From: Corynebacterium appendicis CIP 107643
GTDB lineage: Bacteria; Actinomycetota; Actinomycetes; Mycobacteriales; Mycobacteriaceae
NCBI RefSeq assembly: GCF_030408415.1
Contig: NZ_CP046976.1
Location: 744,001-808,000, forward strand
Reading direction: 5' to 3'
DNA length: 64,000 nucleotides
Shown here one piece after another: positions 1 through 64,000 of this stretch. A program made the translations under genes and the position numbers. Every line of letters begins with the position of its first letter. Position 1 is the first letter of the stretch. Below the pieces are notes generated by a model that searched no databases, was not told the origin of the DNA, and saw nothing but the letters and a program-made list of their open reading frames with translations.

Positions 1-43
1 GCACGACCAGAACTGCGAGGAGAATCTTATTCGTCTTCGTCAC
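1..43 (-). CDS. 5' end of a leftward gene, probably exported protein (partial)
   Basis: Only the first 14 codons lie in the window. They read V-T-K-T-N-K-I-L-L-A-V-L-V-V from a GTG at 43: a short Lys-containing start followed by a hydrophobic run, as at the beginning of a signal peptide or membrane anchor. No purine-rich ribosome binding site precedes the GTG, but TACGCT ends about six bases upstream, which fits a -10 box and a leaderless transcript. The product cannot be identified. Confidence 0.45.
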   Translation of the reverse strand, partial: MTKTNKILLAVLVV

Positions 44-133
44 AGGTTCAGCGTAGCTGGCACACACGTTGCGAACATGGAGACAGAGGGGAATTCGATT
101 CGCGCGGGCCATGCGGTAAGCTGTGGACCGTCT

Positions 134-205
134 TTCCCCATGGTGTAATTGGCAACACTACGGTTTTTGGTACCGTCATTCTAGGTTCGAGTCCTGGTGG
201 GGAAG
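134..205 (+). tRNA. tRNA-Gln (anticodon TTG)
   Basis: A cloverleaf can be drawn by hand. The acceptor is TTCCCCA (134-140) pairing with TGGGGAA (198-204), with G205 as discriminator. The anticodon stem is ACGGT/ACCGT with loop TTTTGGT, giving anticodon TTG. The T-arm is CTAGG-TTCGAGT-CCTGG at 181-197. No CCA is encoded. It lies 40 bp before mfd on the same strand. Confidence 0.93.
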
Positions 206-245
206 CTTTTTTATCGCCCGGACTACGCTTTACCCAGGGGGTTCG

Positions 246-3200
246 ATGGCTGACCAGCCGCAGAATGTTCCGATGCTTGCCGGGGTGCTCACCCAGGCCA
301 TGACCGACCCGAAGTTGAAGGGTCTGCGCAAAAGGGTGGGGGAGCCGTCGCTGCATGTCACAGGTATCGACCAGGTGCGACTGTGGGCGACGGCGACGAT
401 CGCGCGCGAGACCCCCGTGCTGCTCGTCACGGCGACAGGGCACGAGGCGGAGGACCTTGCGGCGGAGCTCGGCGCGCTCCTCGGCGCCGAGAAAGTCGCG
501 CTCATGCCGGCGTACGAGACGCTGCCGCACGAGCGCCTGTCGCCCGCCGCGGACATCGTGGGCCGCCGCAACAAGGTGCTGCACGATCTCGCGGGCATGT
601 CCGTGGTGGTCGCATCCGCGCGCGCAACGTGCCAGCCGGTGCTGCCCGCGGTCGAACCGGTCGTGATCGAGCACGGCGAGGAGTACGACTTCGAGGAGCT
701 CACCGCTTCGCTTGCGAGCTTCGCGTACGACCACGTGGACATGGTGTCCGGCCGCGGAGAATTCGCCACGCGCGGCGGCATCATCGACGTGTTCCCGACC
801 ACGGCCGAGCACCCCGTCCGCATCGAATTCTGGGGCGACGAGGTCACGGACCTGCGCACATTCGCCGTCGCCGACCAGCGCACGATCGACGACATCGCGC
901 GCGTCGAGCTTCATCCCGCGCGCCAATTGCTTATCGACGACGCCGTCCAGTCCGCCGCCGCCTCCCTTGCCGAGGTTCACCCCGGCAACCGGACTCTGGT
1001 GGAGCTGCTCACCCGGATTTCCGACGGCTCCTACGCCGATGGCATGGAGGCGCTCGTTCCGGCGCTGACGAAATCGTCCTATTCCGTGCTGCCGGAGCTG
1101 ATGCCGGCTGGCTCCGTGGTTTTGGTGACCTCGCCGGAGAAGGTCCGCACCCGCATTTCCGACCTGCAGGCCACCGATCACGAATTTCTCGAGGCCGGCT
1201 GGGAAGCCGCGGCAATGGGTGCCGACGGTCCCGTCGCCGCCGAGGGCCTGGATGTGTCCGCGAGCTCGTACCGCTCCTTCGAGTCCCTCGAGGTGTCCGC
1301 GCGCGAGGCGGGCAACGCCTGGTGGACGTTCGCACCGCCCGGCATGTTCGCCGCGGAGGAAGACGATTCGGCGACTCTGCCGCTCGAATTCGAGCCTGCG
1401 CCCGCGCCGAAGGGCGACCCGAAGCAAATCGAGGCGCTGTACGGACAGGTGAAAATGCATTTGCAGAACGGCGGCCGCGCCGCCTTCGCCGCGCCTGCCA
1501 AGGGCACCGTCGACCGCATGGCGGAGCGCCTGCGCGAGAACGGCATCTCCGCGCGCGTGGCTACCCCGGGTCTCGAGCCCGTGGATGGCCAGGTCACTCT
1601 CTACCAGGCGCTGTCGCACGCCGGCCTGACATTTCCCGGACCCGGCCTCGTCGTATTCACCGAGACCGACGTGACCGGCAACCGCGTGGGCGATATCGCC
1701 GGCGCCAAGCGCCGCGCTCCGCGCCGCCGCAACCGCGTCGACCCGCTGGCATTGAAGCCCGGCGACTACGTCGTGCACGACACCCACGGCATCGGCCGTT
1801 TCGTGAAGATGGCCGAGCGCACCATCGGCACCGGCGACGATTCCTCGCGCCGCGAGTACATCGTCCTCGAATACCAGCCGGCCAAGCGCGGCCAGCCCGC
1901 CGACCAGCTGTGGGTGCCCATGGAATCGCTCGACCTGCTCAGCAAATACTCCGGCGGCGAGCAGCCGAGCCTGTCCAAGATGGGCGGCTCCGACTGGAAG
2001 AACACCAAGAAGAAGGCGCGCGCAGCGGTCCGCGAGATCGCCGGCGAGCTCGTGCAGCTCTACGCCAAGCGCGCGTCCGCCCCTGGCCACGCCTTCGCGG
2101 AGGACTCGCCGTGGCAGATCGAAATGGAGGACAATTTCCCCTTCGTCGAGACAGAAGACCAGATGGCCGCCATCGAGGCAGTCAAGACCGACATGGAAAA
2201 GCCAACGCCGATGGACCGAGTGATCGTCGGCGATGTCGGCTTCGGCAAGACCGAGGTCGCCGTGCGCGCCGCGTTCAAGGCTGTCCAGGACGGCAAACAG
2301 GTCGCCGTTCTCGTGCCCACCACGCTGCTCGCGCAGCAGCACTTCTCCACGTTCACCCAGCGCATGGACGGCTTCGGTGTCGAGATCCGCGAATTGAGCC
2401 GCTTCACCAGCGCCGTCGACGCGAAGAAGATCATGGCTGGGCTTGCCGACGGCTCCGTCGACATCGTCGTCGGCACCCACCGCCTCCTGCAGACCGGCGT
2501 GCAGTGGAAGAACCTGGGCCTCATCGTCGTCGACGAGGAGCAGCGCTTCGGTGTCGAGCACAAGGAGCACATCAAGGCGCTCAAATCGCACGTCGATGTG
2601 CTCACCATGACCGCCACCCCGATCCCGCGCACTCTCGAAATGTCCCTGACCGGCATCCGCGAGATGACCTCGATCACGACCCCGCCGGAGGACCGCCACC
2701 CGGTGCTCACCTACGTGGGGCCGCAGGAAGACAAGCAGGTCGCCGCCTCAATCCGCCGTGAGCTGCTTCGCGACGGACAAGTCTTCTACATCCACAACAA
2801 AGTCTCCGACATTGAGAAGACTGCCCGCCACCTGCGCACCCTCGTCCCTGAGGCGCGCATCGTCGTCGCCCACGGCCAGATGGGGGAGCAGCTGCTCGAG
2901 CAGACGGTGCAGGGCTTCTGGAACCGCGATTTCGACGTGCTTGTGTGCACCACCATCGTGGAGACTGGCCTGGACATCGCCAACGCCAACACCCTGATCG
3001 TCGAGAACGCCCAGAACATGGGCTTGAGCCAGCTCCACCAGCTGCGTGGACGCGTCGGCCGTTCCCGCGAGCGCGGCTACGCCTACTTCCTGTACCCGAA
3101 GGACAAGGTGCTCACCGAGACTTCCTACGACCGTCTGGCCACCATCGCCCAGAACAACGATCTCGGCGCTGGTATTGCCGTCGCGCAGAGGGACCTGGAG

Positions 3201-3890
3201 ATGCGCGGCGCAGGCAACGTCCTCGGTGCGGAGCAGTCCGGCCACATCGCGGGCGTCGGATTCGACATGTATGTCCGCCTCGTCGGTGAGGCGGTGGAGA
3301 CCTACAAGGCGCTCATGTCCGGCGAGGTCGTCGACGCCACCGACCAAGGCCCGAAGGAGATCCGCATTGACCTGCCCGTCGACGCCCACATCCCCGAGTC
3401 CTACATCAACTCCGAGCGCCTCCGCCTGGAGAGCTACCGGAAGCTCGCCGCCGCCCGCGACGACGCCGAACTCGCCCACGTCTCCGACGAGCTCGTCGAC
3501 CGCTTCGGCGAGATGCCCGAGGAGGTCCAGCGCCTGTTCGCCGTCGCACGCCTGCGCCACCAGGCGCGCCGCGCCGGCGTCGCCGACATCACCATGCAGG
3601 GCACCCGCCTCAAATTCCACCCGGTGGACATGCCCGACTCCAAGCAGGTGCGCCTCAAGCGCCTCCACCCGGGATCCAATTACCGCGCCGCCGCCAAGGC
3701 CGTCCAGGTGCCGTTCCCGCGCGAAGGCGGAGCCAAGAAGGCACTCAACGCGCCCAACCTGCGTGATGAGGAGCTGCTGCAGTGGATCGCGGATTTCTTG
3801 AGCGGGATGTTCGACGTGGAGGAGATCGACGTGCGGGGAGCGGGCGCAGATAAGCCTGCGAAAAAGCGCGTCTTTTCCGTCAGCGAGTAG
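246..3890 (+). CDS. mfd: Transcription-repair coupling factor Mfd
   Basis: Superfamily 2 translocase that removes RNA polymerase stalled at DNA lesions and recruits UvrA to the template strand. The 1214-residue product has the full Mfd layout: UvrB-like N-terminal domains, an RNA-polymerase-interacting CarD-like domain near residue 505 (YVVHDTHGIGRF), a Walker A at about 660 (VGDVGFGKTEVA), a DEEQ box near 762 (VVDEEQRFG), motif VI with QLRGRVGRS, and the C-terminal TRCF domain from about 1040. The reading frame stays open upstream through the tRNA, but ATG 246 is preferred because CCAGGGGG lies just before it. Full length for the family. Confidence 0.98.
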   Translation: MADQPQNVPMLAGVLTQAMTDPKLKGLRKRVGEPSLHVTGIDQVRLWATATIARETPVLLVTATGHEAEDLAAELGALLGAEKVALMPAYETLPHERLSPAADIVGRRNKVLHDLAGMSVVVASARATCQPVLPAVEPVVIEHGEEYDFEELTASLASFAYDHVDMVSGRGEFATRGGIIDVFPTTAEHPVRIEFWGDEVTDLRTFAVADQRTIDDIARVELHPARQLLIDDAVQSAAASLAEVHPGNRTLVELLTRISDGSYADGMEALVPALTKSSYSVLPELMPAGSVVLVTSPEKVRTRISDLQATDHEFLEAGWEAAAMGADGPVAAEGLDVSASSYRSFESLEVSAREAGNAWWTFAPPGMFAAEEDDSATLPLEFEPAPAPKGDPKQIEALYGQVKMHLQNGGRAAFAAPAKGTVDRMAERLRENGISARVATPGLEPVDGQVTLYQALSHAGLTFPGPGLVVFTETDVTGNRVGDIAGAKRRAPRRRNRVDPLALKPGDYVVHDTHGIGRFVKMAERTIGTGDDSSRREYIVLEYQPAKRGQPADQLWVPMESLDLLSKYSGGEQPSLSKMGGSDWKNTKKKARAAVREIAGELVQLYAKRASAPGHAFAEDSPWQIEMEDNFPFVETEDQMAAIEAVKTDMEKPTPMDRVIVGDVGFGKTEVAVRAAFKAVQDGKQVAVLVPTTLLAQQHFSTFTQRMDGFGVEIRELSRFTSAVDAKKIMAGLADGSVDIVVGTHRLLQTGVQWKNLGLIVVDEEQRFGVEHKEHIKALKSHVDVLTMTATPIPRTLEMSLTGIREMTSITTPPEDRHPVLTYVGPQEDKQVAASIRRELLRDGQVFYIHNKVSDIEKTARHLRTLVPEARIVVAHGQMGEQLLEQTVQGFWNRDFDVLVCTTIVETGLDIANANTLIVENAQNMGLSQLHQLRGRVGRSRERGYAYFLYPKDKVLTETSYDRLATIAQNNDLGAGIAVAQRDLEMRGAGNVLGAEQSGHIAGVGFDMYVRLVGEAVETYKALMSGEVVDATDQGPKEIRIDLPVDAHIPESYINSERLRLESYRKLAAARDDAELAHVSDELVDRFGEMPEEVQRLFAVARLRHQARRAGVADITMQGTRLKFHPVDMPDSKQVRLKRLHPGSNYRAAAKAVQVPFPREGGAKKALNAPNLRDEELLQWIADFLSGMFDVEEIDVRGAGADKPAKKRVFSVSE

Positions 3891-3916
3891 TTGTCCACGG
3901 TGTGGGCAACGTCTCT

Positions 3917-3947
3917 GCCCGTAGTTTCATTTACAAGCTACGGGGGC
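3917..3947 (+). terminator. Hairpin after mfd, possible terminator
   Basis: CCCGTAG (3918-3924) pairs with CTACGGG (3938-3944) across a 13-base loop, 27 bp after the mfd stop. It is followed by GGCAAAAGG rather than a T-run, so its strength as an intrinsic terminator is doubtful. It marks the left edge of the AT-rich insert. Confidence 0.4.
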
Positions 3948-3999
3948 AAAAGGACGGTTCTTCAGTTAAAAATAATGCAGCGCCTGTAATCTCTCGGAC

Positions 4000-5133
4000 A
4001 TGTATGTGCTGTGCGTAGCGCCTGTTCGAGAAAATGAGCTCTACTCAGTGGAGAATCGAAATATTCTCTTCGGAGTGAACTCCACTACCGGATTTGTGAG
4101 TAGGAACCAAGAAAATTCCAATTTAACGTTTGCGTCTCGCGCTTCGGTTGTGGTCTCGCAGCGTGTGGTTAGGACTCTGGGAAGTAAATTTAGTTCTTTC
4201 GAAGTCAAGAGAGTGGATCGCTACGACCACTACGGGATGGCATTTCTCGTAGGGTGGCTGAAAGTCACTTCCCCAAGCAAATTATCGCCTGCAAATATTG
4301 CTCACTTCGAAGAAGAGACGACGGATTTTTTCAATCTGGTGAGCACCATGTACCTGGGCGAGAGAAGCGTTCGATGGGTGAATAGGACTCTCCTTTTAGA
4401 AGAAGAAGAGTCTTGTCCGCATATGTGGTTCCAGGATGACCGTCGTCAGATTGCCGAACTGGTTGATGGAAGCACATTCCACGGTGCATGGGGGAACAAC
4501 CTCTATGAGAACTCTTCCGGTTCTGGCCAGGCTAAGATAATGCACCCAATTCTCCATGCACAGTACATCTGGTGTTTCCTCGCTGATGTCGAGAGCGCCT
4601 CAATCTCGTACCTGGCTCTGCTGCATTCCACCACCGCCATTAAGAGTGACCTTCTGCATGGCGTGATTTCTCTTCATTATGAGCTCGCTATGGTTTCGTT
4701 TATGAGAGAACGGACTAGAATTGAGGATCGACCCGATTTTAGAGCTGTGGTGGACGCGATTTTGGAGTCCTGGAACTTCGGCGAAGTTCTGCGGGGCGTA
4801 GACAGAAGGCTCGAACGACTGGAGCATATTGCCGGTGGTCGTTCAGAGCTACTCCAGCGTGAGCAAAGTAGGAGGATGGACTGGATACTTTTCGTCCTCG
4901 CAGGCACGACGCTGATTTCCCTCTGCCTTGATTTTATCCAGACTGCTTACTCCGAAACCCAGGACGGTGCGCGCCCTGAAGGCTGGATAATGCGATTCTT
5001 TCTCGAGACAGGGGCATCGTCAATCGTCATGGTCTCGGCCTTAATCACACTGTTGCTGGTTTTTTCCCTCTTAGGTTTTTCATCGTGGAGTAGGCGTACT
5101 TGGAAGGGTACAAACGATGTTTCGCGTTTCTGA
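4000..5133 (+). CDS. Unknown protein with soluble domain and two C-terminal membrane helices
   Basis: 377 residues. I do not recognise a catalytic domain. A mixed soluble region spans roughly residues 1-240, with a Trp/His-rich centre (HMWFQDD, HPILHAQYIW). A charged helix follows at about 250-292 (VVDAILESWNFGEVLRG, RRLERLEHIAGG), then a hydrophobic segment at 294-313, a short loop and a second at 340-362, with a basic tail. A long helix leading into a two-helix C-terminus is the topology of CorA/RMD1-type proteins, but no GMN motif is present, so that is only a resemblance. The region is visibly richer in A+T than its neighbours and the next gene overlaps the 3' end by 17 bp, so the two are probably one transferred operon. 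No strong ribosome binding site is seen before ATG 4000; TAAAAATAAT upstream could hold a -10. Confidence 0.75.
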   Translation: MYVLCVAPVRENELYSVENRNILFGVNSTTGFVSRNQENSNLTFASRASVVVSQRVVRTLGSKFSSFEVKRVDRYDHYGMAFLVGWLKVTSPSKLSPANIAHFEEETTDFFNLVSTMYLGERSVRWVNRTLLLEEEESCPHMWFQDDRRQIAELVDGSTFHGAWGNNLYENSSGSGQAKIMHPILHAQYIWCFLADVESASISYLALLHSTTAIKSDLLHGVISLHYELAMVSFMRERTRIEDRPDFRAVVDAILESWNFGEVLRGVDRRLERLEHIAGGRSELLQREQSRRMDWILFVLAGTTLISLCLDFIQTAYSETQDGARPEGWIMRFFLETGASSIVMVSALITLLLVFSLLGFSSWSRRTWKGTNDVSRF

Positions 5134-6232
5134 TGTATCACAGTGGGTACTTTCCGGTCATTTGGGCACACGCTTGACTGAAAAACGGGAAGTTATTGAA
5201 CAACAGAGGGAACAGGTTGATCGGTATCTCGAAACAGGAGGAGTCGCCTATGGTTTCACAACGCTCTTTGGACATTTAGACGCCTTCGCAACGAGTCCCA
5301 GCGCACTACTTCTCGAAGGACATACGGTCGGAAGACCAAGCCCAATAACTCAGGATCTATTCAGATCCATTCTTGCAGTCAAGCTCTGCCAACTGTCGAA
5401 TGGCGGATCTGGGATTTCGCCTGAAACTTTCGATCTCTTGATAGAAACCTTTCAGACCCCCCCGACTAACGTGGAAATTGATTTGGAGGCCTCGTACGGC
5501 TGTGGAGATGTCGTACCTGGCGCATGGTTGGCAAAATCGCTTTTCGAAAGTGAACCAGATCTACGCGCAGGGGATCTAATGTGCCTAATGAATGGCTCGT
5601 ATTTTGGTGCTGGAGTCGCTCTTCATACTAACTCTGAAATGCGTGATCTATTCGAAGAAGCTTGGGAGACGCTCAACGCGGCTAGGGAAACCGCTCTTGC
5701 CGTTCAAGGAGATTCGACAGTTCAATTGCCGGTCTCCTTGAGAGACCTCCAACCTCTTCGAATCGTGATCGACAGGGCGGAAAAGAATCTTCAGATAGCT
5801 TTAGAACACAGCCTTAACGCTAACAGTGGAAACCCGTTGTTCGAGTTTGAGAGAGGAACCGCGAAGCCGGTTAGTAATTCAAGCTTTCTCGACTTTCAGC
5901 TCTCGTTGTCTTTGAATGAGACTACAGAGACCTGCAAGGTGGTTTCGTCGTACCTAGTTGGTGCTACTCGATGGTTAGATCATTTAGCTGAGGCCACTCT
6001 CGCGGACGAGGCGAAACCACTTTCGGTTCAATTTCCCAAAATTTCCAAAGCCTACCACGACACAATTGTGGCATCTTCGGGCAATGCGAGCTACGCGCAA
6101 GCTGAGTCGCGTGACATAGAAGACGTTTCCGACAGTTCTTTAATTCGTGCCCTTAAGTTGAAGCGTTTTTTGGGTCTTCTTTCCCACCAGATCGGCTTTT
6201 TGACATCTATCCTTAAGCTCTTGGAAAATTGA
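5117..6232 (+). CDS. Divergent aromatic-amino-acid ammonia-lyase family protein (HAL/PAL-like)
   Basis: 371 residues, shorter than typical HAL (about 510). Collinear signatures of the family are visible: VAYGFTTLFG at 43-52 with Tyr45 at the place of the catalytic tyrosine (HAL: AYGINTGFG); LLLEGHTVGRPSP (64-76) for the usual SHxxGxG region; NGGSG (95-99); ASYGCGDVVPGAWLA (125-139) for SVGASGDLAPLA; LMNGSY (157-162) for LLNGT; SLRDLQP (207-213) for the YSLRCQPQ arginine loop; NSGNPLF (236-242) for SDNPLVF. The MIO-forming Ala-Ser-Gly is Gly-Cys-Gly (128-130), and the tyrosine of the YSLR loop is Val206. The C-terminal extension of eukaryotic PAL is absent. The start overlaps the upstream gene, with GGAAGGG before it. 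The substrate is unknown; the protein could be an enzyme or a repurposed fold. Confidence 0.72.
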   Translation: MFRVSDVSQWVLSGHLGTRLTEKREVIEQQREQVDRYLETGGVAYGFTTLFGHLDAFATSPSALLLEGHTVGRPSPITQDLFRSILAVKLCQLSNGGSGISPETFDLLIETFQTPPTNVEIDLEASYGCGDVVPGAWLAKSLFESEPDLRAGDLMCLMNGSYFGAGVALHTNSEMRDLFEEAWETLNAARETALAVQGDSTVQLPVSLRDLQPLRIVIDRAEKNLQIALEHSLNANSGNPLFEFERGTAKPVSNSSFLDFQLSLSLNETTETCKVVSSYLVGATRWLDHLAEATLADEAKPLSVQFPKISKAYHDTIVASSGNASYAQAESRDIEDVSDSSLIRALKLKRFLGLLSHQIGFLTSILKLLEN

Positions 6233-6252
6233 GGGCAACGACTCGAGAATCC

Positions 6253-6891
6253 TTAACCGGATAGGAATAGTGGCATGACCAACAACATTGTCGTGCTCCA
6301 CGTCAGGTGCACGGCGATGGGGGAGTAGAGACGTCCGCTCCGTGAAGCCTCGTAGAAGCACACCGCGCCGAGCACGCCCGCCGCGAAAACGAGCAACGGC
6401 ACGCCCATCGCGACGGTGACAGCGCAGTAGATCAGCGTGGACACGACCCCCACACCGAGCTCTGTGAACCGTCCCCGAAGTTGTCTGGGCACCGCGTCGC
6501 GGTAGATGAGCTCCTCGCCGATGCCGTTGATCACGAGCACCGCGAGCGTGGGCGCCAGGCCACCTTGATCCGGGGTGTCCAGCAATTGCGCGACGGGTCC
6601 CGCCAGGAACGGAATTCGCGCGACCACGAGGGCACCGGCGACGAACACCACCGCCAGCGCCGCGCCGAGCAGGACACCGCGGAGAATTTGGGGCGCAACA
6701 CTGGGCCCGGAAAACGCGTCGCGCGAGCCCCAGAACCACCAGCCCGCGGCGTAGACGCAGGCGGTGAACACGGTGAAGGCGTAAAAGCCGACGGAACCAT
6801 CGCCGGCCTGCCGCGCGGCGAACAACCCCAGCGCGCCCACCACGCACGGCAGCAGGAACCACCAGGAAGAAGTCGTTGATGTCTGAGTCAT
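6253..6891 (-). CDS. CPBP-family intramembrane metalloprotease (CAAX protease-like)
   Basis: 212 residues, mostly membrane helices. The family motif is visible as GIGEELIYRDAVPRQLRGRF, containing the paired glutamates and Arg of EExxxR; a later histidine in the IAVHLTWS segment supplies the second metal-binding element. Members are homologous to eukaryotic Rce1 and, in bacteria, act in maturation or immunity of peptides or remain uncharacterised. ATG 6891 is chosen because GGGGG lies just upstream; the frame stays open far upstream, antisense to the next gene. It is divergently oriented from the gene at 6953. Confidence 0.85.
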   Translation of the reverse strand: MTQTSTTSSWWFLLPCVVGALGLFAARQAGDGSVGFYAFTVFTACVYAAGWWFWGSRDAFSGPSVAPQILRGVLLGAALAVVFVAGALVVARIPFLAGPVAQLLDTPDQGGLAPTLAVLVINGIGEELIYRDAVPRQLRGRFTELGVGVVSTLIYCAVTVAMGVPLLVFAAGVLGAVCFYEASRSGRLYSPIAVHLTWSTTMLLVMPLFLSG

Positions 6892-6952
6892 GTGCCCCCA
6901 CCGGTGAGCAATCGGCGATCGATTATTCCCGCACGAGTATAGGGTGGGGGCC

Positions 6953-8290
6953 ATGCGAGATGGGCAGCAGAAACGCACAGCGCTCGTGACAGGGGCGACA
7001 GGGTACGTGGGGGGAAACGTCGTGAAGCAATTGCTTGACGACGGCTGGCGTGTCCGCATCCTCTGCCGCAGCTCCGCCAAAGCAAGGAAGCGCTCTTGGG
7101 GAGACGAGGTAGAGATCGTCGGAGGCGACGCGACTGAGAGGAGCGATGTCGCGCGGGCGCTAAAGGGCGCGGACTGCGCCTGGTATCTGCTCCACTCCAT
7201 GGACAGCGGCTCCGGATTCGCCGATGCCGAAGCCGAGATGGCCAGGCAGTTTGGCGAGGTCGCTGCCGAGCAGGGTGTCGGCCGCATCGTGTACCTCGGC
7301 GGCCTGCACCCGACCGATTCTTCCGGTGTGTCCGAGCACCTCGCCTCGCGCGTGAAGGTAGGGGAGATGCTCATGGGGTCCGGGGTTCCGACTGCCGCGC
7401 TGCAAGCCGGCGTGGTCATCGGCAGCGGGTCCCTGTCCTTCCAATTGCTGCGCCACATCACCGAGCGTGCCCCCACGTTCATCGCACCCGACTGGATCCG
7501 AAACGAAATCACCCCGATCAGCGAACGCGATATCGTCCACTACCTGGTCAAAGCGGCTGACCTCCCGGCCGATGTGAACAGGTCCTTCGACGTCGGCGGA
7601 CCCGAGACCATGCCGTATGTGGACATGATGGAGCGCTACGCACAGGCTGTCGGCCTGCACCGTCGTCCGTACTTCACCGCGCCGATCATGACGCGCCGCA
7701 TGGCTTCTGCGGGGCTGTCCTTTCTCACCTCGTTGTCGGACGACGAGATCCTGCCCATCTTCGAAAGCGTCTCCGTCGACACCGTGGTGAAAGAACGCGA
7801 CCTCGAAGAACTCGTGGGCACGCCAGCCGGCGGCAACCAGAGTTTTGCCGAAGCTGTACGGGTCGCCGCACGGGATACCGCACCCGGCGCTTACGGTGAG
7901 GTCGCCACCACGTTCCACGTCATCGCCGCTCTCTGGTCGCTGTGGGCGCCCGGACGTGCATGGTGGTTGCCGCTCAACCTCACCCAGGCGGTGACGATGG
8001 TCCCCACAGTCGCCGACATCAACGAGCGCGACGATTCCCAGGCCCTCGAGGCCACTCTCGGCTTCGGCCCCTTCTCCGCGCCCGCCTCCCAGACTGCTTT
8101 CGCCACCGCCCTCAATCTCGACTTCAACTGGATCGCCCGCCGCTGGCCCAATAAGTGGACCCGCGGAGCGTGGCTACTCTCGTCGCTGGACTTGGCACGC
8201 CGGGTGTACAAGGAAAAGCCGCTGCGCGTGCTCGGTCTCGTGCCCTATATCGCGGCGCAATTCCTGATGGTTCGTCCCACGCGGCGGTGA
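6953..8290 (+). CDS. NAD(P)-binding Rossmann protein (NmrA/atypical SDR family)
   Basis: 445 residues. The N-terminus carries the nucleotide-binding glycine motif LVTGATGYVGGNVV and the following strand VRILCRSS expected for NADP selection, then GRIVYLGGLHP in the position of the SDR core strand. This is the atypical SDR (YbjT/NmrA-like) arrangement with a long C-terminal half. ATG 6953 follows AGGGTGGGGG; an in-frame GTG nine bases earlier would lie inside that ribosome binding site. The C-terminal portion (ALWSLWAPGRAWWLPLN) is hydrophobic and may contact membrane. Substrate unknown. Confidence 0.82.
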   Translation: MRDGQQKRTALVTGATGYVGGNVVKQLLDDGWRVRILCRSSAKARKRSWGDEVEIVGGDATERSDVARALKGADCAWYLLHSMDSGSGFADAEAEMARQFGEVAAEQGVGRIVYLGGLHPTDSSGVSEHLASRVKVGEMLMGSGVPTAALQAGVVIGSGSLSFQLLRHITERAPTFIAPDWIRNEITPISERDIVHYLVKAADLPADVNRSFDVGGPETMPYVDMMERYAQAVGLHRRPYFTAPIMTRRMASAGLSFLTSLSDDEILPIFESVSVDTVVKERDLEELVGTPAGGNQSFAEAVRVAARDTAPGAYGEVATTFHVIAALWSLWAPGRAWWLPLNLTQAVTMVPTVADINERDDSQALEATLGFGPFSAPASQTAFATALNLDFNWIARRWPNKWTRGAWLLSSLDLARRVYKEKPLRVLGLVPYIAAQFLMVRPTRR

Positions 8291-8359
8291 CCGCACCGCG
8301 TCCATGGAACACCGTTGTCAGGGTTCCGTGGGCGGTGCCGTACACTCATTGACCGTTAC

Positions 8360-8433
8360 GCCCCTATAGCCCAATTGGCAGAGGCAGTCGACTTAAAATC
8401 GATTCAGTCAGGGTTCGAGTCCCTGTGGGGGCA
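8360..8433 (+). tRNA. tRNA with TAA anticodon, tRNA-Leu by decoding, short variable arm
   Basis: GCCCCTA (8360-8366) pairs with TGGGGGC (8426-8432), with A8433 as discriminator. The anticodon stem is GTCGA/TCGAT with loop CTTAAAA, so the anticodon is TAA and UUA is read as Leu. The T-arm is CAGGG-TTCGAGT-CCCTG. The whole gene is 74 nt and the variable region is only about 5 nt (TCAGT), whereas bacterial tRNA-Leu normally has a long variable arm. Confidence 0.85.
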
Positions 8434-8442
8434 CTATTTCTT

Positions 8443-9429
8443 TCAGCGTGCGGGGTCAATGACATGGACGGCCAGTGGCGCTGTCGTGAGGCGGTACGCG
8501 CCGGGGGCGGTGTCGAGGACCGCCAGGAATTCGTGGCGCAGCGCCCGGTCGACGCTCACCGACAAGTGCGGGCCGGGATCAGGATCGTCGCCGTATTCGA
8601 CGCCGGGGGAGTCGGCGGGAACGAACCGTGCCCACGCGTCATCGCCGACGACAGCGAAGGGGCGTTCGTACCCCAGCCGCCACGTCATTGCGCGGAGCAG
8701 GTGCGGGGCGGCGTGGGTGGTCAGGTCGATGCGCCCCGATTCGTCGACCGCGAAATAGCTCGAGGCCACCGCCGCGACGGAGGAACCGTCCCTCTCGGTG
8801 AGGGAGGTCAGGGGTCGGGCGAAGGAGGCGTCGTTAAGCAATGAAGGGCGATCAAGCCGACCGAGGCCGAGTGGCAGCGTCTCCCCGAGCAAACCTGCGA
8901 ATTTGAGCGGGTCCCAGCGCAGGGCCGCATCGAGCTCGTCCGCGGTGACGGGCACCGCGTCGATAAAACTCAGCCGGCCCGTCGGCGCGCTGAGCGGCGG
9001 AACAAGCGGCTCGTTGACGAAGATGAAGCCAGACAACGACGCACCCTCCGCGACCGGCGCGCGTAGATCCATGTAATGGCCCGGCTCGATCGGGTTGCCC
9101 GACGCGCGTCGGTAGCGCGCAATGCGCCGCAGCTTATCCACGGCCCACCGTGCCGGCGCACCCACCGCCGGCGTGCGCAGCGTCATCTCGTCCTGCACCC
9201 CCGCGACGGGCGCCGACGAACGTGTGCTCGACAACCCGTACGTCACGAACAAATAATGAGGCACCGGCTCCTCGAAGCGGTAGACGAGCACCGCGATATC
9301 GTCCGTGAACGTCAACTCCCCGTGGACTTCTACCGGCGAGTGGCCTGAGAATTCTTCGAGGTGCTCGAGCAGGTAGTCGCCGCCCGTCGGCTTCGCCGCG
9401 CGCCCGAGAAAACCCCACCTTATGCCCAT
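8443..9429 (-). CDS. Suppressor-of-fused (SUFU) domain protein
   Basis: 328 residues. The N-terminal half reads like bacterial SUFU-domain proteins: a strand-rich block with HYLFVTYGLSSTRSS, PARWAVDKLRRIARY, then GHYMDLRAPV and LSGFIFVNEP, ending with the SFIDAVPVTADELDAALRW stretch typical of the domain's end. The C-terminal third is a separate module of unknown role. ATG 9429 is the first in-frame start. In eukaryotes SUFU regulates Hedgehog signalling; bacterial members are of unknown function and often sit near immunity or toxin genes, which I do not see here. Confidence 0.7.
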   Translation of the reverse strand: MGIRWGFLGRAAKPTGGDYLLEHLEEFSGHSPVEVHGELTFTDDIAVLVYRFEEPVPHYLFVTYGLSSTRSSAPVAGVQDEMTLRTPAVGAPARWAVDKLRRIARYRRASGNPIEPGHYMDLRAPVAEGASLSGFIFVNEPLVPPLSAPTGRLSFIDAVPVTADELDAALRWDPLKFAGLLGETLPLGLGRLDRPSLLNDASFARPLTSLTERDGSSVAAVASSYFAVDESGRIDLTTHAAPHLLRAMTWRLGYERPFAVVGDDAWARFVPADSPGVEYGDDPDPGPHLSVSVDRALRHEFLAVLDTAPGAYRLTTAPLAVHVIDPAR

Positions 9430-9558
9430 GCCCTCATACTATTTCGACGAGCGCGGGAACGAAACAGCGAGGTGATGCGTTGAACAGTATGATCGATGAT
9501 CGGTTTGACCGCCGCTTGGAGATCGTTGAAAGCGGAAAGAGAAAGGAACTCCACAAGC

Positions 9559-10422
9559 GTGAAATCCAACAACCCAGTCCTGACGCGCCTCCCGCAGGCC
9601 CAGCAGAATGCCGGGTACGCCCAGCCCCAAGGCGGCTACCCGCAGCAATCCCCGTACGGCCAGACACAGTACGGCGACACCCCTAATTTCGGTTACGCCC
9701 AGCAGCAGGGCTACGGCCAGCCCGCCGAGCGCCCCATGACGGTCGACGACATCGTGTCCAAGACCGGTATCACCCTCGCCGTGATCGTCGCGTTCGCCGT
9801 GATCAACTTCGGCATCGGCATGTTCAATATGCCTGTCGCCATGGGCCTGACCTTCGTCGGCGCGATCGGTGGCTTCATCACCGTCCTCGTGCACTCCTTC
9901 GGCCGCAAGTACGGCTCCGCCGCAGTCACCTTGATCTACGCCGCGTTCGAGGGCTTGTTCGTCGGCGGCTTCTCCATGCTGGTCACAGGTTTGGCCAGTG
10001 ACCCGGCCGCGGGCGCTTTTGCCGGCTCGCTGATTTTCCAGGCGGTCCTGGGCACCATTGGCGTCTTCGCCGGCATGCTCTTCGTCTACAAGACCGGCGC
10101 GATCCGCGTCACCCCGAAGTTCACGCGCATCATCACCGGCTGCATCATCGGCGTCGCCGTTCTCGCGCTGGGCAACTTGCTGCTGTTCATCTTCACCGGC
10201 ATGTCCCCGCTCCGCGACGGCGGCCCGATCGCCATTGTTTTCTCCCTGGTCTGCATCGTCCTCGGTGCGCTGAGCTTCCTCACCGACTTCGACACAGCCG
10301 ACAAGCTTGTCCGCACCGGCGCGCCCGCCAAGATGGCCTGGGGCGTCGCGCTCGGCCTGGCGGTCACCCTGGTCTGGCTCTACACCGAGATTCTCCGCCT
10401 GCTGTCCTACTTCAGGGATTAG
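9559..10422 (+). CDS. Bax inhibitor-1/YccA family membrane protein
   Basis: 287 residues from GTG 9559, preceded by AGGAA at a suitable distance. Residues 1-60 form a soluble Gln/Tyr/Pro-rich tail (GYPQQSPYGQTQYGD). Seven hydrophobic segments follow from VSKTGITLAVIVAFAVINF to VTLVWLYTEILRLLSYF, with the DFDTAD signature near the end, as in the BI-1/YccA/LifeGuard superfamily. These are inner-membrane proteins linked in E. coli to FtsH substrate control and proposed to act as Ca2+ leak channels. A strong hairpin follows the stop. Confidence 0.88.
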   Translation: MKSNNPVLTRLPQAQQNAGYAQPQGGYPQQSPYGQTQYGDTPNFGYAQQQGYGQPAERPMTVDDIVSKTGITLAVIVAFAVINFGIGMFNMPVAMGLTFVGAIGGFITVLVHSFGRKYGSAAVTLIYAAFEGLFVGGFSMLVTGLASDPAAGAFAGSLIFQAVLGTIGVFAGMLFVYKTGAIRVTPKFTRIITGCIIGVAVLALGNLLLFIFTGMSPLRDGGPIAIVFSLVCIVLGALSFLTDFDTADKLVRTGAPAKMAWGVALGLAVTLVWLYTEILRLLSYFRD

Positions 10423-10444
10423 CACTTAACTCCAGGCGGTTTCC

Positions 10445-10476
10445 GCGGCTCGCGCGTTGTGCGCGGGCCGCTTTCT
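10445..10476 (+). terminator. Intrinsic terminator after the BI-1-like gene
   Basis: GCGGCTCGCGC (10445-10455) pairs with GCGCGGGCCGC (10461-10471), an 11-bp stem with one G-T pair and the loop GTTGT, followed by TTTCT. It lies 22 bp after the stop codon at 10422. Confidence 0.8.
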
Positions 10477-10518
10477 GCATGCTTATCGACGCCTCCCGCA
10501 ACCCTCCCTACCGCTCCC

Positions 10519-10555
10519 CTGTGGATAAGTCTGTTTGTGGGTGGGTTATCCACAG
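10519..10555. repeat. Inverted pair of perfect DnaA-box sequences
   Basis: CTGTGGATAA (10519-10528) and TTATCCACAG (10546-10555) form a perfect 10-bp inverted repeat around 17 bp. Each arm contains the canonical DnaA box TTATCCACA on one strand. The pair lies 52 bp before the HNH gene in a T-rich spacer, so it could be an operator for that gene, a DnaA titration or regulatory site, or a recombination-associated motif. Confidence 0.75.
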
Positions 10556-10606
10556 ATTTTTAGGGGCTTCTTTTTCGGGGTTGTTGTTCTGTTTAGCGTG
10601 TGGGGC

Positions 10607-11683
10607 ATGAGCGATTTTGACGCGTTTCTTGGATCACTTGGTAGCCCGATGGATGTCCTGGCTGGTTTTGACCGTCAGGCTGCTCGTGCTGCCGGCGTCA
10701 AGCCCACCTCGTATGTCGAGTGGGAGAAGGCCCACGAGGTCTACTTCGGTGCGACCCGGTTTCGCCGCCAGCAAGCTCACGCCGTGACCGTTGCTAGGCA
10801 GACGGGGAAGTCTCTGGATCAGATTCTGTTCATTGAGCAGCAAATGCGCGCTGTGTCCTCCGACCGGGAGACATGGAAACTCCGCCTGGCCCTGCTATCG
10901 GTGCGCGGCGACTACAAGACGCTGCAGCGCCGCGCCAAAGACATCATCCCCGACCCGGACGCCGATACACCCGCCGCGGAGTCCACGGTGCGGTTTGGCC
11001 GGACCCGGAAAGGCAAACGCACGGTCATCGCCACCGGTGAAGAACGCGACATCGCCGACCTGGAACACGCCCTGCGGAAGGGGCTCGACCCCAACCGGCC
11101 TGAGGGCCCGCAAATGTACGAAGCCTTCACGGAGCTGCTGCGCGGCGGTGCCGGTGTCGCGCAGGCTGTGCCGCGTCCGTTGATCCAGGTCCCGCTTTCC
11201 GAGCACACCAGGATCCTCGCCGGCGAGGGGGATGAGACGATCCTGGGGTTGTCGGACGGCACCACCATGACTGGTGCGGAGTATCTGACTCACTATTACT
11301 CGAAGGATTTGGAGGTGGCGTTGTTCCACCCGCAGGCGGGTGCGGTGAACCTGTACCACGCGAAGCGGTTCGCCAACGCCAAGCAACGCGATCTGGCGCG
11401 GGCGACGCTGACGACGTGTCCGGTGCCGGATTGTAGGCATGCGGCGGATAATTGCGAGGTCCACCACATCACACCGTGGGCGCGTGGCGGGCCGACGAAC
11501 ATGGACAACCTGTCGGTGTTGTGCAGGTACCACAACCGCACCAACGACGACGACCCCGACAGACACCACCGGGGTCGAATACACATGCGCAACGGCACCC
11601 CGACATGGGTCTCCCCGCGCGGAACACCAGTCCCGAACACCACCCACCAATACGGTGCCATGCACCTACTATTCGGAAAATAG
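10607..11683 (+). CDS. HNH endonuclease domain protein (actinobacterial 13E12/DUF222-type)
   Basis: 358 residues. The C-terminal nuclease runs from CPVPDCRHAADNCEVHHI to LSVLCRYHNRTNDDD: two zinc Cys pairs (CxxxxC and the LCxxH element) around the HH of the beta-beta-alpha-metal core. The N-terminal 240 residues are the helical region usual in actinobacterial DUF222/13E12 proteins, which are multicopy in many corynebacteria and mycobacteria and of uncertain function. ATG 10607 (MSDFDAFLG) is chosen over an upstream in-frame GTG because that would run through the DnaA-box repeat. Confidence 0.85.
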   Translation: MSDFDAFLGSLGSPMDVLAGFDRQAARAAGVKPTSYVEWEKAHEVYFGATRFRRQQAHAVTVARQTGKSLDQILFIEQQMRAVSSDRETWKLRLALLSVRGDYKTLQRRAKDIIPDPDADTPAAESTVRFGRTRKGKRTVIATGEERDIADLEHALRKGLDPNRPEGPQMYEAFTELLRGGAGVAQAVPRPLIQVPLSEHTRILAGEGDETILGLSDGTTMTGAEYLTHYYSKDLEVALFHPQAGAVNLYHAKRFANAKQRDLARATLTTCPVPDCRHAADNCEVHHITPWARGGPTNMDNLSVLCRYHNRTNDDDPDRHHRGRIHMRNGTPTWVSPRGTPVPNTTHQYGAMHLLFGK

Positions 11684-11780
11684 CGAAACGGCCGCAGACA
11701 CGGGCTGACCACGCGGGTCAGGAATGTCCACGGCCACTTCGGCGCGCGATTTTCACGGCGCAGCGTTCACGCCGCTGCGC

Positions 11781-12107
11781 TTACGGCTGCACGGGTGCGA
11801 CTGCGGCTGTCTCGCCGGGCTCGACGACGGCGGTCTCAGCAGCATCGGTGGCGGCAGCGTCTGCGTCGGCCGGGTCGACGGCACCGGCGTCGACAGTGGA
11901 CGTCTCGGTCGCCACCTCGGTGACGGTGGCGGTGCCGGTCGCGGTGGACTGGCCGGCGCTCGGAAGCGAGTCCGGGTTCTGGCTAGTCGCGGTATCGACC
12001 TTCTGATCCGAATCGTTCTGGTTCGGCGGGGTGCACGCGGTCACGACGAGGGCGGTGGTGGCTGCGACAGCGAGGGCGGCAACTTTGCGGGAAATGCGGG
12101 TAGTCAC
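11781..12107 (-). CDS. Small Thr/Ala-rich lipoprotein
   Basis: 108 residues from a GTG with AAGGA 9 bp upstream. The signal peptide TTRISRKVAALAVAATT ends in the lipobox ALVVTAC, predicting lipidation at that Cys. The mature part is low-complexity, Ala/Thr/Asp-rich (TATVTEVATETSTVDAG) with no domain I recognise. It lies downstream of greA on the same strand, separated by a GC hairpin. Confidence 0.7.
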   Translation of the reverse strand: MTTRISRKVAALAVAATTALVVTACTPPNQNDSDQKVDTATSQNPDSLPSAGQSTATGTATVTEVATETSTVDAGAVDPADADAAATDAAETAVVEPGETAAVAPVQP

Positions 12108-12141
12108 TGCGGAGTCCTTATCAGTTTCAATCAATGGGGGT

Positions 12142-12167
12142 GCCTCCCCGGGGAGCGCCGGGGAGGC
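12142..12167 (-). terminator. GC hairpin between greA and the lipoprotein gene
   Basis: GCCTCCCCGG (12142-12151) pairs perfectly with CCGGGGAGGC (12158-12167) across six bases, 21 bp after the greA stop. No T-run follows on the minus strand, so it may attenuate or protect RNA rather than fully terminate. Confidence 0.5.
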
Positions 12168-12187
12168 GAAGCATGTAGCGGGCGCGG

Positions 12188-12709
12188 TCACTGCGCGCGC
12201 GGCGTCTTGGCCTTAACCGAATCATACGGGTTCGCGGATTCGATGGTGACGGAAATCTCGCGGCCGTTGGGGGCGGTGTAGGTGCGGGTTTCGCCTTCGG
12301 TGGCGCCGAGGACGGCAGCACCGAGGGGAGACTGCTCGGAGTAAGTCTCGAGGTCCTTGTTGTCGGTGGACGCGGCGCGGGTGCCGATGAGGAATGTCTC
12401 CTTATCGTCCTTGTCGCCGTTGTAGTAGACGTGGACGACGGAGCCGACGACAGCCATGCCGTCGACCACACCGGCGCGCTCGGTGGTGGAGTTGGCCAGC
12501 AGCTCGGAGATCTGCTTGATGCGGGCTTCTTCCTGGTCCTGCTGCTCGCGGGCGGCGTCGTAGCCTGCGTTCTCCTTGAGGTCGCCCTCTTCGCGGCGCT
12601 CGTTGATTTCGGCGGCGATCACCGGACGGTTGTCGATGAGCTGCTGCAGCTCGGCCTCGAGCTTGGCCTTCATTTCCGGGGTGATGTACTGCTGCTGCTT
12701 GTCAGCCAT
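12188..12709 (-). CDS. greA: Transcription elongation factor GreA
   Basis: 173 residues. It binds the RNA polymerase secondary channel and stimulates cleavage of backtracked RNA. The N-terminal coiled coil carries the GreA signature ITPEMKAKLEAELQQL and the acidic tip segment INERREEGDLKENAGYDAAR, in which the catalytic Asp and Glu sit. The C-terminal FKBP-like domain ends with GREISVTIESA. Gene order greA-DUF4307-mca matches other Corynebacteriales. Confidence 0.97.
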   Translation of the reverse strand: MADKQQQYITPEMKAKLEAELQQLIDNRPVIAAEINERREEGDLKENAGYDAAREQQDQEEARIKQISELLANSTTERAGVVDGMAVVGSVVHVYYNGDKDDKETFLIGTRAASTDNKDLETYSEQSPLGAAVLGATEGETRTYTAPNGREISVTIESANPYDSVKAKTPRAQ

Positions 12710-12788
12710 GGAGTTCGGACCCTCGTTTCCTCACGGTCGGTTGGTTATTCGTTCGGATATTAACATGAGCATCGCTTATCGACGCCCC

Positions 12789-13271
12789 CTACCTCGCCTC
12801 CACGAACTCCGTATCAGCGTCAAGGAATGACGGGATCGTGGTGGAGCATCCGTACACGCCTCCCGAGACGGGCAGGTCGCGGACGGGGATGTCGACGTAC
12901 ATGCGCGTCAGCTCCTCGCCGCCGGCGGGCAGCACCACGTCGCGGCGGCCGATCTCTGCGTGCTCGTAATTCAATGAGGTGATGATGCAGTAGCCGGGAA
13001 CAGCAGGGTCGTTGCGGGAAACGTCGATCCAGACGCGGGAGGTGGAGTCGTCGATACGCTCGTGCGAGATGAGGCTCGCTGTGATTGGTTGCGCGCGGTT
13101 CTGCATGATGTAGCGGGCCGTGAAACCGACGATGAGCACGACGAACAGGACGCTGACGATGGCGACGATGCGTCCCGCAGTGATGGTCGGCGCGGCCTTT
13201 TTGGGGGCGCCGCCGTAGCGGGCGCGGGTGCCGTCCGCGGGCGTAGCGGACGGGGAATCGGGCTCAGCCAC
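12789..13271 (-). CDS. DUF4307 family single-pass membrane protein
   Basis: 160 residues: a disordered N-terminus, one transmembrane segment (IVAIVSVLFVVLIVGFTARY), then an extracytoplasmic beta-rich domain with two cysteines (YCIITS and YGCSTT) that could form a disulphide. The position between greA and mca is conserved in mycobacteria and corynebacteria, which supports the DUF4307 assignment. Function unknown. Confidence 0.85.
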   Translation of the reverse strand: MAEPDSPSATPADGTRARYGGAPKKAAPTITAGRIVAIVSVLFVVLIVGFTARYIMQNRAQPITASLISHERIDDSTSRVWIDVSRNDPAVPGYCIITSLNYEHAEIGRRDVVLPAGGEELTRMYVDIPVRDLPVSGGVYGCSTTIPSFLDADTEFVEAR

Positions 13272-13352
13272 AGAGGGTTCTCTTTCTGATGAGGTGAGGT
13301 ACTAAACTTGTCTCGCGATCAACCTTAACCCCAAGTAGAGGTGGAACACTAA

Positions 13353-14273
13353 GTGACGGGATACCGTTTGCTGGCCATTCACGCGCACCCGGACGACGAG
13401 TCCAGCAAGGGCGCGGCGACGATGGCGAAATACGCCCACGAGGGCAACCGCGTCAAGGTGCTGACCTGCACCGGCGGGCAGCGCGGCGACATTCTCAACC
13501 CGGCGATGGACCGGCCGGGGGTCATCGAGCGGATGACGGAAATCCGCCGCGAGGAAATGGCAGCCGCGGCCGCCGCGCTGGGCGTCGAGCACGAGTGGCT
13601 CGGCTACGAGGACTCCGGCCTGCCGGAAGGCGACCCGCTACCGCCGCTGCCGGAGGGCAGCTTCGCGCTCGAGAACCCGGTCGAGGTCGCGAAAGTGCTG
13701 GTGGGCAAGATCCGCGAATTCCGCCCGCACGTGATCATCACGTACGACGAGAACGGCGGCTACCCGCACCCGGACCACATCATGGTCCACAAGGTCTCGA
13801 TGATCGCGTGGGAGGAAGCCGGCAACCCGGACTTCGCGCCGGAGCTCGGCGAGCCGTGGACGCCGCTCAAGCTGTACTACAGCCACGGCTTCGTCGCGCA
13901 ACGCATGCGCCTCCTCCACGACCGGCTTGTCGACGAAGGCAAGCCCAGCCCCTACGAGCCCATGCTCTCACGCTGGGAGGAAAACGCCTCCGACATCATG
14001 CAGCGCGTGACTACGCAGGTGGAGTGCAGCGACTTCTTCAGCAACCGTGCCGAGGCGCTCACCGCCCACGCCACCCAGATCGACCCGGCTGGCGCGTTCT
14101 TGGCCAGCCCCGTCGAAGTGCAGAAGGAAGTCTGGCCGACCGAGGAATTCGAATTGGCCCAGACACGCGTGCAGACGTCGCTGCCGGAAACGGATCTGTT
14201 CGCGGGAATCGACGCAGCCGCAGCCGACGCTGAACCAGACGCCACCCGCGCGACCGGAAACGAGGGAGAGTGA
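13353..14273 (+). CDS. mca: Mycothiol S-conjugate amidase Mca
   Basis: 306 residues from GTG 13353. A zinc amidase that cleaves mycothiol S-conjugates to release a mercapturic acid for export, a detoxification step specific to mycothiol-producing actinobacteria. The LmbE/MshB fold is shown by LAIHAHPDDESSKGA near the start (His12, Asp15 as metal and catalytic residues) and YPHPDHIMVHK (around 137-147), which gives another zinc His. MshB would look similar, but length and synteny with greA and uppS favour Mca. Confidence 0.93.
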   Translation: MTGYRLLAIHAHPDDESSKGAATMAKYAHEGNRVKVLTCTGGQRGDILNPAMDRPGVIERMTEIRREEMAAAAAALGVEHEWLGYEDSGLPEGDPLPPLPEGSFALENPVEVAKVLVGKIREFRPHVIITYDENGGYPHPDHIMVHKVSMIAWEEAGNPDFAPELGEPWTPLKLYYSHGFVAQRMRLLHDRLVDEGKPSPYEPMLSRWEENASDIMQRVTTQVECSDFFSNRAEALTAHATQIDPAGAFLASPVEVQKEVWPTEEFELAQTRVQTSLPETDLFAGIDAAAADAEPDATRATGNEGE

Positions 14274-14275
14274 CC

Positions 14276-14557
14276 ATGGGAATCGAGACGCTGACGGTGC
14301 TCGCGCAGCAGATGAATAAGGATGCGCCGGTGGGCCCGGAATTCGGGAAGGCGGAGCCGATTGGTGCGCTGATCGTGGTGAGCATGATGGCCGTCATCCT
14401 GCTCATCGGGTGGGCGTTCCACCGTCGCTATTCGCGCTTCAACCGCAGGAAGCGCTTTGCGGAGGAGCGCGGACTGGACGTGTTCGACGAGAAGGCCGTC
14501 GACGAAGCGATGGAAGCAGAGGGCCTTCTGGACCGCCGTAAGAAGTCTTTCTTCTAG
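14276..14557 (+). CDS. Small single-pass membrane protein beside mca
   Basis: 93 residues from ATG 14276, three bases after the mca stop. One transmembrane helix (GALIVVSMMAVILLIGWAF) is followed by a basic patch (HRRYSRFNRRKRF) and an acidic soluble tail ending RRKKSFF. A GTG at 14270 overlaps the mca stop, but GGGAG sits at a better distance for the ATG. Mycobacteria have a similar small gene in this place; function unknown. Confidence 0.75.
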   Translation: MGIETLTVLAQQMNKDAPVGPEFGKAEPIGALIVVSMMAVILLIGWAFHRRYSRFNRRKRFAEERGLDVFDEKAVDEAMEAEGLLDRRKKSFF

Positions 14558-14619
14558 CGTCCCGCCAACAGCAACCCCGCTTGAGACCTCAGCCTGAACG
14601 GGCCGTGCGGAGTAAGCTT

Positions 14620-15402
14620 GTGCGCGTGATTATGCTCGACCGTCTCTTGTACCCGCTCTACGAGAATCGGCTGAAGCGCGAGCTTCTCGGCGATCGAGTG
14701 AGCCGCCCCAAGCACATCGCCGTCATGGCGGACGGGAACCGCCGCTGGGCCCGCGAGGCGGGCTTCACCGATATCTCCCACGGGCACCGCGTGGGCGCGG
14801 CGAAGATCGGGGAGTTGGTGCAGTGGTCGGCGGAGATGGGGGTCGACGTCGTCACGATTTATCTACTGTCCACGGAGAACCTGTCGCGCACACCGGAGGA
14901 AGTGCAGCTGCTCTACGACATCATTTCCGGGGTCGTCGACGAGCTGTCGGGTGACGAGTACGAGGCGCGCATCCGCCTCGTCGGGCACCTCAACCTCCTG
15001 CCGGAGAAAGTGGCCAACCGCATGCGCTCCGCGGCGGCGGCGACGGAGGACAAGGACGGCATCGTCGTCAATATTGCGGTGGGCTACGGCGGGCGCCAAG
15101 AAATTGTGGATGCCGTGCAGAACTTCATCACAGCCAAGGTCGCCGAGGGAATCCCCGCAGAGCAGCTTGCCGACGAAGTCTCCGTCGAGTCCCTCTCCGC
15201 CCACCTCTACACCTCCGGCCAGCCCGACCCGGATCTGGTGATCCGCACTTCTGGTGAGCAGCGCCTTTCCGGGTTTCTGCTGTGGCAGTCAGCGTATTCG
15301 GAGATCTGGTTCACCGACACGTACTGGCCGGCCTTCCGCAAGATCGACTTCCTGCGTGCGTTGCGTGACTTCTCCCAGCGGTCGCGCCGCTTCGGCAAAT
15401 AA
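14620..15402 (+). CDS. Short-chain Z-isoprenyl diphosphate synthase (UppS family)
   Basis: 260 residues from a GTG preceded by GGAG. Cis-prenyltransferase signatures: HIAVMADGNRRWAREAG (diphosphate-binding Asp and Arg), TIYLLSTENLSR, and the C-terminal PDLVIRTSGEQRLSGFLLWQSAYSEIWFTD. By position after mca it corresponds to the mycobacterial Z-farnesyl diphosphate synthase that supplies omega,E,Z-FPP to the decaprenyl synthase for cell-wall lipid carriers. Sequence alone cannot fix the chain length, so I leave the symbol empty. Confidence 0.88.
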   Translation: MRVIMLDRLLYPLYENRLKRELLGDRVSRPKHIAVMADGNRRWAREAGFTDISHGHRVGAAKIGELVQWSAEMGVDVVTIYLLSTENLSRTPEEVQLLYDIISGVVDELSGDEYEARIRLVGHLNLLPEKVANRMRSAAAATEDKDGIVVNIAVGYGGRQEIVDAVQNFITAKVAEGIPAEQLADEVSVESLSAHLYTSGQPDPDLVIRTSGEQRLSGFLLWQSAYSEIWFTDTYWPAFRKIDFLRALRDFSQRSRRFGK

Positions 15403-15561
15403 GGGCCGCGCGGGACGCAGAACGCGGGAAGCAGGACGGGGGAAGCAGAACCGCGCGGGAATTGAATCGCGCGGGATTCAGGCAGCGACAAGCAAGGCGC
15501 GCGGAAGCGAAGCGCACAGGAATTGGGGAGCGGGGGAGCGCGGGCGTCGATAAGCGTGCTT
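15403..15561. repeat. Purine-rich degenerate repeat spacer between convergent genes
   Basis: 159 bp between the uppS-family stop and the coaA stop. The motif CGCGCGGGA or close variants recurs (CCGCGCGGGACG, CCGCGCGGGAATTG, TCGCGCGGGATTC, also ACGCGGGAAGCAGG and ACGGGGGAAGCAG). It contains one copy of CGTCGATAAGC at 15545. There is no gene or clear intrinsic terminator. Confidence 0.5.
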
Positions 15562-16488
15562 TTAAAGCTTTCGCATGCGCACACGCTGGACCGAATGGTC
15601 TGCGGCTTTGGACAGGACGAGTGACGCGCGCACACGCGTGGGCTGAATATTCTCGACGAGGTTCGGCAGGTTGATTGTCTGCCAAATGCGGCGGGCCTCG
15701 GCGGCGGCCGCCTCGTCGGTGAGGTCGGCGAAGCGCGCGAAGTGGGCGCCCGGCTCGCGGAACGCCGTGTTCTTCAGCTTGATGAAGCGGTCGATGTACC
15801 ACTTCTCGATGTCCGTCGTCCTCGCGTCCACGTACACCGAAAAATCGAACAAGTCGGACACCATCAGCGTCGGGCCGGTCTGGAGGACATTGAGGCCCTC
15901 GAGAATGAGAATGTCCGGGTGGTCCACGACCTGGTACTCGCCCGGAATGATGTCGTACGCGTCGTGCGAATAAAGCGGCGCTTTCACATTGTCGCGCCCC
16001 GCCTTGACCTCCGTGACGAAACGCAGCAGGTCGCGCCGGTTGTAGGATTCCGGAAAGCCTTTGCGCGACATCAGGTTCCGCTCGCGCAACTCGGCGGCGG
16101 GCAGGAGGAAACCGTCGGTGGTCACGAGATCCACACGCGGGTGCGAATCCCACCGTTGCAACAGCGCCTGCAGGACGCGGGCCGTCGTCGACTTGCCCAC
16201 CGCGACGGACCCCGCGATGCCGATGATGAACGGCACATGCCCCGGATTCTCCCCTAAGAATGTCTCCGTGACCGCGGTGAGCTTCTGGCGTGCGCGGATC
16301 TGCAGGTGAATGAGACGCGACAACGGCAGGTAGATATCCGCGACCTCTTGCAGATCCATGCTCTCGCCGATGCCGCGGAGCTGTTCCAGGTCGTCTTCGT
16401 CGATCACCTGGGGCATTGTCGCGCGGCGCTGACTCCACGCGTCGCGCGGGAAATCCAGGTAGGGGCTCGGGTCTGCGGGTCGCGGCAT
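15562..16488 (-). CDS. coaA: Pantothenate kinase CoaA (type I)
   Basis: 308 residues. It phosphorylates pantothenate, the first and controlling step of CoA synthesis. Walker A is [12 protein letters not shown]; family motifs [34 protein letters not shown] and [12 protein letters not shown] match the type I P-loop enzyme (the Asp and Tyr bind pantothenate). The C-terminal [10 protein letters not shown] block is also typical. ATG 16488 (MPRPADPS) is used; an ATG nine bases upstream is possible. Convergent with the prenyl synthase gene and divergent from glyA. Confidence 0.95.
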
Positions 16489-16596
16489 GGCCACCATTGT
16501 TGCACTCGCTGGCGCAAACTTTGCCTTATGGGGCGTGTTGTGTGCCGGGTAGTGCATACTGGCGGGGAACTGCCGTACGGAAAGGAATCCCGGAAC

Positions 16597-17886
16597 ATGA
16601 CTGATGATCTCCGCTACCAAGACCTCGCGTCGCTCGACCCGGATGTCTACGAGCAGATTCTCGGGGAGGTGTCCCGCCAGCGCAACACCCTCGAGATGAT
16701 CGCGTCGGAGAACTTCGTGCCGCGCGCCGTGTTGCAGGCGCAGGGCTCGGTGCTGACTAATAAGTACGCCGAGGGCTACCCGGGGCGCCGCTACTACGGC
16801 GGCTGCGAGAACGTCGACGTCATCGAGGACATCGCGCGCGACCGCGCGAAGGCGCTTTTCGACGCCGAGTACGCCAACGTCCAGCCCCACTCCGGCGCCC
16901 AGGCGAACGCCGCCGTCCTCCACGCCCTGATCAAGCCGGGCGACACCATCATGGGTCTGTCGCTGGCGCACGGCGGGCACCTGACGCACGGCATGAAGAT
17001 CAATTTCTCCGGTCGCCTGTACAACGTCGTGGCGTACGAGGTCGACCCGGAGACCATGCTCATCGACATGGACAAGGTCCGCGAGCAGGCCCTGGAGCAC
17101 CGCCCGAAGGTGATCATCGCCGGCTGGTCGGCGTACCCGCGCACCGTGGACTTCGCGGCGTTCCGCGCGATCGCCGACGAGGTGGGCGCGTACCTGTGGA
17201 CCGATATGGCGCACTTCGCGGGCCTCGTCGCCGCTGGGCTGCACCCGTCGCCGGTGCCGCACTCGGATGTCGTGTCCACCACGATCCACAAGACGCTGGG
17301 CGGCCCGCGTTCCGGCATGATCCTGGCGAAGCAGGACTACGCCAAGGCGCTCAACTCCGCCGTTTTCCCCGGCCAGCAGGGCGGCCCACTCATGCACGTC
17401 GTCGCGGCTAAGGCGACCGCGCTCAAGATCGCCGGCACCGAAGAGTTCAAGGACCGCCAGCAGCGGACCCTCAAGGGCGCGCGCATCCTGGCTGAGCGCC
17501 TCACCGCGTCCGACTGCAAAGAAGTCGGCGTCGACGTGCTCACCGGCGGCACCGACGTGCACCTCGTGCTCGCCGACCTGCGCAACTCGGAGCTCGACGG
17601 CCAGCAGGCCGAGGACCTGCTCCACGAAGTGGGCATCACCGTCAACCGCAATGCCGTGCCGAACGACCCGCGTCCGCCGATGGTCACCTCCGGCCTGCGC
17701 ATCGGCACCTCAGCCCTGGCGACCCGCGGATTCGACGCTGCAGCGTTCACTGAGACCGCAGACATCATCGGCACCGCGCTCGCCCAGGGGAAGAATGCGG
17801 ATGTGGAGGGGCTGAAGGGGCGCGTCGATAAGCTTGCCGCCGAGTACCCCCTCTACCCGGGCCTCGAAGACTGGAAGCTGCTCTAA
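16597..17886 (+). CDS. glyA: Serine hydroxymethyltransferase
   Basis: 429 residues. A PLP enzyme interconverting serine plus tetrahydrofolate with glycine plus 5,10-methylene-THF. Visible: [18 protein letters not shown] near the N-terminus, [11 protein letters not shown], the aspartate strand [14 protein letters not shown], and [17 protein letters not shown] with the PLP lysine at about 232. ATG 16597 follows GGAAAGGAATCC. The stop overlaps the 3' end of the convergent gene by 4 bp. Confidence 0.97.
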
Positions 17887-18227
17887 GCGTCCCGCTCCTC
17901 GGCGTGCACGCGGCGCGCCTCGGAGAGCCACGCCGGCTGATCGCTCAGCAGCTCCTTGATCTCCTGGGTGGTCAGCGGCTTATCCATGCCGTTCTTCTTG
18001 AGTGCCGTAATGGAAATGCCTAGCTTGCGCGCCACCTCCGGCCGCGGGTGCGGGCCGTTCGCGCGCAGCTCTGTGAGCCACTCTGGCGGGTTGTCCTGCA
18101 GCTCGCGCAGCTCGGCGTGCGTGACGCCGCCGTCCTGGAACTCCTGCGGGGTCGCCGGCAGGTAAATGCCGAGCTTTTTCGCTGCTGTCGCGGGCTTCAT
18201 CGCTGTGCTTGACGGCTGTTCGCTCAT
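17883..18227 (-). CDS. DUF5997 family small HTH-like protein
   Basis: 114 residues. Two similar helical blocks are visible: an N-terminal [17 protein letters not shown] plus [62 protein letters not shown], where [14 protein letters not shown] looks like a helix-turn-helix. The family is actinobacterial with unknown function. The gene is divergent, 22 bp away, from a LysR-type substrate-binding protein that has no DNA-binding domain of its own, suggesting a split regulator. Its stop overlaps glyA by 4 bp. Confidence 0.8.
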
Positions 18228-18249
18228 GCCCAAACGGTAGCATCGGGGC

Positions 18250-19092
18250 ATGCTTCGCCTCGCCTTCGTCACCGGAACCGAACCCGGAAAATGGTTCGCG
18301 CGCTACCGCGACACCACCGACCACGGCCTCGAGGCGGTCCCAAGCGACGACCCATACGCATCGCTTATCGACGACACCGCCCACCTCGCCCTCCTCCGCC
18401 TCCCCGACCCCCGCATCGGCGAACCGGGGGAGCAGTTCCACCAAGTGCGGCTGTACACCGAAAAACCCGGTGTCGCCGTGCCGAAAGACTCCGTCTACGC
18501 CGAGGTCGGCGAAGCTGTTCGCCCTTCCGACCTCGCTGACGAGCACGTCAACTACCGGTTTGTTCCCGGCTCCGGCTCCGGCGCGGGTGTGGGGACGAGT
18601 GAGGGGGCGGACGCGGCTACGGACTCCGCCTCTGCTCACGTTGCGCCTTTCGGCTCCGACATCGACGAATTGCGAGCCGCGCTCCAGGTCGTCGCCGCGA
18701 ACGTCGGGGTCGCGTACGCGCCCGCGCCGTTGCTCAAGGTCTTGTCGAAGAAGCAGGTCGTCGTGCTTGGACTCCGCGGAACCGGCGGGGGCGCGGCCGG
18801 GGCGGTGGAAGAGAGCCAAGAAGCAGCCGGGGCGGTCGAGGTGGAGGAAGCTCAGGGGGCGGAGACGGAGATCGCGCTCGTGTGGAAGGTCGAAAAAGAC
18901 TCGGAGGCGATCCAGGATTTCGTCGGGGTGGCTAAGGGGAGGACGAGGAACTCTTCGAGGGGGAGGGGGACGTCGAAAAGCGGGCGAAGCCGATCGAAAT
19001 CAAACCGTTATAATAAGAGCGAAACTGGTGCGCAGCGCAAGGGGTTCTCTGGAAATCGCCCCAAAAGAGGGGGGCGCAGGCGACGTCGATGA
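18250..19092 (+). CDS. LysR-type substrate-binding domain protein without HTH, basic C-tail
   Basis: 280 residues. It begins directly with a periplasmic-binding-like fold (MLRLAFVTGTEPGKWFARY, then DDTAHLALLRLPDPR and GVAVPKDSVYAEVGE), as in the effector domain of LysR regulators, with a low-complexity Gly/Ser/Ala linker near 115-130 and again at 170-200. The last 50 residues are Arg/Gly/Ser/Lys-rich (SSRGRGTSKSGRSRSKS, ending GGRRRRR), probably nucleic-acid binding. No winged HTH is present. The pairing with the divergent DUF5997 gene suggests cooperation. Confidence 0.75.
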   Translation: MLRLAFVTGTEPGKWFARYRDTTDHGLEAVPSDDPYASLIDDTAHLALLRLPDPRIGEPGEQFHQVRLYTEKPGVAVPKDSVYAEVGEAVRPSDLADEHVNYRFVPGSGSGAGVGTSEGADAATDSASAHVAPFGSDIDELRAALQVVAANVGVAYAPAPLLKVLSKKQVVVLGLRGTGGGAAGAVEESQEAAGAVEVEEAQGAETEIALVWKVEKDSEAIQDFVGVAKGRTRNSSRGRGTSKSGRSRSKSNRYNKSETGAQRKGFSGNRPKRGGRRRRR

Positions 19093-19156
19093 CGCCGAGT
19101 TTGCATAATGGTGAACGGACAACATTAGAAATTGCTTACGAAAGGATACTGAGTTT

Positions 19157-19732
19157 ATGAACCGCAAGTTTGGCGCAACTGTCGCAGCACTGGCACTGTC
19201 CGCAGGCCTCGTCGCCTGCTCCGACGGTGAGGGCGACGTCGACGAAGTCGAGGCCACCGAAACCAACACCGTGACCTCCGCTGCTGAGGACACTGCTGCC
19301 GAGGACACCGCTACCGAGGACGCAGACGCTTCCGACGCTGAAGGCGCTGGCGCCGAGGGTGACACCACCGAGCTGACCACCCAGGACGGCGAGAAGGTCG
19401 TCGTTCCGTCCGCGGCTGCCAACGCTACGGAAGAGCTGGGACTGGGCAACTGGGGCGAGCCGATCGCAGCTGAGACCAACGATGACGGCGCGACCCTGAT
19501 CGAGTACGACGCAGACAAGAACATCGTCTACTCCGAGGAGACGGGTGCTGTCCCGCTGGTGGGCGAGATCGCTAATACCTGGAAGAAGGAAGGCGGCCTG
19601 AACAGCGAGGTCGGCCTGCCGACCAAGGCCGAGGATAAGCGCGACGACAACAACGGCTGGATCCAGGACTTCCAGAACGGCACCATCGAGTGGTTTGAGG
19701 AGAACGGCGAGTTCGGCCCCAAGATCAACTAA
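19157..19732 (+). CDS. LGFP-repeat lipoprotein
   Basis: 191 residues. The signal peptide (MNRKFGATVAALALSAG) ends in lipobox GLVAC. An acidic Glu/Asp/Thr/Ala linker (residues 25-75) leads to a C-terminal domain with LGFP-repeat features: VPLVGEIANTWKKEGGLNSEVGLPTKAE then WIQDFQNGTIEW. LGFP repeats are thought to anchor proteins in the corynebacterial/mycobacterial cell wall. Monocistronic, between the LysR-like gene and phoH2. Confidence 0.85.
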   Translation: MNRKFGATVAALALSAGLVACSDGEGDVDEVEATETNTVTSAAEDTAAEDTATEDADASDAEGAGAEGDTTELTTQDGEKVVVPSAAANATEELGLGNWGEPIAAETNDDGATLIEYDADKNIVYSEETGAVPLVGEIANTWKKEGGLNSEVGLPTKAEDKRDDNNGWIQDFQNGTIEWFEENGEFGPKIN

Positions 19733-19776
19733 CTAGCTGCGCCGACCGGAGCGATGAGGTTTAACGGAAGTTAACC

Positions 19777-19790
19777 TTACATCGATGTAA
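19777..19790. promoter_or_regulatory. Perfect 14-bp palindrome upstream of phoH2
   Basis: TTACATCGATGTAA is a perfect palindrome in an AT-rich stretch with TTAACGGAAGTTAACC just before and TTTACACT just after. The symmetry suggests a dimeric repressor site over the phoH2 promoter. The regulator is unknown. Confidence 0.5.
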
Positions 19791-19804
19791 TTTACACTTT
19801 GCCC

Positions 19805-19869
19805 CCCTAGTGTGGCGGGTGTCAGGCACCGCGAAGAACGGTGCTGGCTACCACCAACCGCACTAGGGG
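19805..19869 (+). promoter_or_regulatory. Structured leader immediately before phoH2
   Basis: CCCCTAGTG (19805-19813) can pair with CACTAGGGG (19861-19869), enclosing an inner GCACCG/CGGTGC hairpin with loop CGAAGAA. The outer 3' arm contains the AGGGG ribosome binding site of phoH2, so the fold would hide it. I do not recognise a known riboswitch class; a structured mRNA leader is the plain reading. Confidence 0.45.
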
Positions 19870-19878
19870 AGCAAGTTC

Positions 19879-21252
19879 ATGTTTGACCCTTCTGTTAGCA
19901 ATATCGACACCGCCGACGCTCGGATGGAAAGCATCGGCCACAATCCCGAACAACTCACCTCACCCACCGCACTGAAAACGTACGTGCTGGACACGTCGGT
20001 TCTTCTGTCCGACCCGTGGGCGTTGAGAAAGTTCGCGGAGCACAGCGTTGTCCTCCCGCTCGTGGTCGTCACAGAACTCGAGCAGAAACGTCATCACCCA
20101 GAGCTTGGCTGGTTCGCCCGCCAAGCTCTTCGTTTTTTGGAGGACATGCGCGCCGACTACGACCGGCTGGATGAGCCGATGCCGGTCAATGTCGACGGCG
20201 GCACTGTCCGTGTCGAGTTGAACCACCAGGACCAGTCCAATCTGCCGGTCGCTCTCCGCGGCCCGGAGAACGACAACCGGATCCTCGCCTGCGCCTACAA
20301 CTTCATGCAGGAGGGCAAGGACACGGTTCTGGTGACCAAGGATGTGCCGCTTCGCGTGAAGGCAGGTGCTGTCGGTCTGGTGGCGCAGGAGTACCGTGCC
20401 CAGGACGTCGTGCTGACGGGTTACACGGGCATGGCTGAGCTCGAGGTTTCCGGGGAAGAGATCAACGAGCTGTACGCGACGGGGTTCGCGGCGATCAACA
20501 CGGGCGATCTGCCGGTGCACTGCGGGTTGACGCTGAACGCAGGTTCGCAGTCGGCCCTCGCGCGCGTGGCACCGAGCGGAGGGGTCAAGCTCGTCCGCGG
20601 CGACGCCGACGCGTTCGGTTTGTCCGGCCGGAGCGCTGAGCAGCGGGTTGCGCTCGATCTGCTTCTCGACGACACGGTCGGCATCGTCTCCATTGGCGGC
20701 CGCGCCGGCACCGGTAAGTCGGCGCTTGCCCTGTGCGCTGGTCTGGAGTCGGTGTTGGAGCGCGGGGAGCACAAGCGCATCATTGTCTTCCGCCCGCTGT
20801 ATGCGGTGGGCGGCCAGAACTTGGGTTATCTGCCGGGCGACGAGATGGAGAAGATGAATCCGTGGTCGCAGGCGGTCTACGACACGTTGGAGGGCGTCGT
20901 GTCGGATAATGTGCTCGACGAAGTCGCCTCCCGCGATCTGCTCGAGGTGCTGCCGCTGACGCACATCCGCGGGCGCAGCCTGCATGACGCGTTCGTGATC
21001 GTGGATGAGGCGCAGTCGCTGGAGCGCAATGTCCTGCTGACGGTCCTGTCGCGCCTCGGCCGCGGCTCGCGCGTGGTGCTCACGCACGATGTCGCGCAGC
21101 GCGACAACCTGCGGGTGGGGCGCCATGACGGTGTGCAGGCGGTGATCGAGAAGCTGAAGGGACAGGATCTCTTCGCGCACGTCACGTTGACGCGTTCGGA
21201 GCGTTCGCCGATCGCGGAGCTGGTCACAGACCTGCTCGAGGACCACGCCTAG
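19879..21252 (+). CDS. phoH2: PhoH2: PIN-domain/PhoH ATPase fusion
   Basis: 457 residues. The N-terminal PIN ribonuclease domain begins [13 protein letters not shown] (Asp38) with [12 protein letters not shown] and later acidic residues ([21 protein letters not shown]). The C-terminal PhoH ATPase has [13 protein letters not shown] (about 272) and [11 protein letters not shown] (about 375). Mycobacterial PhoH2 is an ATP-dependent RNA helicase/RNase; there it has an upstream antitoxin-like gene, not seen here, where the leader is short and non-coding. ATG 19879 is preceded by AGGGGAGC. Confidence 0.93.
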
Positions 21253-21309
21253 GGGCCCTGAGATGCACGCTGCGCAGCCAATTCACAGGTAGGGGAGGGC
21301 GGTTGTACG

Positions 21310-21879
21310 ATGGTCGCCATGTCGAATCGCGATTTCACGATCCGCCCGATCCGCCCTGAGGATTATCCGCAGGTCCGCGAGATCTACGAGTCGGGCTTGG
21401 GAACAGGCCATGCTTCGTACGAGACGGAGGGGCCGACGTGGGCGAAATTTGCCACAAACAAAATCATCGAGACCGTGTTCGTCGCTGTCGAACCTGACGA
21501 CGACGACAAGGTTCTCGGCTGGGTCGCCGCCGCCCAGGCCTCCACGCGTTCGGTCTTTCACGGCGTGGTGGAGGACTCGATCTACACTCACGAGGATGCG
21601 CGCGGCCGCGGCGTGTCCGGCGCTTTGCTGGACAAGCTCATCGAGACCTGCAAAGCGCTGAATAAGTGGGCCATCCACTCGTGGATTTTCCCGGAGAACG
21701 AAGGGTCGGCGGGGCTGCATGTCTCGCGCGGCTTCGTCAAGGTGGGCACCTACCACCAGATGGCGAAGATGACGTACGGCGAGCTCGCCGGCACGTGGCG
21801 CGACACGGATATTTACGAGCTGCTGCTGCCGAAGCCAGGCAAGAAGCCGGCGGCAGGGGATGCGGACGCGGACGTCTAA
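21310..21879 (+). CDS. GNAT N-acetyltransferase, phosphinothricin/methionine-sulfoximine type
   Basis: 189 residues. The start IRPIRPEDYPQVREIYE and the acetyl-CoA loop ARGRGVSGALLDKLIE are GNAT hallmarks. GRGVSG followed by IHSWIFPENEGSAGLHVSRGFVKVGTYHQM resembles the phosphinothricin/methionine-derivative acetyltransferase branch (MddA/Pat). ATG 21310 is used because GGGAGGG lies upstream; an in-frame ATG at 21319 is possible. Substrate not proven. Confidence 0.85.
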   Translation: MVAMSNRDFTIRPIRPEDYPQVREIYESGLGTGHASYETEGPTWAKFATNKIIETVFVAVEPDDDDKVLGWVAAAQASTRSVFHGVVEDSIYTHEDARGRGVSGALLDKLIETCKALNKWAIHSWIFPENEGSAGLHVSRGFVKVGTYHQMAKMTYGELAGTWRDTDIYELLLPKPGKKPAAGDADADV

Positions 21880-21923
21880 AAAACGCTTTTCGCTTATCGG
21901 CGTCCCGTCTGCCCCACTACTTC

Positions 21924-23462
21924 CTATTCAACCGTTTCTTTCAGCGTGTCCTCGTGCACTGGCACAAGCAGCAGTGCTGCTGCCACGACAAGCGGGATGA
22001 GCAGGAGGAAAATGGGGGTCAAACCGTCGTTGTAGCTGGAGGCGATGGCGTCGTGAAGCGGCTGTGGCAAATGGTTGACGGTGCCGGGCGTCATCGACTG
22101 AGCGGCACCTCCGTCGAAGGCTTCGGCGTATTTCGCGCCTTCCGGGCCGAGCGCTTTGAGCGCGTCCGGGAGGCGTTCTTCCATGTTGTTTTGCATGTTG
22201 TGGATGAACACGGTGCCCACGATCGACGCGCCGACGGACATGCCGATCTGGCGGAAGAAGTTGTTCGCGGCGGTCGCGGTGCCCACGACGGAGATCGGGA
22301 ACGAGTTCTGCACGATGAGAATCAGAACCTGCATGACCATGCCCAGGCCGAAGCCGTAAATGAAGATGTACGAGCCGAGTGTCCAGAGCCCGGTGTCAAC
22401 GGTGAGGCGGGAGAGCAGGAAGCAGCCGACGGCGACGATGATCAGGCCCACGATCGGGAACGCCTTGTAGTGCCCGGTGCGAGTGATCAGGGCGCCGATG
22501 CCGATGGAGGTGATGATCATGCCGCCGACCATCGGGATCATCATGAGACCCGCCTCGGTCGGGGTCATGGAGTGGACCATCTGCAGGTAGGTCGGCAGGT
22601 ACGCCATCACGCCCGTCATGGAGATGCCCAGCACGACGCTGGCAGCGGTGGTCAGCGCCATATTGCGGTTGCGGAACAGGTGCATCGGTACGAGTGGATC
22701 CTTCGCGCGAAGCTCCACGACGACGAAGATCGCCGCCGCGACAGCCGACGTGACCAGCAAGCCGATGATGCGGGCGGAACCCCAAGGGTACTGCAGCCCG
22801 CCCCAGGTGGTGGCGAGAATGAGTGTGGAGGTGGACACCGCCATCAGCGTTGCGCCGAGCCAGTCGAACCGGAAGCCGTCGCGGTTGCCCTTGGACAGGT
22901 CGAGAACGATCGAGGCGACGGTCATCGCGAGCAGGCCCAGCGGGATATTCATCCACAGACCCCAGCGCCATCCGGGGCCGTCGGTGAACCAGCCGCCGAG
23001 CACAGGGCCGAGCACGGAGGAGATGCCGAACACGGCGCCCATGACGCCCATGTACTTGCCGCGTTCGCGGGCCGGCACGACCTCGGCGATGATGGCCTGC
23101 GAGTTGATCATCATGCCGCCGGCGCCGAAGCCTTGGACGGCGCGGCCGATGATGAGCAGCGTCATCGTGTTGGCGAACCCGCCGAGGATGGAGCCGATCA
23201 CGAAGAAGGCGATGCCGGAGATGTAGAACCATTTGCGGCCGAGGCCGTCGCCAAGCTTGCCGTAGATGGGCAGTGCGATGGTCATGGTGACCATGAACGC
23301 GGAGATGACCCAGCTCATGTGCTCGACGCCGCCGAGCTCACCGACGATGGTGGGAAGCGCCGACGAGAAGATCATTTGGCCGAGCGAGCTCATCAGCATG
23401 GTGATGATGAGCGCGGAGAAGACGAGCCCGACGTTGGGGCTTTTCTGCTGGGTATCTGCCAT
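21924..23462 (-). CDS. MFS drug:H+ antiporter, DHA2 (14-helix) family
   Basis: 512 residues, strongly hydrophobic with about 14 helices. Signatures of EmrB/QacA transporters: LPTIVGELGGVEHMSWVISA near the N-terminus (with preceding SSLGQMIFSSA), the motif A-like loop YGKLGDGLGRKWFY, and the motif C-like GSILGGFANTM and GPVLGGWFTDGPGWRWGLWMNIP. Exports hydrophobic or cationic compounds using the proton gradient; no regulator is adjacent. Confidence 0.92.
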   Translation of the reverse strand: MADTQQKSPNVGLVFSALIITMLMSSLGQMIFSSALPTIVGELGGVEHMSWVISAFMVTMTIALPIYGKLGDGLGRKWFYISGIAFFVIGSILGGFANTMTLLIIGRAVQGFGAGGMMINSQAIIAEVVPARERGKYMGVMGAVFGISSVLGPVLGGWFTDGPGWRWGLWMNIPLGLLAMTVASIVLDLSKGNRDGFRFDWLGATLMAVSTSTLILATTWGGLQYPWGSARIIGLLVTSAVAAAIFVVVELRAKDPLVPMHLFRNRNMALTTAASVVLGISMTGVMAYLPTYLQMVHSMTPTEAGLMMIPMVGGMIITSIGIGALITRTGHYKAFPIVGLIIVAVGCFLLSRLTVDTGLWTLGSYIFIYGFGLGMVMQVLILIVQNSFPISVVGTATAANNFFRQIGMSVGASIVGTVFIHNMQNNMEERLPDALKALGPEGAKYAEAFDGGAAQSMTPGTVNHLPQPLHDAIASSYNDGLTPIFLLLIPLVVAAALLLVPVHEDTLKETVE

Positions 23463-23560
23463 TCGAGCCTCCGTGCAGTGTAATTATTTAATGCGGCCTG
23501 CAACATTACTCCCGGTGTGGGAAAGCGCAATATCGCGCTTGTCGACGCAGCGTGCAGACC

Positions 23561-23623
23561 GAAAAGCCCCAGCGCGCCAGAATTTCTCCCGCGGCGGGGA
23601 GGTCATTTCCAGCGAGCTGGGGC
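23561..23623 (-). terminator. Terminator downstream of fumC
   Basis: Read on the minus strand, GCCCCAGC (23623-23616) pairs with GCTGGGGC (23573-23566), enclosing an inner CTCCC/GGGAG hairpin, followed directly by TTTTC. It lies between the fumC stop and the MFS gene start. Confidence 0.7.
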
Positions 23624-23670
23624 GGGAAGGGGAGCGGCTAGCTCGGTGCTAGTTTCCTTGCAACTTTCCG

Positions 23671-25068
23671 CTAGTTGCGGTCGGTGTTAGCCATGTCGAG
23701 GACGTTGAGGCGGCGGTCCAGCTCTTCCTCGGTCAGATCGTCGCCGATGAAGCCGAGGTCGATGACGGTCTGGCGGATCGTCTTGCCTTCCTTGAGGGCG
23801 GTCTTAGCCACCTTCGCGGCGTTCTCGTAGCCGATGGCGGAGTTCAGCGGGGTCACGATGGACGGGGAGGACTCCGCGAGGGTCTGCATGCGTCCGACGT
23901 TGGGCTCGATGCCGTCGACAAGCTTGGTGGCGAACTGGCGTGCCGTGTTTGCGAGAAGGCGGGCGGACTCGAGGACGTTGCGGGCCATGACCGGGATGAA
24001 CACGTTGAGCTCGAACTGGCCCTGCGTGCCGGAGAACGCGACGGCGGCGTCGTTGCCGATGACCTGGGCGGAGACCTGGGTCGCGGTCTCGCACAGGACC
24101 GGGTTGACCTTGCCCGGCATAATGGAAGAGCCCGGCTGGAGGTCCGGCAGGTGGATCTCGGCGAAGCCGGTCAGCGGGCCGGAACCCATGAGGCGGATGT
24201 CGTTGGCGATCTTGTACAGGGAGACGGCGACGGTGCGCATCGCGCCGGAGAATTCGACGAGGCCGTCGCGGTTGGCCTGCGCCTCGAAGTGGTTGCCGGC
24301 TTCGGTGAGCTCGTTGATGCCGGTGAGGCTCTTGAGCTCTTCGGTGACCTTCGCGCCGAAGTCGGCCGGGGTGTTAAGACCGGTGCCCGCGGCGGTGCCG
24401 CCGATCGGCAGCTCGCCCAAGCGCTCGAGGGTGGACTCGACGCGGGCGATGCCGAGCTCGATCTGGCGTGCGTAGCCGGAGAACTCCTGGCCGAGTGTGA
24501 CCGGGACTGCGTCCATGAGGTGGGTGCGGCCGGACTTGACCACGGACTTCCACTCCTCGGCCTTCTTCTCCAGCGACTCCTGGAGGACCTTCAAGCCCGG
24601 GATGAGGTCGTTGACTGCGGCCTCGGTAGCGGCGACGTGCGTCGCGGTCGGGAACGTGTCGTTGGAGGACTGGCCCATGTTCACGTCGTCGTTGGGGTGG
24701 ACCTCGACGCCGTTTTCCTTCGCGATCGACGCGATGACCTCGTTCGTGTTCATGTTGGACGACGTGCCGGAGCCGGTCTGGAACACGTCGATCGGGAACT
24801 CAGCATCGTGCTTGCCGTCGGCGATTTCTTTCGCGGCGGCGACGATGGCGTCGGCTTTGGCTGCGTCGAGGGCGCCGGAGGACTTGTTCACCGTCGCGCA
24901 CGCAGCCTTGAGAAGGCCGAGCGCGCGGATCTGCTGGGTCTCGAGGCCCCGGCCGGAGATGGGGAAGTTCTCCACCGCACGCTGGGTCTGCGCGCGCCAT
25001 AGAGCCTGCGCGGGGACCTTCACTTCACCCATGGTGTCGTGCTCGATGCGGTATTCCTGATCAGCCAT
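23671..25068 (-). CDS. fumC: Fumarate hydratase class II
   Basis: 465 residues. Iron-independent hydration of fumarate to malate in the TCA cycle. Signature [12 protein letters not shown] for the fumarase/aspartase superfamily, [21 protein letters not shown] with the catalytic His, and [15 protein letters not shown] for the substrate site are all present. ATG 25068 ([10 protein letters not shown]) is preferred over ATG 25074 because AAAGGA then has proper spacing. Position before glpX is conserved. Confidence 0.97.
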
Positions 25069-25172
25069 AATCATCCTTTGCGTGAGTCGCGTGCACGTCG
25101 CGGAGCGCGCAGTGAAATGCGGCGGATCCGCGCGTGCCTTTCCACCCGTGATTATGCCCCAACCGGAGGTGA

Positions 25173-25216
25173 TCGGGCGCATAAATGCCCGAATGGTGCC
25201 CCCGCTTTGAGGGGGC
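25173..25216 (-). terminator. Two hairpins between glpX and fumC
   Basis: GCCCCC (25198-25203) pairs with GGGGGC (25211-25216), and TCGGGC (25173-25178) pairs with GCCCGA (25187-25192). They lie 17-60 bp after the glpX stop on the minus strand. Neither has a T-run, so termination is plausible but weakly supported. Confidence 0.45.
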
Positions 25217-25232
25217 TGTGCCGGAGGTGCCG

Positions 25233-26240
25233 CTAGTTGGCCGGGCCGGAGTAGTCGATCGCGGAGTACTCGCGCAGTTTAGTCAGCTTATGGCGGGACT
25301 CGACGAGGCGGACGGTGCCGGACTTGGAGCGCATCGCCAGGGAGCGGGTGGTGGCGCCGTCGGCGCGGTAGGACACGCCGCGGAGCATGTCGCCGTTGGT
25401 GACGCCGGTCGCGGCGAAGAAGCAGTTGTTGGAGCTGACCAGGTCGTTGATGCCCAGCACACGGTCGAGGTCGTGGCCGGCGGCGAGGACCTTCTCGCGC
25501 TCTTCGTCGGACTGGGGCGCGAGCATGCCCTGGATTTCGCCGTCGAGGCACTTCAGGGCGCAGGCGGTGATGACGCCTTCGGGCGTGCCGCCGATGCCCA
25601 TGGCGATGTCGATGGAGTTGTTGTTGCGTGCCGCGGCGATGGCGCCGGCGACATCGCCGTCCATGATGAAGCGGACCTTCGCGCCAGCCTCCCGGATATC
25701 GGCGACGAGCTGCGAGTGGCGTGGGCGGTCGAGGACCACAACGGTGACATCGCGCGTGTCGATGCCCTTGGCCTTGGCCACGACCTGGATGTTGTGCGAC
25801 ACCGGTGCGGTGATGTCAATCTTGCCTGCGGACTCGGGGCCGACGGCGATCTTGTTCATGTAGAACGCGTCGGTCGGGTCGTACATGGTGCCGCGCTCGG
25901 CGGCGGCGATAACGGAGATGGAGTTCGGGCGGCCTTCCGCCATGAGGCGGGTGCCGTCGACCGGGTCGACAGCGATGTCGAGAGGAGCACCCTGGCCGTT
26001 TCCGACGTTCTCGCCGTTGAAGAGCATCGGCGCTTCGTCCTTTTCGCCCTCGCCGATGACGATGACACCGTCCATGGTGACGGAGTTGATCATCTTGCGC
26101 ATCGCGTCGACTGCGGCGCCGTCGCCCTCGTTCTTCTTGCCGCGGCCGACCCACCGGCCGGAGGCGAGCGCCGCCGCTTCTGTCACGCGAACGAGTTCCA
26201 TCGCGAGGTTGCGGTCCGGTGCTTCGACGGAGTTGGACAT
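25233..26240 (-). CDS. glpX: Fructose-1,6-bisphosphatase class II (GlpX)
   Basis: 335 residues. Gluconeogenic hydrolysis of fructose-1,6-bisphosphate; in corynebacteria this class is the essential FBPase. Metal and substrate motifs visible: [40 protein letters not shown], and [22 protein letters not shown] 26240 is preceded by CCAGGAGGCG, a strong ribosome binding site. Gene order fumC-glpX follows mycobacteria. Confidence 0.96.
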
Positions 26241-26418
26241 TGTGTGCGCCTCCTGGGCAGTGAATGGGGGGGTAGTCCTACGGTGAGATTCGTTGAAATA
26301 ATGTCACCTTTGTGTCCATTGTGGCACCTTTGGGTGCCCGGTATGTCTGGTTTCTCACCTGATCGGGGGCGCTCGACGTATTTCGGGAGTGGTGCTGCGG
26401 CGTGCCATACTGTCAGGC

Positions 26419-27036
26419 GTGGCTAAGGAGAAACCCCGGATTTTCCAGGACGGCAAGGACATGACGATCAATGTCATCGTCATTGTCTTGTTGATGGTCG
26501 GCGCGGTCGGCTTCACCGGCATGTGCAGTTTCAGTCCGGGACGCCCGGAGAACGGGCCTGTCCAGGAGGTCGACGGCGCGACGTTCATGGGCATGGAAGC
26601 CCGCGCGGTGAATTTCCCGGTGCGTTTCCCGCAGATGCCGGAAGGCTGGGTGAATAACTCGGCGCGCCGTTCCACGATCGGGGAGGCGCCGGCACCGGTC
26701 GTGGGCTGGGTGACACCGCAGGAGGGGTACGTGCAGATCACGCAGACGGACGCGGACGTCGACACGGCGGTTGAGCGCGTCGATTCCGCGCCGCGCGAGA
26801 AAACAGGCACGCAGCTTATCGACGACTCCCATGAAGCCACCGTCTACTCCTCCCCCGAGGAAGACATCCGCGACCTGTGGGTCGTCGACTTAGGCGATGT
26901 GCGTCTGCTGGTGAAAGGCGAAGCCGGTGAGGACGAGTTCCGTGAGCTGCTCGCCACCGCTATCAACACGGAGCCGCTGCCGCACGAGGTCGCGCCGCAG
27001 GAAGAAGCCGGAGTAGAAGCCCCGGCCGGGTCTTAG
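26419..27036 (+). CDS. DUF4245 membrane-anchored protein
   Basis: 205 residues from a GTG. One N-terminal transmembrane helix ([21 protein letters not shown]) is followed by an extracytoplasmic domain ([34 protein letters not shown]). The position between glpX and xseB matches DUF4245 proteins in Corynebacteriales. The start has no good ribosome binding site, but CATACT lies about 8 bp upstream, suggesting a leaderless transcript. Convergent overlap of 4 bp with xseB. Function unknown. Confidence 0.83.
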
Positions 27037-27311
27037 TCCTCTTCGCTGGCGTCGGCTGCGGCTTCAGCTTTTGTGGAGCCGAGGGCGGCTTCGACGCGCT
27101 GCTGGGCGCCGTCGAGAAGCACTTCGCAGCGTTTGGCGAGAGCCTCGCCGCGCTCCCAGTACTTGAGTGATTCGTCGAGGCTCATTTGGCCGAGCTCGAG
27201 GATCTTGACGGTCTCGATGAGCTCGTCGCGTGCCTGCTCGTAGGTGAGCGTGGCCGGGTCGGGAAATGCCTCGTCGCCGGGGGTGCCTTGTCCGAAGGTG
27301 TTGTCTGCCAT
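27033..27311 (-). CDS. xseB: Exodeoxyribonuclease VII small subunit
   Basis: 92 residues. The core [52 protein letters not shown] is the two-helix XseB family pattern. It partners XseA to degrade single-stranded DNA. It lies downstream of xseA on the same strand after a 34-bp gap. Confidence 0.95.
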
Positions 27312-27345
27312 TGTGTTCTCCTCGATGTCTGCTTGATGTGTGCGG

Positions 27346-28605
27346 TCACTCGGCGGGTGTGGTGGACATGCCGGCGGCGGTGATGGAGCCGTCGCCGACG
27401 CGGATGCGGAGCTGGGAGCCGGGCGGCGCCTGGTCGATGCTGGTGACCACCTGGGCCTCGGTACCGTCGCGCGGCTGGACTTGGACGACGGCGTAGCCGC
27501 GGGCCAGGGTGGCCGAGGGGCCGAGCGCTGAGACCTGGGCGCGCAACGCGCGGACCTCGGCGGATTCGGTGCTGATCAGCCGGGTGATGTCGCGGCGGAT
27601 GGATACGCGGGACCGGTCGAGCTCCTCGCGGCGCTGGGTGATCGGGGTCAGCGGATTCGCCATGACGGGGCGGGAGCGGATCTGGCGCAGGCCCTCGCGT
27701 TCGCGGTGCACCCAGCCGCGTAGGGCGGCGGCCGTGCGGGAGCGGGCCTCGGCGATGAGCTCGAGCTCGGCGGCGACATCGGGCACGACGCGCTTGGCGG
27801 CGTCTGTCGGGGTGGCGGCGCGCAAGTCGGCGACATTGTCCAGCACCGGGTTGTCGGGTTCGTGGCCGATGGCGGAGACCACGGGAGTCTGGGCCGCGGC
27901 GACCGCGCGCTGGAGGACTTCCTCGGAAAAGGGGAGCAGGTCCTCGACGGAACCGCCGCCGCGGGCGATGATGATGACGTCGACGGCCGGGTCGGCATCG
28001 AGAAGCTTGAGCGCGTCGACGACCTCCGGGACGGCGTTGGCTCCCTGAACTGCTGTGTTGATGACCCGGAAGTCGACGGCGGGCCACCGGTCCTTGGCCA
28101 CGGACAGCACGTCGCGCTCGGCGGCGGAGCCGCGGCCGGTGATCAGTCCCACGCGATTCGGCAGGTAGGGCAGGCGGTGCTTGCGGGAGACGTCGAAAAG
28201 CCCCTCTGCGGAGAGCATTTTGCGCAGCTGCTCGATCTTGGCCAACAGTTCGCCTTCGCCCACCTGGCGGATCTCGGTGACCCACATCGAGAACGACCCG
28301 CGCCCGGCGTAGAACGCGGGCTTGCCGCGCACGACGACGTGGTCGCCGTCTTTGAGCGGCGTCGGCATGCTGCGCAACAGCTCCGTCGACGCGGTGAGCT
28401 GCAAACTCATCTGTTCCTGCGTGTCGCGGAGTGTCAGATATGACAGCTTCCACGTCGGTTTCATGTTCACCTGGGTGAGCTGCCCTTCGATCCACAGCCA
28501 GCCCAGCCGCTCAATCCACTGCTTGACCGTCTGGTTGACCTTGGAGACCGACCACGGAGTCTCTGGCGTACTCGCCTGCGGCCCTCCCACCTGTTGTCCT
28601 GCCAT
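27346..28605 (-). CDS. xseA: Exodeoxyribonuclease VII large subunit
   Basis: 419 residues. The N-terminal OB fold ([29 protein letters not shown]) precedes the catalytic domain with [31 protein letters not shown] and [15 protein letters not shown], a long coiled coil, and a C-terminal [14 protein letters not shown] segment. ATG 28605 follows AGGGGGCG; further upstream starts in the frame lack spacing. Confidence 0.96.
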
Positions 28606-28693
28606 CGACTTGCGCCCCCTTTCTTCTGCGATCCGATGCTGCTCGAGCAAGCCAGCTTACCTTTTAGACTGCCTTTCCATTACCCTTGGTTCC

Positions 28694-29653
28694 ATGTCGA
28701 CAACCGGAAAAAACGTCCTTCTTGCAGCCCCTCGCGGATACTGTGCCGGCGTGGACCGCGCAGTCGAGACCGTGGAGAAGGCGCTGGAGAAATACGGCGC
28801 CCCCATTTACGTCCGCAAAGAGATCGTGCACAACAAGTACGTGGTGGAGACGCTGTCGCAGCGCGGCGTGATCTTCGTCGAGGAGACCGACGAGGTTCCG
28901 GAAGGCGCCCACGTGGTGTTCTCTGCGCACGGCGTGTCCCCGGCGGTGCGCGAATCCGCGCAGCAGCGCAACCTCATGGCACTCGACGCGTCGTGCCCGC
29001 TGGTGACCAAGGTGCACAACGAGGTCAAGCGCTTCGCCCGCGACGGCTACCACATCCTGCTCGTCGGCCACGAGGGCCACGAGGAGGTCGAGGGCACCGC
29101 CGGCGAGGCGCCGGATGTCGTGCACCTCGTCGACGGTGTCGAGGGCGTCGAGGCCGCCCCGGACTTCCCGGAGGACCAGAAGCTGGTGTGGCTGTCGCAG
29201 ACCACGCTGTCGGTGGACGAGACCATGGAGATCGTCACCCGCCTGCGCGAGAAGTACCCGAATCTGGAGAATCCGCCGAGCGACGACATCTGCTACGCCA
29301 CCCAGAACCGCCAGGTCGCGGTCAAGGCGATCGCGGAACGCGTGGAGCTGATGATCGTCGTGGGCTCGCAGAACTCCTCGAACTCGAAGCGACTGGTGGA
29401 GGTCGCCCTCCAGAACGGCGCGGACGCTGCCTACTTGGTCGATTACGCGAACCAGATTGATGAAGCCTGGCTCGAGGACGTCGAGACCGTCGGTGTCACC
29501 TCCGGCGCATCGGTGCCGGAGATCCTCGTGCGCGAGGTCGTCGAGTACCTGGACGAGCGCGGCTTCACCGATGTCGAGCAGGTCACCACGACCACGGAGA
29601 CCATCACGTTCGCCCTGCCGCGCGACCTGCGCGCACCGCGGACGAAGGCATAG
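28694..29653 (+). CDS. ispH: 4-hydroxy-3-methylbut-2-enyl diphosphate reductase
   Basis: 319 residues. Last enzyme of the MEP pathway, an iron-sulfur protein making IPP and DMAPP. The three cluster cysteines are visible in [23 protein letters not shown] and [11 protein letters not shown]; the conserved HGVSPAVRE and [12 protein letters not shown] blocks are present. ATG 28694 ([13 protein letters not shown]) fits family starts. Divergent from xseA with an 88-bp gap. Confidence 0.97.
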
Positions 29654-29677
29654 CAGCGCCGGCTTTACGGCGGCGGG

Positions 29678-30337
29678 TTAGGAGTCGTACAGGTCGTCGC
29701 TAAGCCTGCGGCTCAACCCTCGGCTGCTCCCGCTGTCCGTTTTCTCCTTTTGGCGCTCGGCGCGGCGGGCAAGGAGCTCCTCGACCGTGACTCTCGTGTC
29801 TGTGCCCGAGCTGCGCTGACGCGAGAGTGATGCTTCGCGGCGGGTGCGCCTATTGGTTGCGGAGATGCTGCGACGCTGGCGTTCCTCGCGGGCGCGGATG
29901 TCGTCGTTCTGCTTCTTCAACAGGCGCAGGCGCAGTAGCGCGATGAGCAACGAACCAAGTGTGACGAAGAGCAGCACAGGGAAGTACTGCGTGAGTGGGT
30001 AAAGGATGAGCACCGCGGAGGTCCTGCCCAGCGATGTCTGCCCTTCGGGAAGCTGGAAGTACGCGATCAGTACGCCGGTGAGCAGCATGAAGAACGTGTA
30101 CAGCAGCGGGATCGACGCGACGGTGAGGAAGAGGCCGCGGGGGTTCACGAATGTGGCGACCACAATGGAGGCGACCGTGAACAGCACGAGAAACGGCAGG
30201 CCAATTGCTTCGTTGTAGAGGGCGATCAGCCCGCCGGTCACGAGCGCGGCGACGATGATGCCGATGCCGGAACCCGTGGAGAAGCCGGTCAGCGTCGATG
30301 CAGACGTGTACGACGAGCGGGGTGAAGCATGAGACAC
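29678..30337 (-). CDS. DUF6542 membrane protein
   Basis: 219 residues. Four hydrophobic segments fall in residues 20-140 (GIGIIVAALVTGGLIALY, FLVLFTVASIVVATFV, LLYTFFMLLTGVLIAYF, YFPVLLFVTLGSLLIALL), followed by a basic cytosolic tail rich in Arg and Ser. The place between ispH and ychF matches the mycobacterial DUF6542 gene. Function unknown. Confidence 0.82.
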   Translation of the reverse strand: MSHASPRSSYTSASTLTGFSTGSGIGIIVAALVTGGLIALYNEAIGLPFLVLFTVASIVVATFVNPRGLFLTVASIPLLYTFFMLLTGVLIAYFQLPEGQTSLGRTSAVLILYPLTQYFPVLLFVTLGSLLIALLRLRLLKKQNDDIRAREERQRRSISATNRRTRREASLSRQRSSGTDTRVTVEELLARRAERQKEKTDSGSSRGLSRRLSDDLYDS

Positions 30338-30395
30338 GCTGAGACATGTTACCCGCCGGGGTTGCTGGTCCCGTGTTCACTCGGCGGGGCTACCC

Positions 30396-31541
30396 CTATT
30401 TTTCTTCGTCGGTGGCGCCGGTGTCCGCGCGCGGGACCGCGGAGCGTGTGCGCGAGGAGACCGGGTTCAAGGTGGTGGGGGCGGTGGCGGAATGGCCGGG
30501 AACGTCGAGGTCTTTGAGTCGCCGCGCGGTGACCATGACGCGCGAGTCCATGGAGCCGAGGGTGGCGTTGAAAGCCTCGACGGCTTTGTCCAGCGAGTTG
30601 CCGAGCCGGTTGTAGTGCTCCGCCATGGTGCCGAGGCGCGTGTGGAGCTGCGCCCCGAGCCGCTGAACCTCGTGGGCCTTTTCCGCGACGGTCTCGTGCT
30701 GCCAGCCGAGACCGACGGTACGCAGCAGCGCGAACAGCGTCGTCGGCGTGGCCAGCACGACGCCGCGGCCGAACGCGAAATCGAGCAGCTCAGGGTCCTG
30801 CTCGAGCGCGGCGTCGAGGAACGGGTCAGCCGGCATGAACAGAACCACGAATTCCGGGGTGGGGGAGAACGCCTCGACATAGCTTTTTGACGCCAACGTG
30901 TTCACATGGCTGCGCACCAGGTGGCTGTGCCGCCGCAGGTAGCCCTGCTTCTCCTCCGGATCCTCCGTGCCCAGCGCGTCTAGGTAGGCACTGAACGGCA
31001 CCTTGGCGTCGACGACGATATTGCGGCCGCGGCTGAGCCGGATCACCATGTCGGGGCGCACCATCTGCCCGTCGACCCAGGCGGAGGCCTGGGCGTCGAA
31101 ATCGCAGTACCGGGTCATGCCGCCGAGCTCTACGACGCGCTCGAGCTGCATTTCGCCCCACCGTCCGCGCGTGTTGGGGGAGCGCAGGGCGGCGACGAGT
31201 TGGTCAGTCCTATCGCCCAAGCGCGACGACGCCCGAGTCACCGCCTGCACTTGCCCCGCCAGGGCTGAATACGCCACGGCGCGGTCCTCGTCCATCTCGC
31301 GGAGCTGTTCCGAGAGCTGTTCCATTGTGTGGCCCAGCCGGTCGAATTCGCGCTGGCGCTGTGCCTCCAGCGCCCGCGTCTCGGGGGAGGGCTCCAGTTC
31401 GGGTGCGCGGGGCGCAGTTTGATCGGTGCGTTCAGACCGCTCTGAACGCACCGCGTAGAACGCTGCACCGACAAACGCACCGGCAGCGAACGCGAGGGCC
31501 GCGACGATCAGGATCAGGACGACGGCAGTGGTGGTGCTCAT
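30396..31541 (-). CDS. rmuC: DNA recombination protein RmuC homolog
   Basis: 381 residues. An N-terminal membrane helix (AVVLILIVAALAFAAGAFVGAAF), a coiled coil (PETRALEAQRQREFDRLGH onward), and the RmuC nuclease-like core with GRWGEMQLERVVELGGM, DFDAQASAWVDGQMVRPDMVI, IVVDAKVPFSAYLDA and ATPTTLFALLRTVGLGW. The family restricts inversion and repeat-mediated recombination in E. coli. The C-terminal 50 residues are poorly conserved. The ribosome binding site is weak (GTGTGGTG). Confidence 0.92.
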   Translation of the reverse strand: MSTTTAVVLILIVAALAFAAGAFVGAAFYAVRSERSERTDQTAPRAPELEPSPETRALEAQRQREFDRLGHTMEQLSEQLREMDEDRAVAYSALAGQVQAVTRASSRLGDRTDQLVAALRSPNTRGRWGEMQLERVVELGGMTRYCDFDAQASAWVDGQMVRPDMVIRLSRGRNIVVDAKVPFSAYLDALGTEDPEEKQGYLRRHSHLVRSHVNTLASKSYVEAFSPTPEFVVLFMPADPFLDAALEQDPELLDFAFGRGVVLATPTTLFALLRTVGLGWQHETVAEKAHEVQRLGAQLHTRLGTMAEHYNRLGNSLDKAVEAFNATLGSMDSRVMVTARRLKDLDVPGHSATAPTTLNPVSSRTRSAVPRADTGATDEEK

Positions 31542-31562
31542 GCACCACACAATTGCACACGG

Positions 31563-33053
31563 CTAGGACACGTCGTCCCCGCCGCGCTTGCGGGAACCGA
31601 ACACATTTTCGATCCGCCAGTCTTTGGGTGTCCGCAGGTTGATGCCCCGAACCTGCTTGACCAGCGTGTATCCGGGCCGGCTGCGGGGTGCGGGTTCACC
31701 GCGGTCCTCGTCGTCGCCGTCGAGGGTGGGCGGCGTCCAGACATGCTCGGATAGAAGCTCGGTGCGTTCGGCATCGCTCTCGCGCTCCTCAGCTTCGGCG
31801 AGCGCCCGCCCGACATCGGTGGCGAAGCTGAGATCGGCGGCGCTGACTTCGCCTGCGTGCAGGCGCAGCATGTCCTGGATATAGCGGAATACGACGGCCA
31901 CGGTCGCCGCGACCGGAACGGCGAGGAAGGCGCCGACGAGGCCGAAGAGACCGCCGCCGACGGTGACGGAGACCAAGACAATCACCGGGTGAAGCTTCAT
32001 CGCGCGGGATTGCAGCAGCGGGGAGAGCACATTGCCTTCCAGCTGCTGCACCGCCAAGACGATGGCGAGCACGATCAGAGCCTTGGTGAAGCCGAGGGAG
32101 ACCAGGGTGATCAGGACGGCCAGGGCTCCGGCGACGATCGCGCCGACGAGAGGAATGAACCCGGCCATGAACGTGATCACCGCCAGGGTGAACGCCATCG
32201 GCACGCCGACGATCCAGATGCCGATGCCGATGAAGAGTGCGTCGATAAGCGACACGACAGCTTGCGCGCGGATATACCCGCCGAGCGTGTCCCACGCGCG
32301 CGTGAGCAGTTCCGTTGCGTGCAGACCCGCGCGGCCGCCGGTAGCGCTGCGCACCCACGGCAGGAATTTGGGTCCGTCTTTGAGGAAGAAGAAGGTCAGG
32401 ACCACCACGACGACGAGCGTGATCGACATCGACGTCGCGGTGCTGATGCCGCTGAAGATGCCGCCGGCGATCGCGCCCGCGCGGTCCTGCATCCACGTGG
32501 CCACATCCTGGACGATGCTGTCGACCTGCTCCGCATCGATGTCGAACGGCAGGCTCTCTTGGTTTTGCAGCCACAGTTGGAGGCCCTGGATGCCTTGGCC
32601 AGCTTGAATCACGAGAACGCGGGAATTGCGCAGGATATCCGGCAGGATGATGGCCACGAAGAAGACGAGTACCGCGAAGAAAACGAGCAGCGAGAACAAC
32701 GCCGCGAGCCCGCCGGGCACCTTGAGGCGCCGCAGCCCGTTCGTGATGGGGGAGAGCACGGTGCACACGATCAGCGCCAGGATGACCGGCAGCACGCCCG
32801 CCCAGAATTTGCCGACGAGGTAGAAGGCCGCGCCGAGCAGAACCACGATGATGAGCATCCGCAGCGAGAATTGCGCGGCGGATTTCGTCCAGGCGTTCAC
32901 GATCACGGACCGGTCGACGCGGTTGGCGTATTCGTGCACGTCGCCGGAGCCGTTGGTCCGGGCGTCAGTCGCTTGCACCTTTTCGGCCAGCGCCTGCGCG
33001 TCGTCGGTCACGGCGTCCTCGCCCGCGGCGGGGCCCAACTCTGCAGAACTCAC
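31563..33053 (-). CDS. AI-2E family transporter (PerM-like permease)
   Basis: 496 residues from a GTG. Eight hydrophobic segments, including FSLRMLIIVVLLGAAFYLV, VILALIVCTVLSPI and AVVSLIDALFIGIGIWIVGVPM, with the family's GFIPLVGAIVAGALAVLITL and GNVLSPLLQSRAMKLHPVIV blocks. Some members export AI-2 or act as Na+/H+ antiporters; many have no known substrate. The hydrophilic C-terminal 110 residues are specific to actinobacterial versions. Upstream of rmuC, probably co-transcribed (21-bp gap). Confidence 0.9.
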   Translation of the reverse strand: MSSAELGPAAGEDAVTDDAQALAEKVQATDARTNGSGDVHEYANRVDRSVIVNAWTKSAAQFSLRMLIIVVLLGAAFYLVGKFWAGVLPVILALIVCTVLSPITNGLRRLKVPGGLAALFSLLVFFAVLVFFVAIILPDILRNSRVLVIQAGQGIQGLQLWLQNQESLPFDIDAEQVDSIVQDVATWMQDRAGAIAGGIFSGISTATSMSITLVVVVVLTFFFLKDGPKFLPWVRSATGGRAGLHATELLTRAWDTLGGYIRAQAVVSLIDALFIGIGIWIVGVPMAFTLAVITFMAGFIPLVGAIVAGALAVLITLVSLGFTKALIVLAIVLAVQQLEGNVLSPLLQSRAMKLHPVIVLVSVTVGGGLFGLVGAFLAVPVAATVAVVFRYIQDMLRLHAGEVSAADLSFATDVGRALAEAEERESDAERTELLSEHVWTPPTLDGDDEDRGEPAPRSRPGYTLVKQVRGINLRTPKDWRIENVFGSRKRGGDDVS

Positions 33054-33232
33054 GCGCCCTATTGTGCCCTAAGGCTTCGAGGTGGGAGCTACGGGTTGGC
33101 GCATTGCTTTTCGACGAGCGCTCCAAAGTGACCCGTGCTACATTCTTGTGCGCAGACGCAGGGGAAGCTGTCTATTCCCTGTCTCACGCGTTTCCCGTAC
33201 CGCTTTTGACCACTGTTCTTACGAGGTTTGAC

Positions 33233-34678
33233 ATGCGCCTGAAGACCACTGCTGCAGCCGTCGCGCTGACGCTCACCCTGACCCTCCCGTTCGCCTCCGT
33301 CCCCGATGCCGCGGCGCAGTCGTCTAGCGGATCGAACCCGGTGTCCGTGAGCCACATCGGCGTCGGCGCTACCTCCACGGACATGAACTTCTCGTGGCGC
33401 ACGAACTACCGTGGCGCGGAATCCGTGAAGTACTACCCGTCGCGCCAGCCGGACGCCGCGCAGACCGTCCTGGCCGAGGAAGCCCGCTACGGCGTCGTGG
33501 GACGCTCGATGCACGCCAGCATCTCAGGTCTGCAGCCGGGACTGGAATACACCTACCAGCTCGGCTCGGACCTGGGCGGCTGGAGCGAACCCGAGACCTT
33601 CCGCGTGCAGCCGGAGGGCGACAGCTGGTCCTTCCTGAATTTCGCCGATGCCCAGATCGGCGTCGACCTCAAGGTCCGCGAGCAGGCCGACGCGTGGCGC
33701 GCCGCCGTCAAGCAGGCGACCAGCAACTACCCGGATTCCGAATTCATCCTGCACGCCGGCGACCAGACCGAAGGCTGGGGTTCTCCGACCATCCAGTGGG
33801 AAGCGTTCTTCTCGCCCGACGAGTTGCGCAACTACCCGGTCGCGATGTCCAAGGGCAACCACGAAACCTACGCACTGCCCGGCTACTTCGATGAGCGCAG
33901 CAACTTCCCGAACCAGCAGGGCAGCAGCGCGAACTACTTCTTCGAGCGCAACAACGCGCTGTTCGTCGTGCTCGACTCGAACGAGAGTTTCAGCCGCGAT
34001 ATCCAGCGCCACGCCGACTTCGTTCGCAAAACCGTGACTGAGCACGGCACGGACAAAGACTGGATCATCGCGGTCATGCACCACGCGCCGTATGCGCAGA
34101 GTTCCCACGCGATGAAGGACTCGGACGTGAAGCGTCTGCGCGAGGGACTTGCGCCGGTCTTCTCCGAGGCGGGCGTGGACATGGTCATGTCCGGCCACGA
34201 CCACATGTACAACCGCACCCACCTTATGAACGGCCTCACCCCGACCGCACCGGACGCATACCCCGCGTCTGGCGATGTGCTCAAGCCCAAGGCAGGCGAG
34301 GTCATGTACGTCACCACCACCACAGCCGGCGGCGGAAAATACTACAACTTCCACAGCCCTGACGGCGAGGAGCACCCGCAGTACACCAGCTACACCCAGA
34401 CGCGTGACACGGGCCTGCAGGCCAAGGAAATTGCCATCTGGACGCAGGACAAAACGCCGGACTACGCCGTCGTCGACGTGGACAAGAACACGCTGACCAT
34501 GCGCACGTTCAACGTCGTAGACAATTCGCTTGTCGACGAATTCACCCTCGACAAGTCCTCCACCGACCGCCCCGCGCCGGGAACCCGCAACCCCGGTGTC
34601 GTCACCCCGGGCGGCGCGGGCGAAGAAGGATCCAGCGGCTCCTCCGACGGTGCCCCCGGCGAGATCTATGCCTCCTAG
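33233..34678 (+). CDS. Secreted purple-acid-phosphatase-like metallophosphoesterase, anchor cut by TAG
   Basis: 481 residues from ATG 33233. The Sec signal peptide (MRLKTTAAAVALTLTLTLP to AAAQ) is followed by a fibronectin-like PAP N-domain (SWRTNYRGAESVKYYPSRQ) and the metallophosphoesterase core: NFADAQIG, LHAGDQTEGWG, SKGNHETYALPG, VMHHAPYAQ, MSGHDHMYNRTH, giving the dinuclear metal ligands. It ends in a Gly/Ser linker at TAG 34676. The same frame continues for 44 codons to TAA 34811 and encodes a hydrophobic helix, so the gene looks like a membrane-anchored phosphatase truncated by one nonsense codon; see the next entry. Confidence 0.9.
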   Translation: MRLKTTAAAVALTLTLTLPFASVPDAAAQSSSGSNPVSVSHIGVGATSTDMNFSWRTNYRGAESVKYYPSRQPDAAQTVLAEEARYGVVGRSMHASISGLQPGLEYTYQLGSDLGGWSEPETFRVQPEGDSWSFLNFADAQIGVDLKVREQADAWRAAVKQATSNYPDSEFILHAGDQTEGWGSPTIQWEAFFSPDELRNYPVAMSKGNHETYALPGYFDERSNFPNQQGSSANYFFERNNALFVVLDSNESFSRDIQRHADFVRKTVTEHGTDKDWIIAVMHHAPYAQSSHAMKDSDVKRLREGLAPVFSEAGVDMVMSGHDHMYNRTHLMNGLTPTAPDAYPASGDVLKPKAGEVMYVTTTTAGGGKYYNFHSPDGEEHPQYTSYTQTRDTGLQAKEIAIWTQDKTPDYAVVDVDKNTLTMRTFNVVDNSLVDEFTLDKSSTDRPAPGTRNPGVVTPGGAGEEGSSGSSDGAPGEIYAS

Positions 34679-34813
34679 GCCACTGGCATCGGCATCGCGG
34701 TCCTGCTCGGCCTGATTGGCGGGGCAGTGCTTGCAGCGCCGCAGCTGCGTGATTTCGCAGCACAGATCCCGCAGGCGCGCCAGTTCGCCGCGCAGTTCGG
34801 CATCCAGCTTTAA
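34679..34813 (+). pseudogene. In-frame anchor-coding extension after the TAG of the phosphatase gene
   Basis: 44 codons after the stop, in the same frame, encode ATGIGIAVLLGLIGGAVLAA and then PQLRDFAAQIPQARQFAAQF before TAA. The sequence is a typical single transmembrane anchor with an amphipathic tail, follows the Gly/Ser/Pro linker naturally and keeps high-GC codon use, so it was coding until recently or is reached by readthrough. Confidence 0.7.
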
Positions 34814-34840
34814 CCGCTAGCTTCAGCCGTTAGATCTGTC

Positions 34841-34890
34841 CGCACGCCCCGTCCACGCCCGTCGCCCGGGGTGGCTGGGGCGTGCGTTAT
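34841..34890 (+). terminator. Terminator-like hairpin between the phosphatase gene and ychF
   Basis: CGCACGCCCC (34841-34850) pairs with GGGGCGTGCG (34877-34886), a perfect 10-bp stem with an internal GC-rich loop, followed by TTATC. It ends 15 bp before the ychF start, so its 3' flank also overlaps the likely ychF promoter. Confidence 0.6.
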
Positions 34891-34901
34891 CATTGGCCAC
34901 C

Positions 34902-35990
34902 GTGAGCCTTACTCTTGGAATCGTCGGTCTGCCCAATGTTGGCAAGTCCACCCTGTTCAACGCACTGACCCGCAACGAGGTCCTGGCCGCGAACTACCCG
35001 TTCGCCACCATCGAGCCGAACGTCGGCCTGGTGCCGCTGCCGGATAAGCGCCTCGACCGCCTCGCCGAGATCTTCGGCTCCGAGGAGATCCTTCCGGCCA
35101 CGGTGTCCTTCGTGGACATTGCCGGCATTGTCAAGGGCGCCTCGGAGGGCGAGGGCATGGGCAACGCCTTCCTCGCGAATATCCGTGAGGCGGACGCCAT
35201 CTGCCAGGTCGTGCGCGCATTCTCCGACGACAACGTCATCCACGTCGACGGCCAGGTCGACCCGGCCAGCGACATCTCGGTGATCAACACAGAGCTCATC
35301 CTCGCCGACCTCCAGACCATCGAGAAGGCCCTGCCCCGCCTGGAGAAGGACGGCCGCAAGGACAAGGACCTCGCCGCCCAGGCCGAGGAGGCCAAGAAGG
35401 CGCAGGCCATCCTCGAGAACGACACGACGCTGTTCGCCGCCTCCAAGGACGGCGAGATCGACCTCGCCCTCATCCGCGACCTGCACCTGATGACCGCGAA
35501 GCCGTTCCTCTACGTCTTCAACTCCGACGAAGGCGTGCTCACCGACGACGCGAAGAAACAGGAACTACGCGATCTCGTCGCTCCCGCCGAGGCCGTCTTC
35601 CTCGACGCCCAGACGGAGACCGAGCTCCTCGAGCTCGACGATGAGGACGCCGCAGAGCTCCTCGCCGCCGTGGGCCAAGACGAGCCCGGCTTATCGACGC
35701 TCGCCCGCGCCGGCTTCGAAACCCTCGGCCTCCAGACCTACCTCACCGCCGGCCCCAAGGAGTCCCGCGCCTGGACCATCCACAAGGGCGACACCGCCCC
35801 GAAGGCCGCCGGTGTCATCCACACCGATTTCGAAAAGGGCTTCATCAAGGCCGAAATCGTCGCCTTCGACGACCTCGACGAGCTCGGCTCCATGGCCGAA
35901 GCCCGCGCCGCCGGCAAGGTCCGCCAAGAGGGCAAGGACTACGTGATGGCTGACGGCGACGTCGTGGAGTTTCGTTTCAATGTAACCTAA
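34902..35990 (+). CDS. ychF: Redox-regulated ATPase YchF (Obg-family, ribosome-binding)
   Basis: 362 residues. G1 GLPNVGKSTLFNALT, G3 VDIAGIVKGASEGEGMGN, and the NKSE-like ATP-specificity site replaced by YVFNSDEG as in YchF, followed by the TGS domain (ESRAWTIHKGDTAPKAAGVIH, ARAAGKVRQEGKDYVM). GTG 34902 gives the usual MSLTxGIVGLPN start; no ribosome binding site is seen, but TATCAT ends 6 bp upstream, so the mRNA is probably leaderless. Last core gene before the island. Confidence 0.96.
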   Translation: MSLTLGIVGLPNVGKSTLFNALTRNEVLAANYPFATIEPNVGLVPLPDKRLDRLAEIFGSEEILPATVSFVDIAGIVKGASEGEGMGNAFLANIREADAICQVVRAFSDDNVIHVDGQVDPASDISVINTELILADLQTIEKALPRLEKDGRKDKDLAAQAEEAKKAQAILENDTTLFAASKDGEIDLALIRDLHLMTAKPFLYVFNSDEGVLTDDAKKQELRDLVAPAEAVFLDAQTETELLELDDEDAAELLAAVGQDEPGLSTLARAGFETLGLQTYLTAGPKESRAWTIHKGDTAPKAAGVIHTDFEKGFIKAEIVAFDDLDELGSMAEARAAGKVRQEGKDYVMADGDVVEFRFNVT

Positions 35991-36010
35991 GGCGCGCTAG
36001 TGTTAGTCGC

Positions 36011-36475
36011 ATGACAACACGGGCTGCCTTTTACCTTCGCATCTAGCTCGATGCTGCAATGGACGGTCTTGCCATCGAGCGTCAGCGCGAAGACTGTGAA
36101 GCCATTGCAAAGCAGCGTGGCTGGATGGTCGTGTACCCCTTATGTGGATCAGTCGATCTCGCCCTCTAAGAAAGACGTGGAACGTCCTGACTACGACGCG
36201 ATGGTCGCTAGCTATGGGCGAGGCGAGCTAGGCGCGATTATCTCCTGGGACTTGGATCGTCTAACACGGCAGCCCTCGCAGCTCGAAGAGTGGATCGAGA
36301 AAGCGGAAGAGCACGGGTTGAAGCTTGTTACCGCGAATGGTGATGCGGACCTCAGTACTGACGGAGGCCGGATGTTCGCGCGCATCAAGGCGGCCGTGGC
36401 ACGCGGTGAAGTCGAGCGTAAAGGGGCGAGGCTGTCACGCGCGCAACAGCAGCGTGCTGAGCAAGGGCGCTGGTG
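36011..36475 (+). pseudogene. Serine recombinase (resolvase/integrase family) remnant
   Basis: Starts MTTRAAFYLRI, then TAG at 36044, then LDAAMDGLAIERQREDCEAI. A frameshift near 36135 is needed to continue with YVDQSI and KKDVERPDYDAMVASYGRG, ISWDLDRLTRQP, LSTDGGRMFARIKAAVARGE and ERKGARLSRAQQQRAEQGRW. This is the N-terminal catalytic domain of a large serine recombinase. The stop lies where the catalytic serine of YxRxS is expected (a TCG to TAG change would explain it). The gene is cut off at about 36475 by the junction with the ccdA fragment. It sits 20 bp after ychF and marks the island's left edge. Confidence 0.9.
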
Positions 36476-36800
36476 TTCAACTACTCGGGGGACACCCCCG
36501 GTGACGGTGGCCAGCACAAAGACGATGGTGAAACCGAGAATGAACAACCCGGCCGCACCCGCTACCGCCCACTGGCGTTTGGTGGCCACCGTGCCCCCTC
36601 GGCGTCGTAGTCGACCTCCTCGCCGACCACACTGGCCAGATACGACATATAGCCGGGTACCAGGGGTACGACGCACGGGGGGTGAACGATATCAGACCTG
36701 CAGCTGCTGCAGCCAGGGTGCCGATCATCAGTGGCCCGGTGGCCGCGGCATCGGCGAACTGCTGGCCGATCGCCAACTGCGCCATCACATCAACGGTCAT
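36476..36800 (-). pseudogene. ccdA: CcdA-type cytochrome biogenesis protein, broken 5' fragment
   Basis: It begins MTVDVMAQLAIGQQFADAAATGPLMIGTLAAAAAGLISF, as in DsbD-like CcdA proteins. A frameshift at the C-run near 36677-36682 disrupts the expected P-C-V-V-P-L-V-P-G motif, and a second shift is needed to read KRQWAVAGAAGLFILGFTIV. The end is lost at the recombinase junction. CcdA would reduce the adjacent TlpA-like thioredoxin; its start overlaps the stop of that gene by 4 bp. Confidence 0.85.
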
Positions 36801-37411
36801 GATGCTGGTGCCTCCTCGGCCAGCGGTAGGGCGACATCAAAGATGTCATCGGCGGTGACCTCCCTCAGGAACACCGCGGCCGGGCGGTGGCTTCGGTCCA
36901 GGACAATGGTGGTCGGGCTGACCGAGGTCGGCACACCACCCAGGGCCGCAGCGATACGAAACGGCGGATCGTAAATCGAGGGATAGGTCACCGCGTTGTC
37001 GAGTCCGAAGTCCTGGGCGATGGTCTGGTTGTAGTCACGGACGTTGATGCCCAGCACCGTGCCACCGAGGGGGTCGAGAGTCTCCAGGACAAGCTGCAGG
37101 TCATCGACTTCCGCGCGACACGGTGCACACCACTGGCCCCAAGCGTTGAGGACGACGACCTCGCCTTCAAAATCAGACAGGCTGATCTCCTCACCCTCCT
37201 CCATCAGTGACGGGCCGGAGAAGTCCGGCAGCGGGGCACGTTCCTCCTTTGCGTAGATAATCTCGGTTTGGCCTCCTGGTGAGTGGAACTGGAAGGTGCC
37301 CCCGACGGCGACGGCGTTTCGGGCACCGTCGCCTGAGGAACAGGCCGTCAGGGTCACGGCGGTGAGCACCGCGGCAACCGCGATGGCGGCTCTGCGGGGT
37401 GTGCTCGGCAT
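36797..37411 (-). CDS. TlpA/ResA-like thioredoxin lipoprotein
   Basis: 204 residues. Signal peptide with lipobox LTAC, then a thioredoxin fold with the active site WGQWCAPCRAEVDDL and a cis-Pro segment VGGVPTSVSPTTIVLD (written here as LGGVPTSVSPTTIVLD in the protein). Extracytoplasmic thiol-disulphide reductases of this kind deliver reductant to haem or copper proteins. The downstream ccdA is broken, so the reductant source is unclear. The 150 bp up to the multicopper oxidase gene (37412-37561) holds only a short open frame with no start signal. Confidence 0.88.
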   Translation of the reverse strand: MPSTPRRAAIAVAAVLTAVTLTACSSGDGARNAVAVGGTFQFHSPGGQTEIIYAKEERAPLPDFSGPSLMEEGEEISLSDFEGEVVVLNAWGQWCAPCRAEVDDLQLVLETLDPLGGTVLGINVRDYNQTIAQDFGLDNAVTYPSIYDPPFRIAAALGGVPTSVSPTTIVLDRSHRPAAVFLREVTADDIFDVALPLAEEAPAS

Positions 37412-37561
37412 GGATTAGATCTCCATATTCCGGGGCGGTGGGGAAGAAGACGGTGTTCTGGTTGTCCCGGAAGACCACAACACCGAGGAAGGTCATCGTG
37501 CTGCCCGGTGGGTGGTCTGCAGCGACTCTGTCCACCTCGGCACTCAACCCTGCTGTCGGGG

Positions 37562-39043
37562 TTACTCGTAGCGAAGCGAGCTGAGCATCCCGGTTTCCAT
37601 GTGATAGGCGTTATGGCAGTGAAATGCCCACTCACCGGGGTTGTCAGCGATCAGGTCGGCGATCATGGTTTCACCGTGGCGGAGAAGGACGGTGTCCTTG
37701 CGTAGCCCGCCGCTGCCGGGCAGCGCCCATGTGTGGCCGTGGATGTGCATGGGATGGGGCATCATGGTCCTGTTGCGCATGACCATCCGCAGGCGCTGGC
37801 CCGCCTGCACGGTCGCGGAGGAGGATTGGCCGTCGGTGAGAATGCTCCATTCATACGGCATCATCTGCCCGCCCAGGTCGATGCTGACTTCTCGGTCTGG
37901 TGTGCCCTCGGGCAGGAGTGCACGGTCTGCTGGCTTTAGGGAGGACAGAAGCAGTCCGGTGGATGACAACTCGGGGAAGTCGACATCGGGGCGGGGGGCC
38001 TGGCCGCCGGCGGTGCGGATGACGGCGAAGGCGCGGTCGTCCTTACCCACCGCCAAAGCCGTGAGCGGGAAGATGCCGTCGCCGAGGATGACCTCGACGT
38101 CGACACGCTCGCCCATCGACAGGTAGATCGATTCGGTCTCCCAGGGCTGGACAGGGAAGCCGTCGGTGTGGGTGACGGTCATGCGGTGACCACCGAGGGC
38201 CACCTTGAAGATGGTGTCACCGCCGGAGTTGATAAACCGCAGGCGGGCCTTGTCGCCCGGGCGAGCCTCGAAGGTCCGGTGAGCACGGGGGATACGTCCG
38301 TTGATAAGGTAGTGCGGATACATCACATCGCCGGCATCCCCGCCCAGTACCCGGTCCGGGGTGCCGTGCATCATCTGGCCGTGACCTCCCATTCCCATCC
38401 TCCCGTTATGGTCGCCCGAACCCATTCCGGTGAGCTTGTCGAGCTCATCGTCGGGAGTGCCCTGAATGCCATCGACCCAGTCGTCGAGCACGATGGTCCA
38501 CTCGACGTCCTGGTCCTCAGCGTCTTGCGGGTCACGGATGATCAGTGGGGCGCGGAGGCCGCGATCAAGCTGCAGGCCGGTGTGGGAATGGTAGAAGTAG
38601 GTGCCACCGTGGGGGACTTCAAAAACATAGGAGAAAGACTCGCCAGGTTCAATGGGGTCCTGGGTCATGCCGGGCACACCGTCGGCTGCGTTGTGGAGTG
38701 CGATGCCATGCCAGTGGATGGAGGTGGCCTCAGGCAGTTCATTGGTGATATCGACCTGGAGGACGTCGCCGGCGGTGGCCTCAATGGCCGCATCCCCGGT
38801 GTCAGAGACGTATCCCCACGTCTTGGCTTCGATGCCGCCGATATCCAGGGAGAGGGGCCGCGCGGTCAGCGTCCGGCGCACCGTCGGCTCACCGAGCGCA
38901 GTGGGGGTGGGAGTGGGGCGAAGAGAGGGACCTGGTGCCGAGGCAGCGGGTCCAGGGTCGCTGGTGCAGGCGGCCAAGGCCCCGGTGCCGGCGAGGACGA
39001 GCCCGCCGAGCAGAAACTGTCGTCGGGAAAACGCGTTCGTCAT
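37562..39043 (-). CDS. Tat-exported multicopper oxidase (cuprous oxidase)
   Basis: 493 residues. The twin-arginine signal SRRQFLLGGLVLAGTGALAAC also ends in a lipobox. Copper-ligand motifs: SIHWHGIALHN, TYFYHSHTGLQLDRG, HPMHIHGHTW, and FHCHNAYHMETGML, in the three-domain order of CopA/CueO-like oxidases. A Met/His-rich loop (GRMGMGGHGQMMHG) suggests Cu(I) binding, as in CueO. It oxidises Cu(I) to less toxic Cu(II) outside the membrane. Upstream neighbour is cueP. Confidence 0.94.
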   Translation of the reverse strand: MTNAFSRRQFLLGGLVLAGTGALAACTSDPGPAASAPGPSLRPTPTPTALGEPTVRRTLTARPLSLDIGGIEAKTWGYVSDTGDAAIEATAGDVLQVDITNELPEATSIHWHGIALHNAADGVPGMTQDPIEPGESFSYVFEVPHGGTYFYHSHTGLQLDRGLRAPLIIRDPQDAEDQDVEWTIVLDDWVDGIQGTPDDELDKLTGMGSGDHNGRMGMGGHGQMMHGTPDRVLGGDAGDVMYPHYLINGRIPRAHRTFEARPGDKARLRFINSGGDTIFKVALGGHRMTVTHTDGFPVQPWETESIYLSMGERVDVEVILGDGIFPLTALAVGKDDRAFAVIRTAGGQAPRPDVDFPELSSTGLLLSSLKPADRALLPEGTPDREVSIDLGGQMMPYEWSILTDGQSSSATVQAGQRLRMVMRNRTMMPHPMHIHGHTWALPGSGGLRKDTVLLRHGETMIADLIADNPGEWAFHCHNAYHMETGMLSSLRYE

Positions 39044-39114
39044 GATTTAACCTTCCTTGGTGCAAGATTTCAGAGACACGGGAGACAGTCGCAGGTGAGG
39101 ACCCTGCTGAGCCA

Positions 39115-39690
39115 TCACGTCAGGCGCAGGTCTGTGACACAGGTGGCACCGTCGTCGGTGGTGGAAAACTCCGTGGTGCCGGTACGCCCCTGGTAGCTGA
39201 CCTCAATCAGGCCGGTGACATCATCGGGCAGCCAGAAGCCAATAAACCCGTTGTCGAAGGTGGTTGTCGCCTCGTCCACCAGCACCTCACCGGTCGCCTC
39301 ATCGGTGATCGTGACCTGGATATCCTCATTGTTGAGTTCCCCCAGGCAGGTCGTGAGGCTGTGGTAGAAGCACTCGTGGGTGGAGGTGAGATAGGGTGCG
39401 ATCGAGACATACGTCTGATTGTCGGGAAGATCAACCACGACTTCCTGGTCATCGCTCGAGAGCAGCAGTTCATCGTTACGCACTGAGGCGATCAGATCCG
39501 TGGGACGCTCAGTGACCTTCTGCCGGTCGAGGTGATCAATGATCTCCACCGCGTCCATGGCGGCCAGGCCATGGGTAGTCAGGAATGTATCCTGGGACAC
39601 CGTCCCATCGGCGGTGGGTTCCGGGTCGGCGGCCGAACACCCCGTGAGGGCGAGGGCAAGGGCGGCGGCTGCGATCGCTGCTCGTTTCAC
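39115..39690 (-). CDS. cueP: CueP-family periplasmic/extracytoplasmic copper-binding lipoprotein
   Basis: 191 residues from GTG 39690, with AAGGAG upstream. Signal peptide with lipobox ALTGC. The mature protein matches CueP: FLTTHGLAAMDAVEIIDHLDR, TYVSIAPYLTSTHECFYHSLTTCLGEL (conserved Cys pair) and a C-terminal Cys in GATCVTDLRL. In Salmonella CueP binds copper and supplies SodCII. Same strand as the oxidase, 71 bp apart. Confidence 0.93.
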   Translation of the reverse strand: MKRAAIAAAALALALTGCSAADPEPTADGTVSQDTFLTTHGLAAMDAVEIIDHLDRQKVTERPTDLIASVRNDELLLSSDDQEVVVDLPDNQTYVSIAPYLTSTHECFYHSLTTCLGELNNEDIQVTITDEATGEVLVDEATTTFDNGFIGFWLPDDVTGLIEVSYQGRTGTTEFSTTDDGATCVTDLRLT

Positions 39691-40015
39691 GTCAATCTCC
39701 TTGGATCGTAGTAAGACCGTGAGAAGACACCGCCTCAAGGTCGATGCCATACCTTTATCTAGCACGGGTGCCTGACGGCCCAGAAATCAAAAACCCTGCT
39801 CACAGCCTTATAACAGGGCGAAAAGGGGGTGAATTCGGTGGGCTGGGTCACCACCCGGACACCACCCCACAGCCGTGGGCGATGTCCTTCCACCCACCCC
39901 GGGTATGCGGTGCAGGCAGTGAAATCCCTGGTGGCGCCTGCTGAACCGACCAGGGGAGGCGATGCCGCCGGCCCGGGGTGGGGCACAGGGGTGATGGCGG
40001 TCGAAGGGTGATGTT
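39691..40015. other. Non-coding stretch between cueP and copR
   Basis: About 400 bp separates the divergent cueP and copR starts. CCCTGCTCACAGCCTTATAACAGGG near 39793 can form a small hairpin (CCCTG/CAGGG). No gene is apparent. The CopR box lies at the copR-proximal end and is listed separately. Confidence 0.5.
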
Positions 40016-40035
40016 TGAAGATTTGATGAAGATTT
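40016..40035 (+). promoter_or_regulatory. CopR box, tandem 9-mer
   Basis: TGAAGATTTGATGAAGATTT: two exact copies of TGAAGATTT separated by two bases, the form described for the C. glutamicum copper regulator CopR. It lies 58 bp before copR, with GATACT as a possible -10 near the gene, so it probably mediates autoregulation. It could also act on the divergent cueP-oxidase genes. Confidence 0.85.
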
Positions 40036-40093
40036 CCCCGCCAGGCACTGAGTGAGGCTGGTATTCCCCCCGGCCGGAGCGATACTGGGGTCT

Positions 40094-40816
40094 ATGGCTG
40101 ACCGCACACCGACCACCGCCACGCCCCCGGAGCGGGTGCTGGTCGTCGATGATGAACAACCCCTGGCTCAGATGGTGGCCTCCTACCTCATCCGGGCCGG
40201 CTTCGATACCCGCCAGGCGCACACCGGCACCCAGGCCGTGGACGAGGCCCGTCACTTTTCCCCCGATGTTGTGGTGCTGGATCTGGGGCTGCCCGAACTC
40301 GACGGCCTGGAGGTGTGCCGACGGATCCGCACCTTCTCGGACTGCTACATCCTCATGCTCACCGCGCGTGGCAGCGAGGACGACAAGATCAGCGGTTTGA
40401 CCCTGGGGGCGGATGACTACATCACCAAACCTTTTAGCATCCGGGAACTGGTGACCCGGGTGCATGCGGTGCTGCGCCGCCCGCGCACCAGCACCACCCC
40501 ACCGCAGGTGACCACCCCCTTGATCGTTGGTGACCTCATCCTTGACCCCGTCGCCCATCAGGTGCGGGTGGGGGAGACGACCGCGGAGCTCACCCGCACG
40601 GAGTTCGAGCTGCTGGTTGCCCTGGCCCTGCGCCCCGGCCAGGTGCTGACCCGCCACGACCTGGTCGCCGAGGTCTGGGACACCACCTGGGTCGGTGATG
40701 AACGCATCGTCGATGTCCACATCGGCAACTTGCGTCGCAAGCTCGGTACCGACACCCGGGGCCGGGGGTTGATCGACACCGTGCGTGGCGTGGGCTACCG
40801 GGTGGGGCAGCCATGA
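40094..40816 (+). CDS. copR: Copper-responsive response regulator CopR (OmpR family)
   Basis: 240 residues. The receiver domain has VLVVDDEQ, phospho-acceptor Asp63 (VVVLDLGLPELDG), TARGSEDDK and the DDYITKPF lysine. The C-terminal winged helix has ELTRTEFELLVALAL and VDVHIGNLRRKLG. ATG 40094 is used. Overlaps copS by 4 bp. Identification as CopR rests on the CopR box and the surrounding copper genes. Confidence 0.92.
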   Translation: MADRTPTTATPPERVLVVDDEQPLAQMVASYLIRAGFDTRQAHTGTQAVDEARHFSPDVVVLDLGLPELDGLEVCRRIRTFSDCYILMLTARGSEDDKISGLTLGADDYITKPFSIRELVTRVHAVLRRPRTSTTPPQVTTPLIVGDLILDPVAHQVRVGETTAELTRTEFELLVALALRPGQVLTRHDLVAEVWDTTWVGDERIVDVHIGNLRRKLGTDTRGRGLIDTVRGVGYRVGQP

Positions 40817-41940
40817 ATCACGGACCCGGCCTGACCTTCCGCTTCCTGGCCGCCCAGGTGTTGGTCGTGGTGATTAGCCTGCTGGTGGCCGCGGCCGTGG
40901 CCACGATGGTGGGCCCGACCCTGTTCCAGGATCATATGTTGATGACCGGCCGAGAGTACCCCTCGCTGGAGCTGTTCCATGCCGAGCAGGCCTACCGGGA
41001 CGCCAACCTGATCACCCTGGCCGTCGCCCTGCCCACCGCCTTGATCAGCGCCCTGCTGGCCAGCCTGTGGTTATCGCATCGCCTTCGCACCCCCCTGCAG
41101 GATCTCACCCGCGCCGCTACCAGCCTGACGGCCGGCGACTATCGTATCCGCGTGCCCGCCGGAGAAGCAGGCCCCGAAGTCACCACCCTGGCGCATGCCT
41201 TCAACACCATGGCCGACCGGCTGGAACACACCGAACAGGTCCGCCGCCAGATGCTCTCTGATCTGGCCCACGAAATGGGCACCCCCTTATCGGTGCTCAC
41301 GGTCTACCTCGATGGTCTCCAGGACGGGGCCGTGGACTGGAATAATGCCACCCACACGATCATGGCTGACCAACTCACCCGCCTGACCCGGTTGATGGAA
41401 GACATCGACGATGTCTCCCGGGCCCAGGAACACCGGATCGATTTGGACCTGGCGGAGGAAGGGCTCGGGGATCTGCTCCATACCGCCGCTGCTGCCGCGG
41501 GGGAAGCTTATGCTGACAAAGGCGTCGATTTACAGGTCGAGACCATTACGGACACCGCCCGGGTGCTCGTGGACCGGCAACGCTTCGGCCAGGTGATGAG
41601 CAATCTCCTGTCGAACGCGCTACGGCACACCCCGGCCGGCGGGCAGGTCCGGATCAGCGTCCACCGACAGGGGGCGTCCACCGCGCTCATCCACGTCGCC
41701 GATGACGGCGAGGGCATCCCACCTAGCCAGCTCGGACACATCTTCGAACGCTTCTACCGGGGGGATGCCGCCCGCAGCCGGGACAACGGCGGGGCCGGTA
41801 TCGGTCTGACCATCTCCAAGGCATTGGTCGAGGCCCACGGCGGCACTCTCACCGCCACCTCCCCCGGACCCGGTCGCGGAGCGGTGTTTGCCCTCCGCCT
41901 CCCGCTGTCCCCTCCCGACAGTGAGGAGGCTGCTCGGTGA
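40813..41940 (+). CDS. copS: Copper sensor histidine kinase CopS
   Basis: 375 residues. Two membrane helices (about 10-33 and 61-82) bracket a very short extracytoplasmic loop of fewer than 30 residues (TLFQDHMLMTGREYPSLELFHAEQ), which contains Met and His residues that could sense copper. A HAMP linker, the H-box SDLAHEMGTPLSVL, N-box NLLSNALRHTP, G1 DDGEGIP and G2 NGGAGIGLTISK follow. Translationally coupled to copR. Confidence 0.92.
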   Translation: MNHGPGLTFRFLAAQVLVVVISLLVAAAVATMVGPTLFQDHMLMTGREYPSLELFHAEQAYRDANLITLAVALPTALISALLASLWLSHRLRTPLQDLTRAATSLTAGDYRIRVPAGEAGPEVTTLAHAFNTMADRLEHTEQVRRQMLSDLAHEMGTPLSVLTVYLDGLQDGAVDWNNATHTIMADQLTRLTRLMEDIDDVSRAQEHRIDLDLAEEGLGDLLHTAAAAAGEAYADKGVDLQVETITDTARVLVDRQRFGQVMSNLLSNALRHTPAGGQVRISVHRQGASTALIHVADDGEGIPPSQLGHIFERFYRGDAARSRDNGGAGIGLTISKALVEAHGGTLTATSPGPGRGAVFALRLPLSPPDSEEAAR

Positions 41941-41985
41941 CCACACCCTGCCCCGCGTGAGGGCCGTGCCCTCCACCCCTTGAAA

Positions 41986-42006
41986 ATGTACCCCGGGGGG
42001 GTATAT
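41986..42006 (+). promoter_or_regulatory. CsoR-type operator before copZ-copB
   Basis: GTACCCCGGGGGGGTATAT (41988-42006): a GC-rich inverted repeat flanked by TA, of the form TACCCC-GGGGTA seen at CsoR operators. TATGCT follows as a likely -10, so CsoR would occlude the promoter until Cu(I) binds. Confidence 0.75.
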
Positions 42007-42051
42007 GCTAGCGAGCGTTACCGCATCCCACCGACCCATAGGAGCTTTCCC

Positions 42052-42378
42052 ATGATCACCTCCCCGCCCCACCTCTTGCCGATGGCCTCTCACGGCTGCA
42101 GCTGTTGCGGACCTGCCTCACGTGCCGACACCGCCTCCATCCCTGCCGCCAGCGACTCGTCAGCAGGAGGATCCTCCCCGAGCTACCAGGTCACTGGTCT
42201 GACCTGCGGGCACTGCGCGGAAAGCGTGACCCAGGCCCTTCATGCCCTCCCCCAGGTCGACGATGTCCAGATTGATCTCGCTGCTGGTGGTGTTTCCACC
42301 GTCACGGTCACCGGTGTCGTACCTCCGGAGATGGTTCGCCGGGCCATCGAGGAGGCCGGCTACACCGTCTTATCCTGA
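42052..42378 (+). CDS. CopZ-like copper chaperone with extra N-terminal Cys cluster
   Basis: 108 residues. The C-terminal HMA domain carries YQVTGLTCGHCAESVTQAL (metal site C-G-H-C) and ends EEAGYTVLS. The first 35 residues are unusual: MASHGCSCCGP adds three cysteines and a histidine, followed by a Ser/Ala linker. ATG 42052 follows TAGGAG. It is in an operon with the CopB ATPase and has a CsoR-type operator. Confidence 0.9.
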   Translation: MITSPPHLLPMASHGCSCCGPASRADTASIPAASDSSAGGSSPSYQVTGLTCGHCAESVTQALHALPQVDDVQIDLAAGGVSTVTVTGVVPPEMVRRAIEEAGYTVLS

Positions 42379-42429
42379 TCAGTTTTACCCATCATCTCGA
42401 CCCCGACCGGGTTGAGCGGAAGGAACCTC

Positions 42430-44649
42430 ATGAGCACTCCCCACCATTCCGATGATCACCCCACTCCGGAAACAGACCACACCCACCACCCGGATCATGC
42501 CAGCCACGAACACCACGCAGATGCCGACACCCACGGCCAGGCGATGCCCCACGATCACCCGCACTCCGCCATGGACGAAGACCACCACGTTCATGGTCAC
42601 GGCGAACACGCCGGACACAGCACCGCAATGTTTCGGGACCGCTTCTGGTGGTCGCTGATTCTGTCCATTCCCGTCGTTATTTTCAGCCCCATGGTCGCCC
42701 AGCTGCTCGGCTACCACCTCCCGGCATTCCCCGGATCCACCTGGATCCCCCCGGTGCTGGGCACGATCATCTTCGTCTACGGCGGAACGCCTTTCCTCAA
42801 GGGCGGATGGAACGAACTGAAATCCCGCCAACCCGGAATGATGCTCCTGATCGCCATGGCCATCACCGTGGCGTTTGTCGCCTCCTGGGTCACCACTCTG
42901 GGGCTGGGCGATCTTGACCTGGACTTCTGGTGGGAGCTGGCCCTGCTGGTGACCATCATGCTGCTGGGCCACTGGCTGGAGATGCGTGCTCTCGGGGCCG
43001 CGTCCTCCGCGCTTGACGCGCTGGCTGCCCTGCTGCCGGATGAGGCCGAGAAAGTCATCGACGGGACCACCCGCACCGTGTCCATCTCCGAGCTGGCCGT
43101 CGACGACGTCGTGCTGGTGAGGGCCGGTGCCCGGGTGCCGGCCGACGGAACCATCCTCGACGGAGCCGCCGAATTCGATGAGGCGATGATCACCGGCGAA
43201 TCCCGACCCGTCTTCCGCGACACCGGTGACAAGGTGGTCGCCGGTACTGTGGCCACCGACAACACCGTCCGCATCCGGGTGGAGGCTACCGGCGGGGACA
43301 CCGCCCTGGCCGGGATCCAACGCTTGGTTGCCGACGCCCAGGAGTCCTCCTCACGGGCCCAGGCCCTGGCGGATCGGGCGGCGGCGTTGTTGTTCTGGTT
43401 CGCGCTGATCTCCGCTCTGATCACCGCGGTGGTGTGGACCATCATCGGCAGCCCGGACGATGCCGTGGCGCGCACGGTCACGGTACTGGTCATCGCCTGC
43501 CCGCATGCCCTGGGCCTGGCGATTCCGCTGGTCATTGCGATCTCCACCGAGCGGGCCGCGAAATCCGGGGTGCTCATCAAGGACCGGATGGCGCTCGAGC
43601 GGATGCGCACCATCGACGTGATACTCTTCGACAAAACCGGCACCCTGACCGAGGGAGCGCACGCGGTCACCGGTGTCGCGGCAGCTGGCGGCGTCACCGA
43701 GGGCGAGCTGCTGGCCCTGGCCGCCGCCGCCGAGGCCGACAGCGAGCACCCCGTGGCCCGCGCCATCGTGGCGGCCGCGGCCGCCCATCCCGAGGCCTCC
43801 CGTCGGCAAATCCGTGCAACTGGTTTCAGCGCCGCCTCCGGCCGGGGGGTCCGGGCCACTGTCGATGGCGCTGAGATCCTCGTGGGCGGGCCGAACATGC
43901 TGCGCGAGCTCAACCTCACCACCCCGGCCGAGCTCACCGACACCACCAGCGCCTGGACCGGGCGTGGGGCCGGTGTGCTCCATATTGTCCGCGACGGTCA
44001 GATCATCGGTGCGGTGGCCGTCGAGGACAAGATCCGCCCCGAATCCCACGCCGCCGTGAAAGCCCTGCAGGACCGCGGGGTGAAGGTCGCGATGATCACC
44101 GGTGACGCGCAGCAGGTGGCCCAGGCGGTTGGCCAGGACCTGGGGATCGATGAGGTCTTCGCCGAGGTCCTGCCCCAGGACAAGGACACCAAGGTCACCC
44201 AGTTACAGGAGCGTGGCCTGAGCGTGGCCATGGTCGGCGATGGTGTCAACGACGCCCCCGCTCTGACCCGCGCGGAGGTCGGTATCGCCATCGGGGCCGG
44301 CACGGATGTGGCCATGGAATCCGCCGGAGTGGTCCTGGCCAGTGATGACCCGCGGGCAGTGCTGTCGATGATTGAGCTCTCGCAGGCCAGCTACCGCAAG
44401 ATGATCCAGAACCTCATCTGGGCCTCTGGCTACAACATCCTCGCCGTGCCGCTGGCCGCCGGCGTGCTCGCCCCGATCGGGTTCGTGCTGTCCCCGGCCG
44501 TGGGCGCGATCTTGATGTCTGCCTCGACCATCGTGGTGGCCCTGAACGCCCAGCTGTTGCGCCGCATTGATTTGGATCCGGCCCACCTGGCTCCGACCGA
44601 CGGGAAGGAGGAGAAGGCTGCTGTGAGCTCTGCAGCCCCCGTCCGCTGA
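42430..44649 (+). CDS. copB: Copper-exporting P1B-ATPase, CopB type (CPH)
   Basis: 739 residues. The N-terminal 70 residues are extremely His/Asp-rich (HHSDDHPTPETDHTHHPDH), a metal-binding tail typical of CopB. The transmembrane metal motif is IACPHALGLAIP (CPH, about residues 356-358), marking subgroup P1B-3. The phosphorylation site DKTGTLTEG has Asp at about 400; GDGVNDAPAL is the hinge. It exports Cu(I)/Cu(II) or silver at the membrane. Downstream of the CopZ-like chaperone. Confidence 0.95.
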   Translation: MSTPHHSDDHPTPETDHTHHPDHASHEHHADADTHGQAMPHDHPHSAMDEDHHVHGHGEHAGHSTAMFRDRFWWSLILSIPVVIFSPMVAQLLGYHLPAFPGSTWIPPVLGTIIFVYGGTPFLKGGWNELKSRQPGMMLLIAMAITVAFVASWVTTLGLGDLDLDFWWELALLVTIMLLGHWLEMRALGAASSALDALAALLPDEAEKVIDGTTRTVSISELAVDDVVLVRAGARVPADGTILDGAAEFDEAMITGESRPVFRDTGDKVVAGTVATDNTVRIRVEATGGDTALAGIQRLVADAQESSSRAQALADRAAALLFWFALISALITAVVWTIIGSPDDAVARTVTVLVIACPHALGLAIPLVIAISTERAAKSGVLIKDRMALERMRTIDVILFDKTGTLTEGAHAVTGVAAAGGVTEGELLALAAAAEADSEHPVARAIVAAAAAHPEASRRQIRATGFSAASGRGVRATVDGAEILVGGPNMLRELNLTTPAELTDTTSAWTGRGAGVLHIVRDGQIIGAVAVEDKIRPESHAAVKALQDRGVKVAMITGDAQQVAQAVGQDLGIDEVFAEVLPQDKDTKVTQLQERGLSVAMVGDGVNDAPALTRAEVGIAIGAGTDVAMESAGVVLASDDPRAVLSMIELSQASYRKMIQNLIWASGYNILAVPLAAGVLAPIGFVLSPAVGAILMSASTIVVALNAQLLRRIDLDPAHLAPTDGKEEKAAVSSAAPVR

Positions 44650-44700
44650 CTTTCAATCCTTCATCGACTCCCCTATACACAACCTCCGAAAGGGAACCCC

Positions 44701-45363
44701 ATGAAGCGCACCATCACCATCGCCGCTCTCGCCTTGACCTCCACCCTGGTTTTGTCCGCCTGCGCAGATAACACTGAGGGAGAAAACACCGATACCACGA
44801 CCATCGCCACTACGTCCGCCCCCGACACCACCGAAACGACCGGGGCCACCACGGATCCTGAGACAGAGACGGGGGCGGACGGAGAGGTCTCCGCCGAGCA
44901 CAATGACGCGGACATCATGTTCGCGCAGATGATGATCCCGCATCACCAACAGGCCGTGGAGATGAGTGAAATCCTCCTGGCCAAGGACGATATCCCGGCC
45001 GAGGTCATCGAGTTCGCCCAGGGTGTTATCGATGCCCAGGGCCCGGAGATCGACCGGATGAATACCATGCTCGAGACCTGGGAAGAAGATCCGGTCACCG
45101 GTGATATGGGTGAGATGGACCATGGCGGGATGAGTGGAATGATGAGCGAGGAGGACATGACAGCCCTCGAGGACGCCCAGGGCACCGAGGCTGCCCGCCT
45201 CTACCTTGAGCAGATGACCGCCCACCACGAGGGCGCGGTCGATATGGCCCGCGATGAGGTCACTGATGGCCAGAACCCGCAGGCCATCGCTCTGGCTGAG
45301 CAGGTCATTGAAGACCAGGAGGCCGAGATCGCCGAGATGGAGCAGATGCTCAACGAGCTCTGA
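44701..45363 (+). CDS. DUF305 copper-associated lipoprotein
   Basis: 220 residues. Lipoprotein signal peptide MKRTITIAALALTSTLVLSAC, a Thr/Glu linker, then two DUF305 ferritin-like halves with MIPHHQQAVEMSEIL and MTAHHEGAVDMARDEV, plus Met/Asp-rich EMDHGGMSGMMSEEDM. DUF305 proteins are repeatedly found in copper and silver resistance loci and probably bind metal outside the membrane. Confidence 0.92.
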   Translation: MKRTITIAALALTSTLVLSACADNTEGENTDTTTIATTSAPDTTETTGATTDPETETGADGEVSAEHNDADIMFAQMMIPHHQQAVEMSEILLAKDDIPAEVIEFAQGVIDAQGPEIDRMNTMLETWEEDPVTGDMGEMDHGGMSGMMSEEDMTALEDAQGTEAARLYLEQMTAHHEGAVDMARDEVTDGQNPQAIALAEQVIEDQEAEIAEMEQMLNEL

Positions 45364-45450
45364 ACAAGGACATTCCCCGACCACCCCAGATGAGAAACAC
45401 GACCATACGGCCATCGGGCCAAACCAGGATTTCCGGGAAGGACAATCAAC

Positions 45451-46503
45451 ATGCCGAATAAAATCAAGGTTGCAGTAAACGGGTACGGTGTCATCGGTAA
45501 ACGTGTAGCCGACGCGGTGAGAGCCCAGGAGGACATGGAACTCCTCGGGGTCAGCGACGTCACCACCGATTACCGGGTCACCACCGCCATCACGCAGGGC
45601 ATCCCGGTCTATGCCTCCACCGAAAAAGCCCACCAAGAGATGAGCGCTGCCGGATATCCCATCGCCGGGAAACTACCGGACCTGCTCGACAACGCGGATG
45701 TCGTGGTGGACTGCACCCCGTCCACCATCGGGGCCGGCAACCTCGACCTCTATCGCACCCATGGAGTCAAGTCCGTGTTCCAGGGCGGGGAGAAGCACAG
45801 TCTCACCGGCCACTCCTTCGTTGCCCACGCCAACTACAGTTCCACGCTTGGACGCGACACCACCCGCGTGGTTTCCTGCAACACCACCGGAACTGTCCGC
45901 ACTCTGACCGCACTCCAGGACGCTGGGTTGCTGTCCAAAGCGCGGGGAGTGCTTGTCCGCCGGGCCACCGATCCGTGGGAATCCGACCACTCGGGGATCA
46001 TGAACACCATAGTTCCCGAAGGTCGTATTCCCAGCCATCAAGGCCCAGACGCCCAGTCGGTGGTCCCCGACCTGGATGTGGTGACCATGGCGGCCAAGGG
46101 AGCGCACACCCACAACCACCTGCATTTCTGGACCATCGAGCTGACCCGTCCGGCAGACACAGAAGAGGTTCTCGAGGCGTTGAAGGCGATGCCGCGGATC
46201 GCTTTCGTGCGACGCTCCGATGGCATCGTGGCGGTCAACAGCACCGTCGAATTGATGCGAGATCTAGGCCGGCCGCGGGGCGATATGTATGAGGTCGCCA
46301 TCTGGGAGGACATCCTGACCGTGCAGGGCAATGAGTTGTACTGGACGTACACGGTCGACAACCAGGCCATCGTCGTCCCCGAGAACATCGACGCAATCCG
46401 TGCCCTGGCTGGCACCGTGGAAGACGGTGATGAATCCATCCAGCGCACCGACCGTGCCCTGGGGGTGCGCGCGGACTTTTTCTCACCTCTGCCCAACGGC
46501 TGA
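45451..46503 (+). CDS. Type II (archaeal-type) glyceraldehyde-3-phosphate dehydrogenase
   Basis: 350 residues. Rossmann start KVAVNGYGVIGKRVADAV, and the active-site Cys143 in VVSCNTTGTVRTL, characteristic of the archaeal phosphorylating GAPDH rather than bacterial GapA (SCTTN). Further archaeal features: VFQGGEKHSLTGHSFVAHANY, RRATDPWESDHSGIMNTIVP. It oxidises GAP to 1,3-bisphosphoglycerate, usually with NADP or NAD. Ribosome binding site GGAAGGA. Copper-gene neighbours suggest a copper-tolerant replacement for GapA. Convergent with the class I aldolase across a strong hairpin. Confidence 0.93.
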   Translation: MPNKIKVAVNGYGVIGKRVADAVRAQEDMELLGVSDVTTDYRVTTAITQGIPVYASTEKAHQEMSAAGYPIAGKLPDLLDNADVVVDCTPSTIGAGNLDLYRTHGVKSVFQGGEKHSLTGHSFVAHANYSSTLGRDTTRVVSCNTTGTVRTLTALQDAGLLSKARGVLVRRATDPWESDHSGIMNTIVPEGRIPSHQGPDAQSVVPDLDVVTMAAKGAHTHNHLHFWTIELTRPADTEEVLEALKAMPRIAFVRRSDGIVAVNSTVELMRDLGRPRGDMYEVAIWEDILTVQGNELYWTYTVDNQAIVVPENIDAIRALAGTVEDGDESIQRTDRALGVRADFFSPLPNG

Positions 46504-46524
46504 TTCCAGCAGGAGACACCCACG

Positions 46525-46567
46525 GCGGTGCCCGACCCAGATCGCTCATGTCCGGGTCGGGCACCGC
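46525..46567. terminator. Bidirectional terminator between GAPDH and aldolase genes
   Basis: GCGGTGCCCGACCC (46525-46538) and GGGTCGGGCACCGC (46554-46567) form a perfect 14-bp stem with a 15-base loop between two convergent genes. T-runs are weak on both sides, but stem length makes termination likely. Confidence 0.75.
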
Positions 46568-46614
46568 TGTATAAGCAGTTGATCAGGCGCACCGCGCCTT
46601 CTCGGAAGGCGTAG

Positions 46615-47499
46615 TCAGGTGCGTGAGGCTTCCGCGATAGTGCCGATTGTTTCATCCAGGACAGCGTCGAATTCGACGTCGTCCTGGGTGACGGTGAGCC
46701 CTTCGGTCAGGGCGCGGGAGAAACTGGCGATTATTCCGGGGTTGCGTGCCAGGCGAGCGTTAGCTTCCGCGCGGGAGTAGCCGCCTGATAGTGCCAGCAC
46801 CCGGATCACCCGCGGATGTTCCACGAGCCCGCGGTAGAAGTCATCAGTTTCGGGAAGCGTCAGTTTGAGGATGACCGCCTGGTCCTCCTTCAGCTGGTCG
46901 AGCTCTTTGCGCAGGGCCACCCGGAGCTGGTCTTCTACCTCGGTCTTGCGGGGGCTGTGGATGTCGACCTCAGGCTCGACAATGGGTACCAGCCCGAACC
47001 GGAGGATCTGCTGAGCGATCGCGAACTGCTGCGCAACGACAGCGTCCACCCCCTGCCCGGGAAGCTTGATGAACGAGCGCATTTTGGTGCCGAACATGTG
47101 CTTGCTTACCGCACGCTCGAGCAGGTTGTCCAGATCAGGGAGGGGCTTCATGACCTGAGCCCCGTGGGTTTCTTCCGCCAGGCCCTTGTCAATCTTGAGG
47201 AACGGCACAATGTCTTTGACTTTCCACAGATAATCCCCTGTAGGCATTCCCCCGATGTCGCGGTCCATTGTGTCCTCGAACAAAATCGCCCCGAGGATCC
47301 GGTCACCGTCGAAACTGGGGCTGGTGATGATGCGCGTGCGCATCTTATGCACCAGATCAAACATCTCCTCCTCACTGGAGTAGGCGTCCTCGTTGATCCC
47401 ATAAAGTTTCAGCGCTTTCGGGGTACTGCCCCCGCTTTGATCCAACGCCGCGATGAAGCCGGTACCGGCCCTGACCTTGTCGTATTTTCCTACGTCCAT
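46615..47499 (-). CDS. fda: Fructose-bisphosphate aldolase class I
   Basis: 294 residues. Schiff-base aldolase of the bacterial class I family: DQSGGSTPKALKLYGI near the N-terminus, ILFEDTMDRDI, FLKIDKGLAEE, PIVEPEVDIHS, and the catalytic Lys212 in AVILKLTLPE, and LSGGYSRAEAN for phosphate binding. It needs no metal, unlike the class II enzyme corynebacteria normally use. GGAAGGA lies before ATG 47499. Same strand as the phosphorylase and phosphoketolase upstream. Confidence 0.95.
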   Translation of the reverse strand: MDVGKYDKVRAGTGFIAALDQSGGSTPKALKLYGINEDAYSSEEEMFDLVHKMRTRIITSPSFDGDRILGAILFEDTMDRDIGGMPTGDYLWKVKDIVPFLKIDKGLAEETHGAQVMKPLPDLDNLLERAVSKHMFGTKMRSFIKLPGQGVDAVVAQQFAIAQQILRFGLVPIVEPEVDIHSPRKTEVEDQLRVALRKELDQLKEDQAVILKLTLPETDDFYRGLVEHPRVIRVLALSGGYSRAEANARLARNPGIIASFSRALTEGLTVTQDDVEFDAVLDETIGTIAEASRT

Positions 47500-47514
47500 G
47501 AAACGTCCTTCCGC

Positions 47515-47754
47515 CTAGCGAGTTGTGACCATGTCGTGGAGCCCACTGTGCCTCGGTCCCAGGCAACTGTGCTCGTTGTCGTATCCCGGTACGGTTCCAG
47601 TCCAGTTAGGTAAATACCGAGGATCTGCGTCATGATGGTTCTTCCCCGGTGGTGCCCGGCCAGCGTGGGTCTTCGGCAGCTGTGCTCTCCGCCGAAGGGA
47701 ACCGGTCATGCTCTTGGCTTCGGCCTGCTTGGTAGACATCATGGGTTTTCTCAC
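47515..47754 (-). CDS. Possible small basic protein between phosphorylase and aldolase genes
   Basis: Up to 79 residues (or 74 from MSTKQAEAK). A GGTGAG lies before the start and overlaps the end of the phosphorylase gene. Basic and hydrophilic (SLRRRAQLPKTHAGRAPPG) with HSCLGPRHSGLHD near the end. No family recognised. It could equally be an untranslated spacer. Confidence 0.35.
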   Translation of the reverse strand: MRKPMMSTKQAEAKSMTGSLRRRAQLPKTHAGRAPPGKNHHDADPRYLPNWTGTVPGYDNEHSCLGPRHSGLHDMVTTR

Positions 47755-50700
47755 CTGGTTAGGTCCGGGGTAGATTTGTTCTGCAGGCCGCGTCGTGCCT
47801 CGAATAGGTCCGTTGACTCCCCGCCGGCGAGTTCCACATACGCTCCCGCGCTCCCCACGTAGATGGGTGGCGCAGTACTGGGGTGTAGTCGGATCAGGAG
47901 ACTATCGATGCTCAGGGCAACATCGATCAGGTGCCCGCGGTACTGGATCTGGAATTCCACTTTTTCCAGGTGGGTAGGCAGTCGGGGATCGAAGGTAAGG
48001 GCGTTGGCTTCGGTCTGCAGACCGGCAAAAGAGCGGGTTAGGATATCCACCGTGCCCGCCATCGCACCCAGGTGAATTCCTTCGCGGGTGGTTCCCCCCT
48101 GGGTGTCATCTAGGTCCGCGACAAGGGCTTCGCGGAAAAGGGCCCAGGCCTGGTCTTCGTCGAAGCGGGAGAGCACCGAGGAATGGACCACCCGGCTGAG
48201 TGTGGATCCTTCTGAGCTGCGGGACACGTAGTACTCTACGGTGCGTTTCAGGTCAGTTTCGGAGAAAGAATAACCGAGCCTGCCGAGTTGGTTGATGACA
48301 CCGGTTGGTCCCAACAGATAGATGAGCATCAGTACGTCGGCCTGTTTGGCCAGTTTATACCGATTGGTGGTGTCGTTTTCGGCTTCCAGGATCAGGTCGA
48401 GCCGACCGATATTGCCGTACTTCGCCCGGTATCGCGGCCAGTCCAATTCAAGCAGGTCCTCATACCCGTCGAACTGACTGATGACCCCGTCGGCGTGGAA
48501 GGCGACGGTCAGTGCGCTGCCCAGCTGGGACCAGTGCTGGATCTCGTCGGGGGTGATCTGCAATCGGTCGGTGAGGTCATGCTCTTGGTGGCCGGCCAGT
48601 TCCCGAAGAGCATCAACCGCCCGCTCACAGACCCAGGAGAGAAGAATGTTGGTGTAGGCATTATCGGTCAGGCCCGCTCCGGGATGATCCGGATAGCCAT
48701 CGTGGTATTCGTCTGGCCCCATCACCCCGGTGAGGTGATATCTTCCGGTGGCGTCGTCGTAGGTGGCCAGTGAGGCGAACATCCTGGTTATTTCGATGAT
48801 CAGTTCCGCTCCGCGGGTGGCCAGCCAGTCCCGGTCACCGGTGGCCTGAAAGTATTGCCAGGCGTTGTAGGCGATGGCGAGACCGACGTGGCGCTGTCGA
48901 CTGGAGTTGTCCGGCATCCACCGGGCGGATCGTGGATTGTAGAGCCACTGGGGTGTCTCCTCCCGCCCGTCGCTGCCGCTCTGCCACGGGAACAGTGCCC
49001 CCTTGAGACCCTGCGCCCGGGCGGCGGCCCGGGCAGCGCCCAACCGTTGCCACCGGTACTCCAGAAGTGCTTGACTTACCTGCGGCAGCCGCAGCCCGAT
49101 AACGGGCAGGACGAAAAGTTCATCCCAAAAGATGTGCCCGCGGTATCCTTCCCCGTGCAGGCCCCGGGCTGGCACCCCGGCATCCAGCTCGGCGGTGTGT
49201 TCTGATATTGCCTGCAGCAGGTGGAACACGTGCAGGTTGAGGCTCAGCTGGGACTGGCGGTCTCCGTCAAAGGTGACTCCGAAGCGATCCCACAGGCGAC
49301 GCCAGGCTGCTTCATGGCTCTGGATCAGGATGTCGAAGTCGCCCTCATTTCGGGAGAGCTCGGTGAGTGCTGCTCTTCCCGGCGAGGCGATCGCTACATC
49401 CCTGGAGGTTACTACCGCCACGGTTTTGGTCATCGTGGCCGTTTCTCCGTCGACCAGCTGAACATCACAGTTCCGTAGGTATCTCCCGCCACCATTGTTA
49501 ACGTCACTGGCCGTTACTCCCTGGCCAGGGAACTCTGTGCGCACCGCGAGGGCGATCCGAATCTGGCTCTGGTTGGTCTCCACCTCACACAGGACGGTGT
49601 GGTCGTCTATGTCGGTGACGACGGCGTTCGTCAGGTGAGCCTGCCCGCTACCGATGTAGTCACGGACGTTGGTGTTGGTGACCTGCGCATCAATTCCGGC
49701 CCGGATGCCGACCGTACCGCTGAACCCTTTTGCCGTCACCGTGGTTTGAAGCGCCGCCAGGTGGGGATTGTCCATCGAGACTAGCCGCCGCTGCACCACG
49801 ATAAGCTGGGCGTTCCCGGGGCCGGTGAGGGTGGCCCGGCGGGTGAGCGTACCGCGGCGCAGGTCAAGTTCGCTGCGATCCTCGGAGACCTCCATCTCTC
49901 CGGTGGACCACCAGGGACCGTCGCCGATGCGGACGTCGACCGGCAGCCAGTTGGGGATGTTGACCAGGTGCTCTTCTTCCAGTTCGCGGCCGTGGATGAT
50001 GCCGGTAGTTCGGTTGTAGACACCCGAGAGGTAGGTCCCCGGATAGTGGATCCCGTCATCGCGGCGCTCCGGACGCGCACCGCGCGTGGCCATGTAACCA
50101 TTGCCCAGGGCGGTCAGAGCCTCCCGATGCCCCTCGTGGGCTGGGTCGAATCCCTCGTAGACCAGCAGCCAGGGATCGGTGCGCGATGCACCCAGATCCA
50201 ACTGGCCGACACTACCCAGGACGACGTCGGCGCCCGCCGCGTCCAGTTGCTCCCGGTACCCGGCGTGGTCGATTCCTACCACCAGTCCGAAACCGCCGGC
50301 GTGTCCTGCCTTGACCCCGGACACGGCATCCTCGATGACCACGGAACGCTCCGGGGATACGCCGAGTCGACGTGCCGCCTCGAGGAACATCGCCGGATCC
50401 GGTTTGCCGGGCAAACCTTGATCTGCGGCCACCAGGCCATCAACGATCACATCAAATGCCGGCTCCAGGCCCGCGGCCTCCAACAGAGCCTGCGCGTTAC
50501 GGCTGGCTGTGACGAGGCCCACGGGGATGCCGCCGCCGCGCAGGCGTTCCAGCAGCGCCACGGTTCCGGGATAGACTTCGACACCGTCACGGGCTAATGC
50601 GGTGAGGAACAGGTCATTTTTTCGGGCCCCCAGTCCGGCGACAGACCAGGCATCCGGTCCGTCCTCCGGGCTGCCTGTGGGAAGCTGGATGCCGCGGGAG

Positions 50701-50978
50701 GTCAGGAAGGCGCGGATGCCGTCTTCGCGGCTGCGTCCGTCCACGTAAAGCCGGTAGTCCCGGTCTGCGTCGAACGGTGGCGTATCCGCTCCCACTCCGG
50801 ATCTGGAGTCGGCCAGGACGGAGTCGAAGAGCTCCTTCCAGGCCGCCGCATGCACGCTGGCGGTCCGGGTAACGACCCCGTCCATGTCGAACAGCACCGC
50901 ATCATAGGGCAAAGTTGCGAGATGATTCGACGACAAGGGCGGTGATGTTGATGTCTTCCGAGGATGTGACGGTGCCAT
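47751..50978 (-). CDS. Beta-phosphoglucomutase-GH65 disaccharide phosphorylase fusion
   Basis: 1075 residues. The N-terminal HAD domain (about 20-260) has FDMDGVVTRTASVHAAAWK (Asp31 nucleophile, Asp33), VGLVTASRNAQ and VVIEDAVSGVKAGHAGGFG, as in beta-phosphoglucomutase. The rest is a glycoside hydrolase family 65 phosphorylase: GYMATRGARPE, GHIFWDELFVLPVIGL, and the acid-containing GVMGPDEYHDGYPD. Together they would convert trehalose, maltose or kojibiose plus phosphate to glucose and then glucose-6-phosphate. The substrate is not determinable by eye. Starts 2 bp after the phosphoketolase stop. Confidence 0.92.
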   Translation of the reverse strand: MAPSHPRKTSTSPPLSSNHLATLPYDAVLFDMDGVVTRTASVHAAAWKELFDSVLADSRSGVGADTPPFDADRDYRLYVDGRSREDGIRAFLTSRGIQLPTGSPEDGPDAWSVAGLGARKNDLFLTALARDGVEVYPGTVALLERLRGGGIPVGLVTASRNAQALLEAAGLEPAFDVIVDGLVAADQGLPGKPDPAMFLEAARRLGVSPERSVVIEDAVSGVKAGHAGGFGLVVGIDHAGYREQLDAAGADVVLGSVGQLDLGASRTDPWLLVYEGFDPAHEGHREALTALGNGYMATRGARPERRDDGIHYPGTYLSGVYNRTTGIIHGRELEEEHLVNIPNWLPVDVRIGDGPWWSTGEMEVSEDRSELDLRRGTLTRRATLTGPGNAQLIVVQRRLVSMDNPHLAALQTTVTAKGFSGTVGIRAGIDAQVTNTNVRDYIGSGQAHLTNAVVTDIDDHTVLCEVETNQSQIRIALAVRTEFPGQGVTASDVNNGGGRYLRNCDVQLVDGETATMTKTVAVVTSRDVAIASPGRAALTELSRNEGDFDILIQSHEAAWRRLWDRFGVTFDGDRQSQLSLNLHVFHLLQAISEHTAELDAGVPARGLHGEGYRGHIFWDELFVLPVIGLRLPQVSQALLEYRWQRLGAARAAARAQGLKGALFPWQSGSDGREETPQWLYNPRSARWMPDNSSRQRHVGLAIAYNAWQYFQATGDRDWLATRGAELIIEITRMFASLATYDDATGRYHLTGVMGPDEYHDGYPDHPGAGLTDNAYTNILLSWVCERAVDALRELAGHQEHDLTDRLQITPDEIQHWSQLGSALTVAFHADGVISQFDGYEDLLELDWPRYRAKYGNIGRLDLILEAENDTTNRYKLAKQADVLMLIYLLGPTGVINQLGRLGYSFSETDLKRTVEYYVSRSSEGSTLSRVVHSSVLSRFDEDQAWALFREALVADLDDTQGGTTREGIHLGAMAGTVDILTRSFAGLQTEANALTFDPRLPTHLEKVEFQIQYRGHLIDVALSIDSLLIRLHPSTAPPIYVGSAGAYVELAGGESTDLFEARRGLQNKSTPDLTR

Positions 50979-50979
50979 G

Positions 50980-53415
50980 TTAGAGCGGTTCCTCTCGTGC
51001 TTCCTGCTCGCATCGAAGGCCGGGGCCGGGGACAGCTGTCCATTGCCAGTTGTTGATTTCCGGCATGTCTTCGCCGTGGGTGCGGATGTACTGGTGGTGT
51101 TCGATCAGGGCGTTCTTGAATTTTTCGCGCACGGTGGCCGAGACGTCCTTGAGCCGCGGCACTCTGTCAATCACCGCCATGGCCAAGTGGAACCGGTCGA
51201 TCCGGTTGAGTACGCACATATCGAACGGTGTCGTCGTGGTGCCTTCCTCTCTAAAGCCGTGAACATGGAAGTTCCCGTGGTTGGTCCGCCGGTAGGTGAG
51301 CCGGTGGATCAACCACGGATAACCGTGGTAGGCGAAGATCACTGGCTTGTCCGTGGTGAACAGCGCGTCGAAGTCGGTGTCCGACAGCCCGTGCGGGCCT
51401 TCGGACTCGTGTTGCAGCCGAAGGAGGTCTACGACGTTGACCACCCGGATGGACAGATCCGGGAAGTGGGAGCGCAAAAGGTCCACGGCGGCGAGGGTCT
51501 CCATGGTGGGAACGTCCCCGGCACAACCAAGCACCACATCCGGTTCCGTGTCCGGGTGTGTGCTGGCCCAGTCCCAGATGCCGATGCCCTTGGTGCAGTG
51601 AACGATGGCGTCGTCCATGTCTAGGTATTGCAGCTGTGGCTGTTTGCCGGCGACGATGACATTGACATACTGACGGCTGCGCAGACAGTGGTCGGCCACC
51701 GACAGCAGCGTGTTCGCGTCCGGTGGTAGGTATACCCGGATGACCTCGGGTTTCTTGTTGAGCACATGGTCGATGAAGCCGGGATCCTGATGGGAAAAAC
51801 CATTGTGGTCCTGCCGCCAGACGTGGGAGGTCACCAGATAGTTCAAGGAGGCGATCGGCCTGCGCCACGGGATGCCATTGGTCGTGTCCAGCCACTTGGC
51901 ATGCTGGTTAAACATCGAGTCCACAATATGGATGAAGGCCTCATAGCAGGAGAAGAACCCGTGCCGACCGGTGAGCAGGTAGCCTTCCAGCCAACCCTGG
52001 CAGGTGTGCTCGGACAGGATTTCCATGACTCGCCCATCACGGGCCAGATGATCATCCCCGGGGACTGTTCCGACGTTCCAGGCCCGGTCCGTGGCCTCCA
52101 AAACCGCTGTCAGGCGGTTGGAGTTGTTTTCATCCGGGGCGAAGACACGAAAATTGTGCAGATTTGTAGCCAGAATGTCCCGAAGCATCTGCCCGAGCAC
52201 TCGGGTTGCCTCAACCTGACCGGTCCCGGGTTGTTCTACCGGGACAGCATAGTCGCGGAAATCGGGTATCCGCAGGTCCCGCAATAAAGCGCCGCCATTG
52301 GCATGGGGGTTGGCACTCATCCGTCTGTCCCCGGGAGGGTGCAGAATGCGGACCTCTTCGACCGGTTCCCCGGAGTCGTCGAAGAGCTCCTCCGGGCGGT
52401 AGCTGCGCAACCAGTCCTCCAGGACCTTCCGGTGGCTATCGTTTTCCCGTGCCGCACTGAAGGGAACCTGGTGGGAGCGCCAGGACCCTTCCACGTCCTG
52501 CCCGTCCACTTCGGCCGGGCCGGTCCATCCTTTGGGGGAACGCAGCACAATCATCGGCCAGCGGGGCCTTTCCGTCTCTCCGCTTTCGCGGGCACGGTGC
52601 TGGATCTCCCGAATGTCATCAAGACAGGTGTCCAGTGCTCGGGCGAAATCCTGGTGCATCTGTTCCGGATCGTGACCCTCAACGTAGTAGGGGGTATGCC
52701 CGTAGCCGCGCAGCAAGTCGTCCAACTCGTCATGGTCAATCCGTGCCAGGACGGTGGGACTAGCGATCTTGTAGCCATTGAGGTGCAGGATCGGCAAAAC
52801 GGCTCCGTCGCGTGCGGGATTCATGAACTTATTGGAGTGCCAGCTGGCTGCCAGCGGGCCGGTTTCCGCCTCCCCGTCGCCCACCACGGCCGCAACAATA
52901 AGGTCGGGGTTGTCGAAGGCTGCCCCGTAGGCGTGTGAGAGAGCGTATCCCAGTTCCCCCCCTTCGTGAATGGAGCCAGGGGTTTCCGGAGCCACATGGC
53001 TGGGAATACCCCCGGGGAAGGAAAACTGCTTAAACAGCTGTTTCATCCCCTCCAGGTCCTGGCCCACGTCTGGGTAGGTCTCGCTGTAGGTCCCTTCCAG
53101 CCATCCCGCCGCCACCGGGCCTGGACCGCCATGGCCGGGGCCCATGATGTAGATCATGTTGAGATCGCGTTTGATGATGCTGCGGTTTAAATGCGCGTAG
53201 ATGAAGTTCAACCCCGGGGTGGTACCCCAGTGCCCCAACAATCGAGGTTTGATGTGTTCGGGCTGCAACGGCTCGCGCAGTAGGGGATTGTCCATCAGGT
53301 AGATCTGTCCGACGGACAGATAGTTCGCTGCTCGCCACCAGGCGTCAAGGTGGGTGAGTTCGGTCGGTGTCAGGACACCACCATCAGAGTGCGTTCTAGC
53401 AGTGTTATTTATCAT
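50980..53415 (-). CDS. Xylulose-5-phosphate/fructose-6-phosphate phosphoketolase
   Basis: 811 residues. TPP-dependent cleavage of Xu5P or F6P to acetyl-phosphate plus GAP or E4P. Family features: [86 protein letters not shown] (Mg-TPP site) and ENNSNRL. ATG 53415 fits the family start. Followed closely by the mutase-phosphorylase fusion, so they share an operon. Confidence 0.96.
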
Positions 53416-53597
53416 GTCCTCTGTGCTTTCCCTCGGATTGTCGATGATCTGAGCTACTGCCCTGCACTTCGTGGCCAAAACCGCAGGAGCGGAAGACTAG
53501 TGCTGGAGCAACGTCTCGTTCACAATGTTCCGGGAGGTCGAAAACCCCTGCATAGGAAAGATATGGCGGAAACAGTGAGCGTGGTCGTGGGTCGGGG
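53416..53597. other. Non-coding stretch before the phosphoketolase operon
   Basis: About 180 bp between the phosphoketolase start and the stop of the next minus-strand gene. It should hold the operon promoter on the minus strand, but I see no convincing -10/-35 pair, CopR box or CsoR operator. Confidence 0.4.
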
Positions 53598-54008
53598 TTA
53601 GTCCAAGGTGGCGAGCAGCTCAGTACAGGCCTGCTCGCACCGGCGGCAGGCCTCGGCGCAGACCGTGCAGTGCTCGTGCATCTCAGCGTGGCGGGCGCAT
53701 TCTTCTCCACAGGCCTGGCAGGCAGTACGACAAGTCTCCAGGACGGAGCGGATAAGGGTGACATTCCAGTCGGTGGGCCGGGAGAGCATCCGGCCGGTGG
53801 CCGTACAGATGTCAGCACAGTCGAGGTTGAGGCGGATACAGGTGGTCAGCTCCGCGACCATGTCCTCACCCAGGCAGGCATCCGCGCAGGCGGTGCAGGT
53901 CTGGGCGCACTCGAAGCAGACGGCGATGCATTCGGCCAGTTTGTCCTTGTCGATCTGGCCTAGGTCCTTCGGGTGGGTCTCCAGCATGGCGCGTATGTGA
54001 TGGGTCAT
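53598..54008 (-). CDS. Four-helix-bundle copper-binding protein (Csp/DUF326)
   Basis: 136 residues with about 20 cysteines in CxxxC or CxxC spacing along predicted helices (CIAVCFECAQTCTACADAC, CRTACQACGEECARHAEM, CTVCAEACRRCEQAC), the pattern of Csp copper-storage proteins. No signal peptide, so it is probably cytosolic (Csp3-like) and stores Cu(I). ATG 54008 is preferred over 54020 because GGAG is correctly spaced. Confidence 0.93.
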   Translation of the reverse strand: MTHHIRAMLETHPKDLGQIDKDKLAECIAVCFECAQTCTACADACLGEDMVAELTTCIRLNLDCADICTATGRMLSRPTDWNVTLIRSVLETCRTACQACGEECARHAEMHEHCTVCAEACRRCEQACTELLATLD

Positions 54009-54115
54009 GTCGTGCTCCATATCTCAATTCGGTCCGGGAAGGCGGGCCGGTCGAGCCGACCGGCCCACACCCTCGACCCTAGAGGCCCGACTGGCCGGAA
54101 TCCAGGGCTGGACCA

Positions 54116-54135
54116 TGAAGATTTCATGAAGAACC
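54116..54135. promoter_or_regulatory. Degenerate CopR box between csp and ydhK-like genes
   Basis: TGAAGATTTCATGAAGAACC: the first TGAAGATTT is exact and the second copy keeps TGAAGA, with the same 2-base spacer as the box before copR. It lies between the divergent Csp and YdhK-like genes, so it could serve either. Confidence 0.65.
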
Positions 54136-54146
54136 GCAACCTCCAC

Positions 54147-54167
54147 CTAGCGGCTACCAGCCGCTAG
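54147..54167. repeat. Perfect inverted repeat near the degenerate CopR box
   Basis: CTAGCGGCT and AGCCGCTAG are separated by ACC. The 3-base loop suits an operator better than a terminator. The 54009-54378 stretch otherwise contains no gene that I can support. Confidence 0.5.
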
Positions 54168-54378
54168 AAACTCCCTAAGTAACGTGGCGAATGCTCGGCC
54201 GTAGCTACGCCGAGTGGGTCGGCCACAGGCTCCCAAGAGCCGGACGCTGCCCTACCCACAGCCTCCACCCAGTGGCACCTATCGAGCAGGAGGAGTGATA
54301 AACCACGACGCACTTGAAGCACCATCCCTCGCTGAGTCTCAGCTCCTGCACCAACCAAGAAACCTAGAAAGCATTATC

Positions 54379-54987
54379 ATGAAGCGCACCATTGCCCTCG
54401 CCGCCCTCGCCCTGACCTCCTCCCTGGCCCTGGCCGCCTGCACGGACGACACTGCATCCGATGCCCCCGAGACCACGACCACCACCACCTCGGAGACGGC
54501 CACACAGTCCTCCGAGGAGACTGGCATGAACGATCAGATGGGTGCAGAGGGCCATGACCATCCGGCTGATGGTGGGCAACCCCCGGCAGGGATCGCAGCA
54601 GAGGAAAATCCCACCTACCCGGTGGACACCGAGGTCGTCCTCACCGCGGACCACATGCCGGGCATGGAGGGTGCTGAGGCGACGATCGCCGGTGCGTTTG
54701 ACACCACGACCTACTCGGTCAGCTACACCCCCACCGACGGCGGGGACCCGGTCACCGACCACCGGTGGGTGGTCCACGAGGAGCTTGTCGATCCGGGCCA
54801 GGCCCCCCTGCCGGAGGGGTCCGAGGTCGTCTTGGATGCCGAGCACATGTCGGGAATGAAGGGTGTGGAGGCCACCATCGACTATTCCACGGATGAGACG
54901 GTCTACATGGTTGATCTCACCGTCGACGGGATGACCATGACCAATCACAAGTGGGTCACCGAAAGCGAGATCGCCCCGGCAGAGTAA
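54379..54987 (+). CDS. YdhK-family (DUF1541) copper-associated lipoprotein
   Basis: 202 residues. Lipoprotein signal MKRTIALAALALTSSLALAAC, a Thr/Ser-rich linker, then two repeats of the YdhK domain: VVLTADHMPGMEGAEATIAG with DHRWVVHEEL, and VVLDAEHMSGMKGVEATIDY with NHKWVTESE. Common in copper islands; likely extracytoplasmic copper binding. ATG 54379 is the start giving the signal peptide. Confidence 0.92.
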   Translation: MKRTIALAALALTSSLALAACTDDTASDAPETTTTTTSETATQSSEETGMNDQMGAEGHDHPADGGQPPAGIAAEENPTYPVDTEVVLTADHMPGMEGAEATIAGAFDTTTYSVSYTPTDGGDPVTDHRWVVHEELVDPGQAPLPEGSEVVLDAEHMSGMKGVEATIDYSTDETVYMVDLTVDGMTMTNHKWVTESEIAPAE

Positions 54988-55007
54988 GACCCACCAACCG
55001 CAACCTC

Positions 55008-55052
55008 AGCACCCCAGGCTCCTCCACCATCTGGTTGAGGTTCCTGGGTGCT
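55008..55052 (+). terminator. Hairpin after the YdhK-like gene
   Basis: AGCACCCCAGG (55008-55018) pairs with CCTGGGTGCT (55043-55052) with one bulged C; an inner AACCTCA/TGAGGTT repeat partly overlaps it. Followed by TACCTCTTTGG. Reasonable terminator for the lipoprotein gene. Confidence 0.6.
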
Positions 55053-55080
55053 TACCTCTTTGGTTTCTGCCCTAGGACGA

Positions 55081-55586
55081 GTTAGTCCTCGTCCTGGGTG
55101 AGCACCTGTCGGGCCAGTCGGTAGGCGTGGTCGTTCCATCCCTGGCGGACGACGTCGCGGACGAGTCAGGAGCATCCCACCGGTGGTGGCTGCCCGTGAC
55201 GGGGATGTTCCCTTGGTGACGGCCGCTCTAGACGGCGTGGCGGATGTCCTCTGAGTGGGCAGAGACGGTACATCGTGGCCCGCTTGTCTGCCGGGTGAAC
55301 CGGCCATAGCCATCAGGATGCGAAATGAGCCCCCCACCAAATCCCGCACCGGTCATCGTCACCGGGGATGACCTGGTCTCATTGGTTGGAGCTTATCTTC
55401 GCGAAGCAGCTACGTACCGTGCCCAGAGTTACTCGGGTTGTGGTCGGTGATACTCGACTTGTGTACTACGAACCGCAGGACCAGACCCCCGCCAGTGGAG
55501 CGAAGGCGGAGTGGGTCCAGACCAGCTTGTTCCAGGGCGGATTCGAAGGCATCGGCCTCGATGAGGCGGTGCGGGGAGCCATCGAC
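55081..55586. pseudogene. Decayed coding remnants left of the IS6 element
   Basis: On the minus strand, 55081-55150 still reads RDVVRQGWNDHAYRLARQVL then TQDED and a stop, like the C-terminus of a lost gene. On the plus strand, MSPPPNPAPVIVTGDDLVSL from 55325 runs to a stop, and RVVVGDTRLVYYEPQDQTPA continues in another frame until the IS end. Neither is intact and I cannot name them. Confidence 0.45.
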
Positions 55587-56430
55587 GGTGCTGTTGCAAA
55601 GTTGGGGCAGTAGGAAGAGCGACGCGAAATAATCACAGCCATGGGTATCTTCTCCGGTCGTCATTTCCCCCGTGACATCATTCTGTGGGCAGTGCGGTGG
55701 TACTGCCGCTACGGGGTGAGCTACCGCGATCTGGAGGAAATGATGACTTCAGCGGGGCGTGCCGGTCGATCACACCACGATCTACTGCTGGGTCCAGAAA
55801 TACGCCCCTGAGCTGGACAAGCAAACACGGTGGTACCGGCAGGTACCTGACTGGCAGGCCAGTTCCTGGCGGGTGGATGAGACCTATATCCGGGTCGGGG
55901 GAAAGTGGTGTTATCTCTATCGGGCGATCACCGCCGGTGGCCAGACCCTGGACTCTTACCTCTCTCCGAAGCGGAACGTGGCCGCAGCGAAGCGTTTCCT
56001 GGCCAAGGCCCTCAGATCCAATGCGTCAGCCGGGTATCCCAGAGTGATCAACACCGATAAAGCACCCTCACTAGCCAGGGCAATCGCCGAGTTGAAGTCA
56101 GAGGGAATCTGCCCGCCAACAGTGGAACACCGGTAGGTGAAATACCTCAACAACATCCTGGAAGGCGACCATGGTCGGCTGAAGCGGATCCTCGGGCCGA
56201 AAGGCGCGTTTAAGAACCGGACATCTGCATATCGGACGTTGAAAGGGATGGAGGCGATGCACTCATTGCGGAAAGGGCAAGGCACGATGTTTGCCTACGG
56301 GCAACCGAACCCGGACGTGGTGATCGTCAACCGGGTCTTCGAGACGGCCTGAGAACGCCCACACGCAGCGGTCATCAGGGAATGAAAAACTGAGTTTTTG
56401 CGGCTTTCCCCCCAACTTTGCAACAGCACC
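55587..56430 (+). mobile_element. IS6-family insertion sequence (844 bp), inactivated
   Basis: Terminal inverted repeats GGTGCTGTTGCAAAGTTG at 55587 and its complement ending at 56430 are the IS6/IS26-type ends (CTGTTGCAAAGTT core). One transposase gene lies inside. The flanking octamers (CCATCGAC left, GGTTGATG right) do not match, so no target duplication remains, which fits IS26-like recombination between copies. Confidence 0.9.
55641..56352 (+). pseudogene. IS6-family transposase, frameshift plus nonsense
   Basis: Starts MGIFSGRHFPRDIILWAVRW. A one-base shift near 55750 moves the frame to VPVDHTTIYCWVQKYAPELD, then WRVDETYIRVGGKWCYLYRA (first Asp), VINTDKAPSLA (second Asp), a TAG at 56134 where related elements have Gln, and LEGDHGRLKRILGPKGAF (Glu region). 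All DDE residues exist but the two lesions prevent a full product. Confidence 0.88.
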
Positions 56431-56629
56431 GGTTGATGTTGCAGGTGGGGATGTGGCCGAGGTTGTTCAGTGGCGCGATCTTTTCGACCAGCAGCACCAC
56501 AGTGGCCATCAACCCGATCATGCCGCCGCTAGCAGCAGAACTCCCAGCCTCCAGCCGGCAACAGGGGCGGTCAGAGTGGCCTGGCCGCCGTTCTCGACGG
56601 GGTGTGGTGGTCGGGTCCCGGCCTGTCAC
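56431..56629 (-). pseudogene. Membrane protein gene after csoR, truncated by the IS
   Basis: Begins MTGRDPTTTPRRERRPGHSD with its start overlapping the csoR stop, then a hydrophobic segment GGMIGLMATVVLLVEKIAPL and NNLGHIPTCN before running into the IS end. It was presumably a CsoR-operon membrane protein. Too short to identify. Confidence 0.5.
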
Positions 56630-56967
56630 CGGGCGAAACGGGCGATAGCGTCGGTGACTTCCTGGAACTTGGCGTCGGCCTCCTCTCCGCCTAACTGGGC
56701 GGCGTCACGGACGCAGTGTTTCATGTGGTCATCGAGTAGTCCCAGGGCAACGCTGCGTAGGGCAGCATTGACCGCGGAGATCTGGGTAAGGATGTCGATG
56801 CAGTACTGTTCCTCGTCGACCATGCTGTGCAGGCCCCGGGCCTGGCCCTCGATGCGCTTGAGGCGGGCGAGATAGCGATCCTTGTCGTTGATGTAGCCAT
56901 GGGTGGTGTGACAGGTGTCGGCCCCACCCGAGGAGGAAACGGTCTGATCAGGGGTGCGAGTATCCAC
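56626..56967 (-). CDS. csoR: Copper-sensing repressor CsoR
   Basis: 113 residues. Cu(I) ligands Cys56, His81 and Cys85 have the same spacing as in M. tuberculosis CsoR (Cys36, His61, Cys65), and the second-shell Tyr55 is present. Core text RLKRIEGQARGLHSMVDEEQYCIDILTQ and DHMKHCVRDAAQLGG. GTG 56967 has AAGGAG upstream. It would repress the two operons with TACCCC/GGGGTA operators and release on Cu(I). Confidence 0.95.
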   Translation of the reverse strand: MDTRTPDQTVSSSGGADTCHTTHGYINDKDRYLARLKRIEGQARGLHSMVDEEQYCIDILTQISAVNAALRSVALGLLDDHMKHCVRDAAQLGGEEADAKFQEVTDAIARFAR

Positions 56968-57056
56968 AATGGTCTCCTTGCTGAAAAAAGAGGGCAGGTA
57001 TGTCCTGAGTCAGTTGCGGGTCGATCAGGATGGAAAGCCCGAGGGTATGGAATGAG

Positions 57057-57082
57057 GCGTGAGGACCTCATGGTCCCCACGC
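57057..57082. terminator. Hairpin between copA end and csoR start
   Basis: GCGTGAGGACC (57057-57067) pairs with GGTCCCCACGC (57072-57082), one mismatch, loop TCAT. It sits in a 290-bp gene-free stretch (56968-57258) and could end the copA transcript, although 177 bp past its stop. The rest shows nothing I can name. Confidence 0.45.
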
Positions 57083-57258
57083 CCTGTGGCGTTATTCGGA
57101 TAAGTAGTCGGCAAATTGTCGGCCCGGAGGGGCCTGCCGGGTGGGGCCGGGGGAGAGGTCAGGAGCAGGTACTTGGGGACGGAGGTTTGAGTGTTATTGG
57201 AGGGACTCAGCCGCAGGAGGAGGACACGGGGTTCCTTATCGCTAGAAAAGGATGCGGA

Positions 57259-59595
57259 TTAGGCGGTGACCGGCTGCCGCACGGAGGGGCGAGCGGGCTG
57301 CGGTGAGGAACTGGTGTTGTCGTGGGAGGGCTTGAATCTACGCAGCGTGAGGGAGTTGGAGACCACGAACACCGAGGAGAAGCCCATCGCAATGCCCGCC
57401 AACCCCGGGTTGAGGAAACCGATCGCGGCGACCGGGATCAGCACGACGTTGTAGGCGAACGCCCAGAACAGGTTGCCCTTGATGGTGCCCAGCGTGCGAC
57501 GTGACAGACGGATGGCATCGCCCGCGGAGCGCAGGTCGTTGTTCATTAAGGTGATATCGGAGGCCTCGATGGCCACATCCGTGCCCGCCCCCATGGCCAG
57601 ACCCAGATCGGCCTGGGCCAGGGCGGCCGCGTCATTGACGCCGTCGCCGACCATGGCGACCTTCTTGCCCTCATGTTGCAGCTTCTCGATGACCGCGACC
57701 TTGTCCTGCGGCATGACCTCGGCACTCACGTTGGCCGCATCGATGCCCACCTCTTGAGCGACGGCGGCCGCGGCCTTCGCGTTATCGCCGGTGAGCAGGT
57801 ACGGACTCAACCCCAGCCTGCGGAACTGGGCGACCGCTTCCGCTGAGGAGTCTTTGATGGCATCGCGCACCACGACCACACCGGCGGGCTGGTCATCGAC
57901 GTAGACGGCCACCGGGGTCGCGCCCTGCGACTGTGCGTGGTCGAAGGCGGTGGTGAGGTCACGGGGCAGCTGGCCGGCGGGACGGCCGACGGTGACGACG
58001 TGACCCTTGACGGTGGCCGTGACGCCCCGGCCGGCGGTGCTGTCGAAGTCGGTGGCCTCCTGGATGTTCCCGGAGCGCTCGGCCTCGGCGACAATCGCCT
58101 TGGCGATGGGGTGCTCGGAGCCTGCTTCGACGGCCGCCGACAAGGCGAGGACCTCGTTGTTGGTGTAGCCGTCGGCGGCGTGGACGCCGGTGACCGACAT
58201 GACCCCGGAGGTGACGGTGCCGGTCTTGTCCATGACGATGGTGTCGACCTGGCGGGTGGATTCGAGGACCTCCGGGCCCTTGATCAACAAGCCCAGCTGC
58301 GCGCCCCGGGAGGTGCCCACCAGCAGGGCGGTCGGGGTGGCCAGTCCCAGGGCGCATGGGCAAGCGATGATCAGCACCGCGACTGCGGCGGAAAAGGCCC
58401 AGTTCGCCCCGCTGCCGAGGGCGAGGTGGACGATCAGGGTGATGATGGAGACGACAATGACCGTCGGGACGAAGACCGAGGAAATCTTATCCACCAGGCG
58501 CTGGACCGGGGCTTTTTTCGCCTGGGCGTCAGTGACCAGCTTGGCCATCTGGGACAGCGTGGTCTCCGAACCTGTGCGGGTGACTTCGACCAGCAGTCGA
58601 CCGGAGGTGTTGATCGTCGCGCCCGTGACCGGGGTGCCGGGGGCGGCCTCGACGGGAACGGACTCGCCGGTCAGCATCGACTCGTCGATGGCCGAGGTGC
58701 CCTCGATGACACGACCGTCGGTGGCGATCTTCTCACCCGGGCGGACGACGAAGACGTCACCGACTGTCAGCTGGGAGACCGGGACGCGGACTTCCTCACC
58801 GTCGCGGATCACCGCGGCGTCTTTCGCACCCATGTCCAGCAGGGACTTCAGCGCCGCGGAGGACTGGCCCTTGGCGCGGACCTCAAACCACCGGCCGAGC
58901 AACAGGAAGGTGATGACTACGGCGATGGTCTCGAGGTAGATGTGGTCCATGCCGTCATGGCGGGGCAGCAGGCTCACCTCCATGACCATGCCGGGGTGCC
59001 CGGCGTTGCCGAAAAACAAGGCCCACAGCGACCACAGATACGCAGCGGTAGTGCCCAGAGACACGAGCGTGTCCATCGTGGTCGAGCGGTGACGCAGGTT
59101 GGTTAAGGTCGCCCGGTGGAACGGGGCGCCACCGTAGAAGTAGATCAGGGTGGACATGACGAGGAGGGCCCACTGCCAATTCATGAACTGCAGGGACGGG
59201 ATCATCGAGATCGCGACCACCGGAACGGAGAGGATCGTCGACCCGATCAGACGCGACTTCAGGTCTGTGGCCTCGGCCTCGCGGGCCTGTTCGTGGCGGT
59301 CACCGACCACCTCGGTGTCCTCCTCCGGGCCGCTGTCCACGGCGGAGGCGTGTTGATCCCCCATGGTGAACGCGTCGTACCCGGCACCCCGCACGGTTTC
59401 GATCAGCCGATCGGCGTCGACTTTGGTGGGGTCGTAACTGACGGAGGCGGATTCGGTGGCGAAGTTGACGGTGGCCTCCACGCCATCGAGCTTGTTGAGC
59501 TTGCGCTCCACCCGCCCTGAGCACGACGTACAGGTCATGCCGGTGACGCCCAGATCGACCTGGAGTAGGTCAACCGACGGTTGAGTCTGAATCAT
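57259..59595 (-). CDS. copA: Copper-exporting P1B-ATPase, CopA type (CPC)
   Basis: 778 residues. One N-terminal HMA domain ([20 protein letters not shown]), a His-poor linker, then the P1B-1 core: TGES actuator loop ([13 protein letters not shown]), [12 protein letters not shown] (CPC, about 411), phosphorylation Asp in [10 protein letters not shown] (about 457), [10 protein letters not shown] (HP), [16 protein letters not shown] and a C-terminal NxxR-like end. It exports Cu(I) from the cytosol. Downstream of copZ on the same strand. Confidence 0.96.
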
Positions 59596-59765
59596 CAGTG
59601 ATCAGTCCTTCAGCAAACAGTGGTGAGGTGCATCTCCGAGGTCCCAAAAGGCCCGCCCACAGATGCACCGTCGGGGATATCGAACCGGCATGGCTGGGCC
59701 TGATGGGCATATCCAGCAGGGTTGGCCCGGCCGTGTCTACCCGAGGCGGGGACCGGGCCCAGGGA

Positions 59766-59975
59766 TTAGGGCTTGACGGTGTAGCCGGCTGTCGTGACAG
59801 CGGCGACAACATCGTCGTCGGTGAAGTTTTCACCCGTGACGGTCACCTGCCCGGATTCCACGGTGGCCTCCACCATGGTCACACCGGCGACCTCGCCGAT
59901 CTCCTCCTCCACGGAGGACTTGCAGTGCCCGCAGGTCATGCCTTCGATGATGTACTTCTTTGTTACGGCGCTCAT
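59766..59975 (-). CDS. copZ: Copper chaperone CopZ
   Basis: 69 residues, the whole being one HMA domain: KYIIEGMTCGHCKSSVEEEI with the C-G-H-C site and AAVTTAGYTVKP at the end. AAGGATC before the ATG. Delivers Cu(I) to CopA and can donate it to CsoR. First gene of the copZ-copA unit, with the CsoR-type operator about 65 bp upstream. The 170 bp between copZ and copA shows no gene. Confidence 0.95.
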   Translation of the reverse strand: MSAVTKKYIIEGMTCGHCKSSVEEEIGEVAGVTMVEATVESGQVTVTGENFTDDDVVAAVTTAGYTVKP

Positions 59976-60036
59976 CAGATGATCCTTTCCTTGATGTCCT
60001 GAAGGGCAGGAGTGGAGATGCCCAACAACCTTCAAC

Positions 60037-60056
60037 CTATACCCATGGGGGGTATC
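60037..60056 (-). promoter_or_regulatory. CsoR-type operator before copZ-copA
   Basis: CTATACCCATGGGGGGTATC: ATACCC and GGGTAT arms around ATGGG, the same TACCC/GGGTA architecture as the operator at 41,988. It sits at the promoter of the minus-strand copZ-copA operon. Confidence 0.78.
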
Positions 60057-60137
60057 AGTCAAGGAGGTGTCTGCCCCTAAGCGTCCCGTTCGGCGGGCAG
60101 GACTTCCGGAACGGCCGCGATCGTTGCTGCACTTCTT

Positions 60138-60150
60138 GTACAAAATGTAC
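60138..60150. promoter_or_regulatory. Operator-like inverted repeat before the antitoxin gene
   Basis: GTACA-AAA-TGTAC, 11 bp before the ATG. YefM/Phd antitoxins bind TGTAC/GTACA-type repeats at their own promoters, so this is probably the autoregulatory site. Confidence 0.65.
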
Positions 60151-60160
60151 GTTAAAGGGT

Positions 60161-60412
60161 ATGGGCATCACGGTCACCCTCAGTCAGTTCCGCAGCGAAC
60201 AAAGCCACTATCTTGATGCCGCCCAACGTGAACCGGTCACCATCCTCAGTCGCGGGCCCCGCCGCCGGGCGGTGGTGGTCTCCCCGGACTTCTACGACCG
60301 GGCGGTTCAGGCGCTGGAGGATGGCGAGGATATCCGTGCCGCAGCGGCTGCCCGCCAGGAGGCGGGCGGTGTCTCCCACGAGGAGTTCACGTCCGACCTC
60401 GAACTGGACTGA
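60161..60412 (+). CDS. YefM/Phd-family antitoxin, orphaned
   Basis: 83 residues. ITVTLSQFRSEQSHYLDAAQREPVTILSRGPRRRAVVVSPDFYDRAVQALE is the Phd/YefM DNA-binding fold; the C-terminal part (AAAAARQEAGGVSHEEFTSDLELD) is the toxin-binding tail. The start follows GGGT closely. The partner toxin just downstream is decayed. Confidence 0.88.
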   Translation: MGITVTLSQFRSEQSHYLDAAQREPVTILSRGPRRRAVVVSPDFYDRAVQALEDGEDIRAAAAARQEAGGVSHEEFTSDLELD

Positions 60413-60720
60413 CCTGCCTGTCCATACCTGTGCCGCGGTATTTGATCATCGATAAGCTTTCAACTGCGACAGCCCTTCGCACGCTGGCCCGGCAATGGCA
60501 GCAGTGATTGCCACCGCCATCGACGCCCTGGCCCACGTTCCGCCGTCTCGGCGGAGTGGAAAAGTTGCGGGGCGGCGACGGGGAGTGCTGTAGCTGGGTA
60601 GTCCACGGCCGTCAATGACGGTGAGCTGATCAGCGTCTCGGTTCCAAGGAAGACAGGCACTCATACTCGCATCGTTGAGTGGGATGAGACCGGTCCCTGG
60701 CGTTCCTGCGCATGACGCAT
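60413..60720 (+). pseudogene. RelE/ParE-type toxin remnant
   Basis: Stitching frames gives IIDKLSTATALRTLAR, then MAAVIATAIDALAHVPPSRR, GKLRGGDGECCSWVVHGR and DGELISVSVPRK, which follow the RelE layout (LRKL ... AI..L...P ... KL.G ... W..R.G.YR..Y.I.D). At least three frameshifts or stops separate the pieces. The remaining 60 bp up to the next gene shows nothing. Confidence 0.7.
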
Positions 60721-60777
60721 GACTGCCGAACCTGAACAAATAAGGAATGGACAGCTGAGGCACGCTGCATCAGGCTG

Positions 60778-61284
60778 CTAGCGGGGCCTTTTTCGTTGCC
60801 CGTATCGGGTCAGACCCCGCGGCTTGTACACCGCCAGCACCGTAGCCACCAGCAATACCAAGGCTGCTGCCACGGAGTGGAGGACCGGGGAGAAATTCCG
60901 CACGGCCTCCAGCCCCACGCCCGGGTCTGCCGCCACCCGGGCAAGATACTCGAAGGTCTGCATGTACAGCACCAACACACCTGTCGCCACCACAGTGAGC
61001 CCCAGCTTGAACACCACCCAGTAGTGTCGGAACAATCCCCACGTCGTCCCCAGGGATTGAAGGACGCCGGTCACCAGCGAGGCCACCTCCAGGGGAACGA
61101 GCGCCCACCACGCCACCTGCTCCATCACCCGATACGTCCCCCGGGCCGCCATCTCATCCGCGCTCACTATCCCCATGACCGCCATCGCGATAAAGGCGAG
61201 CACCATCCCGAGCCAGCCGACCGAGCAGACCACATGTGCCACCAGCGCGGCCTTGCGTATTCGTGGGGTCATCACTCTCGCCAT
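60778..61284 (-). CDS. Four-helix membrane protein, DUF2269-like
   Basis: 168 residues with four hydrophobic segments: AALVAHVVCSVGWLGMVLAFIAM, WWALVPLEVASLVTGVLQSL, HYWVVFKLGLTVVATGVLVLYM and SVAAALVLLVATVLAVY. The first helix carries HVVCSVGWLG, and later histidines could bind haem or copper. Family assignment is tentative. Divergent from the M23 gene. Confidence 0.7.
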   Translation of the reverse strand: MARVMTPRIRKAALVAHVVCSVGWLGMVLAFIAMAVMGIVSADEMAARGTYRVMEQVAWWALVPLEVASLVTGVLQSLGTTWGLFRHYWVVFKLGLTVVATGVLVLYMQTFEYLARVAADPGVGLEAVRNFSPVLHSVAAALVLLVATVLAVYKPRGLTRYGQRKRPR

Positions 61285-61334
61285 TAGAGGTGCTCCTGGA
61301 CCAGGAACGCCCCCTCGGCCGGCATCCCCAACCC

Positions 61335-62144
61335 ATGGCGACTGGGCCCATGGTTGCCGTCTCCAAATACCAGTACCAGCACGACCGAGTCATGCGCCTG
61401 AAGGCTTCGCGGTCATCCGGAGGAAAACACCGCACGATCACCACCTCGCAGACCAAGGGGCGTCTCACCCTCGTGGCTGTAGCCGCCGGCACGGTCTCAT
61501 CCGCCGGCGTCGGTGGCGCCACGGCCGCCACCTTGCAAGCCCCGGCCGAGGTCGAGGCTCCGGTCTCCCCGGAGGCTGCCACCGTCGAGGTGGATTTGGC
61601 CACCAACGACACGGCCCTGTCCTCGAGTGGGACGCAGGCCGCACCGCAGATTCTCGCGATCTCCGAATTCAAGCCGGTCGCCAACATCGACGAGCAGCTG
61701 GACAAGGCCATCCAGTACAACGCCGAGCGGGCCGAGAACGAGCGCGCTGCCCGCGCGCCCTCGGTGGTCAAGCCCGCTGAAGGCACCTTCACCTCCGGTT
61801 CCGGCGTGCACTGGGGAACCCTCCACGCGGGTATCGACATCGCCAACGTCGTGGGTACCCCGATCCTCGCGGCGATGGGCGGCACTGTCATCGACTCCGG
61901 CCCGGCCTCCGGTTTCGGGCAGTGGATCCGCATCCAGCACGATGATGGCTCGATTGCCGTCTACGGTCATATGGAGACTCTCGACGTGACCGTTGGAAAA
62001 CGCGTCACCGCTGGTCAGAGGATCGCTGGCATGGGCAACCGGGGGTTTTCCACCGGCTCTCACCTGCACTTCGAGCGTTACCCGACTGGCAGCGGGGCGG
62101 TCGACCCGTTGCCCTGGTTCGCCGAGCACGGCGTCACCTTCTAA
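61335..62144 (+). CDS. M23 family metallopeptidase (LytM domain), exported
   Basis: 269 residues if started at ATG 61335; MVAVSKY at 61350 or MRLKAS at 61392 are possible. A hydrophobic segment (TLVAVAAGTVSSAGVGGATAA) acts as signal or anchor, followed by a Glu/Val-rich region and the LytM domain: GVHWGTLHAGIDIANVVGTPI (His and Asp zinc ligands), YGHMETL, GNRGFSTGSHLHFERY (HxH). It would cleave peptidoglycan cross-bridges or act as a degenerate activator. No clear ribosome binding site. Confidence 0.85.
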   Translation: MATGPMVAVSKYQYQHDRVMRLKASRSSGGKHRTITTSQTKGRLTLVAVAAGTVSSAGVGGATAATLQAPAEVEAPVSPEAATVEVDLATNDTALSSSGTQAAPQILAISEFKPVANIDEQLDKAIQYNAERAENERAARAPSVVKPAEGTFTSGSGVHWGTLHAGIDIANVVGTPILAAMGGTVIDSGPASGFGQWIRIQHDDGSIAVYGHMETLDVTVGKRVTAGQRIAGMGNRGFSTGSHLHFERYPTGSGAVDPLPWFAEHGVTF

Positions 62145-62374
62145 CCTTCCCGCACTCACCAGGACCGGCCCCGGCACCGGAACCGGCGGCAGTGACTGGG
62201 CGTGAGGCACCCGCCTCAGACGGCAGAGACGCTTCTCACTCATCGCCGACACAGCCCGGACTTGATAGCTTATCCAGGCAGGGCAGACCGGGGCACAGGG
62301 GAGGCAGTCCGTGCTCGTCATATATGGGGGCGGCGAGCGTCCCGCCAACGAGGAGCAGGTGCCGTAATCCACGT
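62145..62374. other. Gene-free stretch between M23 peptidase and lnt
   Basis: 230 bp between convergent genes. CCGGCCCCGGCACCGGAACCGG near 62163 is repetitive, but I see no convincing terminator or gene. Confidence 0.4.
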
Positions 62375-63940
62375 TTAGTGGGATACTTCCGTAACCTGCC
62401 TTCTCCTGCGCCAGCTGACGAGGCCGGTAACCGCAGGCCATGCAAGAGCCAGCATCGCGAGAACCAACAGGGGCGTATCCCCCATGCGCGCATACGGCGT
62501 CAAACCAGTATGAAGGGGAACGGTTGCCGTCAGCAGTTCGTTCGTGCCCAGGCCACTGAGTTGTGAGACTGTGCCGTCGGGCTGGATAACTGCGGAGTAT
62601 CCGGTGGGGGCAGCCTGGAGAACGGTGCGGCCAAACTCGCGGGCACGCATCCGGGATGCGGCCACTTCAATTGCAGGTACTTCCTCGGTCACAAAAGACG
62701 CGGCGTTGGTCGGTGCGAGGAGTAGCTGCCCACCATTGCGAACGGCATCGGCGACCCGGTCGGCGAAGAAGACCTCATAGGAAATGACGATCCCCAATCG
62801 TGGTGTCCCGCTGGGATCGAGCACCGCCGGTCCCTCTCCGGCAATGGCGTCGCGGGGGATGAACCGTGCGTCCTCGCTGAGTCGTTCAATCAGATTGCGC
62901 ATAGGGATGTACTCGCCGAACGGCACACGATGATGCTTCTCATAGCGTCCTAACCGGGTCCCGTCCGGTCCCCACACTATGGATGCGTTCCGGAAATGTT
63001 GATCCTCGAATTCGGTAATTCCGACAACGATGTTCGTGTCGAGTTGCCTAGCCAGTTCAGCGAAAGCTGCATCAACGCGCGTCCCGTCGATTGAGCCGTC
63101 GATATTGACGACGTTTTCGGGCAGCAGAACCAGATCAGGGTCCCCGGTGATATCTTCGGCAGCCTGTAGGTGCCGGCGGGTCGTATCAAACGGATCGGTA
63201 TTGACCGCGCGAAGCCCGCGGGGGCCTCCACCCTGCACGAGCACGACGTCAAGGCTGCCTTCTGCCGTATCATCTGCGATCGTTGGCGCGAACGCCGGTA
63301 CCGCGAGTACCACGACCACTGCGACCACGGATGCTGCACGGGCTCGTCTCGGCCCGAAGATGACAGCGGTAACAACGGCCCCCGCAACTGCGGCCAACGC
63401 GGTCACCAGGAGAGTCCCACCCAGGGGCGCTGCCGCCACGAAAGGACCATCGGTCTGGCTGTATCCGAAAGCGGACAGCGGGAAACCGCCGAACGGGAAC
63501 CGGTGCTGCACAGCCTCCAATAACACCAGGGCAGCAGGGGTGAGCAGCCACCAGCCCGACCAGCGGCTGCGAAAAGCCGCCTCGTTAGGCGATACCGCGG
63601 CAACCAGCATTAACAGTAGCGCCTGAACGGCAACAACAGCAGCATATCCGGCAGTGTTGAAGTCGGTGAGCCAGCGCAGAGCAAGAGCGTAGTGCGCCAC
63701 CCCGCCCAACCCACCGAGCCACAAACGGTTACGTAGTGGTTGACCTGCCAAAGCCAGCATGAACATAGTCACGCCCACCGGGAACAGCACCCACCAACCG
63801 CGTGGCGGCAGCGCCAGCCACCAGACCACCGCAGCTCCCATCATGAGCGCGGTGGGACCGGCCAATCTGCGCCAGTTATCGCCGGCTATCCCCCGGGAAA
63901 GACGTGAGACTGTCACGTCTGCTGCAGTACTAGCCTTCAC
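62375..63940 (-). CDS. lnt: Apolipoprotein N-acyltransferase homolog, Cys to Ser at the nucleophile
   Basis: 521 residues from a GTG. N-terminal membrane helices (WWLALPPRGWWVLFPVGVTM and others) and a nitrilase-fold domain with LLPENVVNIDG (Glu275) and YEKHHRVPFGEYIP (Lys335). The third catalytic position reads LGIVISYEVFFADR: Ser387 replaces the nucleophilic Cys (C387 of E. coli Lnt). The codon is TCC. Otherwise length and motifs are full. It normally N-acylates lipoproteins; this island carries several lipoproteins. Activity is uncertain. Confidence 0.88.
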   Translation of the reverse strand: MKASTAADVTVSRLSRGIAGDNWRRLAGPTALMMGAAVVWWLALPPRGWWVLFPVGVTMFMLALAGQPLRNRLWLGGLGGVAHYALALRWLTDFNTAGYAAVVAVQALLLMLVAAVSPNEAAFRSRWSGWWLLTPAALVLLEAVQHRFPFGGFPLSAFGYSQTDGPFVAAAPLGGTLLVTALAAVAGAVVTAVIFGPRRARAASVVAVVVVLAVPAFAPTIADDTAEGSLDVVLVQGGGPRGLRAVNTDPFDTTRRHLQAAEDITGDPDLVLLPENVVNIDGSIDGTRVDAAFAELARQLDTNIVVGITEFEDQHFRNASIVWGPDGTRLGRYEKHHRVPFGEYIPMRNLIERLSEDARFIPRDAIAGEGPAVLDPSGTPRLGIVISYEVFFADRVADAVRNGGQLLLAPTNAASFVTEEVPAIEVAASRMRAREFGRTVLQAAPTGYSAVIQPDGTVSQLSGLGTNELLTATVPLHTGLTPYARMGDTPLLVLAMLALAWPAVTGLVSWRRRRQVTEVSH

Positions 63941-64000
63941 CGGAGATCACGGCCTTCTTCGGGTTGCTGCTCGGTTGTGAATATATGCCCAATCTTTCGA

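Follow-up and report, generated by a model that had tools for sequence, protein, structure and literature searches.

The MIO ammonia-lyases and aminomutases have roles in amino-acid breakdown and in natural products, and a histidine ammonia-lyase (HAL) in which Cys replaces the MIO Ser retains activity. For GkHAL, a HAL from Geobacillus, one paper describes Tyr, His, Asn and Glu as essential, reports that changes of Gln, Arg and Phe reduce efficiency, and states that Tyr277 is thought to assist the catalytic Glu (PMC11432326).

A second point of comparison is offered by the CRISPR CorA effectors. As two papers describe, a phosphodiesterase that breaks down the ligand lies beside these effectors or is fused with them, with a lyase in its stead in one species; the ligand is SAM-AMP, and immunity required both the effector and its partner enzyme (PMC10600005; PMC12255297). 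The SAM-AMP lyase is placed in the PII superfamily (PMC12255297), and the effector is reported to be toxic in the absence of both ligand synthesis and its partner (PMC10600005). In the open-access literature we found no paper that pairs an MIO-lyase-like protein with a membrane protein such as the one described here.

Locus, insertion sites and distribution

The window, by which we mean the whole 64-kb stretch of DNA that was analysed, comes from a genome of 2.28 Mb in one contig. In it, two plus-strand genes lie between mfd, which ends at 3890, and a convergent gene on their 3′ side for an Rce1-like (CPBP) protease (Pfam PF02517). ORF1 (4000-5133, 377 aa) encodes a soluble domain, a charged stretch and two predicted C-terminal membrane helices, and ORF2 (5117-6232, 371 aa) encodes a compact homologue of the MIO ammonia-lyases. 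The original prediction of two overlapping genes after mfd was thus correct: the overlap is 17 nt, and a ribosome-site-like GGAAGGG for ORF2 lies inside ORF1 (5102-5108, plus strand), ending 8 nt upstream of the ORF2 ATG. The terminator-like hairpin 3′ of mfd (3901..3923, plus strand) is weak, there being two such sites in the region against 3.6 expected from shuffles. Elsewhere in the window, a structured-RNA search found two tRNAs at gathering scores, and the genes include one for a SUFU-domain (Suppressor-of-fused) protein at 8446-9429 on the minus strand (Pfam E 1.1e-17) and one for an HNH endonuclease-domain protein at 10535-11683 on the plus strand; HNH-domain proteins of such a kind often occur as repeated copies in actinobacteria.

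The segment that separates mfd from the protease gene bears the marks of an insertion. Measured from the mfd stop codon to the end of the converging protease gene, it spans 2372 bp (3891..6262), whereas in the relative L067 only 8 bp separate the two genes, the next matched base being 6263; the mfd end of L067 is 90.5% identical to the window over 1091 bases. Between aligned ends, the gap is about 9 bp in L068 and about 250 bp in L069. Of 19 relative loci, seven entered this comparison; mfd lies beside the protease gene in three of them, and the mfd match is absent from the locus in the other four. A search of the window insertion for a target duplication or terminal repeats gave none that was convincing. 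A second site tells the same story: in the Corynebacterium genome G172 the pair holds ugd and dcd apart by about 2.6 kb, whereas of 19 other loci, drawn from the 46 other genomes in which dcd has a match, 14 carry a ugd-like gene (49-72% identical) next to dcd, in 13 cases within 100 bp. The insertion sites with empty relatives are therefore two, both in Corynebacterium.

Both genes were present at all four loci found, three in Corynebacterium and one in Actinotalea ferrariae, where the pair sits between an aconitase-like gene (by eye) and a DUF1801 gene. The genes are closely coupled throughout, with junctions of -17, +5, -1 and -4 nt (the start codon in L002 being our choice), and at the three loci where both flanks can be read the unit leaves no space for a third gene; in L024 the contig begins just upstream of the pair. 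Relatives of ORF1 occur in 3 of 242 Corynebacterium genomes, the window's genome counted, and strong relatives of ORF2 (E 3e-40 or better) are confined to the same three; the chance of this overlap is 4e-7 on the assumption of independent genomes, which is not strictly true. The other 35 Corynebacterium matches to ORF2 (E 1e-5 to 1e-3) cover the N-terminal part only, and the 17 examined as loci are full-length lyases with 458-481 residues from the catalytic Tyr. When the genome-contig collection was scanned with a pattern, 39 stretches came up, three of which encode a relative (two from Corynebacterium, one from Actinotalea ferrariae).

Further afield, among 216 genomes sampled from the class, with up to 8 candidates scored per genome, an ORF1 profile found the window only. 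A three-member ORF2 profile matched many lyases in samples of the order (397 genomes) and the phylum (396 genomes), the best E outside the window being, among the matches listed, 2.6e-15 and 3.9e-14, respectively. Absence from these two samples is weak evidence, since genomes G205 and G172 are themselves missing from the listed matches and up to 4 candidates were scored per genome. The 38 order and phylum loci (L028-L065) include 36 with the search motif; L048 was read individually and L032 was left out. Of these 36, three (L050, L064 and L065) run past the locus end, L065 comprising just 177 residues, and the remaining order and phylum matches were judged solely on score and open-frame length. 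In total, the genome searches made 1995 genome visits, many genomes being visited repeatedly.

Two simpler accounts were rejected. Chance open reading frames are ruled out by the homologues elsewhere and by the shared catalytic residues described below. Plasmid or viral cargo was dismissed: ORF2 matches 84 plasmid records, none of which reaches 80% query coverage, the best 20 of the 84 covering 37-62% with the annotated ones being hutH or histidine ammonia-lyase; ORF1 has no match among the plasmid records, and the viral contigs scanned yielded no relative of either protein.

Composition gives a mixed answer. The G+C content of the pair is 49.2%, whereas 1144 overlapping 2233-bp segments from the rest of the 64 kb average 64.2% (sd 1.8%, minimum 59.7%), so the claim that its G+C lies below that of both flanks is borne out; third-position G+C is 0.55 in ORF1 and 0.47 in ORF2 against 0.88 in mfd. 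A contrast of this kind is seen in the three Corynebacterium copies, which have low G+C (0.48-0.56) in surroundings of 0.59-0.64, but not in the Actinotalea copy, in which the two genes (0.75 and 0.77) match their flanks (0.74 and 0.76). Because of this copy, low G+C is no fixed property of the unit.

Taken together, these observations support the view that ORF1 and ORF2 form a transferred two-gene unit that moves between bacterial chromosomes. The original prediction had suspected such a unit and had given as one possible refutation that the two genes never co-occur elsewhere; that objection fails, because the pair is together at four of the four loci found and because two of the Corynebacterium insertion sites are empty in relatives.

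Small, mobile and made up of two genes, one of them for an effector-like membrane protein, the unit is inserted at sites that differ among genomes and could be a dedicated anti-phage defence of an undescribed kind, acting by abortive infection. Several negative results count against this account: no defence gene was recognised by eye in the flanks read, and no phage-triggered sensor was recognised; PADLOC-DB 2.0.0 gave no family for either window protein or for the four ORF1 members; no PHROG matches an ORF1 member at E below 0.04; and scans of viral contigs with the proteins of the pair, and with a distant relative of ORF1 from genome G1079, returned no relative. We therefore consider a dedicated defence unlikely.

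The compact lyase homologue ORF2

ORF2 of the window matches Pfam PF00221 (Lyase_aromatic) with E 3.3e-15 and 56.2 bits against a cut-off of 27.3, over residues 22-142 only. All four ORF2 members match this family (best E 2.4e-18), and a four-member profile matches the HAL structure 1gkj at 7.2e-16. From the catalytic Tyr to the C-terminal end the ORF2 members have 327-390 residues, whereas the other lyases measured have at least 447 (L065, where the contig ends, being omitted). By profile, ORF2 is a member of the MIO ammonia-lyase family, and within it belongs to a compact, separate clade, in agreement with the description of a compact HAL/PAL-family protein in the original prediction.

The catalytic site was compared in an alignment of the four members with 53 other lyase-like proteins, L032 and L065 being absent. 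Although the ORF2 members share an overall identity of only 28-37%, Tyr45, His69, Asn159, Gln203, Arg209, Phe257 and Glu335 are identical in all four, and the same residues are found in 53 of the 53 other proteins, except for Asn (52 of 53). We equate these residues with those of the GkHAL active site by motif and through the numbering of P. putida HAL, GkHAL itself lying outside the alignment. That seven such residues are retained would be difficult to account for unless chemistry or ligand binding were under selection.

Other parts of the site have changed. At the position of the MIO-forming Ala/Cys-Ser-Gly, the alignment places Gly-Cys-Gly in the window (5498..5506, plus strand, ORF2 codons 128-130) and Gly-Ser-Gly in the three other members, so that the cofactor tripeptide Ala-Ser-Gly or Cys-Ser-Gly is missing from all four; among the 53 other lyases the first position of the tripeptide is Cys in 37, Ala in 15 and a gap in one. 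Directly before the tripeptide, Tyr replaces Gly in the ORF2 clade, gap placement there being uncertain. Val occupies the position equivalent to Tyr277 of GkHAL in four of four members, against Tyr in 52 of 53 others, and the Ser/His substrate motif reads Gly-His, Ala-His or Asn-His rather than Ser-His. Given the Val in all four members and the altered tripeptide, both the cofactor and the activity of ORF2 may have been lost. As an observation on the wider family, a tripeptide that starts with Cys in place of Ala is found in lyase loci of Corynebacterium and related genomes (L005, L011, L015 and others).

In the tree of the same proteins, the four ORF2 members form a single clade with support 1.0 and a long stem. 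Ordinary HutH is ruled out for ORF2 by length, motif and tree, and the window protein scores 40.1 bits against the NCBIfam HutH equivalog, for which the cut-off is 539.15. The nearest non-member is L048 (support 0.97), a placement that long branches may bias; L048 is in the tree but outside the member count. It is a 621-residue frame on the minus strand of genome G742 with Thr in the tripeptide, Val for the Tyr and Ser for the Asn, and around it are frames that resemble, by eye, cysteine dioxygenase and rhodanese.

A changed tripeptide and the loss of the Tyr in four of four members, together with the shorter C terminus, would also suit a pseudoenzyme, and hence a toxin-antitoxin-like pair in which ORF2 binds or restrains ORF1 directly, without chemistry. 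Genes that overlap or nearly do so, and a distribution as a pair only, fit such an arrangement, as does the reported toxicity of a CRISPR CorA effector deprived of ligand synthesis and partner enzyme (PMC10600005). What a pseudoenzyme leaves unexplained is the identity of the seven catalytic-site residues across members as divergent as these. We regard this account as possible, although on the unlikely side.

The membrane protein ORF1 and its distant relative

The original prediction described ORF1 as a soluble domain followed by two C-terminal membrane helices, and this architecture recurs. Hydropathy places the predicted helices at residues 295-313 (codons 4882..4938, plus strand) and 342-360 (5023..5079, plus strand), and, again by hydropathy only, two C-terminal hydrophobic segments are found in the three homologues and in one distant relative. 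The four ORF1 members share the motifs W-V/T-N-R-T and W-G-N-N, and a charged stretch, likely a helical stalk, precedes the helices. No family in Pfam, NCBIfam, PHROGs or PADLOC matches ORF1 at E <0.01; the weak matches are to DUF4229 (0.02), prfC (0.035), PHROG 23679 (0.043) and the TIGR02587 membrane protein (0.069). The objection that each gene belongs to a well-described separate family consequently applies in part to ORF2, which lies in a known fold family, if in a separate compact clade, and not to ORF1.

These results bear on a further alternative, a small metabolic module without a role in conflict, in which ORF2 would deaminate or isomerise a histidine-like amino acid and ORF1 would be its partner in uptake, export or anchoring. 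In its favour, the pocket Arg, Asn, Glu, Tyr and His are retained in ORF2, and the neighbours of the pairs resemble housekeeping or otherwise ordinary chromosomal genes (by eye, partly by Pfam). Against this stand a rare and patchy distribution (3 of 242 Corynebacterium genomes, and among the 216 of the class sample the window's own), a unit without pathway genes, and an ORF1 with no more than two membrane helices, for which no transporter family scores above its curated cut-off. A purely metabolic role appears doubtful to us.

The distant relative of ORF1 emerged when 221 genomes of the Actinotalea family were searched with a profile, up to 8 candidates being scored per genome; the matches were Actinotalea itself and, at E 3.4e-5, genome G1079. 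Here an ORF1-like module and a MurL-like domain lie in one open frame of 968 residues; the frame (L088:6609-9173) reads as the MurL-like domain, the ORF1-like soluble domain and two C-terminal membrane helices. The MurL-like domain matches at E 8.9e-30 with 103 bits, far below the equivalog cut-off of 700. A profile alignment of ORF1 with the G1079 module extends over 201 columns that include the W-V-x-R motif and reaches a score of 50.6, where the best of 60 shuffles gave 20.4. As the G1079 module is without a lyase, pairing with a lyase does not characterise the wider module. The match of L111 (G1204) to the G1079 relative, from a search with up to 10 candidates scored per genome, was read and dropped as unrelated.

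The G1079 relative also matches Pfam CorA, over the stalk and helix 1, at E 0.002 and 18 bits, where the cut-off is 27. The four ORF1 members have no match to Pfam CorA (PF01544), and the GMN motif is absent from the aligned loops of these members and of the G1079 relative. Against a CorA profile built from 11 of 14 GMN-bearing frames from 20 loci, a profile of ORF1 with the G1079 relative scores 24.9, the maximum of 80 column shuffles being 24.7, with the stalk and both helices in register; without that relative the score drops to 17.8, a value that falls among those of the shuffles (mean 15.8, maximum 24.0). Given a Pfam score below the cut-off, the lack of GMN, and profile comparisons that are marginal or null, we do not accept ORF1 as a member of the CorA family. 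A CorA-like membrane part of ORF1 is a marginal lead suggested by these comparisons, and no finding.

A possible effector and ligand-setting enzyme

Since the two-gene unit moves alone, its function must lie in the two proteins or draw on metabolites of the host. The most economical reading is that of a membrane effector joined to an enzyme that sets its ligand. We propose, by analogy and with a probability of roughly one in three, that the pair is a self-contained mobile module in which ORF2 would make or remove an amino-acid-like ligand of ORF1. ORF1 would be a membrane-anchored effector whose soluble domain, presumably cytoplasmic, senses a small ligand, and whose stalk and two helices would work on the membrane, probably by forming an oligomeric channel or pore. 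ORF2 would make or, more likely, remove this ligand, which could be an amino-acid-like compound held by the carboxylate-anchoring Arg and the pocket Asn, Glu and Tyr. If phage infection, stress or the loss of ORF2 shifted the balance, the level of the ligand would change and ORF1 would be triggered, so that the cell is harmed or arrested. The enzymatic activity of ORF2, the ligand, the topology, the channel action and any protective role are what we infer in this model. It draws on the co-occurrence and close coupling of the genes, the retained catalytic residues, the ORF1-like module that shares a frame with a MurL-like domain, the sub-threshold CorA match of that protein and the CRISPR CorA precedent. 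Against it count the lack of PADLOC matches and of recognised defence genes nearby, the weakness of the CorA link, the lyase-free G1079 module, the altered tripeptide and Val of ORF2, and the small number of pairs, four in all. Either protein, ORF1 or ORF2, may control its partner at the membrane.

A bolder version, which we offer as speculation and think improbable, is a new class of two-gene module for immunity or self-guarding, in which an MIO-type electrophilic enzyme, its electrophile perhaps derived from cysteine in the window copy, would set an amino-acid-derived signal that gates a two-helix effector. One and the same effector module would then serve beside amino-acid enzymes unrelated to each other, a MurL-like one in one genome and lyase-like ones in others.

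If ORF1 is indeed an effector, a two-helix membrane effector would be joined to a new kind of partner chemistry; and if ORF2 is active, it would be an MIO enzyme with a remodelled active site that is tied to a membrane protein, beyond the family roles outlined at the outset. As a two-gene unit of 2.4 kb, the pair is tractable to test.

How, then, does the pair compare with the systems already described? With the MIO lyases and aminomutases (PF00221), ORF2 shares homology over the N-terminal and middle regions as well as the seven catalytic residues, whereas those enzymes have a longer C terminus, Ala/Cys-Ser-Gly, the conserved Tyr and Ser in the Ser/His motif. The G1079 protein has in common with ORF1 a homologous module of soluble domain, stalk and two helices with W-V-x-R, and differs from the pair in that its enzyme part is MurL-like rather than lyase-like and lies within the same open frame. 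Like the present pair, the CRISPR CorA effector and its NrN or SAM-AMP lyase combine an N-terminal soluble domain and C-terminal helices with an adjoining enzyme that removes a small molecule and that may be a lyase (PMC10600005; PMC12255297). In contrast to that system, homology of ORF1 to CorA is not established and ORF2 is of the MIO family; among the open reading frames flanking the pairs, no cas10 or other CRISPR gene was recognised by eye. We claim no membership of the CRISPR CorA system for the pair and suggest, as an analogy, that it may work like the CorA and SAM-AMP-lyase pair, with ORF2 removing an amino-acid-like compound to which ORF1 responds.
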